From: Caldilineales bacterium
GTDB taxonomy: Bacteria > Chloroflexota > Anaerolineae > J102
Direction of reading: 5' to 3'
Assembly: GCA_024102915.1 (NCBI GenBank)
Contig: JAGFJG010000157.1
Location: forward strand, 62,001-126,000
DNA length: 64,000 bases
Made by a program: the position numbers and the translations under genes. Under the pieces are notes generated by a model. The model had not been told where the DNA came from and searched no databases. It saw nothing but the letters and a program-made list of their open reading frames with translations. Positions within the stretch are counted from its first letter, which is position 1. Each line of letters opens with the position of its first letter. Of this stretch, positions 1 through 64,000 are shown in pieces.

Positions 1-492
1 GAGCGAATTGAGATACAACGGCAAAGTGGCGACCAGCGTCTTGCCCTCACCGGTTTTCATCTCGGCGATCTTGCCGCGGTGCAACACCACGCCGCCGATG
101 ATCTGCACATCGTAATGGCGCTGGCTCAGGGTGCGAGACGCCGCCTCGCGCACCGCGGCAAAAGCCTGCGGCAGGATTTCGTTGAGGATATCCTCCTCGG
201 TCTCGTGGATGTCTTGCTTAACGCTTTCGAGCTGGCGCTTGATACGGTCGATGTCAGAGGGGTCTTCGGCCTCCGCCTGTTCCTCGCGCAGTTCCACCAG
301 TTCCTGACGCATGGCGCTGGTTTCATCTTTGATTCTCTGGCGAAAACCGGCAGTGAGCGCCCGAATTTCTTCATCGCTCATGCGCTCGAATTCAGTCGCC
401 AGGGCGTTGACTGCATCCACGATGGGCTGAATGCGTTTGACTTCTTTCTCGTCGGGATCGCCGACGACTTTGTTGAATAGACTCTTTAGCAT
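1..492 (-). CDS. secA: SecA preprotein translocase ATPase, N-terminal part (cut by window edge)
   Basis: Only the first 164 residues are inside the window; the gene continues leftwards past base 1. SecA is the cytoplasmic ATPase that drives unfolded preproteins through the SecYEG channel. The start ([12 protein letters not shown]) matches the usual SecA N-terminus, an acidic helical stretch follows, and a Walker A motif in the characteristic SecA form (MKTGEGKT, residues 145-152) lies near the cut. The preceding [11 protein letters not shown] is also typical of SecA nucleotide-binding domain 1. The ATG at 490-492 is the only sensible start. Nothing can be said about the C-terminal zinc-binding tail. 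Confidence 0.95.
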
Positions 493-607
493 AATGGTTA
501 TTATCGATTGACGGACGGGTTACGCCCGATTTGATTCAGGATTACGGATCAAATGACCTGCAACTTACTATTCTAGCACAGACCGCAAATCGTCTCTGGC
601 AGAATTC

Positions 608-1576
608 CTACTGTGATTCCGACGGCGATTCCGCCATCACCGTTTTTGGGCCGCCCGTTCCCCGTTTGCCTTCCGCCGGGTTGGTGTACAGACGTTGGGT
701 GGGATAGGCGAAATCAATGTCGTCCTCGATTGCAAATGCGCGCAAAATATCTTCCCAGATATCGTTTTTGAGCTGACGCCGACCGCGCACATCCGCGGGA
801 TAGCGCAACGTCAACTCCACACCGAAATCGATGACCGCTGTAAACACGATGGGGTCAGTCGCAGCTTGGGGTAAAACCAGAACCGACTTGGTCTTTCCAA
901 GTTGTTCTTGCGCCGCCTTCGCTAACGCATCTGTGTGGCTGTGCAGGATCTCCTCCAACATGGATTTAGCCTTCCGCCAATTGCTCTCGAACGTGACCAC
1001 CACCGGGATCTCGTCCCAAACCATGATGAATCCCTGAGTGGCGTTGGCGATACGATGAGTAAAGACATAACTGTTGGGCACATGGACGACACGCCCTGTC
1101 GGCTGCTCCGCCCCCATGCCCTCGCCCACCTCGGCCAACACAAACTCAAACGGGCTTATATCGGCGACATCTCCGCGAACTGTGTCCACTTCTATTCGGT
1201 CACCCAATTCAAAGGGTCTACGTGCCATGATATACGCCCATCCGCCAATGTTGGTCAGCGGCTCGCGCAAGGCGATTGCGAGACCGGCCAGGATGATGGC
1301 GAGTATCGTTGCCAGCTCGCTGATGCCCTGAATCCATAGAATGCCCAACAGAAGCACTGTTACCGCCAACAAGCTGTAGTGAACCAGTTGGTTCCAACGA
1401 TAGCGCTGTTTCGGCGTCAACTTGCGTTTGTTGATCTGCGCGCGAGCAAATCGACGCAGAACAAAATACACAACTAGCACAATAAGCGATAGCAAAATGT
1501 GTAGCGCCAGTTGCGTATTATTCGAGATGTTGTTCAGGCTGTTTTCGATTTGTTCTATGGCGGAAGTAGGGTCCAT
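608..1576 (-). CDS. MscS-family mechanosensitive ion channel
   Basis: A 322-residue small-conductance mechanosensitive channel, expected to open under membrane tension and release solutes during osmotic downshock. Three hydrophobic segments are visible (about residues 22-42, 70-83 and 88-104). The last runs into the conserved pore helix and beta-domain entry (ALREPLTNIGGW), followed by the typical PFELGDRIEV and later VHVPNS elements. The C-terminal alpha/beta domain ends in a Pro/Gly/Ser-rich tail. It lies downstream of no obvious partner; secA is transcribed away from it on the same strand with its own 115-bp upstream region. The exact MscS subtype cannot be told. Confidence 0.88.
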   Translation of the reverse strand: MDPTSAIEQIENSLNNISNNTQLALHILLSLIVLVVYFVLRRFARAQINKRKLTPKQRYRWNQLVHYSLLAVTVLLLGILWIQGISELATILAIILAGLAIALREPLTNIGGWAYIMARRPFELGDRIEVDTVRGDVADISPFEFVLAEVGEGMGAEQPTGRVVHVPNSYVFTHRIANATQGFIMVWDEIPVVVTFESNWRKAKSMLEEILHSHTDALAKAAQEQLGKTKSVLVLPQAATDPIVFTAVIDFGVELTLRYPADVRGRRQLKNDIWEDILRAFAIEDDIDFAYPTQRLYTNPAEGKRGTGGPKTVMAESPSESQ

Positions 1577-1618
1577 CGGCGGTCCTGGTTGAGGCTACTC
1601 CATGGTGGGTAGTGAAGT

Positions 1619-1654
1619 GCAAGGCGAGCGCCGCGGTAAATAGCCTCGCCTTGC
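1619..1654. terminator. GC-rich hairpin behind the DUF362 gene
   Basis: A perfect 10-bp stem (GCAAGGCGAG at 1619-1628 with CTCGCCTTGC at 1645-1654) lies between the DUF362 gene stop (1692) and the mscS start (1576). No T run follows on either strand, so it is at best a weak or factor-dependent terminator of the minus-strand DUF362 transcript. Confidence 0.4.
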
Positions 1655-1691
1655 GCGGGAATAGAAACGAGTTTGCGGCGGTGTGGCAGAA

Positions 1692-3122
1692 CTAACCCTC
1701 TGGTTCGGTGATTTCTTCCAGCATTGGGCTGCCGTCCTGGCGACGCAAGCGCAGAATCAACAGCACTAGGAACGGCACAAGCAAGAGCAGCAACAGCGCC
1801 CGATTCGAGCCGCCCTTTCCCTGCTCATGTTCCTGATACCAGTAGTGGCCGCCAGCGCCACGTCGCCGCCGCGCCGCCGCCACTTCGGGCGCTTCGGTCA
1901 GGGCGGTGAAGAGGATGCCGAAGGACTGGCGGAAGGCGGAGAATCCGGCGCGCTGGAATTCGGGAGCCTGTATGCCGACGTTGGGATACCCTTTTTCGTC
2001 GGGGACAAGCGCTTCCCAATTGCGGAACAGACGACCCCATTCGCTGGCCAGCGCCGCCTGCATTTTCTGCTTGCCGATGAAAGGATACCAGAAGGTGTCG
2101 TGATAGAGCACCGAAGCCAGATAGCTCCAAGGGGCCAGAACTGTTTTTAGCGACCACTCGATCGGGCCTTTCAGCGGCCCCCAATAAATCTTGTGCTGCA
2201 TGCGCGAGGCGAACGTCATCTTCTGGAAGGGGCCGACGAAGTGCCAGTTTTTCTGCATCTCGACCTCGTCCCCCACTATCTCGATCTGGCTGGGATCGCC
2301 GCAGCCCAAGCCTTTTTCGTGGGCGATGCGGATGAAATCGATCGACATGGGATCTATACCCATGAGCTTGGCGGCGATGGCATCAATGGCCACCTGGTCG
2401 GAGCTGGCGAGGATCACATTTTTCACATAGGGGATCATGCAACGAGGGCCAGGCCCATCGCCGGCAAAGGTGCCGTCCATCACCGCAAACAGGCCGCGGT
2501 GGATGTGCTGCTGGATCATGAGCAGATCGACCAGGGTTTCGTGAATGACGGGATGCGTCCAATGCCGGCGTTCGTTGAGCAATCCCCCGAAGGCGTTCTT
2601 CATCGCCCCGGTGGTGGTGGTGAAAATATGCGTTTTGACCGTGGGCAAATGGATGATGTTTTCGCCGATGAAGCGTTTGGGAATGTAAAAGCCGTCGGGG
2701 TAAACATCATTGAGCACGAGGAATTGATCGGCCAGATCGCCCACCGCATCGCGGATATGAATCCATTCCTCGCCATCTTCATAGAGGTGAACATTGCGCA
2801 AACCGTGCGCCTGCACGACATTGATCTGCTTATTTTCCCGCTCGCCCAGATAGGCGTCGATCACGACCGTGCGATTGTGGCAGGCATGGATCAGGTTGGG
2901 ATCGTAGCCATCCTGTTTCAAGCTGCGGATCACGCCTTCCAACTGCCAGGGTGTGGTCGAACTGCCGGGATAGAAAAAATGCCAGGATATATTGACTTTC
3001 AAAGCCGTATCCGCATCTTTGGCAACCACGTCCTGATAACCGGCCAGATTCATCAGACGATGATAATCGGCCAGAATGGTGCGCGGAGAGGTGCGAAGAA
3101 TGGCAACTTGAGATTGAGTCAT
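1692..3122 (-). CDS. DUF362 domain protein with C-terminal membrane anchor
   Basis: A 476-residue protein with the DUF362 pattern: a central stretch running from INLPTVKTH-like (IHLPTVKTHIF) through GAMKNAFGGLL to a C-terminal DQVAIDAIAAKLMGIDP block. DUF362 proteins are often fused or linked to ferredoxin domains, but no CxxC clusters are seen here. Residues 442-460 form a single Leu-rich hydrophobic segment (RALLLLLLVPFLVLLILRL) that should anchor it in the membrane with a short acidic tail. The start at 3122 was chosen because a GGAG lies 9 bases upstream; the open frame extends further to 3302 but without similarity. Biochemical function of the family is unknown to me. Confidence 0.75.
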   Translation of the reverse strand: MTQSQVAILRTSPRTILADYHRLMNLAGYQDVVAKDADTALKVNISWHFFYPGSSTTPWQLEGVIRSLKQDGYDPNLIHACHNRTVVIDAYLGERENKQINVVQAHGLRNVHLYEDGEEWIHIRDAVGDLADQFLVLNDVYPDGFYIPKRFIGENIIHLPTVKTHIFTTTTGAMKNAFGGLLNERRHWTHPVIHETLVDLLMIQQHIHRGLFAVMDGTFAGDGPGPRCMIPYVKNVILASSDQVAIDAIAAKLMGIDPMSIDFIRIAHEKGLGCGDPSQIEIVGDEVEMQKNWHFVGPFQKMTFASRMQHKIYWGPLKGPIEWSLKTVLAPWSYLASVLYHDTFWYPFIGKQKMQAALASEWGRLFRNWEALVPDEKGYPNVGIQAPEFQRAGFSAFRQSFGILFTALTEAPEVAAARRRRGAGGHYWYQEHEQGKGGSNRALLLLLLVPFLVLLILRLRRQDGSPMLEEITEPEG

Positions 3123-3340
3123 TGACTTGCTCCAGAATTTTATTAGGCTCCTAACGGGATAAAGAAAACGCCCTGCGCATCTTTCCACTGTAAGGGGCAA
3201 CCTGGAATTATACAAAACTCTGGGTTTCAGGTCGATATTTCGGCGCGCGGGTTGATGCCCGAACTCCGGTATTTTTGACACAGCCTGACGCCGCGGGCAC
3301 AATGCTGCTCAAGAATCCTCTCTCCAACCCACTATTTGCC

Positions 3341-4369
3341 ATGACCATCGAACACCCCGATCTCAGCCTGGCCTCGCCAGCAATTATCGCCTATATCGAA
3401 ACCCTGGAGGATGAAATCGAGCGGCTGACGAAATCACGCGTCCGCGCCACCGCCGAATCGTTTCCGGCGGAGCCAAGCGAGCCGCCCACAACGATCAACG
3501 TCATCAGCATCAGCGCTGAAGGCATGGCCAAACGAACGCCGCGCCACCACTACACCCGCCAGCGTCGCGGCGGCATGGGCGTGTTCGATCTGGAATCGCC
3601 GGACGACGATAAGCCTGCGTTTTTGGCGACGGCGGACGAGAGCGCCGCCCTGCTCGTGATCAGCAATCGCGGGCGGGCTTTCCGCCTGCCAGTGGCAGCC
3701 CTGGACGAAGCGCCCATACGGGCAAGGGGCCAATCTCTACTGGCTGTGCTCAACCTGGCCGCGGACGAACGCCTGGCCTGCGTGCTCCCTGCCGATGCTG
3801 GCGCCTATCTCGTCATTACGGGCGAACGAGGGCAGGTGCGCCGCTTTGCCGCTCATCTGGTGGGGGAACGAATGCGTCCGGGCACAACCTTGCTCGATCT
3901 GCGCGAGAGCGGGCAACCGGCGGCGGCTTGCTGGTCGGATGGGCATTCCGATCTCTTCATCGCCAGCCGTTCGGGTCTGGCCATCCGCTTTTCCGAACAA
4001 CAGGCGCCCGTGCGCGGCTGCCTGGGTATCCGCCTGCAACCCGATGATCCGGTCGTTGCAGTTGCATCCGTCACCAAGGAGAGCGCCGTCTTTATGTTGG
4101 GGAGCGATGGGCGCGGCACTGTGCGGCAGATGTCGGGCTTCCGTGCCAACAAAGCGCCCGGAGCCGGGGGGAAGACGGCGATCAAGGTCGATGAGTTGGT
4201 CGGAGCCGCAGTTGTGCGGGATGAGGACGACATCTTCATCATCTCCGAGTTGGGTAAAATCATCCGTTTTCCCGCTGCCGAAATCCCGGCCAAAGAAGGC
4301 GTCGTGCAGGGCGTGAACTGCATGGATTTGCGAGCGGATCGGACGAGCGCCCTCACCATCACGCGCTAA
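3341..4369 (+). CDS. Stand-alone GyrA C-terminal-like beta-propeller protein with a GyrA box
   Basis: A 342-residue protein that resembles only the DNA-wrapping C-terminal domain of DNA gyrase subunit A. A short helical N-terminus (residues 10-32, rich in Glu/Arg) precedes repeated blades of the type LLVISNRGRAFRLP, YLVITGERGQVRRF, LFIASRSGLAIRFSE, VFMLGSDGRGTVRQM and IFIISELGKIIRFP. QRRGGMG at residues 74-80 differs from the classical GyrA box (QRRGGKG) at one position. There is no breakage-reunion domain or catalytic Tyr, and at about 38 kDa it cannot be a topoisomerase alone. Start choice is uncertain: TTG 3275 and ATG 3302 are in frame and none has a clear ribosome site. The next gene (DUF3467) follows after 12 bases, so it is probably co-transcribed. 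Confidence 0.78.
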   Translation: MTIEHPDLSLASPAIIAYIETLEDEIERLTKSRVRATAESFPAEPSEPPTTINVISISAEGMAKRTPRHHYTRQRRGGMGVFDLESPDDDKPAFLATADESAALLVISNRGRAFRLPVAALDEAPIRARGQSLLAVLNLAADERLACVLPADAGAYLVITGERGQVRRFAAHLVGERMRPGTTLLDLRESGQPAAACWSDGHSDLFIASRSGLAIRFSEQQAPVRGCLGIRLQPDDPVVAVASVTKESAVFMLGSDGRGTVRQMSGFRANKAPGAGGKTAIKVDELVGAAVVRDEDDIFIISELGKIIRFPAAEIPAKEGVVQGVNCMDLRADRTSALTITR

Positions 4370-4381
4370 AGGAGCAATATC

Positions 4382-4696
4382 ATGGCCGACGCCAAACCAG
4401 GCAAACAATTGCAAATCGAAGTCCCGGTGGATATCCAGCCGAACTATGCCAACTTCGCCATCATCAACCAGAATTACAACGAGATTTTCATCGACTTCGC
4501 GCACGTCACTCCCGCCGTCCCCAAGACGCGAGTGCATACACGCATCGTGCTCACGCCCTATCACGCCAAGCTTCTGCTTCAGGCGCTAAGCACGAACCTG
4601 GCCAATTACGAAAAGCGTTTTGGCGAAATAAAGACGCAAGGGGCGGGGCTGCCGGAACCGCCGCTGACGGGCTTCGATTCGGGACAGGTGCACTGA
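4382..4696 (+). CDS. DUF3467 family small protein
   Basis: A 104-residue soluble protein of the DUF3467 type, recognised from the order YANFAIINQNYNEIFIDFA, a short loop, then VHTRIVLTPYHAKLLLQAL and NYEKRFGEI. The family is found in many bacteria and archaea, has no known function to my knowledge, and looks like a compact beta-sheet plus C-terminal helix fold. A strong ribosome site (AAAGGAG) sits 7 bases before the ATG. It lies between the GyrA-CTD-like gene and the pterin dehydratase with 12-bp and 1-bp gaps, so an operon is likely. Confidence 0.8.
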   Translation: MADAKPGKQLQIEVPVDIQPNYANFAIINQNYNEIFIDFAHVTPAVPKTRVHTRIVLTPYHAKLLLQALSTNLANYEKRFGEIKTQGAGLPEPPLTGFDSGQVH

Positions 4697-4697
4697 C

Positions 4698-5060
4698 ATG
4701 AGCGAGCCCACCCAACTCGCCGATATGACCTGCAGCGGCTATAGCGCCGATAGCAAAGCCATGACCGCGGTGGAAGTGGCCGAGCTTTATCCGTTCGTAT
4801 CCGACTGGCGCATCGTCGATGGCGATGAATTGCCCAAGTTGGAGCGGGCCTTCAAGTTCAAGAACTTTGTGCAGGCGCTGGAATTCGCCAATCGGGTGGG
4901 GACGATGGCTGAGGAACAGGATCATCATCCGGCGCTGCTGGTGGAATGGGGCAAGGTGACGGTGCGATGGTGGACGCATTTCGTGGAAGGCCTGCACCTG
5001 AATGATTTCATCGCCGCGGCGAAGACCGACCGGATTTTCGAGCAGCGCCAGCCCTCCTAG
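4698..5060 (+). CDS. Pterin-4a-carbinolamine dehydratase
   Basis: A 120-residue protein of the PCD/DCoH family, which dehydrates 4a-hydroxytetrahydrobiopterin to recycle the pterin cofactor of aromatic amino acid hydroxylases. Full family length is present. The active-site signature is clear: DHHPALLVEW (two His and Pro), then VTVRWWTHFVEGLHLNDF with the third His and the closing Asp. The preceding FKFKNFVQALEFANRVG helix is also typical. No phenylalanine hydroxylase is in the window; in many bacteria PCD proteins serve molybdopterin or folate metabolism instead, so the physiological substrate is open. It starts 1 base after the DUF3467 stop. Confidence 0.88.
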   Translation: MSEPTQLADMTCSGYSADSKAMTAVEVAELYPFVSDWRIVDGDELPKLERAFKFKNFVQALEFANRVGTMAEEQDHHPALLVEWGKVTVRWWTHFVEGLHLNDFIAAAKTDRIFEQRQPS

Positions 5061-5063
5061 CCC

Positions 5064-5885
5064 ATGTTGCAATATGCAAGGGGCTACAACAAGCCGGATT
5101 TCAGCAACAAAGTCGTAATCGTCACTGGCGCTTCCACGGGCATTGGCCGGGCGACTGCAATCGCTTTCCGCCAAGCCAGGGCGCGGGTGGCGCTGGCGGC
5201 GCGTTCCGCCGACGTGTTGGCCGATCTCGCAGTCGAGCTTGGCGGCCCGCAGACGGCGCTCCCTCTCCCTGCCGATATCGGCGACCCCGAACAGTGTAGA
5301 CAATTGATCGAGAGCGCGGTCGCACATTTCGGACAGATCGATGTCCTGGTCAACAATGCCGGGATGTTGGTAGCGGGCCGGGTCGAGTATTTACAGCCGG
5401 GGGACATGGAACGGCAATTCGCCGTGAATTATTTTGGCGCATACCATTGCACACAGGCGGCATTGCCCTACCTCAAACAGAGCCGCGGGGTGGTCGTCAA
5501 TATCTCTTCCGTGGCGAGTTTTTTGGGCGTACCCACCAGCGGCGCTTATGCCGCGTCAAAGGCTGCGCTCAACAGCCTGGGCCAGACGCTCTGGGTCGAG
5601 CTAAGGCCTTACGGCATCGGCGTCAGCACGGTCTGTCCCTATTTCACCAGCGGCGCGCAACTTGGGGCCAAAGGCATTCTGCGCCAGGGAAACTGGCAGG
5701 ATGCCAAGGATCGACGAAAGGCTCCCGGCATCCAGACGTGCGAACAAGTCGCCGCCGCCATCCTCGAAGCCGCCCATCGCCGTCCCCGACTCATGGTGCT
5801 CAGCCCGGCCGGCCGTTTCATTTGGCGGCTCAATCGGCTGGCCCCCTGGCTTCCAGACCTGATCATGGCAAAGGTGATAAAATAG
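5064..5885 (+). CDS. Short-chain dehydrogenase/reductase (SDR)
   Basis: A 273-residue classical SDR oxidoreductase. The N-terminal Rossmann motif TGASTGIG (residues 20-27), the NNAG motif after VDVLV, the Ser in ISSVASF and the YAASK catalytic Tyr-Lys pair are all present. Substrate specificity cannot be read from sequence; the C-terminal part resembles SDRs that act on lipids or sugars. It starts 3 bases after the dehydratase gene and probably belongs to the same transcript. No ribosome site is obvious before the ATG, which fits translational coupling. Confidence 0.9.
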   Translation: MLQYARGYNKPDFSNKVVIVTGASTGIGRATAIAFRQARARVALAARSADVLADLAVELGGPQTALPLPADIGDPEQCRQLIESAVAHFGQIDVLVNNAGMLVAGRVEYLQPGDMERQFAVNYFGAYHCTQAALPYLKQSRGVVVNISSVASFLGVPTSGAYAASKAALNSLGQTLWVELRPYGIGVSTVCPYFTSGAQLGAKGILRQGNWQDAKDRRKAPGIQTCEQVAAAILEAAHRRPRLMVLSPAGRFIWRLNRLAPWLPDLIMAKVIK

Positions 5886-5979
5886 GTTCGTAAAAGGTTG
5901 CAGGTCGAACACGCTCACTTCGCCAACTCCCTACTTCATTATTCCCTCACTTGATTACACGCTTCTCTGGAGAAAACCC

Positions 5980-6630
5980 ATGGAACTCGAAGGAACCTAT
6001 ACATTCAATGCCCCGCGTCAGGCGGTCTGGGACGCGATTATGGAGCCCGAAGTGCTGGCCAGCATTTTGCCCGGCTGTGAAAGCCTGGAACGCCTGAGCG
6101 AAAACGAGTACGAGGGCGCACTCAATGTTCGGGTCGGCCCCGTGCAAGGCCGGTTTGCCGGGACAGTTGTCCTTTCCGAGCTCGACGAGCCCTCCAGCTT
6201 TCACATGGATCTGGATGGCAAAGGCGCGGCGGGCTTTGTGAAGGGCGGCGGTAACGCCCGGCTGGAAGAAAGCGATGGCATGACCATCCTCAACTATAGC
6301 GGTGAAGCGCAGGTGGGAGGACGCATTGCCAGCGTCGGCCAGCGCCTGCTCGACACATCGGCCAAGTCGATAACCCGGCAAAGCCTGGAGAGCCTCGACC
6401 AACGCATCCAGTATCGCTTGCAGGCTGAAACTGCGGGCGGCGATGCGACGATGGCCGCCATACCCGCGCCGGCTGCGCCCACTGAAATGGACATGGCCCT
6501 GGGCGTGGCTAAAGATGTGTATGAAGAATATGTGTCGGAGGAAATGCGCCCCTATCTGATAGCGGCGATTGCCGGTCTCGGTCTGGTGATTCTGCTTCTG
6601 GTGTTGCGGAAACTCTTGAGCAAGGAATAA
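5980..6630 (+). CDS. CoxG-like SRPBCC protein with C-terminal membrane anchor
   Basis: A 216-residue protein whose first 150 residues match the carbon monoxide dehydrogenase subunit G (CoxG) group of the SRPBCC/START fold: GTYTFNAPRQAVWDAIMEPEVLASILPGCES, then LNVRVGPVQGRFAG and TILNYSGEAQVGGRIASVGQRLL. Residues 188-210 form one transmembrane helix at the C-terminus. In Oligotropha CoxG anchors CO dehydrogenase to the membrane; no cox structural genes are present here, and the family is widespread outside CO oxidisers. The start has GGAG 9 bases upstream. It directly precedes the Memo-family gene (2-bp gap). Confidence 0.82.
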   Translation: MELEGTYTFNAPRQAVWDAIMEPEVLASILPGCESLERLSENEYEGALNVRVGPVQGRFAGTVVLSELDEPSSFHMDLDGKGAAGFVKGGGNARLEESDGMTILNYSGEAQVGGRIASVGQRLLDTSAKSITRQSLESLDQRIQYRLQAETAGGDATMAAIPAPAAPTEMDMALGVAKDVYEEYVSEEMRPYLIAAIAGLGLVILLLVLRKLLSKE

Positions 6631-6632
6631 CG

Positions 6633-7853
6633 TTGTCGAAAAACGTTATGCAGCCCAAACTGCGCCAACTTGATATCCGCCCGATTTCGCATCAGGGCCG
6701 CCCTTCGCTGCTGGTAAGAGACCCGCTGGAACTCTCCGAACGCTATCTCATCCTACCGCAAGCGCTCGGCCCGGCCTTGATGCTGATGGACGGCGAACAT
6801 GAGATCGAAGGCATGTACGATGCCATGCATCGGCGCTGGGGCATCCGCCTGGAACGCGGCGTGCTCGACGAACTGGCAGCGGCTTTGGATGGCGCCCTGA
6901 TGTTGGAAAACGATGCCGCCCATGAGGTGATGGTCGCCGCCATTGCCGCCTATCGTGCCGCGCCGTTCCGGGCTCCCTCCATTGCGGGAAACGGTTATCC
7001 CGCCGAGCCGGACGAATTGAAAACGCTCTTCGACGAATATCTGGCCTCAGCGCCGCCTGCTAATGGCACGGCAAAACAGGGGCGGGGGCTGATCAGCCCG
7101 CATATCGATTACCAGCGCGGGGGACAAGTCTACGCCCGGGTGTGGAAGGAAGCGGCGGCGATGGCGAGAGAGGCCGAGTTGGTAATCGTATTCGGCACCG
7201 ATCATCAGGCCGGGCGCAATCTGCTCACGCTCACGCGGCAGAACTACGCCACGCCCTACGGCATCCTCCCCACCGATCTGGGACTGGTCGACGCCGTTGC
7301 CGCCGCCATTGGCGAAGAGCAGGCGTATGCCGGCGAACTTTACCATCGCAACGAGCATTCGATCGAGCTGGTCGTCACCTGGCTGCACCACATGCGCGGC
7401 GGTGAACCGGCGATGCTGCTCCCCATCCTCACCGGCTCGTTCCAGCCATTCATGGGGAACGGTCACAGCCCCAAAGCGAACCACGCATTGCGAGCGGCGC
7501 TGGATACGATTCGCGCACACACGGCGAATCGCAACGTGTTGGTCGTGGCTTCCGGCGATCTGGCCCATATCGGCCCCGCGTTCGGCGGCGACCCAATCGA
7601 CATCATCGAGCGGGCGGAGTTGCGGGCGCATGATGACGAATTGATCGCTCATCTGGCCAATGGCGATGCCGAGGGATTCTGGCGTTTTATCTGCCGCGTC
7701 GAGGATGCCAGGAATGTGTGCGGCGTTTCGCCTTTTTATCTGAGCATGCACTTGATGGGCCAGGTCGAGGGCCAGCGAGCGGGCTATGCCGTCTGCCCGG
7801 CCGATTCCCAAAGCACTTCGGTTGTGTCGGTTTGCGGGATGGTGTTCGGATAA
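6633..7853 (+). CDS. Memo-family protein (AmmeMemoRadiSam system protein B type)
   Basis: A 406-residue protein. The C-terminal 270 residues match the Memo fold, which is related to class III extradiol dioxygenases: the ISPHIDYQRGG motif with its conserved His, VIVFGTDHQAG, then HRNEHSIELVVTWLHH and later VVASGDLAHIGPAFG. The N-terminal 110 residues resemble the extra domain seen in the B protein of AmmeMemoRadiSam loci. Neither AMMECR1 nor a radical SAM gene is nearby, so the three-gene system is not complete here. The TTG at 6633 is preferred because AAGGA is 6 bases upstream; ATG 6648 is the alternative. The ribosome site overlaps the previous stop codon. Confidence 0.8.
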   Translation: MSKNVMQPKLRQLDIRPISHQGRPSLLVRDPLELSERYLILPQALGPALMLMDGEHEIEGMYDAMHRRWGIRLERGVLDELAAALDGALMLENDAAHEVMVAAIAAYRAAPFRAPSIAGNGYPAEPDELKTLFDEYLASAPPANGTAKQGRGLISPHIDYQRGGQVYARVWKEAAAMAREAELVIVFGTDHQAGRNLLTLTRQNYATPYGILPTDLGLVDAVAAAIGEEQAYAGELYHRNEHSIELVVTWLHHMRGGEPAMLLPILTGSFQPFMGNGHSPKANHALRAALDTIRAHTANRNVLVVASGDLAHIGPAFGGDPIDIIERAELRAHDDELIAHLANGDAEGFWRFICRVEDARNVCGVSPFYLSMHLMGQVEGQRAGYAVCPADSQSTSVVSVCGMVFG

Positions 7854-7899
7854 AAAAAGTGCGACGCACCGGCAGCCATTGGTTGCCGGTGCGTCGCAC
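7852..7899 (-). terminator. Intrinsic terminator of groEL
   Basis: A perfect 16-bp stem (7859-7874 with 7884-7899, 9-base loop) is followed on the minus strand by a run of seven T. It lies 23 bases after the groEL stop codon and is a textbook rho-independent terminator. The plus-strand Memo gene ends inside the T-run side, so it may reduce read-through there as well. Confidence 0.92.
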
Positions 7900-7922
7900 G
7901 TGTAATTCAATCTGGGTCGGAC

Positions 7923-9578
<1,656 letters not shown>

Positions 9579-9658
9579 TTACCTCAAATTATGTGAGCGG
9601 TGTCGCACCCCCGCTCGACAACATGGGGGATGCACAATCATCTATACTGTTTGCTTTA

Positions 9659-9946
9659 TTAGCCTACGACGGCCAGGATGTCGCTCTCGCGCAGGATCAG
9701 GTATTTCTGATCGTCCAGTTTGACTTCGGTGCCGGCATATTTGGCATAAAGCACCACGTCATTCACTTTCACATCGAGGGCCACGCGTTCGCCCTTGTCA
9801 TTGCGGGCGCCTGGGCCGACAGCGACGATCTTGCCTTCCTGAGGCTTTTCTTTGGCTGATTCGGGCAGGACGATGCCAGAAGCCGTGGTGGATTCTTTCT
9901 CAACGGGTTCGACGACCACACGGTCGCCAAGCGGACGTAGATTCAT
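9659..9946 (-). CDS. groES: Co-chaperonin GroES (Hsp10)
   Basis: A 95-residue co-chaperonin. Family motifs are clear: [14 protein letters not shown] at the start, the mobile-loop region with [23 protein letters not shown], and the end [20 protein letters not shown]. The ATG at 9944-9946 was chosen over the longer open frame because GGAGG lies 9 bases upstream and the protein then has standard length. It is first in the operon with groEL, under a sigma-70-type promoter and a CIRCE element. Confidence 0.97.
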
Positions 9947-9996
9947 GGGTGTGAACCTCCAGTATCGGGTGGATAGGGTTGGATATAGACATGCAA

Positions 9997-10023
9997 TTAG
10001 CACTCGTCAACATAGAGTGCTAA
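9997..10023. promoter_or_regulatory. CIRCE operator (HrcA binding site)
   Basis: The sequence is exactly TTAGCACTC, nine spacer bases, GAGTGCTAA, which is the consensus CIRCE inverted repeat. It lies 50 bases upstream of the groES start and directly downstream of the promoter at 10034-10062, so it should sit at or just after the transcription start. HrcA is expected to repress here; no hrcA gene is in the window. Confidence 0.97.
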
Positions 10024-10033
10024 TTCACGTCCC

Positions 10034-10062
10034 ATCATATTCACACCCGCTCGCCTTGTCAA
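10034..10062 (-). promoter_or_regulatory. Sigma-70-type promoter of groES-groEL
   Basis: Read on the minus strand: TTGACA, 17-base spacer, TATGAT. The -35 is a perfect match and the -10 differs from TATAAT at one base. The start of transcription would fall near 10027, just before the CIRCE element. Confidence 0.9.
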
Positions 10063-10131
10063 GTCCCATTTTCAAATATGTCAGCCGTATATTACACGAA
10101 ATGCCCCGACAGTCCCTATCTTTGCGCCGTT

Positions 10132-11262
10132 CTATTCGCTTAACGACTCAGCGCAGGTATCCAATCCCGCCAGCGCGGGCTGCGAATAGGGGTTCATTTC
10201 GAGAGCTTGCTCAAGCCAGGGGATGGCCGAATCGCAATCGCGAGGCTCGCCATAAATGTAGGCAAGCCCTAACGTGTAAAGGTAAGCTTCGTTTTCCGCG
10301 CCCAATTCAATCCCGCGCTGCAGGGGCCCGACAGCATCTTCATAACGTTGGCGGCGATAGAGCGCCATGCCCAGATGGGCAAGCGCCTGGGCGTTGTTGG
10401 GGTCGATATCGACGGCATGCTCCAGTTCGATGATGGCGCGCTCTGGATCATCCTGATAATAATAAGCCCACCCCAGGGCGTCGTAGGCCAATGCGTAATC
10501 CGGATCGACCTGAATGGCCTGGCGTAGACTTTCGACGGCGTTCTTGTAGTTACCATTGGCCGAAAGGTTCAAGCCCTTTTCATAGTAAAGACGCGCCAGG
10601 TGCGGCGCCACCCGGATCGCCTCATCATAGGCAGTGATTGCCTGTTTGTATTTGCCCTGAATATGATAGGTATAGGCCAGGGCGCGATGCGCATCCACAC
10701 TATCCGGGTTGAGCCTGATAGCTTCTTTCGCTTCTTCCTCGGCCCGGCGCCAGTTGCCCACATCGGCATAGACCTCGGCCAGATAAGCCCGCGCCTCCGC
10801 CAATTGTGGGTTAAGATCCACCGCGTGGATGGCTAACTCGGCCGCCTGATCGTATTGCCCGACCCAGTCCAATCCCCATGCTGTCAGGGCGTTGTAATAG
10901 GCGTCGTTTTCGTCCCGTTTCAAGGCTTGTTGGGCGCTGGCCAGCCCGGCTTCGGCGTCTCCATTCCAAATCTGCAATCTGGCCAATTGCGCCCACACAT
11001 CGGCGTCATCAGGAACCAGGGTGAGATAAGCCTCGAAGGCGACGATGGCATCGCTGAGCCGTCCGGCCCGGTAGGCTAATTCGCCGTCGATCAGAAAACT
11101 GGTGGGGGCCGGGGTGGGGGTAGGCGTGGGCTGAAACGGATTTGTAATCAGGCCCGGACGCTGCGCCAACAAAAAAATGCCCGCCGTCACGATGATGATG
11201 GCGACAAAGAGCAAATTGCGCCGACGATGGCGACGGCGTTTACGACTATCAGAGATGAACAT
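10132..11262 (-). CDS. Membrane-anchored TPR repeat protein
   Basis: A 376-residue protein. After a basic N-terminus (RKRRRHRRR) there is one transmembrane helix (about residues 16-34), a short Pro/Thr linker, and then roughly eight tetratricopeptide repeats filling the rest. Individual repeats show the W..L...Y...A...A.....P pattern, for example AYDALGWAYYYQDDPERAIIELEHAVDIDP. The repeat part is probably extracytoplasmic, given the positively charged cytoplasmic N-terminus. Such proteins act as scaffolds; the partner is unknown. It follows the inositol-monophosphatase-like gene on the same strand with a 74-bp gap. Confidence 0.85.
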   Translation of the reverse strand: MFISDSRKRRRHRRRNLLFVAIIIVTAGIFLLAQRPGLITNPFQPTPTPTPAPTSFLIDGELAYRAGRLSDAIVAFEAYLTLVPDDADVWAQLARLQIWNGDAEAGLASAQQALKRDENDAYYNALTAWGLDWVGQYDQAAELAIHAVDLNPQLAEARAYLAEVYADVGNWRRAEEEAKEAIRLNPDSVDAHRALAYTYHIQGKYKQAITAYDEAIRVAPHLARLYYEKGLNLSANGNYKNAVESLRQAIQVDPDYALAYDALGWAYYYQDDPERAIIELEHAVDIDPNNAQALAHLGMALYRRQRYEDAVGPLQRGIELGAENEAYLYTLGLAYIYGEPRDCDSAIPWLEQALEMNPYSQPALAGLDTCAESLSE

Positions 11263-11336
11263 GGAATGAGGAGCGACCGCGATTGATTGGCGATATTATA
11301 GCATGTTCGCCCGATTGCAGTCTCAAACCTCTCCGG

Positions 11337-12194
11337 TTATGCAAATCCGGCCTGTTGGCGCGCGTGCCGGATTTCTGCCAGCAGCGCCTCGTGCACCAGG
11401 CCGTTCGTCGCCACATACTGTTTTCCGCCCGGCTGATATGCCTCACCCTGGTAATCGCTGACCACCCCGCCCGCTTCCAACACGAGCAGCACGCCGGCTC
11501 CGCAATCCCAGGCAGCCAGACCCGGCTCCCAGAAACCGTCCATGCGGCCATCGGCCACCCAGGCCTGATCGAGGGCGGCGGAGCCACTGCGGCGCACATC
11601 GCGGATGAGCGGAGTCAGGTGCACGAACTCGGCCAGATTGTTGTCCGCAACCTGCGCCCGGCTGCGCGGGAAACCCGTGGCCAACACGCTGTGCGATAAC
11701 TCCGTCGTCTTCGAGACCTGCAATCGTCGCTCTGAATCCATCCACGCGCCCTGGCCTGCCGCCGCCCAATACGTGCGCTGGCGCACGACATCCTGCACGA
11801 CGGAGACTTCAGGGCGGCCATCGACCCACAATCCCAGCGATACGGCGAAAATCGGCAGGCCGCTGGCGAAATTGGTAGTGCCGTCAAGCGGATCGATATA
11901 CCAGATCGCTCCACCCTGGCCGGGGCGGTCGCCGCCGCTTTCCTCGGCCACGATGCCATGATCGGGGAATCGTTCGTGAATCGTCTCCAGGATCAAGGCC
12001 TGGGCGGCTGTGTCGGCCTCGGTTACGACATCCATAGGGTTGCCGCCTTTGACGACAATGTGGCGAGGGCCGCGGCGATGAACGTCAAGAATGAGCGCCC
12101 CAGCCTGTTGGGCCAGCGAGATCGCCGTGGTCAACGCCAGGCGGTAGGGATAGTCTGTAGCGATGGGCAGATCCATTGGGTTTGGTGATGTCAT
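11337..12194 (-). CDS. Inositol monophosphatase family protein
   Basis: A 285-residue Mg-dependent phosphatase of the IMPase/SuhB superfamily. The metal-binding motifs are intact: VAEESGG with the Glu, WYIDPLDGTTNF, and WDCGAGVLLVLEAGG near the C-terminus. Substrates in this family include myo-inositol-1-phosphate, histidinol phosphate, fructose-1,6-bisphosphate and 3'-phosphoadenosine phosphate, and cannot be told apart here. It starts 11 bases after the M28 peptidase stop, so these two genes and the TPR gene may form one transcript. Confidence 0.9.
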   Translation of the reverse strand: MTSPNPMDLPIATDYPYRLALTTAISLAQQAGALILDVHRRGPRHIVVKGGNPMDVVTEADTAAQALILETIHERFPDHGIVAEESGGDRPGQGGAIWYIDPLDGTTNFASGLPIFAVSLGLWVDGRPEVSVVQDVVRQRTYWAAAGQGAWMDSERRLQVSKTTELSHSVLATGFPRSRAQVADNNLAEFVHLTPLIRDVRRSGSAALDQAWVADGRMDGFWEPGLAAWDCGAGVLLVLEAGGVVSDYQGEAYQPGGKQYVATNGLVHEALLAEIRHARQQAGFA

Positions 12195-12205
12195 GATTGT
12201 AGCTT

Positions 12206-14200
12206 CTAACCGTTTTTATTTTTGTGCAGGCGCATCAGCCCCAGCCGCGCCAGAATCGCAAAATAGTCCGCAATTTGGGGGCCAAGTTTGTGGCCGGTTT
12301 CCATCTCGACCAGATCGGCAATTTCGGCCAGGGTGCGTTTGCCGTCCGCCCAGAATTCGGCCTGTGATCGCAATGTCCCCCAGTTCGGCGTCTGTTTGAA
12401 CAGGCTCTGCCAGCGGGCGGCGTCTTCGTCCGAACTGGGTAGGGGCGGATGCGGCAGGCCCATGTCCATGATCGGGCCGCGATAAAGCCGTTCCGGTATT
12501 GTGTCACCTAGCGGAAGGGATGGAGAATCGTCATCGGAAATGGCGGGTAATCGATCCGCCCGGACGAGTTGGCGGCAGCGCTGTAATGCTTGCGAGCTCG
12601 CCTCGTCGATTTCTTGACGCCAGGCGGGCAGATTTTCGGAAACAGACGCCAACTTCGCCAGACTGTCCAGCGCGGTCTGGGCCAATTGCCGCCGGTAGTT
12701 CGCCCGATGCTGAATCTGATCCCAGGCGTTGGCCTGAACCTGCTCCTCGCCCATCTCCAACAATTGCGTCGATTCATCCTGCAACTGGCGGCTGAAATTG
12801 GCGCTGTACCGGGAAACCATTTCCCATCCCAACCAGCGCGTCTCTTCCTCTTGCGCACCCGCCAGCCAATAAAGATAGGATGCAGCCAGCGTTCCCGCCC
12901 GCCACAACGACTTCGCATCCACATGCTCCATGGTGTCGGCGGTGGTGTGATAGAAGCGGTCGGGCCACTGGATGAACATCGGGGTGGGAATGCCCACGGT
13001 CGGGTCCGAGGTAATGAGGTGGTCGCTGCCGCCGCTGAAGGGTGTGCTGGCATAACGGAACAGGGCATAGCCGCCGTGACCGCTGTGCGACGGCTGTTCA
13101 TCGAGCATCTCTGCGCGCAGCCTTTCCAGCAGGTCGGGGGCGAAGCTGGGCAAGGATTCGGGCGGGTGTTCCAGGGTCATGACGCTGCCGGTGGTCTCCT
13201 GGCGTTGGCCGACCATGTCCAGATTGATGCCGGCGACGATGCCGGGGATAAGGTCTTCGTGCGCCGAAAGCCAGGCATAGGTCCCGGTCATCTCCGGGAT
13301 CCACAGAAAGTGGATCGTGCGGGGCGGGCGAGGCAACTGGCCGGATTCGATCAGACGGTTGAGTGTGGCTGCCGTTTCCAGCAAACAGGCCACGCCGGAA
13401 GCGTTGTCGTTGGCGAAGCCCTGGGGATGACAGAGGTGGGCGATGCCCAAAACTGCGCCGTCGCCGGTTCCGGGGATCGTCGCCCATACCGCCTCGAAAG
13501 CGCCATCGTAAAAACGAGCCTCGATCCTGGCTCGCACTCTGACCTGTTCCCCCGCCGCCAACCTGGCTCGCAGCGAGTCCCCCTGCCGCGGCGTCAATAC
13601 GAATCCCCAGCTTTTGGGCTGACCCGGCTGCCACCAAAACGAGGAATACTGGCGGGCATCGGGCAGATCGACGCGATTGCGTCCGGGCGCCGTGGGGTCG
13701 ATGTGGTCGAACAAAACGCCTGCAGCGCCGCGCTCGACCACGGCGCTTTGATAGATGTTGCGCGGGGCGGCGCGGCTGAGCACGACTTTGCCGGTCACAT
13801 CGACTGCATCGTAATCCGCCGCCGTGCCGTCGCCCACATCCACCACATCAAATTCGCCATCGACGGAGTCGCTGCGTTGGACAATCGAGAGAGCGGTCGC
13901 CCGATAATCGCACAGGCGCTCGGTTCCACCCTCTTTCAGCCAGTCCAATGTGGCCGTCCGGCAATCCCATTCCTGAAACGAAGGCAACACCCAAAAGCGC
14001 GTCTGAGCGTTTGCCGGATAGGACTCCATCGTGACTTCCAGACCGTTTTCTCGCAGGGTCATCGCCAACCATTCCGCCGCGTCCCGGTAGCCGGGGCTGG
14101 CCTGGATGCGATGGTGGCGGGCGATCTCGGCGGTGTAACGTTTGGCGGTCTCGCCGGAAAATGCGGGGCGGATGGCGTCGATTAAGAGGGTGATGTGCAT
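12206..14200 (-). CDS. M28-type zinc aminopeptidase with inserted PA-like domain
   Basis: A 664-residue predicted metallopeptidase. Motifs of the M28 (aminopeptidase Y) group are visible: the HLCHPQGFANDNASGVACLLE stretch with the first zinc ligands, WIPEMTGTYAWL with the catalytic/ligand Glu residues, NLDMVG, and FSGGSDHLITSDPTVGIPTPMFIQWPDRFYHTTADTMEHVD with the last His. Residues about 130-235 look like a protease-associated domain (VVDVGDGTAADYDAVDVTGKVVLSRAA...ERGAAGVLF). The C-terminal 180 residues are helical and unassigned. The ATG at 14198-14200 was preferred to the longer frame starting 14284 because the upstream codons lack similarity. There is no signal peptide, so it is probably cytoplasmic. 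Confidence 0.8.
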   Translation of the reverse strand: MHITLLIDAIRPAFSGETAKRYTAEIARHHRIQASPGYRDAAEWLAMTLRENGLEVTMESYPANAQTRFWVLPSFQEWDCRTATLDWLKEGGTERLCDYRATALSIVQRSDSVDGEFDVVDVGDGTAADYDAVDVTGKVVLSRAAPRNIYQSAVVERGAAGVLFDHIDPTAPGRNRVDLPDARQYSSFWWQPGQPKSWGFVLTPRQGDSLRARLAAGEQVRVRARIEARFYDGAFEAVWATIPGTGDGAVLGIAHLCHPQGFANDNASGVACLLETAATLNRLIESGQLPRPPRTIHFLWIPEMTGTYAWLSAHEDLIPGIVAGINLDMVGQRQETTGSVMTLEHPPESLPSFAPDLLERLRAEMLDEQPSHSGHGGYALFRYASTPFSGGSDHLITSDPTVGIPTPMFIQWPDRFYHTTADTMEHVDAKSLWRAGTLAASYLYWLAGAQEEETRWLGWEMVSRYSANFSRQLQDESTQLLEMGEEQVQANAWDQIQHRANYRRQLAQTALDSLAKLASVSENLPAWRQEIDEASSQALQRCRQLVRADRLPAISDDDSPSLPLGDTIPERLYRGPIMDMGLPHPPLPSSDEDAARWQSLFKQTPNWGTLRSQAEFWADGKRTLAEIADLVEMETGHKLGPQIADYFAILARLGLMRLHKNKNG

Positions 14201-14271
14201 GGCAATATCTCGGCAGCGAATATCGCCGCATGGTAGCACAGATTCGGACGGGGCCGGTAGTCTTTGAGATA

Positions 14272-14303
14272 AGATGACTGTCACTCGTAAGTGACAGTCA
14301 TCT
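14272..14303. repeat. Perfect 14-bp inverted repeat, copy A of a dispersed palindrome
   Basis: The arms at 14272-14285 and 14290-14303 are perfectly complementary around a 4-base loop. The element begins 3 bases after the nitrilase stop (minus strand) and lacks a T run. Its core TGACTGTCACT recurs in the element at 36760-36787 between the sigma and anti-sigma genes, which suggests a small mobile or dispersed palindromic repeat rather than a gene-specific terminator. Confidence 0.8.
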
Positions 14304-14305
14304 CG

Positions 14306-15352
14306 CTAACCTGGAAGCCAGACGTTCACCAATGCCGCCCCATCCACATAAGGAGCCATGTTCACATCGCCATCGAGCACGACGATCGACTGGCCGTCGC
14401 TGCTCAAATCCCAAAGCTGTCCCCGAAAAAACACGTGAATGCCGGCCCGCGCCCCGGTGGTCGCCAATCGCCCGGCCAACGCGTACTTGAGCCAGGCTTC
14501 TCGTTCCACCAATGCGCCTACATCGTGCGGATCGACATCGGCTGGCAATGGGCCGGGATCATAACCCTGCCAGATGCGATGCCAGCTTCCCAGCGGCATC
14601 TGGTTGTTGGGCACGACGACGATATCCGGCTGCGAAGCGGCCAGCGACGCGTAGCTGGCGGGATACCAGGAGTCGGCGCAGATCAGCACAGCCAGCCGTC
14701 CGGCGGAGGTCTCGAAAATCGGGAAGTGTTGCGGTGATGCGGCCGCGCAAAAAGTCAGTTCCTCGCCGGTGAGAAATGCCTTGCGCACGAGTTGAGAGAA
14801 CATGCTGCCATCGGGCCGATAAACGGCTGTCACGTTTTGCAGGGGTCCGGAGCCCGGTCGAAGCTCATCGCCTCGCACTTCGGGTGTGGGCAGGACGATG
14901 GAACCGGCCACGATAGTCACGGCATATGCCTTCGCCAGTTGGGCGAATGTATCGTGATAAATGTGCGCCATCGCCTGCGCTTTCATACGGAACAAACTGT
15001 CCCGGATTTTGTCCTGCCCCTGGGCGCGGATTCTGGCCCGCACAAATCCGACCGGATGGTCGGTGACGATGATGCGCATGGCGTCTTCGACGCGCGTCGC
15101 CGCGCAGACCGCCGGTTTTTCGCCGGTGGCGGCCAGCCACACGCCGATGTATTCCGGGAAGACGACGATGCTCCGCTCCCGCAGCCAGTCTCTCTCCTTC
15201 GCTGCCGCCAAATACCCGTCGAGTTTAGCGGCAAAGCTAGCGGCAGTGGCGTAGTCCTGCGCCTGCATGAAAGGCTGGATGCCCACCAGGTTACCCGCGC
15301 CGATATTCACGCCAAATTCGCTAAAATCTTGTAAATGGAAATCAGGGCTCAT
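14306..15352 (-). CDS. Carbon-nitrogen hydrolase (nitrilase superfamily)
   Basis: A 348-residue member of the nitrilase/amidase superfamily. The Glu-Lys-Cys triad can be placed: Glu in SIVVFPEYIG, Lys in LVRKAFLTGEE and Cys in LAVLICADSWYP. The substrate is not predictable; the family covers amides, nitriles, carbamoylated amino acids and lipoprotein acyl transfer. The start at 15352 is supported by GGAG upstream and removes an overlap with the divergent lipoprotein gene. The intergenic space to that gene (15353-15422) must hold both promoters. Confidence 0.85.
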   Translation of the reverse strand: MSPDFHLQDFSEFGVNIGAGNLVGIQPFMQAQDYATAASFAAKLDGYLAAAKERDWLRERSIVVFPEYIGVWLAATGEKPAVCAATRVEDAMRIIVTDHPVGFVRARIRAQGQDKIRDSLFRMKAQAMAHIYHDTFAQLAKAYAVTIVAGSIVLPTPEVRGDELRPGSGPLQNVTAVYRPDGSMFSQLVRKAFLTGEELTFCAAASPQHFPIFETSAGRLAVLICADSWYPASYASLAASQPDIVVVPNNQMPLGSWHRIWQGYDPGPLPADVDPHDVGALVEREAWLKYALAGRLATTGARAGIHVFFRGQLWDLSSDGQSIVVLDGDVNMAPYVDGAALVNVWLPG

Positions 15353-15422
15353 GGCTTTTTCTCCGCGACAAGTATGATCTAAACCCTTGCTTGCCGCAAT
15401 TCTTCCCTCTACAATGGGTCTC

Positions 15423-17252
15423 ATGAAACTGCGTGAAGTCATTCTGGTCTTGATGATCTTGCTAATGGCCGCTTGCGGAAACGACGATGTCGAGCCGACG
15501 GCGATACCGGCTGAGCCCGTGGCGGCTGCGCAGGTTCAACCGACATCCGCGGCAAGTCCGACGCCAGCGCCAACCGCAATTCAGGCGATTGCCGATACGC
15601 CTTCGCCTCAGCCCACGCCTCCACCCGCCCCGACTCGCCTGGCAACGACCAGGCCCCCCGCGACCCCAACCCTCAGCCCTGCGCCCGATACGGCCTACCC
15701 CTCGGCCGTCGTCTTGGAGACGGCCAACCTGCGGGCGGGGCCAGGGCTGGAGTACCCCGTCATCGGCCAGGTAAATGAGGGCCAGGAGGTGCAGGTCAGG
15801 GCACGCACACAGTACGGAAGCTGGATGCAGTTGGAGATGGAGGGCGAAGGCCAGGTGTGGGTTGCCGATTTTCTTTTGGATTTACCCGCCGGTATTGACT
15901 TTCCTATCTCCGAAGACTTCGCCGCACCGCCTCCGCCGCCAACGCCGGGCGACGCCGTCCATCTCGGCCAAACCACAGTCTCCATCTCCACCTATCCCTG
16001 GCGGCAGTTCACCAGCCCGGCCTACGATCCCGTCTACGATTGGGAATATCTGCAATTCGACCGCGCGGCCTACGAAGCGGCCAATCCCCAACCCAGCCCG
16101 CAAACCTACGCCCTGCAAACCCTGGACAACCGCTGGCTGCATCTCAGCCTGATGCCGGAATTGGGCGGGCGGCTTTTCCAGATGGTGTTCAAAGCCACCG
16201 GCAACAACGAGCTTTACCAGAATCCGGTGATCAAGCCGTCGCCGTGGGGGCCGGGCGCTAATGGCAACGGCTGGCTGGCGGCTGGCGGCATCGAATGGGG
16301 ATTGCCCGTATCCGAGCATGGTTATACCTGGAATGAAACCTGGGGATACATCACCACGCCCGGCGACCAGGAGGCCAGCATCACCGTTTTCGACCAGGGT
16401 CAGGATCGATTGCACCTCAGTGTGGATGCGGGCATGCAGCCGGATAGCGCCGCTTTCACGCTAGACTACAGGCTGGAAAATCGCGGCGTCAGGCCGGTGG
16501 ACGCCAACTTCTGGAGCAATGCTATGCTCGCGCCTGGCCCGGCCAACCGTGTTGGCTCCGAACTGCGGTTTCTTTATCCCAGCAGCCAGATGCGCGTGCA
16601 CTCGACCGGCGACGGCGACCTGCCCGGTCCGGGAGGGCCCTTCGCCTGGCCGATGAACAATGGTCGGGACATCAGCCGCCTGGGCACATGGCAACGCTGG
16701 CTGGGATTCTTCGCCGCTTCCCAAGGCCAGAGCGCCTGGGCCGCCGTCTACGACGAAGCCGCTGACGAAGGCGTCGTCCGCATCTTCTCGCCAGTGAAAA
16801 CGCCCGGACTCAAAGGCTTCGGCCTGGGTTGGAGCGACCCGATTCCCGCCAACCAATACACCGATGGCGATTCCAGCTACGTCGAGATGCAAGGCGGCAT
16901 CTCCCCTGATTTCGACACCGCCCGCACAATGGCTCCGGACGAACTGCTTTCCTGGCGGGAAATCTGGTATCCCGTCGCTGGTATCGGCGGCATCAGCAAT
17001 GCCGATGCCAACGGAGCCGTGCATGTGACGTCGACTGATGGCGGCTGGCGGCTGCGGATTTTCCCGACGCGATCGATGCGGGGTGAACTTGTCGTTCTCA
17101 GCGGCGGCAGCGAAATCCACCGCCAGGAGATCGACACGGATCCAGGGCGGCCATTGGATGTGATCCTGTCCGGGCCTGATCAGCCGACCGGATTTCGCAT
17201 CACCCTGGCCGATGGCGGCGAATGGGCCATGAATAGCCTTTCCCGACCATGA
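15423..17252 (+). CDS. Lipoprotein with SH3b domain and DUF5107-like (mutarotase-fold) domain
   Basis: A 609-residue predicted lipoprotein: hydrophobic signal with lipobox MAAC at Cys18, then a Pro/Thr/Ala linker (about 20-90), one bacterial SH3 domain (ETANLRAGPGLEYPVIGQV...SWMQLE...GQVWVADFL, about 95-155) and a large C-terminal domain. The latter resembles DUF5107/galactose-mutarotase-like beta-sandwich proteins (LMPELGGRLFQMVFKATGNNE, GGIEWGLPVSEHG). The layout suggests a surface carbohydrate- or peptidoglycan-associated protein. ATG 15414, three codons upstream in frame, is an alternative start. The stop overlaps the next start by four bases (ATGA), so translation is coupled. Confidence 0.78.
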   Translation: MKLREVILVLMILLMAACGNDDVEPTAIPAEPVAAAQVQPTSAASPTPAPTAIQAIADTPSPQPTPPPAPTRLATTRPPATPTLSPAPDTAYPSAVVLETANLRAGPGLEYPVIGQVNEGQEVQVRARTQYGSWMQLEMEGEGQVWVADFLLDLPAGIDFPISEDFAAPPPPPTPGDAVHLGQTTVSISTYPWRQFTSPAYDPVYDWEYLQFDRAAYEAANPQPSPQTYALQTLDNRWLHLSLMPELGGRLFQMVFKATGNNELYQNPVIKPSPWGPGANGNGWLAAGGIEWGLPVSEHGYTWNETWGYITTPGDQEASITVFDQGQDRLHLSVDAGMQPDSAAFTLDYRLENRGVRPVDANFWSNAMLAPGPANRVGSELRFLYPSSQMRVHSTGDGDLPGPGGPFAWPMNNGRDISRLGTWQRWLGFFAASQGQSAWAAVYDEAADEGVVRIFSPVKTPGLKGFGLGWSDPIPANQYTDGDSSYVEMQGGISPDFDTARTMAPDELLSWREIWYPVAGIGGISNADANGAVHVTSTDGGWRLRIFPTRSMRGELVVLSGGSEIHRQEIDTDPGRPLDVILSGPDQPTGFRITLADGGEWAMNSLSRP

Positions 17253-19063
17253 CGACAGCGTATTCCTGCGGTAATTGCGGGGCCGAGATTATCCCCGGCC
17301 AGAACGAATGCCCCCAGTGCGGCAGCGAGATCGTGTGGCAGGAAGCGACCACGCTCGTGCGCTATGCCAAGGGGACGGCTCGCCTGCGACCGCGCCGCGG
17401 GCCGGGCTGGCAACAATTGCTGCTCTTTGGCGTGATCGGCATCTTCATACTGGGCGGGATTTTGATGGCCGGATTGTGGGTGGCGCAACAAGTGCGAACC
17501 TCTCGCCCGGCTCAGGCCGTCGCCCGGCCCACCTCGATCCCCATCGCCGTACAACCCACGCCGCAACCCGAAAGCGTGCTCGAACCCACCCCGCTGCCGA
17601 CAGCCACGGAGATCATCGCTGCCGAGCCGACCAGCACCGAAACCCCCACCCTTCCCGCGGAACCGAGCGAAGACGACCCGGCCGAGGCCTTCGAGGCAGC
17701 CCAGCGATCCTACGATCTGAAAGACTGGCAACTGGCGGCTTCGCAGCTCCGAGCGTTGCGAGAAGCGCATCCCGACTATCAGCGTGAGCAGGTCGAGCAA
17801 ATGTTGTTCGACGCCCTGTTCAATCTGGCCCAGATGCGCGAGGCGGCCGGGGATATGGCCGCCGCCCGCAGCGCCCTGGATGAGGCCATCAGCCTGCGGC
17901 CAGATAATGGCGAGCTTGTGAGCATGCAACAGCGGATTGTGATCTACGAAACCGGTGTTGCGGCGCTGGGGCAGAATTGGGAAGATGCGATTAACGCCCT
18001 CTCCGCCCTATTCGAACTTGACCCCGAATTCCGCGATGTGCCCCAGCGCCTGTTCGAGGCGTACGTGGGTTACGCCAATAGCCTGCACGACGAGCAGCCA
18101 TGCGCCGCCGTCGCACAATACCAATTGGCCCTGCAAATCCAGCGCGCCCCGCAGACGCGGGCGCGATTGGAAGATGCCCGCGTCCGTTGCGGCGAATCTG
18201 CCCCGACCCCGGAGCCTGACGCCTCACCCGCGCCCACTCTCCCCGCCCTCGACACTAGCCCCGGCCGCATCGCCTTCACCTATTTCGATGGAGCCAAAGG
18301 TCAGTACAACGTTCGGTTGTGGGACGCGGCCACGCAGACGATGGGGGCGGTCGCAGCCGAAGATGCCCTGCAGCCTTCGTTGGGCAGCCAGGGTGCCATG
18401 GCCGCTCGCTCCACCGCCGAACAGACCTACGGCATCGCTATTTACGATCAGCCGGGCGCATTGCCGCAGCGACTGACCAAAGAAATCGCCGACAATCGCC
18501 CCCGCTGGTCGCCCGACCGCCAATCGATCCTGTTCGATTCTGATAAACGCACGGGCGACAGCAAAAAGCATCTTTATGTTATCGATGTCAACACCAGATC
18601 GGTTCGGCATTTGGGCGAGGGCAGCAGCGGGAACTGGTCGCCCAACGGCAGCCAGATCGTTTTCAACGGCTGTGATGCATCGGGGAGCGAGTGCGGATTG
18701 TGGACGATCAACGCCGAGGGCGGGCGGCCGCGCCGTCTTACTTCGGCAGCGAACGACAGCAAGGCTTCCTGGTCGCCAGATGGCAAGTACATCGCTTTTA
18801 TGTCGAACAGCCGCACGCCAACCTGGGATGTTTTCGTGGCGGAGGCGGACACGGGCAATGTCGCCCTTTTCACCACGGACGCTGCCAACGACGGCCTGCC
18901 GGTGTGGTCGCCCGATAGCAAGAGCATCGCATTTCTGTCCGATCGAGATGGCGGCTGGGCGGCGTATCGTTGGTCGCTCGATGATTTGAGTGTGAACTGG
19001 ATGTTTGATGTATCGCAAACGCTGCCCGACTGGCAAGAGGCAAGCCTGGACTGGCGTCCTTGA
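17249..19063 (+). CDS. Zinc-ribbon, single-TM protein with TPR region and TolB-like propeller
   Basis: A 604-residue protein with an unusual order of parts. A cytoplasmic zinc ribbon (C7-x2-C10 and C21-x2-C24) comes first, then one transmembrane helix (about 52-75), a Pro/Thr-rich linker, a helical TPR-like section (about 145-280), another linker and a C-terminal WD40-like/TolB beta-propeller. The propeller repeats have the form RWSPDRQSILFDSDKRTG, NWSPNGSQIVFNGC, SWSPDGKYIAFMSNSR and VWSPDSKSIAFLSDRDG. The propeller should face the cell exterior. It overlaps the upstream lipoprotein gene by four bases, so the two probably work together. The function is not known. Confidence 0.78.
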   Translation: MTTAYSCGNCGAEIIPGQNECPQCGSEIVWQEATTLVRYAKGTARLRPRRGPGWQQLLLFGVIGIFILGGILMAGLWVAQQVRTSRPAQAVARPTSIPIAVQPTPQPESVLEPTPLPTATEIIAAEPTSTETPTLPAEPSEDDPAEAFEAAQRSYDLKDWQLAASQLRALREAHPDYQREQVEQMLFDALFNLAQMREAAGDMAAARSALDEAISLRPDNGELVSMQQRIVIYETGVAALGQNWEDAINALSALFELDPEFRDVPQRLFEAYVGYANSLHDEQPCAAVAQYQLALQIQRAPQTRARLEDARVRCGESAPTPEPDASPAPTLPALDTSPGRIAFTYFDGAKGQYNVRLWDAATQTMGAVAAEDALQPSLGSQGAMAARSTAEQTYGIAIYDQPGALPQRLTKEIADNRPRWSPDRQSILFDSDKRTGDSKKHLYVIDVNTRSVRHLGEGSSGNWSPNGSQIVFNGCDASGSECGLWTINAEGGRPRRLTSAANDSKASWSPDGKYIAFMSNSRTPTWDVFVAEADTGNVALFTTDAANDGLPVWSPDSKSIAFLSDRDGGWAAYRWSLDDLSVNWMFDVSQTLPDWQEASLDWRP

Positions 19064-19090
19064 AAACTGTTCGACCTACCGCGGGCGGCG

Positions 19091-19120
19091 TTGACACCAG
19101 AATATTCAAACCTGTACACT
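19091..19120 (+). promoter_or_regulatory. Promoter of the small-GTPase gene group
   Basis: TTGACA at 19091-19096, an 18-base spacer and TACACT at 19115-19120. Transcription would begin near 19127 and give a leader of about 130 bases before the coiled-coil gene at 19260. Confidence 0.65.
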
Positions 19121-19259
19121 TATTGTAGAGTGAATTACCTTCGCAGGCGCTCACAGTTTCGGAAATCGGCGCAGAAATGGTCTTGAGAAATGACTTCATC
19201 TGCGACAAAAATCGATAGAACGACCAGCACTCATCCTTCCAAAACAATGAGGTTTTTCC

Positions 19260-19589
19260 ATGAGCGACAAGAAGCCAGCAGCGGGTTCGGACAACGATGT
19301 TCTGCGTATTCGCGACATTTTGTTCGGCGAACAAATGCACGATTACAGCAATCGGTTTGCCGCGAACGACAATCGCATGAATGATTTGCAGGCGCAACTG
19401 AATTCACAAAGAGAGCATTTCGACCAGCAAATGCAGCAGGCGCAGGCCCACACGCAGCGCCAGATCGAAGAACTGAAAGCCGCCTTGACCGCTCGTCTCG
19501 ATCAGCTGGCTTTCGATAAGACGACGCGCGCCGATCTGGGGGCGATGCTGGTCGAGCTAGGAGAGAGCATCAGGCGTGATCCCGCCTGA
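19260..19589 (+). CDS. Short coiled-coil protein of the GTPase gene group
   Basis: A 109-residue soluble protein without a recognised domain. Residues 35-80 are rich in Gln, Glu and Ala with heptad spacing (LQAQLNSQREHFDQQ...QRQIEELKAAL) and should form a coiled coil. It starts with a short conserved-looking motif RIRDILFGEQ and ends in a helix DKTTRADLGAMLVELGESI. A similar motif (LRAILLAQD) opens the next protein, which hints at a common docking site. GAGG lies 7 bases before the ATG. From its place between the promoter and the GTPase it may be a scaffold or effector, but that is inference. Confidence 0.7.
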   Translation: MSDKKPAAGSDNDVLRIRDILFGEQMHDYSNRFAANDNRMNDLQAQLNSQREHFDQQMQQAQAHTQRQIEELKAALTARLDQLAFDKTTRADLGAMLVELGESIRRDPA

Positions 19590-19686
19590 TCGGGTGATCA
19601 GTCATCAGCGGTAGAACTCCACTGATTCCTGCCGAACTGCACCAGGAGTTTCTGACACTGCGAAATCAGAGGCCGCCCGCATCGCC

Positions 19687-21084
19687 ATGACCACCAACGA
19701 TCCCGCCGTCGCGCATGATCTGGAGACCTTGCGCGCTATCCTGCTTGCGCAAGACCGGGCACAACTGGAATCGCTTTGGCGGGAACTGGAGGCGGTGCGA
19801 GCGCAGGCGGGCGATGCCGATTATCTGATCAATCTGATCGAGCCGTTGTTGACGGGCGCGCTGGCGGAACGGGTGCGCGAGCAGCCCGACGCTTTTGCCG
19901 AGGCGATCCGGCCGGCGCTGGTCTTGGGGCTGCAAAAGCAAATCGCCGAAGAGCGGGATTCGATCATCGCCGTGCTGACCCCGATCATCGGTCGCACGAT
20001 CCAGCGGGCGATGGCTGAGTCGTTCGAGGCAATGGCCCGCCAGGTCGATGCCCGCATGCATCGCGTTCTGGATTTGCGGGGTCGCGCCCGCCTATTGTTG
20101 GCCAGTGCTCGCGGCGTGGACGAAAGCGATTTGCTGATGAGGGAAGCGCTGCCCTGGCAGGTCGAACATGTCTTCCTCATCCACAATGACTCCGGCCTGG
20201 TACTGGCGCAGGCCAGCGCTCGCGATGAATTTCAGGACTCCGAACTGGTGGCCGCCCTGTTGACGGCGATCCGCAGCTTTGCGCGCGAAAGCCTGAACAG
20301 CGAACCCGGAGACACCCTGCACAACCTGCAATTAGGCCAGAATCCGGTTCTATTGGAAGAGGGAGCCTACGCCTATCTGGCGCTGGTCGGGCGCGGCGTT
20401 CCTGCTGCGCAAACGCCCCAGCAGATGCGGGAAGCCCTGGCGACCCTGCATATCGAAAACCGGGAGCTGCTGAAAACCTATCGCGGCGATTCAGGCGCCT
20501 ACAGCATTCTGCGGCCCTATCTTGAACCACTGTTGACTTCTGTTGATATAACGCCGGCCCGCCCGCCCACTGCCGGGTTGATCGTCGTGATTGCGGCGAT
20601 TATCGTCCTGCTTCTGGGCTGCGGTTGGCTCACCTATCGGGTCAGCCCGCGGGTGTTGGCGCACCTGGCCCCCACCGCGGCGCTCTACATCGTCGTCCCG
20701 CCGCAAACGCCGACGATGACGCCCACCCCAACAGCTACATCCAGCATCACGCCATCGCCGACGCCAACAATGACACCAACGGCGACGCCGACCGCCTCAC
20801 CCAGCCCGACCGCCACGCCCTCGCCCAGCCCGTCTCCCACTGCATCACCCACCCCCTCGCCGCCCCCTGCCGCCGCGCCTGAACTCAGCCGCCTGAGCGG
20901 CAGCGTGTATGTCCGCAGCGCGCCCGATCCCGCTGTTCCGGTTACGGAGAGCGCCGTGACCCTGGGCGACGTCGTGCGCGTGTTGGAACGGGCTGACCCC
21001 TGGGCGAGGATCGCATTCCCGGCCGAGGGCGAGCCAGAAATCCTGGGCTGGATTCCGGCCCGCTGGCTAGGCCCGCCGCCGTAG
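19687..21084 (+). CDS. Membrane protein with N-terminal helical domain, longin-like region and C-terminal SH3b domain
   Basis: A 465-residue protein. Residues 1-150 are helical (LRAILL motif, later VLTPIIGRTIQRAMAESFEAMARQVD). Residues 158-285 (HVFLIHNDSGLVLAQAS, SELVAALLTAIRSFARESL, GAYAYLALVGRGVP) have the beta-strand/long-helix pattern of longin or roadblock-like domains, which in other systems regulate small GTPases. One transmembrane helix follows (about 297-317), then a Pro/Thr linker (330-393) and an SH3b-type domain (397-463). I recall similar N-terminal halves in proteins that end in an OmpA peptidoglycan-binding domain; here SH3b takes that place. The Rab-like GTPase is encoded 210 bp downstream. 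Function is inferred. Confidence 0.72.
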   Translation: MTTNDPAVAHDLETLRAILLAQDRAQLESLWRELEAVRAQAGDADYLINLIEPLLTGALAERVREQPDAFAEAIRPALVLGLQKQIAEERDSIIAVLTPIIGRTIQRAMAESFEAMARQVDARMHRVLDLRGRARLLLASARGVDESDLLMREALPWQVEHVFLIHNDSGLVLAQASARDEFQDSELVAALLTAIRSFARESLNSEPGDTLHNLQLGQNPVLLEEGAYAYLALVGRGVPAAQTPQQMREALATLHIENRELLKTYRGDSGAYSILRPYLEPLLTSVDITPARPPTAGLIVVIAAIIVLLLGCGWLTYRVSPRVLAHLAPTAALYIVVPPQTPTMTPTPTATSSITPSPTPTMTPTATPTASPSPTATPSPSPSPTASPTPSPPPAAAPELSRLSGSVYVRSAPDPAVPVTESAVTLGDVVRVLERADPWARIAFPAEGEPEILGWIPARWLGPPP

Positions 21085-21123
21085 CACATGACAAATGGAT
21101 TCCTTGCTCCGAGAACAAGTAAG

Positions 21124-21203
21124 TTGACGATTGACCATTGACGATGGACGGTGGAAAAATACTCCGGCAAAATACGAACTCCATCGTCTATCGTCTACCG
21201 TTG
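21124..21203. repeat. Imperfect inverted repeat between membrane protein and GTPase genes
   Basis: The left part (21124-21154) repeats the unit TTGACGATTGACCATTGACGATGG, and the right part (21181-21203, CCATCGTCTATCGTCTACCG) is its imperfect complement. About 26 bases separate the arms. It has no T run and looks like a mobile intergenic palindrome. It sits inside an otherwise collinear gene group and may separate or modulate its transcripts. Confidence 0.65.
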
Positions 21204-21294
21204 AGAACAAAACGAATGGTTTCACTATGACCTCAGTTATGGTAATCGCCCGGTCTCATCCCACACCCACCCACCTCGCCAAAGGAGGCTCGAC

Positions 21295-21810
21295 GTGCAA
21301 ACAATCCAGCGCAAGGTATGTCTTTTGGGTGATTTCGCTGTTGGCAAGACAAGCCTGATTCGTCGATTTGTGTACAATCGCTTCGAATCGGACTATCTGG
21401 CGACCATCGGCGTTCACGTCAGCCGTAAGGAAGTGGTAGTCGAAGCCGGCGAACCGGTCAACGTGATGCTGGTGTTGTGGGATCTGGCGGGCGGCGAGAC
21501 ATTCAGCCAGATGGAGGAATCCTATTATCGCGGCAGCGCTGGCGCGCTCCTTGTTGCCGACATCACCCGCCGCGACACATTCGGCATCCTCAATACCTAC
21601 GCCACCACCTTCAGCAAAGTCAATCCCGGCGCGGCTCTGGTCATGGCCGTCAACAAGCTCGACCTGGTTTCCGACATGGAAGCGGAACAGGCGCTGGCCG
21701 AACAATGGTCCGCACGCTGGAGAGGCCCCTATTTTCTCACGAGTGCGCTGCAAGGAGAACAAGTGGAAGAAGCTTTCACGGCGCTGGCAGCCCGGCTCGC
21801 AAGCCAATAG
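21295..21810 (+). CDS. Rab/Ras-like small GTPase
   Basis: A 171-residue single-domain GTPase that reads like a eukaryotic-type Rab. G1 is GDFAVGKTS (12-20), G2 is Thr37 in YLATIGV, G3 is WDLAGGE (62-68), G4 is NKLD (120-123) and G5 is TSAL (149-152). The residue equivalent to the catalytic Gln61 of Ras is Gly67, so intrinsic hydrolysis may be slow or use another residue. There is no C-terminal cysteine, so no lipid anchor. The GTG start at 21295 is fixed by a perfect AAAGGAGG six bases upstream. The pseudo-kinase gene follows after 3 bases. By analogy with MglA and other prokaryotic Ras-like proteins it should be a polarity or signalling switch; this is inference. Confidence 0.92.
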   Translation: MQTIQRKVCLLGDFAVGKTSLIRRFVYNRFESDYLATIGVHVSRKEVVVEAGEPVNVMLVLWDLAGGETFSQMEESYYRGSAGALLVADITRRDTFGILNTYATTFSKVNPGAALVMAVNKLDLVSDMEAEQALAEQWSARWRGPYFLTSALQGEQVEEAFTALAARLASQ

Positions 21811-21813
21811 ATC

Positions 21814-23742
21814 ATGCAGGGTTCATCCGACACAGGAATACGCGGCAGCCAGAAGCTCAGGCTGGGGCATGCCGTGTTCGATAGCGATCTGTTTCTCGTC
21901 TGGCGGTCCGAGGGCTTCGAAGCGCTGATTGGCCCTTGCGATACCGGGGACGCTCTGCCCGATATCATGCCAGTGTTCAAGGGCGTCGAAGACACGCTGA
22001 TGCGGATGGCGGACTCCGCCCAACCGGACTGGTATCTGCCGGCGGTGGCGCATGTGCGGCCAGGTCAACAAGAACTGCGCTATCTCGACGTTGTGACTTT
22101 TGTAGATCAGCCTGGCGTCGCCGTGACCGTGTTTGTCTGGGATGTCACGACCGAGATGCAGGTGCGGGGCCGGTTGATTCAGGAACGCAACGAGATGCAA
22201 TTGCTCAACCAGCGACTGAGCCGGGGCGGGATGCGAAACGATCCGGTCAGGCATCATGCCGAAGCGGCCCTATTCGATATCTGCGAACAGATCGAACTCA
22301 TGGTAGCCTGGGTGGACAGACATATGATCGTCCGGGCCGCCACGCCGAATTTCCCGGACTTTATGCAACAACCGATGATCGGCATTCCCCTTGCCGATGC
22401 CATTCCCTCGCTTTTGGGAATCGAGCAGGAATTGGCGGCAATCGCCCAGGGTCATTCCCCGGCATGGCGCATCGCGGGATTTCGGCTGGCGGATGATCAC
22501 GACCGACTCTGCGACTTATTTTTCGTGCCCTGGTCAGAAAAGGGCGGGCTGTACGTGGCGGCGCGAATCATGTCGATCGAGACCAGCGTCGAGCAGATAT
22601 TGAGACAGCAACGAAACGAATTGACCCTGATCGAGCGAAGGCTGGAAATGAAATCGGCGGCGCTGAAAACCGCCCACGATCGGTTGGTGAACCTGGATAA
22701 GGAGCGGAAGGCGCTGATCGATTTGATCGCAACCGACGTTCGTTCCGCTCTAAGCGTTGTCCATGGTTACGCGGAATTGCTGGATGCCAGTCTGCGTCCC
22801 GGCGGCCAGCCCGCCGAACTAAGCGCACTGACAGCAATACAAGAGAGCGTCCATAAAGTCGGGGCATTGATTGAGGATGTACAGGCGATTCAACGGGTGG
22901 AAGAATCACTCGGCGTCATGCAGATCACTTCCGTGGATCTGACGGCGCTGATGGAGCGAACCTATGCGTTGTGGCAGGGTACGGCCGAATTGCAGGGCTT
23001 AAGGCTTGCAATCTCGATTGCCGAAGATTCCTTTTATTTTCGGGGTGACTATGACTTGCTGGCCGAAGCGGTCGATAGCCTGATCAAATGCGCTCTCGTG
23101 CAGGCCAAACGCCCTTCAACCGTGAAATTGGAATTAATCGCGCGGCGGCAGTGGTTGATCCTGCGCTGCATTTGTGAAATCGACATGTCTTCGCAACCCG
23201 GTTCACCCCAGCAGACGCATACTTATTCCAGGCTCGATACCATCGAAATACGTTTGGCCCGGGCCAGACTTGTCGCCGAAGGTCATGGCGGTCATCTTAC
23301 GTTAGAAGCCATCTCAGAAGGACTGCAATCCGTTTCCATCTGGCTGCCCGGAAATCCATATGCGAAACGAACAACCGCAGAGGAAGCGTCCGCGCCGCCA
23401 GATGAAGCGCGATCACTCCAAAAGGATGCTGCATCCAGGTTGATTGTGGCCGCAAATGGCGCCCTCCGCATTGATCGGCGACAGGGCAATGTATGGGTGA
23501 ACGAACAACTGATCAAATTGTCGCCTGTCGAATTCCGGCTGCTGTCAATTCTGGCCGAAGAGGCGGGGCAGGTCGTCCGCCACGAGCGTCTGCTGACGGC
23601 CATCCGCGAGCCGGGTTCGGAAGCCAGCCTGGATACTCTGCGCGTGATGATCTGGCGCATGCGAAAGAAACTGGGCCAATCGCAGAGCGGCGTCGATTAT
23701 GTGCGAACCGAGCGCGGCTATGGTTATTCGCTGGCGGATTGA
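21814..23742 (+). CDS. Degenerate PAS/histidine-kinase protein fused to an OmpR-type winged-helix DNA-binding domain
   Basis: A 642-residue soluble protein. Two PAS-like segments (about 20-115 and 155-255) are followed by a coiled coil (258-300) and a HisKA-like helix pair (LIATDVRSALSVVHGYAELLD, 301-324) where the phosphoacceptor His is replaced by Thr307. A HATPase-like region (370-512) follows, but its N-box reads DSLIKCALVQAK, without the Asn. Residues 543-642 form a full OmpR/PhoB winged helix (LSPVEFRLLSILAEEAGQVVRHERLL, then VRTERGYGYSL). No receiver domain is present. It therefore looks like a one-protein sensor-regulator built from a dead kinase. It starts 3 bases after the GTPase stop, so the two are very likely co-translated. 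Confidence 0.82.
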   Translation: MQGSSDTGIRGSQKLRLGHAVFDSDLFLVWRSEGFEALIGPCDTGDALPDIMPVFKGVEDTLMRMADSAQPDWYLPAVAHVRPGQQELRYLDVVTFVDQPGVAVTVFVWDVTTEMQVRGRLIQERNEMQLLNQRLSRGGMRNDPVRHHAEAALFDICEQIELMVAWVDRHMIVRAATPNFPDFMQQPMIGIPLADAIPSLLGIEQELAAIAQGHSPAWRIAGFRLADDHDRLCDLFFVPWSEKGGLYVAARIMSIETSVEQILRQQRNELTLIERRLEMKSAALKTAHDRLVNLDKERKALIDLIATDVRSALSVVHGYAELLDASLRPGGQPAELSALTAIQESVHKVGALIEDVQAIQRVEESLGVMQITSVDLTALMERTYALWQGTAELQGLRLAISIAEDSFYFRGDYDLLAEAVDSLIKCALVQAKRPSTVKLELIARRQWLILRCICEIDMSSQPGSPQQTHTYSRLDTIEIRLARARLVAEGHGGHLTLEAISEGLQSVSIWLPGNPYAKRTTAEEASAPPDEARSLQKDAASRLIVAANGALRIDRRQGNVWVNEQLIKLSPVEFRLLSILAEEAGQVVRHERLLTAIREPGSEASLDTLRVMIWRMRKKLGQSQSGVDYVRTERGYGYSLAD

Positions 23743-23770
23743 TCGATTAGTGAGCGATGAAGTAGGGAGG

Positions 23771-24523
23771 ATGAAATTGACGGAACAAGCAACACGAAAC
23801 ATGCAGAACGCCCCAAATCTTCAGGCGGGCATCCGATTCCTGGCAGAGGGCGGGTTGAATCTGTTTGCGATCCTGGATTGCGCAGGGCTGCCCGACGGCA
23901 TTCGGCGGATGATGACGGAGGGGGGAGCGCCGCTGGCCGAATACAGGCGGCTGGTGTTGATCGGTCATGGCGGGCGGCGGCTGTGGCAGGCGTTGCAGGA
24001 AACGGGGATGGCGCGAGATGATCCGATCGACCATTACAGCGTCGATCTCGCCGGGCAATTCATGCGGGATTATCTCGGCGACGCCCCCACGTTCTGGCTG
24101 TACCCCGGCACGGAAGTCGTCATCCCCCTCCAGCGGTTGGGCGAGGCCGCCGGTTGGTGCTATTCCTCGCCGTTGGGGTCAGGCATCAGTCCGGTGTACG
24201 GCGTATGGTTTGCATATCGGGCGGCGTTTCTGCTCGACGCCGATCTGCCGGAGATGCGCCAGCAGCCCGCGCCATCGCCCTGCAACGCTTGCGCCGACAA
24301 GCCCTGCATCACCGTTTGCCCGGTCGATGCCGTGCAGATGAGCGGCCTCGATGTCGAAACCTGCGCCCGCCATCGCATTCGCCCGCAATCACCCTGTGCC
24401 GACCGCTGCCTGGCCCGCATGGCCTGCCCTTATTTCCCCGAACATCGCTATACCCTGCCGCAAATCCAGTATCACTATGGGATTTCGTTGCCGACTTTGC
24501 GAGCATGGTTTGGGGGTGAGTAA
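23771..24523 (+). CDS. Iron-sulphur protein, 4Fe-4S ferredoxin-like
   Basis: A 250-residue cytoplasmic protein. The C-terminal third holds CNACADKPCITVCPVDAV (C-x2-C-x4-C-x3-CP), a standard 4Fe-4S ligand set, and a second looser cluster with CARH, CADRC and ACPYF. The N-terminal part (RLVLIGHGGRRLWQAL...FWLYPGTEVVIPLQRLGEAAGW) resembles the substrate domain of QueG-like and related ferredoxin-type oxidoreductases, but the protein is shorter. The start is uncertain: ATG 23771 has GGGAGG directly before it, GTG 23750 and ATG 23801 are in frame. It converges on the fur-like gene with a 9-bp gap. Confidence 0.72.
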   Translation: MKLTEQATRNMQNAPNLQAGIRFLAEGGLNLFAILDCAGLPDGIRRMMTEGGAPLAEYRRLVLIGHGGRRLWQALQETGMARDDPIDHYSVDLAGQFMRDYLGDAPTFWLYPGTEVVIPLQRLGEAAGWCYSSPLGSGISPVYGVWFAYRAAFLLDADLPEMRQQPAPSPCNACADKPCITVCPVDAVQMSGLDVETCARHRIRPQSPCADRCLARMACPYFPEHRYTLPQIQYHYGISLPTLRAWFGGE

Positions 24524-24532
24524 GGTAATCGA

Positions 24533-24982
24533 TCACCCCCGGCAATCCCCGCAAACCCCATACACCTCGAGCATGTGACTCTGCACCTCAAAGCCGAACT
24601 CCTCGCCCAGGCGTTTCGCCAGCTCGCCCGCGCCGCACGTGTCGAAATCGATCACGCGGTGGCAATGGCGGCAGATCAGATGGTGATGGCTGCCCTCGCT
24701 CATCAACACATAGTGCGCCGCACCTGTGCCCTGATAAATGGGCCGCACCAGCCCTAATTCGTTCAGCATTTCTAGCGTGCGAAAGACCGTCATGCGCCCC
24801 ACCTGCGGCGCTGCGTCCCGCACGCGCGCGGCCAGGTCGTCGGCGCTGATGTGGCCGCCCGAATCCACCAGACACTCGATCACAACGCGGCGAGCGGGCG
24901 TCAGGCGGAATCCCCCGGCCACCACGGCCTCGGCCAGCGCTGCGGTCTCCCTGGCGGATTGCTCAACCCCGCTGCCAGACAT
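24533..24982 (-). CDS. Fur-family metalloregulator (Zur-like by context)
   Basis: A 149-residue Fur-family repressor: an N-terminal winged helix (RLTPARRVVIECLVDSGGHISADDL, RMTVFRTLEMLNELGLV) and a dimerisation domain with HHHLICRHCHRVIDFD. Two CxxC pairs (CRHC and CGDC near the end) give the structural zinc site. ATG 24982 has GGGAGGGG seven bases upstream and lies inside the 3' end of the permease gene (20-bp overlap), so the two genes are co-transcribed. Its location downstream of a zinc/manganese-type permease and binding protein suggests Zur or Mur rather than Fur. The palindrome at 26958-26990 is its candidate operator. Confidence 0.88.
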   Translation of the reverse strand: MSGSGVEQSARETAALAEAVVAGGFRLTPARRVVIECLVDSGGHISADDLAARVRDAAPQVGRMTVFRTLEMLNELGLVRPIYQGTGAAHYVLMSEGSHHHLICRHCHRVIDFDTCGAGELAKRLGEEFGFEVQSHMLEVYGVCGDCRG

Positions 24983-25793
24983 AGCCCCTCCCTGGCGCAA
25001 ACAGAAATGTCAGCAAAAAGATAACCGAGGCCACCAAAACCACAGCCGCGCCCGAAGCCACATTCAGATAGAATGAAGCATAGACGCCGACCACGCCGGA
25101 AAACGCGCCGATCAGGGCGGCTACCGCCATCATCGCCGGCAGCCGCCGGGTCAGCAGCGAGGCCGTGGCCGCGGGCGTGACGAACATCGCCAGCATCAGG
25201 GCGATGCCCACGACTTGCAGCGCTGCCACAATGGTGATGGCGATCAGCACCAAAAGCAGGTAGCGCAAAAAGGTGGTGGGGAGGCGTAATGTCGTCGCCA
25301 GTACCGGGTCGAAGGTGATCAGCAGGAATTCCTTGTAAAACAAAAATACGGTGACGAGGACGATTGCGCCCAGCCCGGCGATCACCGCGAGGTCGGCGAT
25401 GGAAACGCCCAACAGATTGCCAAAGAGAAAATGCGCCAGATCGATGGTGTAATTGCCGGAGGCCGACAGCAAAGCCACCCCCAGGGCGAACAGCCCGGCG
25501 AAAATGACGCCGATGGCGGTATCCTCTTTGAGCGTGCCATGTTCGGTCAGCCAGCCGATGCCCAGAGCGGTGAGGATGCCGAATGCCAACGCGCCGATAG
25601 CCAGCGGCCAACCCACCAGAAAGGCGATGACGACGCCGGGCAAGATCGTATGCGCCAAGGCATCGCCAAAGAAGGCCATGCCGCGCAGCACCACGTATGC
25701 GCCCAACACCGAGCAGACCACGCCCACGATGATGGCCGCGAGCAAAGCCCGCACCATGAAGTCGAATTGCAGAGGGTCGAGGAGCCAGTTCAT
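24963..25793 (-). CDS. Metal ABC transporter permease (ZnuB/MntB/TroC family)
   Basis: A 276-residue polytopic protein of the ABC-3 permease family, with about eight hydrophobic helices. Typical motifs are VLRGMAFFGDALAHTILPGVVIAFL near the start and VGIALMLAMFVTPAATASLLTRRL in the second half. It should form the membrane channel for Zn, Mn or Fe together with the binding protein encoded upstream (25908-26948). The ATPase normally encoded between the two is missing here; the 114-bp gap holds only an inverted repeat. The 3' end overlaps the regulator gene. Confidence 0.9.
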   Translation of the reverse strand: MNWLLDPLQFDFMVRALLAAIIVGVVCSVLGAYVVLRGMAFFGDALAHTILPGVVIAFLVGWPLAIGALAFGILTALGIGWLTEHGTLKEDTAIGVIFAGLFALGVALLSASGNYTIDLAHFLFGNLLGVSIADLAVIAGLGAIVLVTVFLFYKEFLLITFDPVLATTLRLPTTFLRYLLLVLIAITIVAALQVVGIALMLAMFVTPAATASLLTRRLPAMMAVAALIGAFSGVVGVYASFYLNVASGAAVVLVASVIFLLTFLFAPGRGYVWQRG

Positions 25794-25794
25794 T

Positions 25795-25880
25795 TCAGTG
25801 GTCAGTATTCAGTAATCAGTATTCGGTAATCGGTGATTTTTCCATGTGAAGCTGATTGCTCACTGTTTACTGACCACTGA
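25795..25880. repeat. Inverted repeat in the place where a znuC-type gene would be expected
   Basis: TCAGTGGTCAGTA at 25795-25807 pairs perfectly with TACTGACCACTGA at 25868-25880. Related units (CAGTATTCAGTAATCAG, CCACTGAATACTG) extend both arms. It fills most of the gap between the binding protein and permease genes and resembles a mobile intergenic palindrome. Confidence 0.8.
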
Positions 25881-25907
25881 CCACTGAATACTGCCTACCG
25901 CCTCCGT

Positions 25908-26948
25908 TCAGCGCAGCCCCGTCACGATGGCATCGACGTCAGCGCGGAACATACCGACATAGCTATCCGCGCCGCTGCCGGACGGGCCGAGCGAGCCGGT
26001 GTAGAGCGATTCGATCTTCACCTCGTCACAGCCATCCAGTTCGGCGGCGATGGTCTTGGCCAGGGTTTCGCTGGCGCTGGTCTCGGTGAACAGCGTGCAA
26101 ATGTCGTGCGATCCCATCACGCTGACCAGATTCGCCATTTCTTTGGCGGATGGCTCGGCCAGGGTGCTGACGCCGGGAATGACCGTGCCCAATATCTCGA
26201 AGTCGTAATCACGGGCGAAGTAGGCCAGGGAATCGTGGTTGGTCACGAGGTACCGTTTCTCTGGTGGGATTTGGGCCAGTTCCGATTTGGCAAAGTCGGC
26301 CAAGTCCTGCAACTCTTGCCGATAAGCGCTGGCATTGGCGGCGTAAGTCGCGGTGTTGGCCGGGTCGAGGGCGCTGAGGGTTTGTTCGGCATTATCAACC
26401 CATTGGGCGACGTTGGAAATGCTGAGCCACACATGCGGATCGGCGACAACCCGGCCGCTTCCAGCCTGTTCGCCCTCATGGGCGTCGCCGCCGAAAGCCA
26501 GGGGAATGATGCCGGCTGAGATGGGTACGACGGGGACTTCACCCCGCACGGCATCAAGATCGGCGATCAGCGCTTCTTCCAAATCCCAACCGTTGACGAA
26601 GATCACGTCGGCCTGGGAGACAGCCGCCATTGCCTGGGCGGTGGGCTGATAGCTATGCGGGTCTTGCCCGACCCCCATCAGCGTCGTCACCTCGACGGCA
26701 TCGCCGCCAACCTGCGCCGCCACGTCGCCGATGATGCTCGTGGTCGCCACCGCTTTCAGGGGATGGCCCGCGAGTGCAATCGGCTGCAATTGCGGCAGCG
26801 CCAGCGTCATGCTGGCATCGGCCTGCTCGCTGCCTGCGACGGATGTTCCGCCCGATGGTTGGGCGGAGGAACACCCGGTCAGAAAGAGCGTAAGGACGAC
26901 AAGAAAGCCTGTCGTTAGAAATAGGACGGATGAAGAACGGTGCATCAT
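25908..26948 (-). CDS. Metal-binding lipoprotein of an ABC importer (ZnuA/TroA family)
   Basis: A 346-residue extracytoplasmic metal-binding protein. The N-terminus has a hydrophobic signal ending in a lipobox (LFLTGC) for lipid anchoring. Metal ligands of the cluster A-I family can be placed: His in VGQDPHSYQP, His in VVADPHVWLS, His in LVTNHDSLAYFARDYDF and a late Asp/Glu in TETSASETLAKTIAAELDG. A short His/Asp/Glu loop (GGDAHEGEQ) precedes the second ligand, as in zinc-type members, but it is much less His-rich than E. coli ZnuA. The start MMHRSS at 26948 is preceded by a promoter with a palindromic operator. The cognate ATPase gene is not in the window. Confidence 0.88.
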   Translation of the reverse strand: MMHRSSSVLFLTTGFLVVLTLFLTGCSSAQPSGGTSVAGSEQADASMTLALPQLQPIALAGHPLKAVATTSIIGDVAAQVGGDAVEVTTLMGVGQDPHSYQPTAQAMAAVSQADVIFVNGWDLEEALIADLDAVRGEVPVVPISAGIIPLAFGGDAHEGEQAGSGRVVADPHVWLSISNVAQWVDNAEQTLSALDPANTATYAANASAYRQELQDLADFAKSELAQIPPEKRYLVTNHDSLAYFARDYDFEILGTVIPGVSTLAEPSAKEMANLVSVMGSHDICTLFTETSASETLAKTIAAELDGCDEVKIESLYTGSLGPSGSGADSYVGMFRADVDAIVTGLR

Positions 26949-26957
26949 AATTCCGAA

Positions 26958-26990
26958 TTGAGATATTGTATCAGTGATATTTCGTCTCAA
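26958..26990. promoter_or_regulatory. 33-bp interrupted palindrome, candidate Zur/Fur-type operator
   Basis: The site is symmetric about G26974. TTGAGA (26958-26963) mirrors TCTCAA (26985-26990) and TATCA (26969-26973) mirrors TGATA (26975-26979), with 5-base spacers on both sides. It covers the -10 edge and start region of the promoter at 26990-27017 and lies 10 bases upstream of the metal-binding protein start. A repressor bound here would block transcription. The Fur-family protein at 24533-24982 is the obvious candidate; this is inference. Confidence 0.72.
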
Positions 26991-27017
26991 GTATAGCCAC
27001 GTCAGGCCAATCGTCAA
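26990..27017 (-). promoter_or_regulatory. Promoter of the metal-uptake genes
   Basis: On the minus strand: TTGACG, 16-base spacer, TATACT. The -10 touches the palindromic operator. Transcription should start near 26983. Confidence 0.75.
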
Positions 27018-27080
27018 ATGATTGACACGCCGCCCGCACTGGCCGATAATCAGATTTTACCCACTTCAAAGGAATCATTC

Positions 27081-28340
27081 ATGTCCGAAACAGTTATCCC
27101 GGGTTTCCGCCGTGTGCCGCGCACCGGCGTCATCTATGTCATGCACCGGGCGGAGCAACAGGGTTTCACCTACGGCGATCCGACCTGGTCTAACCTGGGG
27201 CAGGGTATGCCGGAAACCGGCAAATTGCCCGGAGCGCCGCCACGGATCGACAACATCACCATCGATCCGCTATTCCAGGAATACGGGCCCATCACCGGCG
27301 AACAGATGCTGCGCCAGAAAGTGGCGGACCTCTACAACACGGTGTATCGCAAAGGCAAGGCGTCGCAATACACCTGGCGAAATGTCAGCATCGCCGGCGG
27401 TGGCCGCGCCGCCCTGACGCGATTGGCGGCGGCGCTGGGCAATATCAACATGGGCCATTTCCTGCCCGACTACACCGCCTACGAGGAATTGCTCAGCGTC
27501 TTCAAAGCCTTCATCCCCATCCCCATCCTGCTCGATCCCGAGGAGGGTTATCAGGTTTCCCTGGCTCATCTCCGCAAGGAAATCCAGGGCCGGGGCCTGC
27601 AGGCGCTATTAGCCAGCAATCCCTGTAATCCCACCGGTCAGTTGGTCGAGGGTGAACGGTTGCGGCTGTGGGTGCAGATGGCGCGGGAGTTGGGATGCTC
27701 GCTCATCCTCGACGAATTCTATTCGCACTATATCTACACCGGTTATCCTGGCGGCCAACCGCCGAAAATGGTTTCCGCCGCCGCTTATGTGGATGACGTC
27801 AACACGGATCCGGTGATCATTGTGGACGGGTTGACCAAGAACTGGCGCTATCCCGGCTGGCGCATCAGTTGGACGCTGGCCCCGGAGGAAGTGGTCAACG
27901 CCATCGCCAGCGCCGGTTCCTTTCTCGACGGCGGCCCCAACCATCCTTTCCAGGCCCAGGTGTTGAACCTGCTGGAACCGGAAAGCGTGTATCAGGAAAC
28001 GGCGGCGATCCAGGCTTGCTTCCGCCAGAAGCGCGATTACACATTGCAACGCCTGCGCGGAATGGGCATCCTCGCCGATGCGGAGCCGGGCGGCACATTC
28101 TATGTGTGGGCCAATCTCGCCCAACTGCCGGAGCCTTTGAACGACGGTCTGGCCTTTTTCAAAGAAGGCCTGCCCGAAAAGGTCATCACCGTGCCCGGCA
28201 TCTTTTTCGATGTAAATCCCGAGCAAAGACGCGCGCATGGCCGCTATGGCAATTACAGCCGCATTAGCTTTGGGCCGAGCATGCCTTCCCTGCAACGCGG
28301 TCTCGATGCGTTGGAGCGGGTGATCGCCAACCATAGTTGA
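27081..28340 (+). CDS. PLP-dependent aminotransferase, class I/II
   Basis: A 419-residue fold-type I aminotransferase. The PLP lysine lies in VDGLTKNWRYPGWRISW, the Asp/Tyr cofactor contacts in LILDEFYSHYIY, and the substrate-carboxylate Arg probably in NYSRISFGPS. SNPCNPTGQLV is also characteristic. The ATG at 27081 has AAAGGA seven bases upstream and starts the similarity; an in-frame ATG at 27018 lies inside the divergent promoter and is less likely. The substrate is unknown. The GH10 gene follows immediately. Confidence 0.9.
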   Translation: MSETVIPGFRRVPRTGVIYVMHRAEQQGFTYGDPTWSNLGQGMPETGKLPGAPPRIDNITIDPLFQEYGPITGEQMLRQKVADLYNTVYRKGKASQYTWRNVSIAGGGRAALTRLAAALGNINMGHFLPDYTAYEELLSVFKAFIPIPILLDPEEGYQVSLAHLRKEIQGRGLQALLASNPCNPTGQLVEGERLRLWVQMARELGCSLILDEFYSHYIYTGYPGGQPPKMVSAAAYVDDVNTDPVIIVDGLTKNWRYPGWRISWTLAPEEVVNAIASAGSFLDGGPNHPFQAQVLNLLEPESVYQETAAIQACFRQKRDYTLQRLRGMGILADAEPGGTFYVWANLAQLPEPLNDGLAFFKEGLPEKVITVPGIFFDVNPEQRRAHGRYGNYSRISFGPSMPSLQRGLDALERVIANHS

Positions 28341-28345
28341 TCGAA

Positions 28346-29563
28346 ATGGATCGGCAAAGCAAGCGCCAGATTTCGATGAGCTTTCTTCGTCGTCTTGCGG
28401 TTGCCGTATCAGGATCGAAACACAACCGAGATACCCTCGTTATCCGGCCGATTATAGTGACGTTGGCCCTAGCAGCGCTGTCCCTGGCGCTGGTGACGTC
28501 CCAAACCCTTGCCCTCGCCCCGCCAGATGGCTTTCGCCACGCCGCGCAATTGTGGGGGTTGAATATCGGCGCGGCTGCCGATTATACGTATTTGACTGAG
28601 GACGAGCGCTATCGGCAAACTCTGGCACGCGAGTTCGACCTGCTCATCCCCGAAAACGAAATGAAGTTCGATTCGATTCACCCCTTGCCAGGCGTCTATG
28701 ACTTCGAGGCCGCCGATGCACTCGTCGCATTCGCCGAAACGCACAACATGCGCGTGCGCGGCCACGTGTTGGTGTGGGGCCGTCAGCTTCCCGTCTGGGT
28801 TTTTATGCGTCAGTGGACGCGGCGGCAGGCAGAAGACATCCTGCGTTCACACATCCAGACGGTGGTGGGGAGATACCGGGGCCGGGTCTATGCGTGGGAC
28901 GTGATCAACGAAGCGGTGGATGATAACGGCTCGCTTCGAGATTCGATCTGGTTGCAGACCATCGGCCCCGACTATATCGATCTGGCGTTCCGTTGGGCGC
29001 ACGAAGCTGACCCGGACGCGGTGCTGATCTACAACGACCTGGGCGGCGAGCACCTGAACCCGAAAGCCGACGCCGTCTATGAGCTAGCGAAAGGCATGGT
29101 CGAGCGTGGCGTGCCCGTACATGGCGTCGGGCTGGAAATGCACACCGGATTGGAATGGGCGCCTAAACCCGCCGATTTGAAGGCAGTGATCAATCGATTG
29201 GCCGAATTAGGCCTGGAAGTTCACATCACCGAGATGGACGTGCGTACGGGACACGTGGATTGGCCGTTGTCGATCAAACAGGCGGAGCAGGCCGCCATCT
29301 ATCGCTCGGTGCTCAGCGTCTGCCGCGACGCCCCCGCCTGCAAAAGCCTGTCACTGTGGGGCGTCAGCGATGCCCAGTCCTGGGTTTACTACACATTCGG
29401 CGGCAGTTATCCCGAGGAATCACCGCTCGTCTTCGACCCGGATTATCGCCCGAAACCGGCCTATTTTGCCATGATGGATGCGTTGGCGCAGGGCTTACCG
29501 CCGCAGGAAGCGCGCCACGGGATTTTTTCGCCACTGATGTTGAAAGAGTGGCGACAGGAATAA
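28346..29563 (+). CDS. Glycoside hydrolase family 10 (endo-beta-1,4-xylanase type)
   Basis: A 405-residue secreted or membrane-tethered enzyme of GH10, which cleaves xylan backbones with retention. A basic N-terminus and hydrophobic segment (about residues 36-57) form a signal or anchor. The catalytic (beta/alpha)8 barrel shows [26 protein letters not shown], the acid/base Glu in [12 protein letters not shown] and the nucleophile Glu in [10 protein letters not shown], followed by [11 protein letters not shown]. No binding module is fused. ATG 28376 is an alternative start; neither has a clear ribosome site. It overlaps the end of the aminotransferase frame region closely, so it may be co-transcribed. 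Confidence 0.9.
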
Positions 29564-29564
29564 C

Positions 29565-29750
29565 CTGGCGCCATCATTGGGCGGCGTGGACAGCCTGATC
29601 GAACAGCCCGCCCTTATCTCTTACTACGATCTGACCCCGGAAGATCGTCTGGCCCTCGGCATCCGCGACGAGCTGGTGCGTTTCGCCATCGGCATCGAGG
29701 ATACCGATGATTTGATCGCCGATCTGGAGCGGGCGCTGGCGGATGCGTAA
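29565..29750 (+). pseudogene. C-terminal remnant of a Cys/Met-metabolism PLP enzyme (cystathionine synthase/lyase family)
   Basis: Directly after the GH10 stop, in another frame, about 61 codons read [20 protein letters not shown], then [20 protein letters not shown] and [20 protein letters not shown] before TAA (29748-29750). This is the conserved C-terminal end of trans-sulfuration enzymes (normally about 390 residues). No start, ribosome site or upstream homologous sequence exists, because the GH10 gene occupies the place. It is most simply a remnant left by a recombination that brought the GH10 gene or its neighbours in. Confidence 0.82.
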
Positions 29751-29817
29751 GGTGTAAAGACGTGGCATGTGATGGATGAAATCTGACCACGATTTACTTC
29801 ATCACTTCACCACTCAA

Positions 29818-31299
29818 CTACTCCGCCACCCCATCAACCATCACCTTCCGCGCCCGCGGGACGGCCGCCATCACATCTGCGATGGGGACGAGCCGGCCCA
29901 CGGTTTTGTAATGCCCTCGCCCTACCCTGGTGCTGGTCTCGACCTCCCGAAATGATTCCAGGTTTTCCACGAACCAGGCGCGGGTGGCCGTCATGGGCAG
30001 GCAATACAACGTGCGCGTGGCGATGAAATAATAGAAATACCAGTCGGCCTCGGTGTGCAGAAAACAGCCGGGCGTGCCCTTGTTTTTGTTGCTGATCGTC
30101 TCGAAGAAGAAGTTCGGGGTGTTGGCCCAGGTGTCGCCCTTGATCTCGATGGCGGTCTCGACGGTTCTGCCGCGGGCATCGGCGAATCGCCAGATCAGGT
30201 CGATGTCTTTGGCTTGATACTCTGCGTCCTCTTCCACATTCGCCACTTCCACGTGGCCAGGCTGCGACTGCAAGAAAGCGGTGATCTCGGCGGCGGCGCG
30301 GCGCGAGGCAATCTTCGCTTCTCTCATCGAATAGATATAGCCATCGCCTGTTTGCGTGCGCGGAACTAGGCGAGGCCGAATGGGCTCAAGCGGCGGCGCA
30401 GGGAAACGCACCTTGCCGTTTACCATCGTCCAGGCCAGGTCGCCGAATCGGGTCCAGCACAACAGGTCGGCGGGCGCGCCGGGGGCAATGCGACCCTGCG
30501 GCAGGCCGAGCAGGTCGGCGGGGTTTTGAGTGGCGCTGGCGAGGGCTGAACTGAAATCAGCTCCGGTGATGGCGGATAACTCCGCCAGCGATCCAATGCC
30601 CAACGGCTGCGTCAGAGTTCCGGTCAAAATGTGTTTCACTGATTCAACCAATTGCCAGTTTGTGATCAGGCTGTCCGGTTCGTCCTGTAAAGTCATCAAA
30701 AGGGGGAGATGCTGTTGGCGGGTGAGAACTCGCCTGGGCCGCAAGGCGGAGAGGGATGAAGGTATCTGACTCAGGTCATCATCGACGGCGATCAGCCTGA
30801 CCCCGGCAGCGGCCAGTTCGCGCAACATCGTTTCGCCCGCCAGCCGAGCCGAGAGCGTGATCATGGCGATAGCGCCGTCCGCTGCAGCCCACATATCTCG
30901 CCAGTGCGGGGGTTGGCCGAAGCCTGGCAACCAGGGGCCGAGAAGATGCAATCCCAGATGGCGGACAGACGAATCATGTCTGATCTCGGCAGCGGCCTCC
31001 CGCACATCGTTCAGTCCCGCTTCGCCCACAACCGCCAGCGCCCGCAAATAGCTGGTGACGCCCCTCGTTTCAGGCTGGTCATCGGATGAGGCTGCCCTTA
31101 CGAGGTCGATCAGTCCGGGAGTAATCCTGCCCCCCTCCCCATCGATCAGACGCGCATCAGGAGGGAGAGCGATGTCCGTGCCTATCCCCACCGCGCGGAT
31201 GATCCCGCCCTCGATCAGGACGACCCCCTGAGGGATATGCGAACCAGGCGTAAAGACTTCGCAGTTGACGATGGCAAGCGGTCGAGAGGATGATGCCAT
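29818..31299 (-). CDS. Degenerate amidohydrolase fused to a PD-(D/E)XK nuclease-like domain
   Basis: A 493-residue protein in two parts. Residues 1-300 follow the outline of amidohydrolases such as NagA or dihydroorotase (GEGGRITPGLIDL, LGLHLLGPWLPGFG, ending ATQNPADLLGLPQGRIAPGAPADLLCW). The HxH metal motif that should follow PGLID is missing (PGLIDLVRAASSDD), so it is probably catalytically dead. Residues about 320-450 look like a PD-(D/E)XK nuclease fold: EYQAKDIDLIWRF with Asp365/Asp367, then VETAIEIKGDTW with Glu385-x-Lys387, and FFFETISNKNKGTPGCFLHTEADWYFYYF. The last 40 residues return to a short beta-rich end. It starts 10 bases after the flippase gene on the same strand would end upstream, so gene order is flippase then this gene. 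I do not know a characterised protein of this build. Confidence 0.75.
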   Translation of the reverse strand: MASSSRPLAIVNCEVFTPGSHIPQGVVLIEGGIIRAVGIGTDIALPPDARLIDGEGGRITPGLIDLVRAASSDDQPETRGVTSYLRALAVVGEAGLNDVREAAAEIRHDSSVRHLGLHLLGPWLPGFGQPPHWRDMWAAADGAIAMITLSARLAGETMLRELAAAGVRLIAVDDDLSQIPSSLSALRPRRVLTRQQHLPLLMTLQDEPDSLITNWQLVESVKHILTGTLTQPLGIGSLAELSAITGADFSSALASATQNPADLLGLPQGRIAPGAPADLLCWTRFGDLAWTMVNGKVRFPAPPLEPIRPRLVPRTQTGDGYIYSMREAKIASRRAAAEITAFLQSQPGHVEVANVEEDAEYQAKDIDLIWRFADARGRTVETAIEIKGDTWANTPNFFFETISNKNKGTPGCFLHTEADWYFYYFIATRTLYCLPMTATRAWFVENLESFREVETSTRVGRGHYKTVGRLVPIADVMAAVPRARKVMVDGVAE

Positions 31300-31308
31300 C
31301 GCGCCGGT

Positions 31309-32733
31309 TCACTTGCTCACAAGCGATTGCAAAATGCGTACATCATCCCTGTCGAATACGCCCAGCCCAAAAGCCAGCAGGCCGTACGCCAGCATGCCAA
31401 CTGCACCCGCCAACCACACAGGCAGCCCCGGCAGGAAGTAAAGCCCCGCCGCCATGAGCGCTGTCGCCAGGGCTGGTTTGACCAGACAGGATGCGCCGAA
31501 CGTGATGCGCCAGCCGTTGGCCGCTCGCCAGGCCAGGATAGAGCCGCCCAGGTAAATGAGGGTCAGACCCCAGGCCGTGCCCGTCGGCCCCCACAGATAA
31601 GACATCGCAGCCAGCAGCGCCGCGCCGACTATCACCATGACCGCCGTAACCCAGAAGGCGGGGCGAGACCGATTTCCGGCCAACAGCGTCCGGGTGAGGG
31701 AGATTTGCACGAAGTAGGGTAGAAGCGCCCAGGATAGCACGGCCAGCACATTCGCTGAAGCGGCATAGGCAGGACGCCGATAGAGAAAACTGATGATGTC
31801 GGGGGCGAGGACGGTGAGGCCGGCAGCCAGGGGCAGAAGCACGATCATGCCGTACTGGATAGATTTGGCAGTGGCGGTTGCGAAGCGCTCCCGCGCCTGT
31901 ACGAATAACCGTGATACCGCCGGGTACATGGCATCGGTGAATGACAGAATCAAGACCATGAACACCTTCACCACCTGAAAAGCCGCATCATAGATGCCGG
32001 TTGCCGCTTCACCGACCACCACCGACAGAATCAAGACGTCCATCCGCTGCAGAAGTGCATCGAAACCGGCCAGCCCAAAGAAGTCAGCCGAGGCGCGCAA
32101 AAGCTCCTTGACTCCGGTCAAATTGAAGCTGGGTCGGCCCAGCATACGCAGGACGATGACCGCAACGAGAACGACCAGCGCCGCCAAACCTAATCCGGCA
32201 ATGCGGATGACGGCCAGCGCCATCACCGTGCCCCCGAAGCTGAGCAAGGCGACGGCCACAATCAGTTGCGCCGCCGAACTGAGCAACTCGGCGATGACGA
32301 GGAATTCCATGCGTTCGAATGCCCGCAATAGCGCCGCCGCCACCGAATAAATCGTGAATATAGGGAGCGCCAAAACCGCCAACCATAGCATCTCTTTGGT
32401 GTCATTCGGGTATGGCATAACGGCTACAACCACAACCATCGCCGCCATCACAAAGACGGTGGAGATGCCCTGAGCGCCCAGGCCATTCCAGAAATAGTTG
32501 TTACTGCTGCCGTAGTCGCGGGCGACTTCGCGCGTGATCAGCCGGGGCAGGCCGAATGAAGCCAAAACCTGAAAGATATTGAGAAAAGCCAGGAGGATGC
32601 TGAATTTCCCCTGCCACACTACGCCAAAGCGGTTGGCGATGAACAACACCAACACCAATCCCAAGAGCACCCGCAGACCCTGGGCGATGCTGAGGAAGAC
32701 GGTGTTGCGAGCGACTACGCGCGTGTTCGACAT
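31309..32733 (-). CDS. Oligosaccharide flippase (Wzx/MATE-like) family protein
   Basis: A 474-residue polytopic protein with about 12-14 hydrophobic helices and the N-terminal pattern of polysaccharide flippases (ARNTVFLSIAQGLRVLLGLVLVLFIANRFG, GLPRLITREVARDYG). Wzx-type proteins turn lipid-linked sugar repeat units across the membrane. It is in a minus-strand group with a GT2 glycosyltransferase and a phosphodiesterase-family protein, so it probably serves a surface polysaccharide. ATG 32733 is preferred over a TTG at 32748; no strong ribosome site is visible. Confidence 0.87.
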   Translation of the reverse strand: MSNTRVVARNTVFLSIAQGLRVLLGLVLVLFIANRFGVVWQGKFSILLAFLNIFQVLASFGLPRLITREVARDYGSSNNYFWNGLGAQGISTVFVMAAMVVVVAVMPYPNDTKEMLWLAVLALPIFTIYSVAAALLRAFERMEFLVIAELLSSAAQLIVAVALLSFGGTVMALAVIRIAGLGLAALVVLVAVIVLRMLGRPSFNLTGVKELLRASADFFGLAGFDALLQRMDVLILSVVVGEAATGIYDAAFQVVKVFMVLILSFTDAMYPAVSRLFVQARERFATATAKSIQYGMIVLLPLAAGLTVLAPDIISFLYRRPAYAASANVLAVLSWALLPYFVQISLTRTLLAGNRSRPAFWVTAVMVIVGAALLAAMSYLWGPTGTAWGLTLIYLGGSILAWRAANGWRITFGASCLVKPALATALMAAGLYFLPGLPVWLAGAVGMLAYGLLAFGLGVFDRDDVRILQSLVSK

Positions 32734-32774
32734 AGGCTGGTGCAACAATCCCGACCTGGGTAAGCCAGAATATT

Positions 32775-32854
32775 ACACGGAGAGCACAGAGAATAGGAGG
32801 AAGTGAGGATAGCATGAACTCGATGGTCTCCGTGTCTCTCAGCGTTCTCCGTGT
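32775..32854. repeat. Imperfect inverted repeat, CGGAGA/TCTCCG type
   Basis: ACACGGAGAGCACAGAGAA at 32775-32793 is the imperfect complement of 32836-32854 (CTCTCAGCGTTCTCCGTGT), with a further partial unit GTCTCCGTGTC before it. It lies between the GT2 and flippase genes. The unit resembles the arms of the element at 47431-47520, so both probably belong to one repeat family. Confidence 0.65.
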
Positions 32855-32909
32855 CCCGTTTTCGGATTATCCGGGCAAATATTTTCATTCCTCCGGTCCC
32901 AGAGATCGG

Positions 32910-33959
32910 TCAGGATGCGATCACGTTGGCCTTCGCCTGCGCTTCCGCAAATCGTTGCGGTTCCGCATCGACCGCCGCACCGAACACGCGCTTCAGGCTG
33001 GTGCGCAGGCAGGCCGCCCACAGATCACGCAGTTCGGCGAATGCAGGGTTGCGCCAGCGTAGCCATTGCGCTTCGTAGAGGAGATAGCGCAGGAGGAAGC
33101 CGAAAGCGCCTATCAGATGCATGAACGCAACGGTCGGCCCGGAATAACGGCGACGAAGATCCCAATCGAGCGAATCGACATTATGCGCATAGAAGTCCGG
33201 CCCAAGTTGCCGCGAACTGCCGCCGATGTGATGGACGACCGAGATGCCCGGATGACAAACAATCTCAAAGCCGCGCGCACGCATGCGCCGACACCATTCC
33301 GCATCCTCCGAATACATGAAGTAACTCTCGTCCAATGGCCCGACGGTGGCGGCGGCGCTTGCCCGCACCATCATACACGCGCCGGAAATCCAATCAACCG
33401 AGATCGGGTCCGTTTTCAAGTAGGTTGATTGCGGCAGCCAGAGACCGCGCAATCGCCGGGGAAAGAGCCGGTAGAGGAAGGTGGCATAGTTGAATATTGT
33501 GGCCGGGCCGGGATCATAACCGGCCGCACCGCCCTGTATCTTCCCCCGCACGCCCAACAGGCGCGGCCCCATTGCGCCGACCTGCGGATGCTGTTCCATA
33601 AATTCCCACATGCGCTGCAAGGCCGTCGTCGGCAACTCGGTGTCCGGGTTCAGTAATAGCAAATATCGGCCGCGCGCACGGGTGATGCCCTGATTGTTGG
33701 CGGCAGCAAAACCCCGGTTTTCGGTGTTGGCCAGAACATGAACCTGGGGATAATGGCGGCGCAGCCAGGCTACGGAACCATCGGTTGACGCATTGTCCAC
33801 CACCCAGACTTCCACAACCATATCGCCCTGCGCTGCGAACAATGATTCGAGAGCCGCCGGCAGAAAACTCAAGGCATTCCAGTTGACGCAAATGACCGAG
33901 ATATCACAGGGAACCTGCGACTCGTTCGTGGGGTTTTGCTGACTGACGCCGGAATTCAT
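32910..33959 (-). CDS. Glycosyltransferase family 2 (rhamnosyltransferase-like)
   Basis: A 349-residue GT-A enzyme. The N-terminal nucleotide-sugar domain shows ISVICVNWNALSFLPAALESL, VVDNASTDGSVAWL, NRGFAAANNQG and the DXD-like LLLLNPDTE. A middle part with ISGACMMVRASAAATVGPLDESYFMYSEDAEWCRRMRARG is typical of the WbbL/rhamnosyl group. The C-terminal part has a weak hydrophobic segment (FMHLIGAFGFLLRYLL) that may associate with the membrane. Likely role: adding a sugar to a surface glycan. The phosphodiesterase-family gene is 9 bp upstream on the same strand. Confidence 0.9.
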   Translation of the reverse strand: MNSGVSQQNPTNESQVPCDISVICVNWNALSFLPAALESLFAAQGDMVVEVWVVDNASTDGSVAWLRRHYPQVHVLANTENRGFAAANNQGITRARGRYLLLLNPDTELPTTALQRMWEFMEQHPQVGAMGPRLLGVRGKIQGGAAGYDPGPATIFNYATFLYRLFPRRLRGLWLPQSTYLKTDPISVDWISGACMMVRASAAATVGPLDESYFMYSEDAEWCRRMRARGFEIVCHPGISVVHHIGGSSRQLGPDFYAHNVDSLDWDLRRRYSGPTVAFMHLIGAFGFLLRYLLYEAQWLRWRNPAFAELRDLWAACLRTSLKRVFGAAVDAEPQRFAEAQAKANVIAS

Positions 33960-33968
33960 AGGAAAGAT

Positions 33969-35711
33969 TCAGGCTACATAGCCCAATCCTTGCAGCCGCG
34001 CCCGGATTTCCTCCTCCTCTTCATCGCTCAACTCCATCCCCGGACCATCGTCGATGTCGAGCAGTTGATCTTCGTAGCGCACTGGTTTGCGGGCGAATTC
34101 GGGAGTCAGCGCTTCGAGTAAAACCCGGCCATCCATCGAGCGGGGAATGGGGACATCCTGAAGATGGAGGATGGTGGGAGCCAGGTCGATCAGCCTGGCA
34201 TCCTGCAAGCACGCCTGCGGTTCCACCCCATAACCATAGAAAATACAAAAGCCTTCCATGATGTGCGTGCCGGTCTGATCCAGGGCGTAAGCGGCGCCAT
34301 GACGACCGAATTTCTGCTTCGTGCCGAATATGGGACCATTGGGCTTGCCCTCATAATCCTTTGTCGCCAGATACTTGTCATCTGTCCACCGGATCAGCAG
34401 GTCCGGCGCGAGATCGACGAGGTCGCCGGTATAAATCTGCTCGCGTCGCAGGACTTCGGCCACCATAAGTTCTCCGGTGTCCGGGTTACGCAATTCCAGC
34501 AGGGCGGCGGTGATCTCAGCGATCACACTTTCCACTTCATCGGGCCTGATCACGCCTTCCGGGTCGCGACCGATGATATTGAGATTGATGTTGCCCAGAT
34601 TGCCGGTGGAGTACGCTTTGGTCCTTGACCAATCGATATCGGCCTTGTCGATAAAGGATTCGACCGCGGCGTGAGCGCCGGTATATCGCTTCAAATAGCC
34701 CTTGACGCCAACCGGCAGGAAACGTTGCGCCAGATGCATGGATTTTTTGACGCCGATGCGCGCCGCATGCCGACCGCGGTCGGCAAGACTCAATTCCTCA
34801 CCCTGTCGCAAATGCAGCCAACCTCGTTGCGCCAGCCAGCGATCAAGATAAACGGTCTTGACGATCGGCCCGGCGCCATGATCCGACATCACGACCAGGG
34901 TTACATCCTGGGGCAGGTTGGCGATGACTTTTTGCAGATGGAAATCGATGTGTTTATAAACTTGAAGGATGGCGTCGTGATTAGGTTGGTCTGGATCGTC
35001 CATCAGCCGCCAGGAGCAATGTTGGATGGCATCGGTTTCCATTTCCACCCACATATAGAAATCCAGCGGTTCGCGTTCGATCGTGCGATGCAGTAATTCG
35101 AATCGTTTGTCGACTCCGATCAGGGTCTCGGCCAGATAATCCTGGTGGGATTTTCCAATGGTGGATACTGCAATAAAATGGACGTCATTGACCTCCGGTT
35201 TAAGACTGGCGGGGTATGTATAGGCGGAATCCAGGCCGGGCGTATCGAGACCGGAGATCAGAAATCCATTGACCGCTTCCGGCGGAAAGGTCATCGGCAC
35301 GTTGACCACACCCACCCGCCTCCCCGCATCCGAAAGTACCCGCCACAGGCTGCGCCCGCTGCGCAACGAGGCGTTCGTCAATTCCTGATCGTAGCTGCCC
35401 GGAATCCGCCGGGCGAAATCGAAGACGCCATGTTTGCCCGGATTCATGCCGGTGATAAAGCTGGACCAGGCGACCGCCGTCAGGAATTGCAGGGTTGATT
35501 GCAGTTCACCCCAGGCGCCGCCCGCCTGCAATCCTGCCAGCGCCGGTAAATGGCCCTGGTCGATCCAGGGCTGAAGCAATGTCCAGGGCACGCCATCGAG
35601 GCCGAGCACCCAGACGCGCGGACGGGCAGGAGAAGACTGTAGGCTGCGGGGATTCTGCATGAAATGAATAACGTTCGATGACGTGGAATACGATTCAGGC
35701 GGTCGGGTCAT
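33969..35711 (-). CDS. Alkaline-phosphatase-superfamily phosphodiesterase/nucleotide pyrophosphatase
   Basis: A 580-residue protein of the type I phosphodiesterase/nucleotide pyrophosphatase group. VWVLGLDGVPWTLL provides the first metal Asp, TAVAWSSFITGMNPGKHGVFDF the nucleophile Ser/Thr region, and VVMSDHGAG the late metal-binding Asp-His. LAPTILHLQDVPIPRSMDGRVL near the end is typical of sulfatase-like members. The C-terminus is strongly acidic (SDEEEEEIRARL). It lacks a signal peptide and would act in the cytoplasm unless exported otherwise. Linked to the GT2 and flippase genes, it may hydrolyse a nucleotide sugar or a phospho-substituted glycan; the substrate is open. Confidence 0.85.
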   Translation of the reverse strand: MTRPPESYSTSSNVIHFMQNPRSLQSSPARPRVWVLGLDGVPWTLLQPWIDQGHLPALAGLQAGGAWGELQSTLQFLTAVAWSSFITGMNPGKHGVFDFARRIPGSYDQELTNASLRSGRSLWRVLSDAGRRVGVVNVPMTFPPEAVNGFLISGLDTPGLDSAYTYPASLKPEVNDVHFIAVSTIGKSHQDYLAETLIGVDKRFELLHRTIEREPLDFYMWVEMETDAIQHCSWRLMDDPDQPNHDAILQVYKHIDFHLQKVIANLPQDVTLVVMSDHGAGPIVKTVYLDRWLAQRGWLHLRQGEELSLADRGRHAARIGVKKSMHLAQRFLPVGVKGYLKRYTGAHAAVESFIDKADIDWSRTKAYSTGNLGNINLNIIGRDPEGVIRPDEVESVIAEITAALLELRNPDTGELMVAEVLRREQIYTGDLVDLAPDLLIRWTDDKYLATKDYEGKPNGPIFGTKQKFGRHGAAYALDQTGTHIMEGFCIFYGYGVEPQACLQDARLIDLAPTILHLQDVPIPRSMDGRVLLEALTPEFARKPVRYEDQLLDIDDGPGMELSDEEEEEIRARLQGLGYVA

Positions 35712-35846
35712 CCGTAAGAGTTCAATTGGCGTGACGCGAATTCATGGTAGCACGGCGATTAGTGCCAGGCAAAACTTATTCGATTTGCGCGTCGTCTTCT
35801 TCGCCTAATTCAATCGTTTCCCTACCTGCGATTGATCAGCCCTTGT

Positions 35847-36713
35847 TCAGACGCTCACCCGTTTCCGCAACCACACAGTCGCCGCCAACATCCCCGCGAA
35901 CAGGACGACCAGACCGATCTGCAACGGTTGCACACGAGTCGTTGTCGCGGGCGTCTCTTGCGCTGGCGGCATGGCGGCGGCTTGATCCGCTTGCGCGGGC
36001 TCGCTTGCGACCAGAGCGACTTCGGCGGCAGCGTCGGACGGTTCCTCCATCTGCTTGGCCGCTACTGGCTCCTCCTCCTCGGCTGTCGCAGCCCCGCCTG
36101 CCTGACTAAACAGGCGCGGTTCTTCGATCTGCTCGGCGGCTGCACTATCTTCGATGATTCGCTCTGCCGAGGGCGCTTCGGTGATCACCTCACCACTTTC
36201 CATGGCCATTGCCACCGCGGAGGCTTCCTCCTCCATGGCGCTCTCGGCAACGGGCTGCTCGCTTTCCACAATCATCGTCTCGGCGGCAGGGGCAAGCGGC
36301 GCGGCTGCTATGTCGAATGTTGCCGACTCGGCGGCTGGAGCCGATTGCTGCCCGGAGAGGTAGGGAAGGGCGAATGTGAGTAACAGGACAACCGCCACTG
36401 CCGCCGTCGCCAGGGGCATGATCTTGTTCAGGGGCCCCAAAAGCCGTTGCCAGAAGCTGGGGCCTTTCACGCCGCGTACGCGCCCCCCAGAAACCAGCAC
36501 ATCCTGTTCGGACAGGACGAAGGCGTGAGGCAGGGTCAGGCTGGGCGCCTGTTTGAACAGATCGACGGTGTATTTCAGCGTCGTCATGCGCTGCTGGGCG
36601 CTGGCATCAGCGGTCAGAGCTTGCTCAATCCGCACGCGTTCATCCGCTGTCAGTTGCCCGTCGATGTAGGCTGACAGCAGATCGTCGCTGATGGGATTGG
36701 GGAGAGAGGACAT
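35847..36713 (-). CDS. Membrane anti-sigma factor candidate
   Basis: A 288-residue protein encoded directly after an ECF sigma factor. The N-terminus (SDDLLSAYIDGQLTADERVRIEQALTAD) has the helical pattern of anti-sigma domains, but the zinc-binding HxxxCxxC motif is missing. Two hydrophobic helices are present (about 99-118 and 264-281), separated by about 145 residues rich in Ala, Glu and Pro, a low-complexity acidic stretch. Usual anti-sigma factors have one transmembrane helix, so this topology puts both ends inside and an acidic loop outside. Its role in holding the sigma factor is inferred from position and N-terminal pattern. Confidence 0.72.
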   Translation of the reverse strand: MSSLPNPISDDLLSAYIDGQLTADERVRIEQALTADASAQQRMTTLKYTVDLFKQAPSLTLPHAFVLSEQDVLVSGGRVRGVKGPSFWQRLLGPLNKIMPLATAAVAVVLLLTFALPYLSGQQSAPAAESATFDIAAAPLAPAAETMIVESEQPVAESAMEEEASAVAMAMESGEVITEAPSAERIIEDSAAAEQIEEPRLFSQAGGAATAEEEEPVAAKQMEEPSDAAAEVALVASEPAQADQAAAMPPAQETPATTTRVQPLQIGLVVLFAGMLAATVWLRKRVSV

Positions 36714-36759
36714 GAGAATGATAATGAAATGGGAAGGATGGGTTTGAGTGAGGAGTTGT

Positions 36760-36780
36760 CAGTCACTTGCGAAGTGACTG
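36760..36780. repeat. Perfect 9-bp inverted repeat, copy B of a dispersed palindrome
   Basis: CAGTCACTT (36760-36768) and AAGTGACTG (36772-36780) pair around a 3-base loop. The sequence continues TCACTTG, so the core TGACTGTCACT (also in the element at 14272-14303) is present. It lies between the sigma-factor stop and anti-sigma start. Confidence 0.75.
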
Positions 36781-36797
36781 TCACTTGTATGCTCTGC

Positions 36798-37397
36798 TTA
36801 GGGGAGAGACTCGCTCTTAAGACGGTAGGTGGGCGGCAAAAGTTCCTGGTGTTGTTGCAGTAAGTCGCGCAGCCTGGTTCGGGCGCGGCTCAATCGCGAT
36901 TTGACAGTGCCCAAAGCAATGCCCATCGCCTCAGCCGTTTCTTCATAGGAAAAGCCCTGGACATCGGTGAGCACAACCACGGCACGCTGATCATCGGGCA
37001 GTTGGCCTATCGCCCATTGCAGCAGCTTGTTCAGTTCGGCCCGCTCCGCCGCTTCGTCAGGTCGCTCGCCCGATTCGACCAATCGCCAACTGTGCTCCGG
37101 ATCGACAAGTACATCATCGATATTATCGGTCGGTTTGCGTTTGCGCGCCCGCAAATAGTCATAACAAGTGTTGGTCACGATGCGCAACAGCCAGGGGCGG
37201 AACGAATCGCCGCGAAAGCTGTCCAGCGCCTTGTAAGCCTTGATGAAGGAATCTTGCGTCACGTCCGACGCGGCCTCGCCATCCCCTACGATGCGATAGG
37301 CGACGTTGTAGGCCAGGCTTTGATATTGCAGCACCAGTTGATTGAATGCTGGCAGGTCGCCTTTGCGGGCGGCCTCGATCAGACGTGAGTCATCCAT
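36798..37397 (-). CDS. RNA polymerase ECF sigma factor
   Basis: A 199-residue sigma-70 family protein with only regions 2 and 4. Region 2 reads FNQLVLQYQSLAYNVAYRIVGDGEAASDVTQDSFIKAYKAL and FRPWLLRIVTNTCYDYLR; region 4 reads LPDDQRAVVVLTDVQGFSYEETAEAMGIALGTVKSRLSRARTRLRDLL. It should steer polymerase to stress- or surface-related promoters and be held by the membrane protein encoded 84 bp downstream. The start ATG at 37397 gives the normal family N-terminus. Confidence 0.95.
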   Translation of the reverse strand: MDDSRLIEAARKGDLPAFNQLVLQYQSLAYNVAYRIVGDGEAASDVTQDSFIKAYKALDSFRGDSFRPWLLRIVTNTCYDYLRARKRKPTDNIDDVLVDPEHSWRLVESGERPDEAAERAELNKLLQWAIGQLPDDQRAVVVLTDVQGFSYEETAEAMGIALGTVKSRLSRARTRLRDLLQQHQELLPPTYRLKSESLP

Positions 37398-37553
37398 TTT
37401 ATGCGATTTCTCGCCGATAATCTGTGCGGTGAAATTGCATCAAGAGATGAAAGTTCACCGACAAATAACTGATCCCACCCACAAACGACGGCGCAAGCGG
37501 TGGGCTGCCGGGTAACTGCATAGGAGAATAGAATGAAATGACTGGTGTTTGAC

Positions 37554-37582
37554 TTGACGAGCTATGATGCGTTGGCTATACT
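37554..37582 (+). promoter_or_regulatory. Promoter of tRNA-Leu
   Basis: TTGACG at 37554-37559, 17-base spacer, TATACT at 37577-37582. The tRNA begins 10 bases after the -10, so the transcript starts just before the mature 5' end. Confidence 0.88.
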
Positions 37583-37591
37583 CGCAGCTAT

Positions 37592-37676
37592 GCCGAAGTG
37601 GCGGAATAGGCAGACGCGACGGTCTCAAACACCGTTGGAGATTAGCTCCATGTGGGTTCAAGTCCCACCTTCGGCA
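37592..37676 (+). tRNA. tRNA-Leu (anticodon CAA)
   Basis: An 85-base class II tRNA. Acceptor GCCGAAG pairs with CTTCGGC, the D arm carries GGCGGAAT.AGGCAGACGC, and the anticodon stem ACGGT/ACCGT frames loop CTCAAAC with anticodon CAA. A long variable arm (GGAGATTAGCTCC) and a T arm GTGGGTTCAAGTCCCAC follow. The discriminator is A, as expected for leucine. The 3' CCA is not encoded (TCA follows). Confidence 0.97.
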
Positions 37677-37756
37677 TCACGATACAGCCGCTAGACAGCC
37701 TAGCGCAGTCGAATTTCTGCCGCGAATTATAGCAACAACTCACGAAGTGCGCCAGA

Positions 37757-37805
37757 GGGAAAAGCTGCAATAGATACATCACTATTGCGCCTTTCCCCTT
37801 TTTTT
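37757..37805 (+). terminator. Intrinsic terminator behind tRNA-Leu
   Basis: A hairpin with GCAATAG/CTATTGC as inner stem and GGGAAAAG/CCTTTCCC as outer stem, with two mismatches, is followed by a run of at least six T. It lies 80 bases after the tRNA. Confidence 0.85.
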
Positions 37806-37924
37806 CGTCTTCGATTGGTTGATTGCTGACGAAAACGCCAGAATGACGACAATTCGCCATTGTTTCAGTCGTTTTGCATGCTCGAAACAAGCGCGAAAAT
37901 CCCAGTATCAAGGTAATTTCCATC

Positions 37925-39202
37925 ATGAAACGACGTCGCAACCGGGTCTGGCTCCTCGCAGTTGCCGGCATCCTGGCCGGTTTTCTTCTGGGACTTTGGG
38001 TCGGATATCAATTCATTCCCGGACTTTCAAATGCCAGCATCAGCGAACTGAGCGCTGAGCAGCAGGACGAATTCGTCAAGCTGGTGGCATTGGGCTATGC
38101 CCAGACGCAGGACGTTGGCCAGGCCGAGCGCCAGCTCGCCAGCCTCGAAGCGCCCAATTCGGGCCAGTTCGTCGCCAGCGTCACCGAGCGAACCATCGCC
38201 GGCGGCGGCGATGCCAGGACGATTGGGGCATTAGCCCAACTGGCGGTCGCCCTGGGCGTACAAAATGCCACGCTCACGGCCTATCTGCTGACGGCCACGC
38301 CGCTTCCCACGCCCACACTGGTTCCGCCCACGCCGACCATGGAATCATGGCCGACGGCCACCGCAGCCGACCCTACGCCGACGTCGGAACCGCCCACATC
38401 CACGCCCGAACCTGAAACGTCCACCCCGACCCCTGAGCCATCCACTGCCACGCCTGAATCGGGGCCGGCCGTCATTGCCGACAGCCCCATCAATGTCCGT
38501 GGCGGGCCAGGAACCGGATTTGCCGTTGTGGGCAGCCTGACGGGAGGCGAGCGAGCGCCTATCCTGGGTCGCACAAACGATAGCTCCTGGTGGCAGATCG
38601 AACTGGCGGATGGCACGGAAGGCTGGGTGTTGGCCGAGATTGTCTCGACGAGCGGGAACACGGACGGCATCGCCATCGCTGCCAATATCCCCACCCCGCC
38701 GCCCGCGCCAACGACTGCGCCGCGGCCCACCGCCGCCCCTACGAACCCGCCCGCTCCCGCTGGCCCCGCCTTCCGCCTGGTGGAACGGCGACTGTGGACA
38801 GTAGAAGAGACCGGCGGACATCTGGCAGGCACATCCGTGAACTGCGGCGAAAAACACGAACTTCAGATCAAAATATTGGATGCGAGCGGCGCCCCGCTCA
38901 ATGGCGTCACCATTGGCAGCATCTACAATAACGAAGAGCACGTCAGCGGCGAAAAAGGCCCCGGCATGGCTGAATTCATCCTCTACCCGCCCGGCAATGG
39001 CGTCCGGGTCAAGCGGGATGTCAACGGCAGCGACGCCTCCAGCGACTCGGCTGAAGCGCCGACCGACCCGCGAGCTATCTCCTACGGCGAATTGATCGGG
39101 GCGCGTTTCTGTCAGAATGACGCAGATTGCGCCCGCTTCGTGTCTCTGCCCGGCTGTTACGGCCACTACACCTGGTCCGCCACCTTCCAGCGAAATTACT
39201 AA
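37925..39202 (+). CDS. Single-TM surface protein with SH3b domain and shared C-terminal domain (first of three)
   Basis: A 425-residue protein. A basic start (MKRRRNR) and one transmembrane helix (8-30) are followed by a helical segment (about 38-118), a Pro/Thr linker (120-175), one bacterial SH3 domain (PINVRGGPGTGFAVVGSL...SWWQIELADGTEGWVLAEI, about 180-245), a second linker and a C-terminal domain of about 140 residues with several Cys. The latter contains DASGAPLNGVTIGSIYNNEEH and ends YTWSATFQRNY. Residues after the helix should be extracytoplasmic. The gene at 39274 is a tandem paralogue and the C-terminal domain recurs in the protein at 40798. AAGGTAAT precedes the ATG. Function unknown. 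Confidence 0.82.
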   Translation: MKRRRNRVWLLAVAGILAGFLLGLWVGYQFIPGLSNASISELSAEQQDEFVKLVALGYAQTQDVGQAERQLASLEAPNSGQFVASVTERTIAGGGDARTIGALAQLAVALGVQNATLTAYLLTATPLPTPTLVPPTPTMESWPTATAADPTPTSEPPTSTPEPETSTPTPEPSTATPESGPAVIADSPINVRGGPGTGFAVVGSLTGGERAPILGRTNDSSWWQIELADGTEGWVLAEIVSTSGNTDGIAIAANIPTPPPAPTTAPRPTAAPTNPPAPAGPAFRLVERRLWTVEETGGHLAGTSVNCGEKHELQIKILDASGAPLNGVTIGSIYNNEEHVSGEKGPGMAEFILYPPGNGVRVKRDVNGSDASSDSAEAPTDPRAISYGELIGARFCQNDADCARFVSLPGCYGHYTWSATFQRNY

Positions 39203-39213
39203 ACCCAATCATT

Positions 39214-39261
39214 AAACCCTCACCGCGCTTGGCATTCCCTGGCGCCGGCTGAGGGTTTTTT
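39214..39261 (+). terminator. Terminator between the two SH3b paralogues
   Basis: AAACCCTCA (39214-39222) pairs with TGAGGGTTT (39250-39258), a GC-rich interior adds further pairing, and a T run follows. It starts 11 bases after the stop, so the second paralogue needs its own promoter or read-through. Confidence 0.82.
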
Positions 39262-39273
39262 GTTGACCGAAAC

Positions 39274-40533
39274 ATGAAACGACAATTCGACCGAACCTGG
39301 CTTATCGCCATCGTCAGCATCTTCGCAGGATTGATGATCGGCTTCATCGTCGGCTCCCAATTGGTTCCGGAATTGATGTCCGCCGCGGTGAGCGACCTGA
39401 ACGTCGATCAGCAGGATGAATACGTGACGCTGATCGCCCTGGCCTATTCCCAGACGAATGATTTGGAAGAGGCGCGCCGCCAGTTGGCGGAGTTGCGCAC
39501 GCCGAATGCCGGGCAATACGTGGCCAGCGTGGCCGAAAGCCAGATTGCCCGTGGCGATAATCCCCAGACCATCAGGGCGCTGGCGGTTTTGGCGAACGCG
39601 CTGGGGGTGAGGAACAACTCGCTCACCAGCTATTTGGCGACAGCCACGCCGATGTCCACATCCACGCCATTGCCGACCGCCACGCCAACTTCCACTCCGA
39701 TTGAACCGACGGCGACGCCCGAACCGCCCAGCCCGACGCCTTCACCCACTTCCGAGCCGCCCACACCCACGCCCGAACTGGCGCCATCCGTCATATCGGA
39801 AAGCCCCGTCAATGTGCGCAGCGGTCCCGGCGTCGGATTTGGCGTTGCGGGCGGGTTGGGTGCAGGTGAAGCCGCGCCCATCGTTGGTCGAACCAGCGAT
39901 GGTTCCTGGTGGCAGATCGAATTGACGGATGGGACATTAGGCTGGGTGCTGGTCGAGATCGTCACCACCATCGGCGACACCGGCGGCATTGCCGTCGCCA
40001 GCAACATCCCCACCCCGCCGCCCGCGATAACCCGACCGCCCGTGGCCGCCGCCCCGCCCACGGCCACGCCAGCGCCAAAATCAACCACGCCCTATACCAT
40101 CACCAACGTGCGGCTGCGCGGCCCCGGCGAGGCTTCCCAAAGTTGCGCTGGCGGCGATCATTATGTGTGGGTGACGGTGATGGACGCCGCGGGGAACCCG
40201 ATCGACGGCGTCAGAGTGCAGGATGTGTGGACGCAGCAGGTCTTCGTCACCGGCGCTCAGGGCAAGGGACAGGGTCGGGCCGAGGTCTTGATCTGGCAGG
40301 ATGGCGGGGCGGAATTGCAGGTCGTGGACGACGGCAACAATGCGATCAGCCCGCGCTCGCCCGGCATGCCCTCGAATCTGCCGCCGTGGGAATTATTCCA
40401 GGCGGCGGGCTATTGCGGATGCAAGCCCTATCCCGATGTAGATAGCTGTCGCGCTGGCTGGCAGGCGCGCGATTTCGCCTACTTCCCGAACTCGCATTAC
40501 GTGTACGAAATCACCTTTCAGCGCACAAACTGA
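39274..40533 (+). CDS. Single-TM surface protein with SH3b domain and shared C-terminal domain (second of three)
   Basis: A 419-residue paralogue of the preceding protein with the same order: transmembrane helix (9-30), helical segment (SDLNVDQQDEYVTLIALAYSQ and so on), Pro/Thr linker, SH3b domain (PVNVRSGPGVGFGVAGGL...SWWQIELTDGTLGWVLVEI) and a C-terminal domain with DAAGNPIDGVRVQDVW, ending YVYEITFQRTN. The N-terminal and SH3b parts are clearly similar, while the C-terminal domains have diverged more and carry different Cys patterns (CAGGDH, YCGCKPYPDVDSC). The gene lies 12 bases after a terminator, so the start of its transcript is unclear. Function unknown. Confidence 0.82.
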   Translation: MKRQFDRTWLIAIVSIFAGLMIGFIVGSQLVPELMSAAVSDLNVDQQDEYVTLIALAYSQTNDLEEARRQLAELRTPNAGQYVASVAESQIARGDNPQTIRALAVLANALGVRNNSLTSYLATATPMSTSTPLPTATPTSTPIEPTATPEPPSPTPSPTSEPPTPTPELAPSVISESPVNVRSGPGVGFGVAGGLGAGEAAPIVGRTSDGSWWQIELTDGTLGWVLVEIVTTIGDTGGIAVASNIPTPPPAITRPPVAAAPPTATPAPKSTTPYTITNVRLRGPGEASQSCAGGDHYVWVTVMDAAGNPIDGVRVQDVWTQQVFVTGAQGKGQGRAEVLIWQDGGAELQVVDDGNNAISPRSPGMPSNLPPWELFQAAGYCGCKPYPDVDSCRAGWQARDFAYFPNSHYVYEITFQRTN

Positions 40534-40736
40534 GATGAAATCGGAATCCGAGCAGAACGTGGCGACGAAACCTCGCAAAGATTTCGACCCAGTTGCACAG
40601 CAATTTCGCCTCGATTTCATTCTTGCAATGTTCGCTGTCACCCACTTTGCAGTTTGTTAATTTTCGGCAATGTGCGTTAAGCTAGCGCCGTTGCCCTTCG
40701 GAAGCCCTGTCCCGTAGGGTTTTCCTATCCTGGCGA

Positions 40737-40768
40737 CCAGCACCTGAACAACTTTGCTCAGGTACTGG
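40737..40768 (+). promoter_or_regulatory. Structured leader hairpin before the tetra-cNBD gene
   Basis: CCAGCACCTGA and TCAGGTACTGG form a 10-bp stem with one internal mismatch and a 10-base loop. A second small hairpin with a T-rich 3' side (GCCCT...AGGGTTTT, about 40704-40722) precedes it. The ribosome site GGAGG lies 15 bases after the stem. The leader matches no riboswitch I recognise. Confidence 0.5.
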
Positions 40769-40797
40769 AGTCAAAACCCTGGAGGACCAACACCAAC

Positions 40798-43467
40798 GTG
40801 TCTACCGACTTACTCAAGCGCGCCTCCCTCTTCGCAGACCTGACCGATGAAGAGCGAGCGAGCGTCGCCGAAAGACTTCACTTGCAGCATTTTGCCGCCA
40901 GTGAAGTCATCATCAGCGAAGACTCAGCCAGCGAGGCGCTATTTCTAGTTGAACATGGCGGCGTCCGGCTCAATTACGGGCCGGTCACCCTGGCGACTCT
41001 GGGCGCAGGGGCCGTGTTTGGCGAATCCGACGTATTCTTGGGGCGCAGGCGCAGCGTTAGCGCTGTGGCGACGGGCGAAACCGATGTGTGGGCGCTCTCG
41101 CGGCGTGATCTGGAACAAATCGTCCACGATAATCCGGGCATCGGCGTCAAGCTGTCGATCAGCTTTGGCTCCCGCTTGGTGCAGATTCAGCGATATTTGG
41201 TGGATGAGCGTTTACGCTCCGCCAGCGGTTTCGAAGCGCTGACCCCCGACGACCTCGAACAGATCGCCTCCCGCCTCGACCTGGAGACTTTCCGCCCAGG
41301 TCGAGCCATTTTCCGGGCTGGCGACGCCCCCGAACGCCTGCATGTGATCGAAAGCGGACAAGTCAGCGTCGAACGCGACGGCGCAATCGTTGACGTCGCT
41401 GCTGGTGAAATCCTCGGCCTGATGGCCCTGCTCACCGAAAAGCCCTACGCCGAATCCGCCCTGGCCCAAACGCAAACCCTGACCTGGACGCTATCGCACG
41501 AAAGTCTGACGGAATTGACCGAAGTCGATTCCGAAATCCTGGCCCGGCTCAGCCGGGGACTACGAGCGCCGCTGGACGATGCCGATGAGGCCCTGGCTAT
41601 CGAACGGTTGCGAGCGCTGCCGATCTTCAGCACCCTGGATGATGAAATCCTCAAAGCTGCGGCAGCCAAATTGCTCTTGCAACACGCTCCGGCTGGCGAA
41701 ATCGTCTACAAAGAAGCCAGCCCTGGCGACGCCCTCTATTTGATCGACAGCGGGCGCATTGAGATCGTCAGCAGCGCCAGCCGCCGTGGCGAAGTGCTCG
41801 CTCGGCTCAGTGCTGGCGGCTTCTTCGGCGAAATGGCATTGCTCACCGGCAAAAGCCGCACCACCGGCGCCCGCGCAGTCGATGACGCCAATCTCTGGGT
41901 GCTCTACCGCAGTGATTTCGAAGACCTGGTCACAACCTATCCTGCGCTTGGCCAGGCGCTCACCCGCACGCTGAGCGAACGTTTGGGCCAATCCGGCGAT
42001 ACCTTCGGTGAAAAACACCTGCGGCGATTGATGCTCTTCAGCGGACTCACCGCCGATCAACTCAGCTACGTCGCCGACCAGCTTATTCCTGCGCGTTATC
42101 GGGCCGGTGAAGTGGTCTACAACGAAGGTGATACCGGCGACCGCATCTACCTGATCGAATCCGGTTTGGTGCGTCTGGCGAATGCCAAGGAAGAATCGGC
42201 GGAACTGGGCGATGGCGAGTTCTTCGGTGAGGCTTCCTTGCTGACCGGGGACGCCCATCGTGTGACCGCGGTGGCGGTCACCGAAGTCGAATGTTGGGCG
42301 CTGACCCGTGACGATTTCGAAGCCCTGATGCTGAAATATCCGGTGCTCGGATTGAACCTCAGCCGCGCCCTCGCTGCCCGCACGCAGTTGCGCAGCGCGC
42401 CCGCCGCACCGGTCGCCGCGACTCCGGCTCCAGTCCCTGCCGCGCAAGAGCGGTCAGTCGTGCCTGCGGCGATCCCGGCAGCGGCTATGGCCGTAGCGGC
42501 GGCAACGCCCAAACGCAAGGCGGTGCCCGTAGTCAAGAAGAAGCGCGGGCCGGTTGATGCTGTCGTGATGTGGTATGGCGGCTTATCGAATGGCGCGAAA
42601 TTACGCCTGGTTTTGCTCCTGCTGTTGGCGGTCTTCCTGATCGCCATCTCATTGCCGGCAACGATGGTCAAAGCGCTACAGACATCGGATGTCATGCCTT
42701 CGGCTGAAGAAGGCCCTGTGATTGCCCTGGCTTCGGTCAGTGACAGTTTGGCTCCGGCTATCGCATTTGCCGCCGGCGGTGAAGAGACGCCGGTTCCGGT
42801 CGTAGCCGATGCAGCCCTGGCAGCGAAAGCGGCTCCGGTCAACGACAACGGCGCTGCGGCGACCCCGACCTATACGCCGCCGCCCACCGAGACGCCTCTC
42901 CCGACCGACACGCCCACGACCACGCCCACTCCAACCGACACGCCCACCCCGACCCCGACCGACACGCCCACAGTGACCCCCACGGATACGCCGCCGCCCA
43001 CCGCCACGCCTCGACCTGTAGCAAGAGTGGTGGCGGCAGCAGAGCCTACGGACACACCAGCCCCTGCAGTTCAGTATAGTCTGATCGAAGTACGGCGGTT
43101 GAACCCATGCGAAAATCGCGGCAAACATGACATCTATGTCCGCATCGTCGATGCCAACGGGCTTGGCGTCAACGGCGTCAGCATCGTCCAGGCGGTCAAC
43201 GGTTCGGGCGAGATCGTCGACCGCCGGGTTACGGAAGCCAAAGATTCCTGGCTGATGGGCAAAGAAGATGGCCGCACCGATTTCGCCATGTATAAATTCG
43301 GCCAGTACATGGTCTTCATCTCCAACGATGGCTCGACGCCGGCCAGCACCGACTTCGCCACAGCGCTGCACAGCGGCTTTACCGATGAAGCGGAATGCGA
43401 TCAAGGCGGGGGCGGCAACACCCTCTTCCATAACTCCTTCTCTGTGGTCTTCCGCAAGAACTTCTAA
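40798..43467 (+). CDS. Transmembrane protein with four cyclic-nucleotide-binding-type domains and the shared C-terminal surface domain
   Basis: An 889-residue protein. Four tandem cNMP-binding (CRP/Crp-Fnr-type) domains fill residues 5-130, 143-255, 272-398 and 409-530. Phosphate-binding cassettes are best kept in the third (GFFGEMALLTGKSRTTGARA) and fourth (EFFGEASLLTGDAHRVTAVA), recognisable in the first (VFGESDVFLGRRRSVSA) and degenerate in the second (ILGLMALLTEKPYAESA). An Ala/Pro linker leads to one transmembrane helix (602-626), then a Thr/Pro linker (680-750) and a C-terminal domain (757-889) like those of the two upstream proteins, ending FHNSFSVVFRKNF. There is no DNA-binding, kinase or cyclase part. 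It should connect a cytoplasmic nucleotide signal with an outside domain. GTG start with GGAGG 12 bases upstream. Confidence 0.85.
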   Translation: MSTDLLKRASLFADLTDEERASVAERLHLQHFAASEVIISEDSASEALFLVEHGGVRLNYGPVTLATLGAGAVFGESDVFLGRRRSVSAVATGETDVWALSRRDLEQIVHDNPGIGVKLSISFGSRLVQIQRYLVDERLRSASGFEALTPDDLEQIASRLDLETFRPGRAIFRAGDAPERLHVIESGQVSVERDGAIVDVAAGEILGLMALLTEKPYAESALAQTQTLTWTLSHESLTELTEVDSEILARLSRGLRAPLDDADEALAIERLRALPIFSTLDDEILKAAAAKLLLQHAPAGEIVYKEASPGDALYLIDSGRIEIVSSASRRGEVLARLSAGGFFGEMALLTGKSRTTGARAVDDANLWVLYRSDFEDLVTTYPALGQALTRTLSERLGQSGDTFGEKHLRRLMLFSGLTADQLSYVADQLIPARYRAGEVVYNEGDTGDRIYLIESGLVRLANAKEESAELGDGEFFGEASLLTGDAHRVTAVAVTEVECWALTRDDFEALMLKYPVLGLNLSRALAARTQLRSAPAAPVAATPAPVPAAQERSVVPAAIPAAAMAVAAATPKRKAVPVVKKKRGPVDAVVMWYGGLSNGAKLRLVLLLLLAVFLIAISLPATMVKALQTSDVMPSAEEGPVIALASVSDSLAPAIAFAAGGEETPVPVVADAALAAKAAPVNDNGAAATPTYTPPPTETPLPTDTPTTTPTPTDTPTPTPTDTPTVTPTDTPPPTATPRPVARVVAAAEPTDTPAPAVQYSLIEVRRLNPCENRGKHDIYVRIVDANGLGVNGVSIVQAVNGSGEIVDRRVTEAKDSWLMGKEDGRTDFAMYKFGQYMVFISNDGSTPASTDFATALHSGFTDEAECDQGGGGNTLFHNSFSVVFRKNF

Positions 43468-43491
43468 CCCATTCCGAACTCACGAAAGAAA

Positions 43492-43518
43492 AAGGTCTGC
43501 CAACGGCAGGCCTTTTTT
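43492..43518 (+). terminator. Intrinsic terminator of the tetra-cNBD gene
   Basis: A 10-bp stem with one G-T pair (AAGGTCTGCC with GGCAGGCCTT, 3-base loop) is followed by a T run. It starts 24 bases after the stop. Confidence 0.88.
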
Positions 43519-43619
43519 GGTGAGGGGAACGCGCTTACGAACGTCCTTTGTTTGCACAGAAGCGGCTATGCTACAATCACCACGCCTCTCTCTTACCGTT
43601 CCCCAATGAGTGTGCGATC

Positions 43620-44444
43620 GTGCATTTTGTTATCGTCGGCCACATAACGCGTGATATTACGCCCACCGGCTATGCTTTGGGCGGCACTGTGAGTTATGCG
43701 GCTGTTACGGCGCAAAGGATGGGAGCGCAGGTAACGATTGTGACTCGATCTCAGGTCGAAGATGCCGCTCATCCGGCGCTGCATGAGATCGAGTTGATCA
43801 ATATCCCTTCGGCCTATACGACAACCTTTCAGAATCTTTACGAGAAGGGCGTGCGCACACAATATGTGCGAGCCGTGGCTGAGCCGATCTTCGCGGCTGA
43901 CTGGCCGCAGAAATTGAACGGCGCCGACGTGACGCTGCTGGCGCCGCTGGTGCAGGAAGTGGATCCCGCCGTCGCTACGCTGGCAAACGGGCTGATTGCG
44001 GCGACGCCTCAGGGATGGATGCGCGAGTGGGACGCCAAAGGTCGGGTGAGGCCCGTGCCCTGGTACAGCGCCGGCCGCATTCTCCCCCATCTGGATGTAC
44101 TGATCATGTCCGCAGCAGACCTCGGCGGCGATGAGCGCATCCTGGAAAATGCCCTGCAAAGCGTCCCCATTGTGATCATGACTGAGTCCGCTGACGGTTG
44201 CGTCGTCTTTGAGAGGGGAAATCCAACTCCGATCCCGCCGCGAGTTTCAAACGAAGTCGACCCCACCGGCGCCGGAGATGTCTTTGCCGCCGCCTTTTTG
44301 GTGCACTTCCACGATAGCGGCGACGTCATTCGCTCCGCCTATTTTGCCAATGTCGCTGCCAGCTTCTCGATTGAAGGAGCAGGATTGGCAGCCATCCCCA
44401 ACCGCGACCTGGTCGAGACCTATATCAACGCCCATCCGATCTGA
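43620..44444 (+). CDS. PfkB-family carbohydrate kinase
   Basis: A 274-residue sugar or nucleoside kinase of the ribokinase/PfkB family. The N-terminal glycine-rich part is TGYALGGTVSYAAVTAQRMGAQV and the C-terminal signature DPTGAGDVFAAAFLVHF contains the catalytic Asp and anion hole. The substrate is unknown; the protein is shorter than ribokinase. GTG 43620 is chosen because VHFVIVGHITRD is the usual start of the fold; no ribosome site is clear. A possible promoter (TTGTTT, 18 bases, TACAAT) lies at 43548-43577. parA starts 3 bases after its stop. Confidence 0.85.
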   Translation: MHFVIVGHITRDITPTGYALGGTVSYAAVTAQRMGAQVTIVTRSQVEDAAHPALHEIELINIPSAYTTTFQNLYEKGVRTQYVRAVAEPIFAADWPQKLNGADVTLLAPLVQEVDPAVATLANGLIAATPQGWMREWDAKGRVRPVPWYSAGRILPHLDVLIMSAADLGGDERILENALQSVPIVIMTESADGCVVFERGNPTPIPPRVSNEVDPTGAGDVFAAAFLVHFHDSGDVIRSAYFANVAASFSIEGAGLAAIPNRDLVETYINAHPI

Positions 44445-44447
44445 ACC

Positions 44448-45254
44448 ATGACCTACATTTATGCCATCGCCAACCAAAAAGGCGGAGTGGGTAAAACGAC
44501 GACAGCCGTGAATCTGGGCGCGTATCTGGCAGCCGCCGGCCAACGAGTCCTGATCGTCGATATCGACCCGCAGGCCAATGCCACCAGCAGCCTGGGCCTG
44601 GTTGCCAGCCAACTCCCCCGCTCGCTTTATGATGTCCTTGTGGGCGAGACGAATCTGGCCGACGTGATTACGTTGACGAACCGGATGCGACTCGATCTGG
44701 CTCCCAGCTCGCACGCATTGGCCGCGCTGGAGACCGAGGCCGTTGAGGCGATCAGCGATCCTTTCCGCCGCAGCTATCTTTTGCGCGATGCACTGACGCC
44801 GACACTCCATCGCTACGATTACATCCTGATCGATAGCCCGCCCAGCCTCGGCCTGATTACAGTCAACGCCCTGGCGGCCGCATCCGATGGGGCGATCGTA
44901 CCGGTGCAATGCGAGTATCTGGCGATGGAAGGACTGGGCCAGTTGATGAACACCGTGGAACGCGTGCAAAAAGCGCTCAATCCCCGGCTGACGATTGCCG
45001 GGCTGTTGCTGACCATGCACGACAGCCGTGTAAACCTCAGCGCTCAGGTGGAAGAGGAAGTCCGTTCCTACTTTGGCGATCGGGTTTTCCAGACGATGGT
45101 GCCGCGCAATATCCGCCTGGGCGAAGCGCCAAGCTTTGGCGAGCCGGTTGCCACCTACGCTCCCAATTCGGCGGGAGCGATGGCCTATCAGGCTTTGGCT
45201 GCTGAACTCATGGCGCGCAATGGCGCCGAACAACCAGAAGGGGTGTTGACATGA
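44448..45254 (+). CDS. parA: Chromosome-partitioning ATPase ParA (Soj)
   Basis: A 268-residue deviant Walker ATPase. The N-terminus has ANQKGGVGKTTTAVNLGAYLA, followed by VLIVDIDPQANATSSLGL and the Walker B-like DYILIDSPPSLGLITVNAL. ParA dimers on the nucleoid move ParB-parS complexes and so segregate the chromosome. The gene overlaps parB by four bases (ATGA). It has the short N-terminus of chromosomal (type Ib-like) ParA, without an extra DNA-binding domain. Confidence 0.96.
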   Translation: MTYIYAIANQKGGVGKTTTAVNLGAYLAAAGQRVLIVDIDPQANATSSLGLVASQLPRSLYDVLVGETNLADVITLTNRMRLDLAPSSHALAALETEAVEAISDPFRRSYLLRDALTPTLHRYDYILIDSPPSLGLITVNALAAASDGAIVPVQCEYLAMEGLGQLMNTVERVQKALNPRLTIAGLLLTMHDSRVNLSAQVEEEVRSYFGDRVFQTMVPRNIRLGEAPSFGEPVATYAPNSAGAMAYQALAAELMARNGAEQPEGVLT

Positions 45255-46141
45255 GTCGACGCGGACTTGGCAGAGGACTGAGCAGCATCATTCCCACCAC
45301 GCCTGTTGATGAAGCGGTGGAGGTCGAAGAAACGCCGCAGGGGTTGCGGATGCTGTCCATTGACGACATAGGCCCCAACCCGCGCCAGCCGCGCCAGGTC
45401 ATTGCGCCGGAAGCGTTGGCTGAACTGGCCGCATCCATCCAGGAGCACGGGTTGATCCAACCCATCGTGGTGACGGCCGCCCTGCCGTCAGACCCCACCC
45501 CCTATGCCATCATTGCCGGTGAACGGCGTTGGCGGGCATCCCGGCTGGCCGGGCTGGACGAGGTGCCGGTCGTCATCAAAGAAGCCAGTCCGCAGGATAT
45601 GCTGGAACTGGCGCTGGTCGAGAATATCCAGCGGTCGGACCTGAATCCGTTGGAAGAAGCCGTGGCGTATCAGACCCTGATGGAGGAGTTCGGCCTGACG
45701 CAGGAGCAGGTTGCCGACCGTGTGGGCAAGAGCCGGACGGCCGTAGCCAATATCGTGCGGCTGTTGCGCCTGCCGAATCCGGTGAAGGGAGCATTGATCG
45801 AAGGGCAGATTCGCGAAGGCCATGCCCGCGCCATCCTCGGCCTCAACGATGATCAGCGCATGATCGAAACGACCAAGATCGTGATCAACCGGGGATTGTC
45901 GGTGCGGCAAACCGAGGAACTGGTGCGGCGGCTCAACACCCCGGTGGCCGAGCCGGAGCCTGAGATCGACGAACAGCCCAATGACCCCGAACATTCGGCG
46001 CTGGAAACGCGGCTGCGCCAGCATCTGGGCACGAAGGTGAATCTGTTTCGCTCCCGCAAAGGCGGGCGCATTGTCATCCACTATTACTCGGAAGAGGAAC
46101 TCAGCGACATCTACGACAAGTTGTTGGCGGAACCGCTTTAG
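45251..46141 (+). CDS. parB: Chromosome-partitioning protein ParB (Spo0J)
   Basis: A 296-residue ParB. The start [13 protein letters not shown] is the usual ParA-contact peptide. The CTPase/ParB core follows ([69 protein letters not shown]), then the helix-turn-helix ([24 protein letters not shown]) and a C-terminal dimerisation part. It binds parS, spreads by CTP-dependent clamping and loads SMC. No parS site was found in the window by eye. A terminator follows. Confidence 0.96.
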
Positions 46142-46167
46142 TTCCTCACGCTTCTCTCGTCTGCCGC

Positions 46168-46197
46168 AACCGCCCGAGCTCCGGGCGGTTTCTTTGT
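46168..46197 (+). terminator. Intrinsic terminator of pfkB-parA-parB
   Basis: AACCGCCCG (46168-46176) pairs with CGGGCGGTT (46182-46190) around 5 bases and is followed by TCTTTGT. It lies 26 bases after parB. Confidence 0.82.
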
Positions 46198-46217
46198 CTA
46201 CACCTCGAACCATCCCC

Positions 46218-47387
46218 ATGCGATTGCTTGCCATTGCACCCACAGCTTTTTACCGCGACTACGGCTGCCATATCCGCATCAGAGGCCAGCTTCAGGCGTT
46301 ACAGGCGGCGGGGCATGATATCTGCCTGGCGACTTATCCAGCAGGCCGGGATATCGAGGGTCTGCGCAGCGTGCGTCCGCCCATCCCCTTTGTTCGCACC
46401 ATGCCGGTGGGATCGTCCCGGCGCAAAATCCTGCTGGACGCCGCGCTTGCGCCCACCGCCCTTATCGCTGCTTTGCGCTTTCGCCCGCAGATCATTCATG
46501 CCTACCTGCACGAAGGCGCTCTCATCGGCCAATTCCTCTCCAGGCTGTTTCGGGTTCCGCTCACGTTCGATTATCAAGGCTCCCTGACTTCAGAGATGCT
46601 CGACCACCATTTCATCTCCGCACAGTCTCGATTTCGCCGCCCTCTGTCCAAACTCGAACGCTGGATTGATCGCCAGCCCTCGGCGATTTTCCCCTCCTCA
46701 CAACGCGCGGCCGAGCTTCTCCGCCGCCAACGTATACCCGGCCACCTGATTCATCCGGTTCCAGACAGCATCGACCCCGACATTTTCTCGCCTCGCCGCC
46801 GCAACGCCGCTCTCGCCCGTCGCCTGGGCATCGATCCAGCCCGGCCTGTGGTAGTCTACCTCGGCCTGCTCGCGCCCTATCAAGGCACCGACCTGCTGTT
46901 GGAAGCCATCGCCCACCCCGCCCTGGCTTCGCATCCCGCTCAATTCTTGATCATGGGCTTTCCCGGCGTCGAGGGATACCGGCGACGCGCCCACGATATG
47001 GGGCTGAGCGAACGAGTGCGCTTCACCGGCGGCATCGCCTACAGCCGCGCCCCCGATTATCTGGCGCTAGGCGATCTGGCCGTCGCCCCCAAGCTTTCAT
47101 CCACCGAAGGCAGCGGCAAGCTTTTGCCCTATATGAGCATGGCGCTGCCGGTCGTCGCCAGCGATTCGCCCGTGCACCGTGAATACCTCGGTGACCATGC
47201 AGTTTACATGGCTAAGCCCACGCCAGCCGGTCTGGCAAACGCCATCCGCACGACGCTCGACAATCTAACGCATTGGCAGGATCAGGCGCGGATTCTGCGA
47301 CAACGGGTGCAAGAACGCTACACCTGGCAGGATGCAACAGCGGTCATGGGGGAGGTCTTCCACACACTGGTCACGCGTGATGGATAA
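46218..47387 (+). CDS. Glycosyltransferase family 4
   Basis: A 389-residue GT-B enzyme. The N-terminal acceptor domain starts LLAIAPTAFYRDYGCHIRIRGQLQALQAAGHDI, and the C-terminal donor domain shows VVYLGLLAPYQGTDLLLEAIA, ERVRFTGGIAYSRAPDYLALGDLAVAPK and SGKLLPYMSMALPVVASDSPVHREYL with the usual E-x7-E-like spacing altered (TEGSGKLLPYMSMALPVV). It probably adds a sugar to a surface polysaccharide or glycolipid. The open frame extends into parB, but ATG 46218, after the parB terminator, is the natural start. Confidence 0.9.
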   Translation: MRLLAIAPTAFYRDYGCHIRIRGQLQALQAAGHDICLATYPAGRDIEGLRSVRPPIPFVRTMPVGSSRRKILLDAALAPTALIAALRFRPQIIHAYLHEGALIGQFLSRLFRVPLTFDYQGSLTSEMLDHHFISAQSRFRRPLSKLERWIDRQPSAIFPSSQRAAELLRRQRIPGHLIHPVPDSIDPDIFSPRRRNAALARRLGIDPARPVVVYLGLLAPYQGTDLLLEAIAHPALASHPAQFLIMGFPGVEGYRRRAHDMGLSERVRFTGGIAYSRAPDYLALGDLAVAPKLSSTEGSGKLLPYMSMALPVVASDSPVHREYLGDHAVYMAKPTPAGLANAIRTTLDNLTHWQDQARILRQRVQERYTWQDATAVMGEVFHTLVTRDG

Positions 47388-47430
47388 GCAGCGCCCAGAT
47401 CAATCTTGGTCGGGGTGTTAAAGGCCATTC

Positions 47431-47520
47431 AGCGCAGAGAACGCAAAGGAAATCATCGAGTTTCGCAAAGAAATCAATCTCGAAATCTCCTCCTTTAAAC
47501 TCTCTGCGATCTCTGCGTTT
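47431..47520. repeat. Imperfect inverted repeat, GCAGAGA/TCTCTGC type
   Basis: AGCGCAGAGAACGCAAAGGA (47431-47450) is the imperfect complement of 47500-47520 (CTCTCTGCGATCTCTGCGTTT), and an inner pair TTAAAGG (47418-47424) / CCTTTAA (47492-47498) adds symmetry. It sits between convergent genes. Its units resemble those at 32775-32854. Confidence 0.65.
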
Positions 47521-47537
47521 ATCCACTTTTCAGCCGT

Positions 47538-49088
47538 TTAGAAGCTCTTGTACTGCATCGGCAAGTACATAGAATCCTTGCCGCCACCGACGACCAATCG
47601 GTACGGGCCGGAGTATGGACCTACATTGCCATCGCTATCGACCGCCGCCACTCGCCACCAGAGAAGGCCAGACGGCAGTGGTTGCGACGGCTGATAGCTC
47701 ATCGTCGATGCCGCGGGCGTGATTGCGGCCGGGGTTGATGTTTCGGCGGCATTGGCCGCAGTCCGGCTTCCAACCTGTTGCATGGGCAAGAACTGTATGT
47801 GCGATGCCGGGACGAAGACGTCGAGTTCGGGGCTATGGAAATAGAGCTTGTTTTGATAGAAGCTGTTTTCCGCCTGAAGCTTGTAACCTACGATGGGCTT
47901 GGAACCGGCGTTTGGCCGCTGCCAAACGAACACCGGGCGGCCATCAGGGGATATGGCGGCGCCAGGGGCCAGCACCGTGGGCTTACCAGGCAACGTGTCT
48001 GTAAATGATTGGTTCTTGAATGTGTTATAGAAAGCGCTGGGTGTGAACGGTCCCGGCTCCCAAATGGGATCCCGATTGACGAAAATGCCAGGGCCCCAAC
48101 CGGTCGTCCAGGCTTTGAACCAATAGGAACGGGTAATGCCCAACCCGGCCAAAGTGTCGTAAAGGGCTGCGACTTTTTGGGCGGTGACGCTCTCCGTCCA
48201 GCCGTCCGAGTTCAACTCAGTTATCCAGAGCTCAAATGGATTGCCGTCGAGAGCATTTTTGAGATTTCGGATCTTGCCGACATGATCAGTGAAGACATGA
48301 AATGTGACGATATCGACATCCTGGCGAATGTCGTACGGGCCGCGCAACGCCAACAACTTCTTCAGGAAATCGGGGCCATAGATATCGGAAAAGCCGCCCA
48401 ACAGCAGGCGTCCTCCCGGATCGAAGCGGTCGATCTCCTGGCGAGCGCGCTTGACCATATGGGCGTACATCGATGGACCTGCGCCCGATGGATCCCAGGG
48501 CACATACCAGAATTCCCACAGGTCGGGCTCATTCCAGATTTCCCAATCATGCACCTGATCCTTGCCAATCGCTCCGTACCGCTGCACGAAATCAGCCATG
48601 AAATCAGACCAGTCATCCAGATTGGTCGGCGGCAAATTACGATAGCCGTTGGGATTGACGCATTCCTTTCCCGTGACATAGCCTACCGCCGCCCAATCCG
48701 GAGTGTAATAGATCTCCGGCAACGGGGTAATACCATAGTTGCTGGCGATCTGAAAAACGACATCCAGGTCGTCCCACACATATTGATCACGCGCCGGTTC
48801 GGTCATACACCACCAAACCGAAACGCGGGCGCTGCGGACGCCGGCCTGATAGCTCTCCCCGATCACTTCGTCAAGCTGGTCGACACGAATGGGGCCGGCC
48901 AAGCGCGGCCAGGCCGATTCACGCGGAAATGTCCATTGCCAGCCCGGCCCCATGATATCCATGCCATAGGGGGACTGCGAATGGGGTTGTTTCAATGGAT
49001 TAAAGGGTGGGGGATCGGCCAGTACAGTCGTCGGGATCAGCATGCCGACGATAAGAACGAAAAGTAAAATGCGGACTCTCAGGTTCAT
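47538..49088 (-). CDS. Secreted GH39-like (clan A) glycosidase
   Basis: A 516-residue secreted protein: signal peptide MNLRVRILLFVLIVGMLIPTTVLA, then a (beta/alpha)8-type catalytic region similar to GH39 and related clan GH-A enzymes. The acid/base Glu is in HDWEIWNEPDLWEFW, the nucleophile Glu in ELWITELNSDGW. Residues about 395-500 form a fibronectin-III-like end (GLLWWRVAAVDSDGNVGPYSGPYRLVV). The last residues KDSMYLPMQYKSF resemble a YLP-type C-terminal tail that I associate with secreted Chloroflexota proteins. ATG 49088 starts the signal peptide; the frame extends upstream without similarity. Substrate unknown. Confidence 0.8.
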   Translation of the reverse strand: MNLRVRILLFVLIVGMLIPTTVLADPPPFNPLKQPHSQSPYGMDIMGPGWQWTFPRESAWPRLAGPIRVDQLDEVIGESYQAGVRSARVSVWWCMTEPARDQYVWDDLDVVFQIASNYGITPLPEIYYTPDWAAVGYVTGKECVNPNGYRNLPPTNLDDWSDFMADFVQRYGAIGKDQVHDWEIWNEPDLWEFWYVPWDPSGAGPSMYAHMVKRARQEIDRFDPGGRLLLGGFSDIYGPDFLKKLLALRGPYDIRQDVDIVTFHVFTDHVGKIRNLKNALDGNPFELWITELNSDGWTESVTAQKVAALYDTLAGLGITRSYWFKAWTTGWGPGIFVNRDPIWEPGPFTPSAFYNTFKNQSFTDTLPGKPTVLAPGAAISPDGRPVFVWQRPNAGSKPIVGYKLQAENSFYQNKLYFHSPELDVFVPASHIQFLPMQQVGSRTAANAAETSTPAAITPAASTMSYQPSQPLPSGLLWWRVAAVDSDGNVGPYSGPYRLVVGGGKDSMYLPMQYKSF

Positions 49089-49432
49089 TCCAGTCTTACC
49101 TTGTTGGGGGATTCGGCCACACCTGCTCCCTGGTATTAGCCAACACAAAAAGACGCAAAGCATCAAGACTCAAACTGCCCTGACTGCTTTGCGTAAACGT
49201 CGGGTACGGGTGGACTTGGGGGCGGCAATATTATACCCGGAGCATATCCATTCTCCCAGATCGGATGTCTCTCGTAGATTCACCCTCTTCTCAAACCAAA
49301 ACGACCATTCCATCATGACCTGGCAACCATGCTATAATGACGTACGGTCACTGCCAAACTGTACGAACGGCAGGCGGATCTGCTCAGCCTGCTGAGTGTT
49401 TGTGTCAGGCTGAGCAGCCGGTGTTGCATCCG
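49089..49432. other. 344-bp divergent intergenic region with a perfect hairpin
   Basis: No gene is seen here. A TATAAT (49333-49338) could be a -10 for the plus-strand membrane protein, but no good -35 is placed. A perfect 12-bp stem (CTGCTCAGCCTG at 49380-49391, CAGGCTGAGCAG at 49406-49417, 14-base loop) lies within the leader and lacks a T run. It may be a regulatory hairpin or another palindromic repeat. The promoter of the minus-strand glycosidase gene must also be in this stretch. Confidence 0.6.
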
Positions 49433-51748
49433 ATGGCGATTCTTTCCCCCGCTACCAATTCATCGCAGCAAAAGGTTGCTGCCAGTTCAACCTGGGGCGT
49501 TATGCGGAAAGAGTATTGGTTGGGCATTATTTTGGTGGGGCATTTCTTGCTGTCGTTCTGGTATAGCGTCGTCGTCCCGCCCTGGGAAGCCCACGACGAA
49601 TGGGCGCATTACCGCTATGCCGCCTATGTGGCCGAAAACTTGCGTTTGCCGGATCCCGACCAGCGTCTGACGAATGAATTCGCCTTCGACGAGGCCACGC
49701 AGCCGCCGCTTTACTATGTGCTGGCAGCAATCCCCATGCTTCTGGCGAACACGGAAGATGGCTACACCCCGACGGTGAATCCATACGCTTCCCGCGGCAC
49801 GGGATTGGGCGGCGTCAATTTCGTTTTGCATGACCCCCGGATCGAGGGCTGGCCCTGGCAGGGGACAATCCTGGCCCTTCACCTGGGGCGATTGGTTTCG
49901 ATTCTCATCAGCACCGCCGGACTCGTGATCACCTACGCGTTGGTGCGACTGCTCAGTCCCGCCGCGCCTGAAATCGCACTCGTTGCGACTGCCATCCAGG
50001 CCTTCGCACCCCAATATGTTTTCATCGGCTCGGTGATGACCAATGACATCCTGCTCGCCGTGCTCGAAGCGGCGCTACTTTACCTGGGGTTGCGATTGCT
50101 GATCGAGGGGCCAACGTTGCGGCTCACCATCCTGTTTGCGCTGATAGCCTCATTCTCTTTGCTGACAAAATATCTCGCCCTCTCCCTCATCCCGTTGGCC
50201 GTCTTGGTCTATCTCGCAGCGCTGTGGCTGCATCGCCGCGAACGCAGCGATCGGCACGCCTGGTATGGAGCCGTAGCGCTGTTGATCATCATGCTGCTCG
50301 CGGGCGGTTTGTGGATTGCCCGAAACATCATGCTTACGGGTTCCGCCCTGCCCCGCGACCCCGTGTCACAAACTGCACTACTGACAGGCTTGCGTCGCGG
50401 CGAGGCTTTCGCCATCCAGTGGGCCGATATCGTTCCCGCCCTGCAATACGGGTTTCAGACTTTCTGGTCGTCATTCGGCTGGGGGAATGTGGGACCTCCG
50501 CAATGGACCTATTGGGGATGGCTGGCGCTTTTGGTCGGCGGATTAATGGGACTTGTGATTTGGATTCGGCAACAGAAAGGAAGATCGATGCGCGCCATTG
50601 CGGGCCTGCTTCTTCTCTTCACCCTGGCGGTCATTGGCTTTCCCTTGCTGCGCGAATTGTTGCATGGCAGCCAGTTTCTGCGGGGGCGCTACATCCTGGC
50701 GATGCTGCCGATCGCGGCCTGGGTTATCGCCCAGGGTTGGGCGCAGATCAGCGGTCGACTGTGGTCAGTGATTCGGTTTCTGCTGCCAGCCTGGCCGGCG
50801 CTGCTATCCGTGGCATTCATACCTTTGGTCATCATTCCCGCCTACGCGCCTCCTGCCGTCGTCAATCCTGCGCTTGCGCCAGGCGCTGAGATCAATGCAC
50901 AATTTGGCGATGTCGCCCGCTTGCTCAAAGGCTATATCGACGCCGAAGCCGGGATTTCGCCGGGCAGGGGCCTGCCAGTCACCCTGACCTGGGAAGCGCT
51001 GTCTCGTACGCCGGAACCGATGACCATAGCTATCCATCTAGTCGGGGCGGGCGGCGAGAGCTACGGCAATATCACCACCTATCCCGGACAGGGGAATGCC
51101 GCCACCAGCGTTTGGGAGCCGGGCGTCATCTTCTCCGAGACCTACTGGGTTCCTGTCGATGCCAATGGCCCCACTCCCGCAGCCGGGCACATCGCCGTTT
51201 CCCTTTTCCAGGATGGCGAGACCACGCAACATGTCGCTGCGGCCGATGCAACTGGACAGTCTCTGGGTACTATCGTACGCTTTGGCGAAATTCGTATCGA
51301 TCCCGCTGACTCGGCCTTCGCCGAACCAGAGTTCGCCACGCCGGATCTGGCGCAATTCGATGCCATAGCAACGCTGACCGATGCCCTCATCCCCAAGACT
51401 CCGCAGAAGCCGGGCTGGGCTGTGCCGGTGACATTGCGCTGGCGCGTCCTCGCCGAAACCGCTCGACCCTTCGCTGTCACAGTTCAGCTTTTCAATGCAA
51501 ACGGCAACCGTGTTGCCGGCTCGGACGGCCCGCCCAGTTCTTATCTCCCCACCCAACTTTGGCGATCCGGCGATAGACTGCATACAATCCGCTGGCTGGA
51601 CTTGCCTGCCGACCTCCCCGTCGGAACTTATTCTCTCGGCCTGGCGCTTTACTGGCTCGATGACCTGACGAGGCTACCGGCCACCGATTCATCAGGTGAA
51701 GGGCTGCCAGATAATGTGTGGCCGCTAGGCTCAATCATTATCGAATAG
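49433..51748 (+). CDS. Polytopic GT-C/DUF2142-like membrane protein
   Basis: A 771-residue protein with about 10-11 transmembrane helices in the first 460 residues and a soluble extracytoplasmic C-terminal part of about 300 residues that looks beta-rich. The first loop VVPPWEAHDEWAHYRYAAYVAENLRLP and later QPPLYYVLAAIP are typical of the GT-C fold and DUF2142 proteins, which use a lipid-linked sugar donor or have unknown roles in glycan assembly. It opens a three-gene group with a Wzz-like protein and another DUF2142-type protein. ATG 49502 (MRKEYW) is an alternative start; neither has a clear ribosome site. Confidence 0.78.
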   Translation: MAILSPATNSSQQKVAASSTWGVMRKEYWLGIILVGHFLLSFWYSVVVPPWEAHDEWAHYRYAAYVAENLRLPDPDQRLTNEFAFDEATQPPLYYVLAAIPMLLANTEDGYTPTVNPYASRGTGLGGVNFVLHDPRIEGWPWQGTILALHLGRLVSILISTAGLVITYALVRLLSPAAPEIALVATAIQAFAPQYVFIGSVMTNDILLAVLEAALLYLGLRLLIEGPTLRLTILFALIASFSLLTKYLALSLIPLAVLVYLAALWLHRRERSDRHAWYGAVALLIIMLLAGGLWIARNIMLTGSALPRDPVSQTALLTGLRRGEAFAIQWADIVPALQYGFQTFWSSFGWGNVGPPQWTYWGWLALLVGGLMGLVIWIRQQKGRSMRAIAGLLLLFTLAVIGFPLLRELLHGSQFLRGRYILAMLPIAAWVIAQGWAQISGRLWSVIRFLLPAWPALLSVAFIPLVIIPAYAPPAVVNPALAPGAEINAQFGDVARLLKGYIDAEAGISPGRGLPVTLTWEALSRTPEPMTIAIHLVGAGGESYGNITTYPGQGNAATSVWEPGVIFSETYWVPVDANGPTPAAGHIAVSLFQDGETTQHVAAADATGQSLGTIVRFGEIRIDPADSAFAEPEFATPDLAQFDAIATLTDALIPKTPQKPGWAVPVTLRWRVLAETARPFAVTVQLFNANGNRVAGSDGPPSSYLPTQLWRSGDRLHTIRWLDLPADLPVGTYSLGLALYWLDDLTRLPATDSSGEGLPDNVWPLGSIIIE

Positions 51749-51804
51749 ACCTTTTCCATCTCTGGCGAAGGGCCTGTCCCCTCCCGCAACATTTATTTGG
51801 AATC

Positions 51805-52992
51805 ATGGATCAACCAATCACAGTCTCTGCCCATACTCGCATGATCGCCCGGCGCTGGCCCTTGATCATTATCCCGGCCATCATCGCCGTCATCGTGGCT
51901 GCTGGTCTGGCCTTGATGACTCCCGTTCGTTATACCGCCACGGCAACGCTCCTGGCCCCCGTGCAATTACTGAGCTGGCGATGGGATAACAAACTGTACG
52001 ATGTTATCGACACGCGCTTCGACTGGCGGGGGGAGGTCATGTCGTTGGCCGGGTCGCAAAAACTGGCGGAGTTAGTCCTGGCCAGCGTGGACGGACAGCT
52101 CTTGCAACCGATGGATGCCACCGCACTGCGAGCGGCAACGAGTACACGCCCCGGCAGTGGCGCCAGTCTTTTCACCCTCAGCGTCAGCGCCGATTCCCCC
52201 GCCGACGCGGCCTTGCTGGCCAATGCCATGGCCACGACCCTGCCGCAACTGGTAGCTGCATCCTATGGCGGCGACATCCAGAGCAACCAGGCGGCGCTGG
52301 AAAGCGTGCGAACCGAATTCGATCACTATGACCAGCAATTGCTCGACTTCCGTGGCCGCACGGGCATCGGCCTGGGTTTTGGCGGGGATGTCGCCGTCAA
52401 TGATGAACAACAGGTTGTCGGCGCACAGAGCGCAATCAAAACGGAGCTCACACTCAAGAACTCCACCCGCGCCGCATTGACCGATCTGCGCGATCGCATT
52501 GATTTCGTGCTCGCCGCCATCGCCGCCGGGGAATCGCCCGTTTCGGTTGGGTTGCTCAACGTCCCCGAGCTGGAGGGATATGGCATCGAGATCGCCGACC
52601 TGTTGCAGCAGGCGCAGGCCAATCCCAGACAGCTTACTGCCACTTTGCAAGCGCTCCGCCAAAATGTGGAAGGTGACCTGGGGCCTCTGACTGAAAATGT
52701 GGTTGAATTGCAATACGAACATGCCAGGCAATCTCAGGAATGGGAGGATATCTTGCAACTGCGCGGGGTGTGGCTGGAATCGTTGACCGCCCTGGAAAGA
52801 CGCGATGTGGAGTTGCAGCTCAAATCGATGATCGAAGGGGATCGGGTTCAGGTATTCAGCGAAGCCACGACGCCCGCCAAACCCTCGCAACCCAACTGGC
52901 CGCTCACCCTGGCTATCGCCCTGGCTGGGGGTCTGTTGTTCGGATTTTTGTTGGCCGTGGCCGTTGTGTATCTGAGTGACGCCGAAGCTTAG
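51805..52992 (+). CDS. Wzz-like polysaccharide chain-length/co-polymerase protein
   Basis: A 395-residue protein with a transmembrane helix near each end (about 23-45 and 365-388) and a long coiled-coil region between them, the layout of Wzz/PCP proteins. The first part VSAHTRMIARRWPLIIIPAIIAV then RYTATATLLAPVQ and later SADSPADAALLANAMATTLPQL match the family; the Pro-rich motif near the second helix is TTPAKPSQPNWPLTL. There is no tyrosine kinase domain. It should set the length of a surface polysaccharide. The next gene starts inside its last codons (17-bp overlap). Confidence 0.87.
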   Translation: MDQPITVSAHTRMIARRWPLIIIPAIIAVIVAAGLALMTPVRYTATATLLAPVQLLSWRWDNKLYDVIDTRFDWRGEVMSLAGSQKLAELVLASVDGQLLQPMDATALRAATSTRPGSGASLFTLSVSADSPADAALLANAMATTLPQLVAASYGGDIQSNQAALESVRTEFDHYDQQLLDFRGRTGIGLGFGGDVAVNDEQQVVGAQSAIKTELTLKNSTRAALTDLRDRIDFVLAAIAAGESPVSVGLLNVPELEGYGIEIADLLQQAQANPRQLTATLQALRQNVEGDLGPLTENVVELQYEHARQSQEWEDILQLRGVWLESLTALERRDVELQLKSMIEGDRVQVFSEATTPAKPSQPNWPLTLAIALAGGLLFGFLLAVAVVYLSDAEA

Positions 52993-54718
52993 ACAGCAAT
53001 CGCTTTGGATTCTGCTCGGCATTACATTTGCCGTTGGCCTGGTCTGGTGGGCGCTCGTTCCGGCCTGGACCGCCCCTGATGAACCTGGGCATTTCCTGTA
53101 TGCGCGGCTGTGGGCGAACCTGGGGCGACTGCCCACGCGGCTGGATGATAGTTCCAAGTTAGAAGCAAGGTTGATCAACAGCCTTGGCGAAAATAATTGG
53201 TGGGCATACAACCGATTTTCCCGGCCTGAGCGCCTGAGCGGTTTTAGCGACGATCCGGTTCTGGCGGCCAGCGGCTCACAGATCGGGGATGAGCCGCCCG
53301 CGTACTATCTGCTTCCAGCGCTGGCGCTGCGCTTCGTCGATCCCAAGAACGACATAGACCCGGCTGTTTTGTTGCGCTGGCTGCGGTTATGGTCCCTGGC
53401 TTTGCGCCTGGGGACGGTGGTATGCGCCTGGGCGTTGTCTCGCCGCCTGTGGCCGGGAAGGGTTGATCGGGCGTGGACGATGGGTCTGCTGGTCGGACTG
53501 TTGCCAATGGTCGGGTTCATCGGCGGCAGCCTGAACAATGACGCCCTGACGATGTTCTGGGGAGCGCTGACCTTTTCGCTGCTTGCTCTGGCGCGGCGGC
53601 CCAGGCAGTGGGTATTGGTCTTCATCGTCGCCTGCGCCGGAGTCCTGCTCATCGACCGGGGTTTGCTCTTTTATCTGATCGCCGTCTTCGTTTGGGCGGC
53701 CATACGCATGGACAGGTTGCGACCCTATCGATTGTACTTGGGGATTGGGCTTTTACTTTTGCTGATATTAGCCCTGGCCCCAAACCCGCGCTGGGCAGCG
53801 GGTTGGAGACGCAGCCCCGAATTCATCGCCAGCCGGTCGGGTGGTGCACTGATGATTGGGGGGAGCGCATCCGAAGCGGGGACCTTGACGCAGACGCTGG
53901 CGGGAAAGCAAATGCCAGAACTGCGCGACTCCCAGGTGATATTGCAGGCGGATGTGATCGAATCAGGCAGTGATCTGCGCCTCAGTCTTGACGATGGCGA
54001 ACATTTGGAACAGGTAAGCTGCGCGACCGTATCGCCCTGCGCTCTTGCTTTCAACATCACCCCATCTGCTATCTATTTGCAAGTCATTGTGGAAGCGGGC
54101 GCGCCCGCTCGCCTGCAATTGAGTTTACTTGATCAGCATGGCCGGGAACTGCTTTTCAACGGCGGTGGCTCTCAACCCGACCTTCTGACCAGCCCGATCT
54201 ACCAACGGCTCGAACGCGCACTGCCTATCCCCGCCGGTTTCTTCGCCCAGGCGGTATCAGCTTCAGCCTGGGACGCCCCCGCCCAATTCCGCTATCTGCT
54301 GTTCGCCCTTTTCACCAGCGCCAGTTTCTGGGGCTATTTCGGCTGGTTGACTCGCCCGTTCCCCTGGCCGGTCTATGTTCTGCTGGCCGGGGTCACAATC
54401 ATGGCCGCATGGGGGCTGTCCCGGCGGCTGCAAATCGGCATCCGAGCACGGAAGGAGCGAACCGGCGGCAACGGCATCCTGACGCTTTCCGCCCTGACGG
54501 TGACACTGGTCCTGTGCCAGGTCTGGTTGCCCATGATCGGGCAATCGTGGCAGCCGCAAGGGCGCTACCTGTTCCCGGCTATCCTGCCCATAGCCATCCT
54601 GCTGGCCCTGGGTTGGGAGGCAGCGCTGCCGCGGCGATGGCGGGCGATGACGCCCTATGCTGTTGGCGTGGGATTGGTTGCGCTGAATGGGATCGCATGG
54701 TGGGTCGTACAGCCCTAA
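52976..54718 (+). CDS. DUF2142-type polytopic membrane protein
   Basis: A 580-residue membrane protein with about 11 helices. The first outer loop WWALVPAWTAPDEPGHFLYARLWANLGRLPT, and then DEPPAYYLLPALALRF, carry the acidic motif of DUF2142/GT-C proteins. A soluble section (about 285-420) follows the seventh or eighth helix. It resembles the protein at 49433 in layout but is shorter. The GTG start lies inside the Wzz-like gene, so both are translated together. A role in transferring sugars to an exported glycan is likely but not shown. Confidence 0.8.
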   Translation: MTPKLRQQSLWILLGITFAVGLVWWALVPAWTAPDEPGHFLYARLWANLGRLPTRLDDSSKLEARLINSLGENNWWAYNRFSRPERLSGFSDDPVLAASGSQIGDEPPAYYLLPALALRFVDPKNDIDPAVLLRWLRLWSLALRLGTVVCAWALSRRLWPGRVDRAWTMGLLVGLLPMVGFIGGSLNNDALTMFWGALTFSLLALARRPRQWVLVFIVACAGVLLIDRGLLFYLIAVFVWAAIRMDRLRPYRLYLGIGLLLLLILALAPNPRWAAGWRRSPEFIASRSGGALMIGGSASEAGTLTQTLAGKQMPELRDSQVILQADVIESGSDLRLSLDDGEHLEQVSCATVSPCALAFNITPSAIYLQVIVEAGAPARLQLSLLDQHGRELLFNGGGSQPDLLTSPIYQRLERALPIPAGFFAQAVSASAWDAPAQFRYLLFALFTSASFWGYFGWLTRPFPWPVYVLLAGVTIMAAWGLSRRLQIGIRARKERTGGNGILTLSALTVTLVLCQVWLPMIGQSWQPQGRYLFPAILPIAILLALGWEAALPRRWRAMTPYAVGVGLVALNGIAWWVVQP

Positions 54719-54743
54719 AAACGCGCGCGTATTTGCGCGTTGA

Positions 54744-54773
54744 TTGGACAGTTTTTCACGCAAAAGCTATATT
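54744..54773 (+). promoter_or_regulatory. Promoter candidate of the iron-sulphur oxidoreductase gene
   Basis: TTGGAC at 54744-54749, 18-base spacer, TATATT at 54768-54773. A start near 54780 would give a leader of about 140 bases. Confidence 0.55.
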
Positions 54774-54796
54774 CACTCCATCAACGCCTCAGTCAA

Positions 54797-54812
54797 TATG
54801 ACAGGTGTCATA
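54797..54812. promoter_or_regulatory. 16-bp palindrome, candidate operator
   Basis: TATGACA, GG, TGTCATA: perfect 7-base arms. It lies about 17 bases after the expected transcription start of the oxidoreductase gene, where a repressor would act as a roadblock. The regulator is unknown. Confidence 0.55.
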
Positions 54813-54921
54813 GTCAGGGTTAATCATCCCGCGTAAACTTGGTGATAAAGGGTTTTTTTATCATTCCCCGGCATCCCACCGAACTCCCACTCCCTCGCTG
54901 CCACCAAGGAGCTTGTGAGCA

Positions 54922-56931
54922 ATGTTAACAACCATCGAGAAAATTCTCTTCGCCGTCCTCATGTTGGCTACAATCTACAATGGCTATTGGGCGTTCCGCC
55001 GGGTCGTGGATGTGATCCGGCGGGGGCAGAGCGACGTAGGCGATGATCATATCCTGCGGCGCACCTGGAACGCCGCTGTGGAATGGATATCGTTGAGGCC
55101 GACGTGGAAAGCCCGGCCCACGGCAAGTCTCTTTCACGCTTTGATCGCCTGGGGCTTTATGCTTTATTTTCTGGTGAACTTCGGTGATATCGTCGAAGGT
55201 TACTTGCCGATCACCTTCCTGGGCGAAGGCATCATAGGCAATGTCTATCGGTTGTTGGTCGATTTCATCAGCGTTGGCGTTCTGGTGGGCATGACCTTTT
55301 TCCTGGTACGCCGATTCATCACCCGCGACCCGGCGCTTTCCTATAATGAGAATGTCAAGCTGCTTGATTCGGTGAAAGCGGGTGCGATCAAGCGGGATTC
55401 ACTGATCGTCGGTCTCTTTATCCTGGCGCACATCGGGTTTCGATTTCTGGGCGCGTCGTTCACGGTTGCCAGCGAAGGCGGAGGTTATGACATTTTCCAG
55501 CCCTGGGCCAGCACAGTGGCATTACTTTGGGCGGGGCTGTCATCGCCGACGGTCGAGATTCTGCGGCATGCAGCCTGGTGGATTGCCCTGGGCGTGATCC
55601 TGGCCTTTATCCCCTACTTCCCCCGCTCCAAGCACTTCCACCTGATCATGGCGGGTTTCAATTTTCTGATGCAGCCCAAACGCACATCGCTGGGGACGTT
55701 GCAGCCCATCGACTTCGAGGATGAAAGCGTCGAGCAGTTTGGGGTCGCCCGGCTGGAAGACCTTTCCTGGAGCCAGATACTCGACCCGTACGCTTGCATC
55801 ATGTGCAACCGCTGTCAGGATGTCTGCCCGGCCTACACCACCGGCAAGGAGCTATCGCCCTCGGCCCTCGAAGTCAACAAACGGTATTATATCAACGCCA
55901 ATACTCAGGCCCTGGCCAACGGTCAGGCTTCACCGGACGCCCTGCTCGATTACGCCATTTCCGAATCCGCCGTTTGGGCCTGCACAGCCTGCGGGGCCTG
56001 CATCGAAGTCTGCCCGGTCGGCAATGAGCCGATGTTCGATATCCTTTACATGCGTCGCAATCAGGTCTTGATGGAAAGCGAATTCCCTGAGGAGTTGCAG
56101 GCCGCATTCACCGGCATGGAGCGCACGGGCAATCCCTGGAAGATGAGCGGGGCCGACCGCATGAAATGGGCCGACGGTCTCGATATCCCCACCATCGAGG
56201 AAAACCCAGACCCGGACATCCTCTGGTGGGTGGGATGCGCTCCGGCTTACGACATCCGGGCGCAATCCACGGCCATCGCATTCGCCAAAGTGCTGAAGGC
56301 GGCCAAGGTCAATTTTGCCGTGTTGGGCGAGGCGGAAAGCTGCACGGGCGACGCCGCTCGCCGCGCTGGCAACGAATACCTTTTCTATGAAATGGCCAAG
56401 CAGAATATCGAGACGCTGAACGAGGTCAATCCCAAGCGCATCGTTGCCACCTGCCCGCACTGTCTGCACACTCTGGGAAAGGAGTACTATCAGTTCGGCG
56501 GCGAATACGATGTCGTGCATCACACCGAGTTGATCGCAGAACTAATGCAACAAGGACGCTTGCAGGTAGACGCATCGCCAAACGGCGTTGTGACCTATCA
56601 CGATCCCTGCTATCTGGGCCGGCACAACGGCATCTTCGATGCGCCGCGGGATGTGCTGAAAGACACGGTCGGCGGCATCATCGAACTGCAACGCTCGCGC
56701 AACATGTCCTTCTGCTGCGGCGCGGGCGGGGCGCAAATGTGGAAAGAGGAAGAGCACGGAACCGAGGCCGTGAACATGAACCGCTATAGCGAAGCGGCGG
56801 CTACGGGAGCCGACACCATCGCTGTGGGCTGCCCCTTCTGCCTGACTATGCTCACCGACGCTTCCAAGCAGGCGGGGGAGGGCGTCGAAGTCAGGGATAT
56901 CGCGGAATTGGTGGCGGAGAGAATCTCCTAA
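54922..56931 (+). CDS. Membrane iron-sulphur oxidoreductase, HdrD/GlcF-like with NarI-like N-terminus
   Basis: A 669-residue protein. The first 250 residues hold about five to six transmembrane helices, resembling the haem-b-binding gamma subunit of nitrate reductase. Two 4Fe-4S clusters follow: CIMCNRCQDVC from Cys292 and CTACGACIEVC from Cys354, both closed by CP. The C-terminal part carries CCG-type domains: ESCTGDAARRAGNEYLF and later HDPCYLGRHNG and FCCGAGGAQMW, as in heterodisulfide reductase HdrD and glycolate oxidase GlcF. It probably links a cytoplasmic dehydrogenase to the quinone pool. It is a single-gene unit with its own promoter candidate and a strong terminator. Confidence 0.9.
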   Translation: MLTTIEKILFAVLMLATIYNGYWAFRRVVDVIRRGQSDVGDDHILRRTWNAAVEWISLRPTWKARPTASLFHALIAWGFMLYFLVNFGDIVEGYLPITFLGEGIIGNVYRLLVDFISVGVLVGMTFFLVRRFITRDPALSYNENVKLLDSVKAGAIKRDSLIVGLFILAHIGFRFLGASFTVASEGGGYDIFQPWASTVALLWAGLSSPTVEILRHAAWWIALGVILAFIPYFPRSKHFHLIMAGFNFLMQPKRTSLGTLQPIDFEDESVEQFGVARLEDLSWSQILDPYACIMCNRCQDVCPAYTTGKELSPSALEVNKRYYINANTQALANGQASPDALLDYAISESAVWACTACGACIEVCPVGNEPMFDILYMRRNQVLMESEFPEELQAAFTGMERTGNPWKMSGADRMKWADGLDIPTIEENPDPDILWWVGCAPAYDIRAQSTAIAFAKVLKAAKVNFAVLGEAESCTGDAARRAGNEYLFYEMAKQNIETLNEVNPKRIVATCPHCLHTLGKEYYQFGGEYDVVHHTELIAELMQQGRLQVDASPNGVVTYHDPCYLGRHNGIFDAPRDVLKDTVGGIIELQRSRNMSFCCGAGGAQMWKEEEHGTEAVNMNRYSEAAATGADTIAVGCPFCLTMLTDASKQAGEGVEVRDIAELVAERIS

Positions 56932-56953
56932 ACTGAGAATCGCAGACATCTCC

Positions 56954-56995
56954 AGGGCCGCCGGAAGGGCGTATCTTCCGGCGGCCCTATTTTTT
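56954..56995 (+). terminator. Intrinsic terminator of the iron-sulphur oxidoreductase gene
   Basis: A perfect 14-bp stem (56954-56967 with 56975-56988, 7-base loop) is followed by ATTTTTTAG. It starts 22 bases after the stop. Confidence 0.93.
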
Positions 56996-57096
56996 AGCAA
57001 TCGCAGTTCAGCGTTCAAAATTGCAGGTGCAAAGGGATAAATCCGCTTGCGGCGATTTCGATGATATTTCGACGGCGCAATTCGCCCATGCGGGTA

Positions 57097-57145
57097 TTGA
57101 CAGCATCTTTAGAATATCTTATGATTGAAAACGTTTCCGGAAACG
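57097..57145 (+). promoter_or_regulatory. Promoter and LacI-type operator in front of the lacI-like gene
   Basis: TTGACA at 57097-57102, a 17-base spacer and TATGAT at 57120-57125 form a near-perfect promoter. The 14-bp palindrome CGTTTCCGGAAACG (57132-57145) begins at the expected start of transcription. Its form, with the central CCGG, is typical of LacI-family operators and suggests autoregulation. Confidence 0.88.
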
Positions 57146-57187
57146 ATACCGAATTCCCATTCCCATTTGAAGAGATTACTGAGAACA

Positions 57188-58206
57188 ATGACTCGCTCTC
57201 GTAATACCGTCACAATTTCCGATGTCGCCAAAGCCGCTGGGGTATCCATATCGACGGTGTCGCGCGTTTTGAATGAAAAGGATGACGTGGCCGAGGACAC
57301 GTATGACCGGGTGCAAGAGGTGATCCGCGATATGGGGTACACGGTGAATCTGGCAGCGAAAAGCATGCGCAGCCGCCACACCAACGTGATCGGCCTTATT
57401 ATGCCGGACGTGGAGCAACCTTTTTCGGTGGAGGTCATGAAAGGCGTTAACCACGCCGTCGCTGAATCGGAGTGCGATCTGATCGTTTACACCAGCGGCA
57501 CGCATAAAAAGGCTCGATGGCCGAGCGTGAACGCCATTACGTCGCCCTGCTTAGCAACAGTATCACCGATGGCGTTATTGTGGTGGCGCCGACCGCTGTC
57601 GACTTTCCTACCCACAAACCCCTCGTGGCAGTAGATTTCAACCACGATAAACCCAATTACCCTGGGATAATTTCCACCAACCGCGAAGGCGCCCTCGCAG
57701 CCACCCGCCATCTGATAGGCCTTGGACATAAGCGTATCGGTTTCATTGGCGGCCGCCATGAACTTTGGAGCGCTGTGCGCCGCCGCCAGGGTTTTGAAGA
57801 TGCGTGCAAGGAAGCCGGTATCCCCATTGATTCAGAACTCGTGATGAATGGGGATTATTCTATGGAAACTGGCTATGAGTGCGCGATACGCCTCTTGAAA
57901 CTGGCTGAGCCGCCCTCTGCCATTTTTGCCACAAACGATCAATCGGCCTTTGGCGTTCTTCAGGCAGCTCGTGAGTACGGTGTGAGAGTGCCTGAGGATC
58001 TTTCGGTGGTCGGTTTCGACAACATCCCCGAATCCGCCATTGAGCAACCGCAATTGACGACTGTGGACCAATCGTTGACGCAGATGGGCTACCTGGCTGC
58101 CAACATGCTCTTCGCGCTTGTCCAGGGCAAAACCCTGAAAACGCCCATCCAAAAAGTCCAGACAAGACTCATCATACGCGCATCGACATCTGCCCCTATG
58201 AATTAG
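57188..58206 (+). pseudogene. LacI-family sugar regulator interrupted by a -1 frameshift
   Basis: Together the two frames encode a full LacI-type repressor of about 339 residues. The first part (57188 to about 57510) has the helix-turn-helix VTISDVAKAAGVSISTVSRVLNEKDDV and the hinge AAKSMRSRHTNVIGLIMPD. The second part (from about 57510 to 58206) has DGVIVVAPTAVDFPTH, GLGHKRIGFIGGR, ATNDQSAFGVLQAAREYG, VPEDLSVVGFDNIPES and PQLTTVDQS. The break lies at CATAAAAAGGC (57500-57512): reading must step back by one base, as if one A were lost from a run of six. It may be a real mutation, a sequencing error in the homopolymer, or less likely a programmed shift. Without the shift, translation stops at 57634. 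Confidence 0.85.
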
Positions 58207-58257
58207 CGGGCCGGAATGAAAGCTTTATCAGCGCTCTCTTTTTTCCCCGTCCGGAAA

Positions 58258-58271
58258 CGTTACCGGTAACG
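58258..58271. promoter_or_regulatory. LacI-type operator upstream of the sugar-uptake operon
   Basis: The palindrome CGTTACCGGTAACG is a close relative of the operator before the lacI-like gene (10 of 14 bases equal, same centre CCGG). TATACA at 58276-58281 could be the -10 of the operon, in which case the operator lies between -35 and -10. No good -35 is seen. Confidence 0.82.
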
Positions 58272-58476
58272 ATTTTATACAATTTCATGTGTGCCTCTCC
58301 ATCGCCTGACCTCATCAGAATCGGTGGATTGTACAGAAATAGATGCATCTGTTGTCACATTCAAAATTCTTCCAGGAGGCGAAGTTCGAAAACGACAATC
58401 ACGATACCTGCCCAACCCTCACTTTCACCATCTCGATTCACATCAACCAACACTCAACCTATTGGAGGATTGAACA

Positions 58477-59949
58477 ATGCGAAAGCGACACATCATTCTT
58501 ATCAGTTTGGTATTGCTCCTGGGCCTTGTCTTGGCAGCCTGTGGCGGAGCCGCCCCTGCTGCCCAGGCCCCTGCTGCTGAAGCTCCCGCCGCCGAAGCTC
58601 CCGCAACCGAAGCCCCTGCTGCCGAGGAGCCCGCTGCTGAAGCACCTGCTGCTGGCACGACACTGCTGGACATCTGGTCGTTCACCAACGAAATCAATAC
58701 GATGGCCATCGCCTACGAGGGGAAACATCCCGATGTAGATGCCACCTACAGCATGATTCCGATGACCAATGGCGAGTACCAGACCAAGCTTAAGGCTGCT
58801 CTTGGCACTGCCGATGCGCCCGACATCATCGCCCTCGAAGCTGCATTCGTCAAGAGCTTTGTCGAATCCGATTTCCTGGCCGACCTGGGCGATTTGATGC
58901 CCGCTGCCGAAGCTGCTCAGACCTATCCTTTCGTTCTGGACGTCGGCACTGACGACGGTGTGATCAAGGCTTACGCCTATCAGGCGACGCCAGGGGCGCT
59001 GTTCTATCGCCGCAGCCTGGCCAAGGAATACTTTGGCACTGACGATCCTGCTGAGATACAGGAATTGTTGTCCGATATGGACAAGTTTGCGGCCGCTGCG
59101 GCTGTGGTGAAAGAGAAGTCTGGCGGCGACACCTACATGGTGGCGTCAAGCGGTGACTTCCAGAATCCCTTCTACGCCAATCGTGAGCAGCCGTGGGTCG
59201 TCGATGGCGCACTGACCGTTGATCCGATGGTTCAGAAGTACGTCGAGACCGCCAAACTGTTCCGCGAAGAAGGCTACGAAGCTCAGGCGCAGCAGTGGCA
59301 GGAGGGTTGGTTCGCAGGCATGAACGACAGCCTGGTGGACGCCAACGGCAATCCCAAGAAAGTTTTCTCCTACTTCCTGCCCACCTGGGGTCTGCCCTAC
59401 GTGCTGGCGCCGAACGCAAAATCCGCCGATGGCGCTCATGATACCAGCGGCGACTGGGGCGTGATTACCGGCCCGCTGCCCTACCAGTGGGGCGGTACCT
59501 GGCTGGGTGTGCTGAAGGATAGCCCGAACATGGAAGTGGCCAAAGATTTCGTGCGCTTCGCTACGTTGGACGAGGAGAATCTGACCAACTGGGCGACCGG
59601 CGTCTACACGAACGAATACCTGAAGGCCATCGATCCGCAGGTTCCTGACGACCAGATGCAGGCTCCTGGCGATTTCGTGTCCAGCAAGGTGGTGGTCGAC
59701 AAGATCATCCCGTCCTTCGATGATTCTGAGTTGAGCGCCTTCCTGGCCGGTCAGAACAGCTATGCCGGTTTTGCCGAGGCGGCGCCTTCCGTCAACGCCA
59801 AACTGATGCAGGGCTCTGACGATGCCATCCAGCGTGCGATGAATGACCCGCTGAATCAGTACCTCAACGGCGAGATCACCGAGGAACAGATGTGGCAGAC
59901 GTGGAAAGAGAATCTGTCCATAGACTTCCCCGAACTCCAAGTCAACTAA
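58477..59949 (+). CDS. Sugar ABC transporter substrate-binding lipoprotein (CUT1/family 1)
   Basis: A 490-residue extracytoplasmic binding protein. The signal LLLGLVLAAC has its lipobox Cys at residue 22, followed by an Ala/Pro/Glu-rich linker (23-60). The body starts LLDIWSFTNEINTMAIAYEGKHPDV and continues with NGEYQTKLKAALGTADAPDIIALEAAF, the usual pattern of oligosaccharide-binding proteins. GGAGG lies 7 bases before the ATG. With the two permeases and GH3 glucosidase it should take up beta-glucosides or xylo/cello-oligosaccharides, but the ligand is unknown. A terminator directly after it probably makes it more abundant than the permeases. Confidence 0.92.
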   Translation: MRKRHIILISLVLLLGLVLAACGGAAPAAQAPAAEAPAAEAPATEAPAAEEPAAEAPAAGTTLLDIWSFTNEINTMAIAYEGKHPDVDATYSMIPMTNGEYQTKLKAALGTADAPDIIALEAAFVKSFVESDFLADLGDLMPAAEAAQTYPFVLDVGTDDGVIKAYAYQATPGALFYRRSLAKEYFGTDDPAEIQELLSDMDKFAAAAAVVKEKSGGDTYMVASSGDFQNPFYANREQPWVVDGALTVDPMVQKYVETAKLFREEGYEAQAQQWQEGWFAGMNDSLVDANGNPKKVFSYFLPTWGLPYVLAPNAKSADGAHDTSGDWGVITGPLPYQWGGTWLGVLKDSPNMEVAKDFVRFATLDEENLTNWATGVYTNEYLKAIDPQVPDDQMQAPGDFVSSKVVVDKIIPSFDDSELSAFLAGQNSYAGFAEAAPSVNAKLMQGSDDAIQRAMNDPLNQYLNGEITEEQMWQTWKENLSIDFPELQVN

Positions 59950-59963
59950 TCATCTGTAACTGC

Positions 59964-60001
59964 AAAGAGCCAGCTTAGTACTCGCTAGGCTGGCTCTTTT
60001 T
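59964..60001 (+). terminator. Terminator/attenuator between binding protein and permease genes
   Basis: AAAGAGCCAGC (59964-59974) pairs perfectly with GCTGGCTCTTT (59989-59999); the run of T ends directly before the GGAG of the permease gene. Such a partial terminator inside an operon lowers downstream expression. Confidence 0.85.
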
Positions 60002-60014
60002 GGAGAAGCCGAAC

Positions 60015-60929
60015 ATGACCATCGCAAACAATCACAAAACCGGGTTCAGGTTCAAAAAGGACTACTATGGGTACATCTTCATCGCACCCTTCATCATAGC
60101 ATTCCTGCTGTTTGGCCTTTATCCCGTCTACAATACCTTCCGCCTTAGTTTCACCAATACAACGTTGATGAGCGGGCAAGGTGGTTTTGTCGGATTGCAG
60201 AACTACGAGATATTGTTCGACACCCCGTTGTTCATGAAGGCTGTGAGCAATACCTGGCTGCTCTGGACGCTGAATTTCATCCCCCAAATCGGAATTGCGA
60301 TGCTGCTGTCGGTCTGGTTTACGAGCGTCCGCTTCAGAATCAGAGCGGTGGGCATTTGGCGAACCATTTTCTATCTGCCAAATCTGTTGATGCCAGCCGC
60401 GATCGCAGCCCTGTTTTTCAGTTTGTTCTCCTTTTATGGCCCTGTCAATCAGGCCCTGGTGCGCTCCGGCGTGCTGGCGGATCCGGTGCAGTGGCTGCAG
60501 AACCCGGTTGTTGCCCGCAGCCTGGTCATCTTCATTCAGTGGTGGATGTGGTTTGGGGCGACGATCATCATTATCATGGCTGGCATGACTTCGATCTCCA
60601 TTTCTCTCTATGAGTCAGCTATGATCGATGGCGCCGATGAGTGGAAGATGTTTCGCTGGATCACATTGCCGCTACTGAAGCCCATTCTGATCTATATCTT
60701 TGTGACTTCGCTGGTCGGTGGTATGCAGATGTTTGACATTCCCTATCTGCTTACCGATGGCAGAGGCTCGCCAAGCGGTTCGATATTGACCAACAACATG
60801 CTCATGTACCTGAAGTTTAGCAGCGCGCAGGGTCACATTGGGGCGGCTTCGGCTGTCGGAGTCGTGGTCTTTATCATGACAACAGTCATTGCTTTGGGCA
60901 TATTCTACTTCCTGCGCGAGAGAGAATAG
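60015..60929 (+). CDS. Sugar ABC transporter permease (MalF-like)
   Basis: A 304-residue permease with six transmembrane helices. The EAA-loop, which contacts the ATPase, reads YESAMIDGADEWKMFRWITLPLLKPIL. The N-terminal YYGYIFIAPFIIAFLLFGLYPVYNTFRLSF is typical of MalF/UgpA-type CUT1 permeases without the large MalF P2 loop. ATG 60015 with GGAG 9 bases upstream is preferred over TTG 60000. No ATPase gene is found in the operon; many bacteria use one shared MsmK/MalK-type ATPase. Confidence 0.93.
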   Translation: MTIANNHKTGFRFKKDYYGYIFIAPFIIAFLLFGLYPVYNTFRLSFTNTTLMSGQGGFVGLQNYEILFDTPLFMKAVSNTWLLWTLNFIPQIGIAMLLSVWFTSVRFRIRAVGIWRTIFYLPNLLMPAAIAALFFSLFSFYGPVNQALVRSGVLADPVQWLQNPVVARSLVIFIQWWMWFGATIIIIMAGMTSISISLYESAMIDGADEWKMFRWITLPLLKPILIYIFVTSLVGGMQMFDIPYLLTDGRGSPSGSILTNNMLMYLKFSSAQGHIGAASAVGVVVFIMTTVIALGIFYFLRERE

Positions 60930-60970
60930 AAAGCGAAGCGGCGAACCGCTCAGAGATAGGAGACGTCAAG

Positions 60971-61816
60971 ATGAAAACCAATTCCAAGTCAACGCTCAGA
61001 CTTTTCCGCATTTTCATATATGTTTTTCTTGTCCTGCTTGTCATCGTTACCGTCATCCCGATCTGGCTTGTCCTGGTGAATGCCACCCGTTCTACGGTCG
61101 AGATTCAACAAGGGCTCAGCGCCTTGCCGAGCTCCCACACATTGGATAACTACGGCATTCTCAGGGGAAGAGGTCTGAATCTCTTTCGTGGTTTCAGCAA
61201 TAGTCTCTTTGTCGCCGCTTGCTCCACGGTGCTGGCAGTCTATTTCTCCTTACTGACAGCCTACGGCATTGTCGTTTACAACTTCAAGGGTAAACGGTTC
61301 TTTACCAGTTTCATCATCCTTTTGGTTCTGATCCCTGTACAGCTTTCGATCATCGGCTTTTATCAATTCATGTCACGGCTTGGGCTGACCGACAACTTCG
61401 CTTCCCTGATTCTGCCCGCTATTGCTTCGGCTGGTGCTGTGTTTTTCGGCAAGCAGTACTTCGAGTCGATCGTCGTCCGCGACCTCATCGACGCCGGCCG
61501 TGTCGATGGAGCAAGTGAGTTCGGCATTTTTCACAGGATCATGATGCCAATTGCGGTTCCTGGCGCGGTGACGCTGGGCATCTTCGCCTTTGTCGCCTCC
61601 TGGAACAACTTCTTCAACGCCTTCATCCTCATCTCCTCCATCGAGAAGTACACCTTGCCCATGCTGGTACAATTGATGCGCGGCGATGTTTACCGCACCG
61701 AATATGGCGCGATCTATTTGGGTCTGGCCGTGACCATCGTGCCGATCATCATCATCTATGTCATCTTCTCCAGATACATTATCAATGGCATTAGCATGGG
61801 AGCGGTGAAGGAATAA
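60971..61816 (+). CDS. Sugar ABC transporter permease (MalG-like)
   Basis: A 281-residue permease with six transmembrane helices and an EAA-loop reading RDLIDAGRVDGASEFGIFHRIMMPIAVPGAVTLGIFAF. It should form a heterodimer with the MalF-like protein encoded 41 bp upstream. GGAG precedes the ATG by 9 bases. The C-terminal end YIINGISMGAVKE is the usual MalG/UgpE-type end. Confidence 0.93.
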   Translation: MKTNSKSTLRLFRIFIYVFLVLLVIVTVIPIWLVLVNATRSTVEIQQGLSALPSSHTLDNYGILRGRGLNLFRGFSNSLFVAACSTVLAVYFSLLTAYGIVVYNFKGKRFFTSFIILLVLIPVQLSIIGFYQFMSRLGLTDNFASLILPAIASAGAVFFGKQYFESIVVRDLIDAGRVDGASEFGIFHRIMMPIAVPGAVTLGIFAFVASWNNFFNAFILISSIEKYTLPMLVQLMRGDVYRTEYGAIYLGLAVTIVPIIIIYVIFSRYIINGISMGAVKE

Positions 61817-62057
61817 GGCGACGATTTCGCGAACCAGATAATCCTGTTCGAGTTCGGGCTTTCAGCGCAGGATAAAATTTGATGCCCGGTTTACGACGCG
61901 ATTGTCGGGGCGCAGTTCCTTCGTGCGCCTGGCGCCTTCACTTCTTTTCCTGATCGCTTCCCAGACTCCCATCCCGGCAGTCTGCAAAACCATATTTTCA
62001 CCATGAGCCTTGGATTTGCAGTTCAAGACGGGCTTGCATAGGAAGAAACCAACCAAC
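61817..62057. other. 241-bp gap before the GH3 gene, no gene seen
   Basis: No open frame with similarity, strong promoter, terminator or LacI-type palindrome was found. The GH3 gene may be transcribed from the upstream operon or from a promoter not visible by eye. Confidence 0.55.
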
Positions 62058-64000
62058 ATGTCCAACACACCCGATCCCTCCTCGCCCCTCTATAAAGACG
62101 CAACCCAACCGCTGGAAACCCGTGTGGGCGACCTCTTGGGCCGGATGACGCTGGTCGAAAAGCTGGCCCAATTGGGCAGTCGGTGGGTTTATGAAGTGCT
62201 CTCTGGTTCTGGATTTGACCAGGATAAAGCGCAAGCGTTGCTGTCGCACGGCATCGGTCAGATCACCCGCATTGGCGGGGCTAGCAACCTGAAGCCGTCA
62301 GAAAGCGCCGTCGTCGCCAATCAAATCCAACAATACCTGCTCGCAAACACGCGGCTCGGCATTCCCGCCATGGTGCACGAAGAATGTTGCGCCGGCTATA
62401 TGGCCCGCGACGCTACCGTCTTTCCGCAGATCATCGGCCTCGCCAGCACCTGGCAGCCGGAACTCGCCGGGCAAATGGCCGCAGTCGTGCGCGAACAGAT
62501 GTGGGCTGTCGGCGCACATCAAGGCCTGTCGCCGGTGCTCGATGTCGTGCGAGACCCGCGCTGGGGTCGGGTGGAGGAGACATTTGGGGAAGACGCCTAT
62601 CTGGTCAGCCGCATGGGCGTCGCCTACGTGCGAGGTTTGCAGACCGAGGATTGGCGTCAGGGCGTGATCGCCACCGGCAAACATTTCGTCGGATATGGCC
62701 TCACCGATGGCGGTTTCAACTGGAACCCCGCCCATATCCCCGCCCGTGAACTGCGCGAGGTTTTCCTCCTGCCCTTCGAGGCGGCAGTCAAACAAGCGGG
62801 GCTGCATTCGGTGATGAACGGCTACAACGAGATCGACGGCGTGCCCTGCGCGGCCAGCCGCGAATTGCTGACGACCATCCTGCGCGAGGAATGGGGCTTC
62901 GACGGCCTTGTCGTCTCCGATTATTTTGCCGTCGATCAGCTCCAGCAAGCGCATCATATCTCCCCCGACCGAGCGACCTCGGCTCGACTGGCTTTGGATG
63001 CTGGCATCGATATCGAGCTGCCCAGCACCGACTGCTACGGCGAACCTCTAAGAGCGATGGTTGCAAATGGCGGCCTGGATGAAGCCGTGATCGACAGCAG
63101 CGTCGCTCGCGTCTTGCGCACAAAATTCCAACTCGGACTTTTCGAGCATCCCTATGTCGACGCCTCCGCCGCCATCTTCGACACGCCCGCCCAACGCCAA
63201 CTCGCCCGCGAAATCGCCCAGCAATCGATAGTCCTGCTCAAGAACGAGGGCGATCTGCTGCCATTGTCAAAGGGCATCCGCTCGGTCGCCGTCATCGGTC
63301 CCAACGCCAACTCAGCCCGTAACCTGGTAGGCGATTACACTTACGTCTGCCACATCGAGACGCTGATCGAGATGCGGGAAAAAATCAATCCCTTCGGTAC
63401 GGCGGTGGCGAATACCGTGGAAATGGTCTCGGACTTCGTGCCGATGCGACCGATATTGGATGGCATCGCCGACAAGCTTGCTGCGGACGCCGTGATCTAT
63501 TTCGCCCAGGGTTGCGACGTGAATAGCGAGCGCCGTGATGGGTTCGCTCAGGCGGTGGAAGTCGCCCGAAAGTCCGAGATCGCCATCGTGGTCGTGGGCG
63601 ATCGTTCGGGCCTGACCGACGAGTGCACCAGCGGCGAAGCGCGAGATCGAGCGGATCTAGGCTTACCCGGCGTGCAGCAGGAATTGGTCGAAGCGGTTGT
63701 CGCCACCGGCACCCCCACGGTCGTCGTGCTGATCAATGGCCGCCCGCTGTCGATCACCTGGATCGCCGAGAATGCGCCTGCCATCCTCGAAGCCTGGCTG
63801 CCCGGCGAGGAAGGAGCTGAGGCGGTGGCCGATGTCCTGTTTGGCGATGTGAATCCCGGCGGCAAACTGCCCATGACCTTCCCCCGTTCGGTGGGGCAGG
63901 TGCCGATCTATTACGGCCACAAGCCGTCGGGCGGACGCTCGCACTGGAAAACCACCTATGTCGAACTCTCGAACACGCCGCTCTTCCCCTTCGGCTTTGG
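62058..64000 (+). CDS. Glycoside hydrolase family 3 beta-glucosidase/xylosidase (cut by window edge)
   Basis: The first 647 residues of a GH3 enzyme; the gene continues past base 64000. There is no signal peptide, so it should act in the cytoplasm on imported oligosaccharides. The N-terminal barrel shows RMTLVEKLAQLG, DPRWGRVEETFGEDAYLVSRMGVAYVRG, TGKHFVGYG and the nucleophile Asp288 in GFDGLVVSDYFAVD. The alpha/beta sandwich shows SIVLLKNEGDLLPL and VAVIGPNA, then DECTSGEARDRADLGLPGVQQELV with the probable acid/base Glu, and LPGEEGAEAVADVLFGDVNPGGKLPMTFPRS. The fibronectin-like end typical of bacterial GH3 would follow outside the window. It is linked to a sugar ABC importer. Confidence 0.94.
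   Translation, partial: MSNTPDPSSPLYKDATQPLETRVGDLLGRMTLVEKLAQLGSRWVYEVLSGSGFDQDKAQALLSHGIGQITRIGGASNLKPSESAVVANQIQQYLLANTRLGIPAMVHEECCAGYMARDATVFPQIIGLASTWQPELAGQMAAVVREQMWAVGAHQGLSPVLDVVRDPRWGRVEETFGEDAYLVSRMGVAYVRGLQTEDWRQGVIATGKHFVGYGLTDGGFNWNPAHIPARELREVFLLPFEAAVKQAGLHSVMNGYNEIDGVPCAASRELLTTILREEWGFDGLVVSDYFAVDQLQQAHHISPDRATSARLALDAGIDIELPSTDCYGEPLRAMVANGGLDEAVIDSSVARVLRTKFQLGLFEHPYVDASAAIFDTPAQRQLAREIAQQSIVLLKNEGDLLPLSKGIRSVAVIGPNANSARNLVGDYTYVCHIETLIEMREKINPFGTAVANTVEMVSDFVPMRPILDGIADKLAADAVIYFAQGCDVNSERRDGFAQAVEVARKSEIAIVVVGDRSGLTDECTSGEARDRADLGLPGVQQELVEAVVATGTPTVVVLINGRPLSITWIAENAPAILEAWLPGEEGAEAVADVLFGDVNPGGKLPMTFPRSVGQVPIYYGHKPSGGRSHWKTTYVELSNTPLFPFGF

Follow-up and report, generated by a model that had tools for sequence, protein, structure and literature searches.

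The window, as the 64,000-nucleotide stretch of a Caldilineales genome analysed here is called, carries on its forward strand (40798-43467) a gene for a conserved and apparently undescribed bacterial protein. As a stress-type sigma factor gene usually lies next to it, the protein is a candidate for a new kind of cell-envelope regulator. The 889-residue membrane protein consists of four cyclic nucleotide-binding (CNB) domains, an Ala/Pro linker, a transmembrane (TM) helix, a Thr/Pro stalk and a CnaB/transthyretin-like outer domain. As a rule, a CNB domain acts on an effector attached to it or on a known partner; in contrast, here four such domains stand in a deeply conserved protein that has no effector and has a membrane-spanning tether, probably reaching the cell wall. 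The parts are known folds and the combination is new relative to PMC2246266 and to the literature searched: the 30 CNB families tabulated in that paper do not include the four-CNB, TM and outer-domain architecture, and no described protein of this kind was found in the open-licence literature searched, in agreement with the first-pass annotation, which knew of none. The architecture, the orthology, the conservation of the third repeat, the outer domain common to neighbouring proteins and the conserved neighbourhood all come out of computational comparison. Envelope regulation is little studied in the phylum Chloroflexota, and the protein offers both a testable question, namely what its third repeat binds, given a near-invariant site in genomes without the usual cyclases, and, in its conserved locus, a handle on an ECF sigma system.

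The open reading frame has a GTG start, with GGAGG 12 nt 5' of it. In a genome profile search the repeats (R1 to R4 in order) matched PF00027 with 57.4, 61.5, 74.3 and 82.7 bits, each above the Pfam cut-off of 27.5 bits, and the whole protein scored 255.6 bits (E 2e-77) against the same family in Pfam. Each repeat thus belongs to the CNB superfamily, and the four CRP-type domains in tandem that had been read from the letters alone are borne out. Pfam accepted nothing besides PF00027 in this protein, with no enzyme or DNA-binding domain found, and PF00027 was present in all 33 orthologs scanned, in which no second domain recurs; the earlier statement that enzyme and DNA-binding parts are lacking therefore stands. 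The absence of any HTH family among the 33 orthologs separates the protein from the CRP/FNR regulators, and the absence of a kinase domain after the four CNBs, in the protein and in the same orthologs, separates it from type III PKG.

The repeats are followed by an Ala/Pro-rich cytosolic linker (42394-42585, +) that is predicted to be disordered: an AlphaFold2 model of residues 2-640 contains four well-predicted CNB domains and the helix, with pLDDT below 50 at residues about 534-580. By hydropathy the single TM helix (42607-42663, +; residues 604-622, mean Kyte-Doolittle value 2.78) is the only strong one in the protein, and its 25-residue flanks hold six Lys/Arg before it versus one after it. 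It is found in the orthologs too, mostly with a positive-inside charge pattern, and helix, charges and conservation together predict a single-pass topology with the N-terminus inside. One helix, at 602-626, had been proposed beforehand, and its predicted membrane insertion had been named as one of the points on which the proposal could fall; hydropathy upholds it. Beyond the helix lie an extracytoplasmic Thr/Pro stalk (42676-43068, +) and the outer domain (43069-43464, +), a predicted beta sandwich with paired Cys, and here as well the anticipated stalk and Cys-containing domain were both recovered, the latter with two Cys.

The four repeats, all on the forward strand, differ in their phosphate cassettes, the columns of which were compared across the 33 orthologs. 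R1 (40885-41130; FGESDVFLGRRRSVSA) reads FGE...R in the window protein, with both Glu and Arg present, and among the orthologs Glu/Asp is kept in 33/33 and Arg in 14/33. R2 (41284-41523; LGLMALLTEKPYAESA) is degenerate, having neither Glu nor Arg here, and only 12/33 orthologs have the Glu and 0/33 the Arg. R3 (41680-41937; FGEMALLTGKSR), again FGE...R, is the sole universally conserved site, with FGE in all 33 orthologs and Arg354 in 32 of them, and a repeat tree gave it the shortest ortholog-to-ortholog distances. R4 (42094-42336; FGEASLLTGDAHRVTA) retains FGE and has His487 in the position of the phosphate Arg, the Glu being found in 31/33 orthologs and the Arg in 13/33. Both the Glu and the Arg of a cAMP/cGMP-type cassette are thus present in R1 and R3 of the window protein, not in R2 and R4, and are conserved in R3 only. 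Since the R3 cassette is near-invariant and the R4 Arg often missing, the comparison points to a single conserved site at R3, not to R3 with R4, and on these sequence grounds R3 is likely the single conserved putative ligand site; R3 and R4 as a functional pair are ruled out by the cassette columns. The first-pass annotation had seen the cassettes as graded, which holds for a good R3 and a degenerate R2, whereas R4 is not good, on account of His487, and R1, with its Glu and Arg, is better than the partial cassette it was taken for.

What the site might bind can be approached through the enzymes that the carriers encode. In the window's genome, 14 class III cyclase domains were counted. Class III cyclases were not found in the carriers G004 (97% complete), G008 (96%), G014 (100%), G036 (92%) and G038 (91%), and no class I cyclase was found in any of 61 genomes. 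G008 and G036 also lack CYTH proteins, of which probably only a minority are cyclases, and GGDEF domains are absent from nine of the ten carriers tested, G048 being the only one with them; diadenylate cyclase is present in 57 of the 61 genomes, G008 and G036 included. Carriers without detectable class I or III cyclases nevertheless keep an intact R3 site, and since several such carriers are near-complete, neither cAMP nor cGMP has to be the ligand. Barring gaps in the assemblies or cyclases of further classes, cAMP, cGMP or c-di-GMP from class I, class III, CYTH and GGDEF enzymes cannot be the general ligand. CNB domains with a ligand that is not a cyclic nucleotide do exist, as trypanosomatid PKA uses purine nucleosides (PMC10959531).

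The outer domain comprises 130 residues with a pLDDT of 91 in the predicted structure, and its likeness to CnaB/transthyretin-like sandwiches in Foldseek searches was weak but consistent (E 4e-4 to 1e-2, TM-score about 0.4-0.5). The fold search speaks against a new fold, and the description of the domain as novel is not upheld at that level. Of its two Cys, 12 C-terminal domains have both, four have neither and none has only one, which suggests a disulfide. The domain is common to the two SH3 proteins encoded upstream, with alignable C-termini: one companion (39274-40533, +) has an N-terminal TM, a Thr/Pro stalk, an SH3_3 domain and the C-terminal domain alignable with the outer domain, and the other (37874-39202, +, with a likely ATG start at about 37925) is built likewise. 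Elsewhere in the window, a further SH3_3 protein, which also has DUF5107, was observed (15387-17252, +). Relatives at two other loci (L123:1899-3869 and L124:2129-4039) combine two canonical CNBs with a TM, a Thr/Pro stalk, a LysM domain and the outer domain, and adjoin the same ECF sigma and tRNA-Leu(CAA) neighbours; the LysM-bearing homolog belongs to another class, and its LysM, a type of domain that binds peptidoglycan-type glycans, lies on the extracytoplasmic side of the helix. This placement gives independent support to the topology and to contact with the cell wall. These two-CNB relatives are possibly close to the ancestral form.

Orthologs with 31-64% identity occur in many families of the Chloroflexota class Anaerolineae. 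A whole-protein search of 61 related genomes recovered full-length or near full-length orthologs from most members of the bacterium's own family and from many other families of the class, and close orthologs in a named genome collection were likewise from Anaerolineae, Caldilineales among them; one ortholog record under a Propionibacteriaceae label is probably misbinned. The orthologs rule out a chance open reading frame or a lone oddity. In an even draw across the phylum, four of 121 genomes gave a match at 1e-50, the window's own included and two of the four outside the class, which marks the gene as typical of one section of the phylum. A repeat tree of 12 orthologs placed R1, R2, R3 and R4 each in its own supported clade, so the four-repeat layout is older than the Anaerolineae families compared, and recent repeat duplication inside the protein is ruled out. 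Among the orthologs the repeats hardly vary in length (117-133 aa each), whereas the linker between R4 and the TM is 49-269 aa long and the stalk 99-172 aa. The short forms L078 and L080 stop shortly after the TM, without an outer domain, and have an outer-domain or SH3-type gene upstream, which indicates that the two halves are separable; at least these two divergent short forms lack the R3 Arg. The ortholog in G048 (L100 / L066), on a complete MAG chromosome, has three in-frame stops (two TGA and one TAG), indicating a pseudogene or sequencing errors.

Upstream of the two companions, a tRNA-Leu(CAA) gene (37591-37678, +) lies within a conserved divergent intergenic region, beyond which are a divergent ECF sigma factor gene (36798-37397, -) and a gene for an anti-sigma factor with a zf-HC2-type N-terminus and two predicted TM segments (35847-36713, -). 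Comparison of 38 distinct loci with at least 3.5 kb of upstream flank showed the sigma gene as a divergent neighbour in 28 and on the same strand in none, usually accompanied by a recognisable anti-sigma gene; an outer-domain gene was upstream in 28/38, the tRNA was present in 30/38, and tRNA and sigma gene occurred together in 27/38. The sigma, outer-domain and CNB genes thus form a conserved locus of the Anaerolineae. The tRNA being no less conserved than the sigma gene, this linkage is strong as gene order and only suggestive as function, and the synteny by itself may go back to an old arrangement of genes that was never disturbed. A scan of the divergent intergenic regions found no recurrent ECF-type (GGAAC...) promoter upstream of the operon, and the matches to ECF-type motifs (GGAA..., spaced CGTC/GTCT-type) were discarded as a sign of sigma autoregulation, since they were scattered and the recurrent ones fell in the tRNA-Leu(CAA). 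The tRNA is preceded by a sigma70-like promoter of its own (37554-37582). In 23/29 loci it is followed within about 70 nt, on the opposite strand (in the window, within 37679-37760), by an ATTATA element, TATAAT in reverse complement and often with a TG upstream; the element is directed across the tRNA at the sigma gene, and the leader of the sigma mRNA may therefore run antisense to the tRNA. Downstream, pfkB-ParA-ParB is kept within the bacterium's own family and was not found beside the gene in the other families examined. A gene for a type I phosphodiesterase/nucleotide pyrophosphatase-family protein (PF01663; 33969-35711, -) adjoins the anti-sigma gene and was not seen at the other loci compared.

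The reading that we tentatively favour, as possible rather than probable, is that of an envelope-anchored (wall-anchored), ligand-gated regulatory scaffold. In such a scaffold R3 would be the working ligand site and the other repeats would be mainly structural or partner-binding modules, as degenerate CNBs are elsewhere. The flexible Ala/Pro linker, the membrane helix and the wall-spanning stalk would tether the CNB chain to the outer domain, which would keep the protein at the cell wall, probably jointly with the SH3 companions and their related domain. Ligand binding at R3 would alter the packing of the CNB chain, and a cytosolic partner would thereby be recruited or released at the membrane; the ECF sigma and anti-sigma genes nearby suggest a role in envelope stress or at the cell surface. 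Membrane insertion in vivo, wall contact, ligand, partner and a functional link to the sigma factor are what we infer within this reading. The lack of any cytosolic effector gene consistently linked to the locus counts against it, as do a tRNA conserved like the sigma gene, the missing recurrent ECF-type promoter and the short forms L078 and L080 without the R3 Arg. That linker and stalk vary widely in length while the repeats stay fixed makes a rigid inside-to-outside lever unlikely, and a tether fits better.

The first-pass annotation had proposed that a cyclic-nucleotide signal passes from inside to outside, with cAMP or cGMP binding the CNB chain and the TM helix changing the state of the outer domain. 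Topology and domain order agree with such a receptor, as do the canonical R3 cassette, the Glu and Arg in R1 of the window protein and the 14 class III cyclase domains of its genome, but the TM is flanked on either side by long, flexible linkers of very variable length, the short forms dispense with the outer domain and carriers without class I/III cyclases keep the same site, all of which leaves inside-out signalling very unlikely. Signalling might run in the opposite direction, with the state of the wall or a ligand sensed by the outer domain and passed on by the CNB chain to the anti-sigma factor or RNA polymerase; the divergent sigma gene at 28/38 loci, usually with its anti-sigma gene, the SH3_3 domains of the companions and the LysM of a homolog are in keeping with this. 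An outside-in sensor is nevertheless unlikely, as TM segments are already predicted in the anti-sigma factor itself, the linkers are flexible, a common promoter motif was not found, and the equally conserved tRNA means that the linkage may be passive. There is also no great likelihood that the CNB chain serves only structurally, as a protein-protein interaction module without a small-molecule ligand: the Arg is missing from R1, R2 and R4 in many or all orthologs, no class I, class III, CYTH or GGDEF enzyme was detected in the near-complete G008 and G036, and L078 and L080 lack the R3 Arg, but a structural use would not obviously need an R3 FGE and Arg354 that are almost invariant across deeply diverged families. 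It seems rather improbable that the protein is a class-wide, undescribed wall-anchored signalling receptor of the Chloroflexota whose membrane-tethered CNB scaffold is gated at R3 by a nucleotide distinct from cAMP, cGMP and c-di-GMP and works with a dedicated ECF sigma/anti-sigma pair.

Among known systems, the CNB half found both its best sequence match and its best structural match (E 3e-36) in Plasmodium PKG, an apicomplexan/protist type III PKG (PDB 5dzc, 5dyk; PMC6628679) that likewise has four CNBs per chain, one of them degenerate. PKG, however, has a C-terminal kinase and neither membrane helix nor outer domain, the opposite of the present protein on all three counts; its degenerate CNB is the third, whereas here R3 is the best kept, and the structures match domain by domain (TM-score 0.24) while differing in overall arrangement. 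The PKA regulatory subunits (PDB 1ne4, 3of1, 6rsx), strong matches in sequence and structure and next after Plasmodium PKG in the latter, resemble the protein in having tandem CNBs without an enzyme and act by partner binding and release, but they are eukaryotic, with two CNBs, no TM and a known kinase partner, as against four CNBs and a TM in a bacterial protein. Bacterial CRP/FNR proteins and the CNB families of PMC2246266 share the CNB module, the bacterial consensus (GEMALLDGEPRSATVVA) resembling R3; where these have HTH, channel, kinase, CBS or other effector parts, the present protein has instead the TM and outer domain. The CnaB domains of Gram-positive pilins and adhesins and the transthyretin-like domains (PDB 2x5p, 8bdw, 3kpt) have a beta-sandwich topology and an extracellular location in common with the outer domain as predicted; this likeness is weak, and the outer domain differs in its Cys pair, CnaB domains being marked by a Lys-Asn/Asp isopeptide bond with Glu/Asp, and matches no Pfam family.

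Other tandem-CNB proteins were encountered in the course of the searches. On contig C43 of the window's genome, a membrane protein with three CNB domains, two bPH_2 (bacterial PH) domains and at least three predicted TM helices is encoded at L084:7378-9807. A Nitrospirae protein combines two CNBs with a rhodanese domain (L137:7001-8077), and similar tandem-CNB proteins occur in the adjoining open reading frames and at several other Nitrospirae loci.
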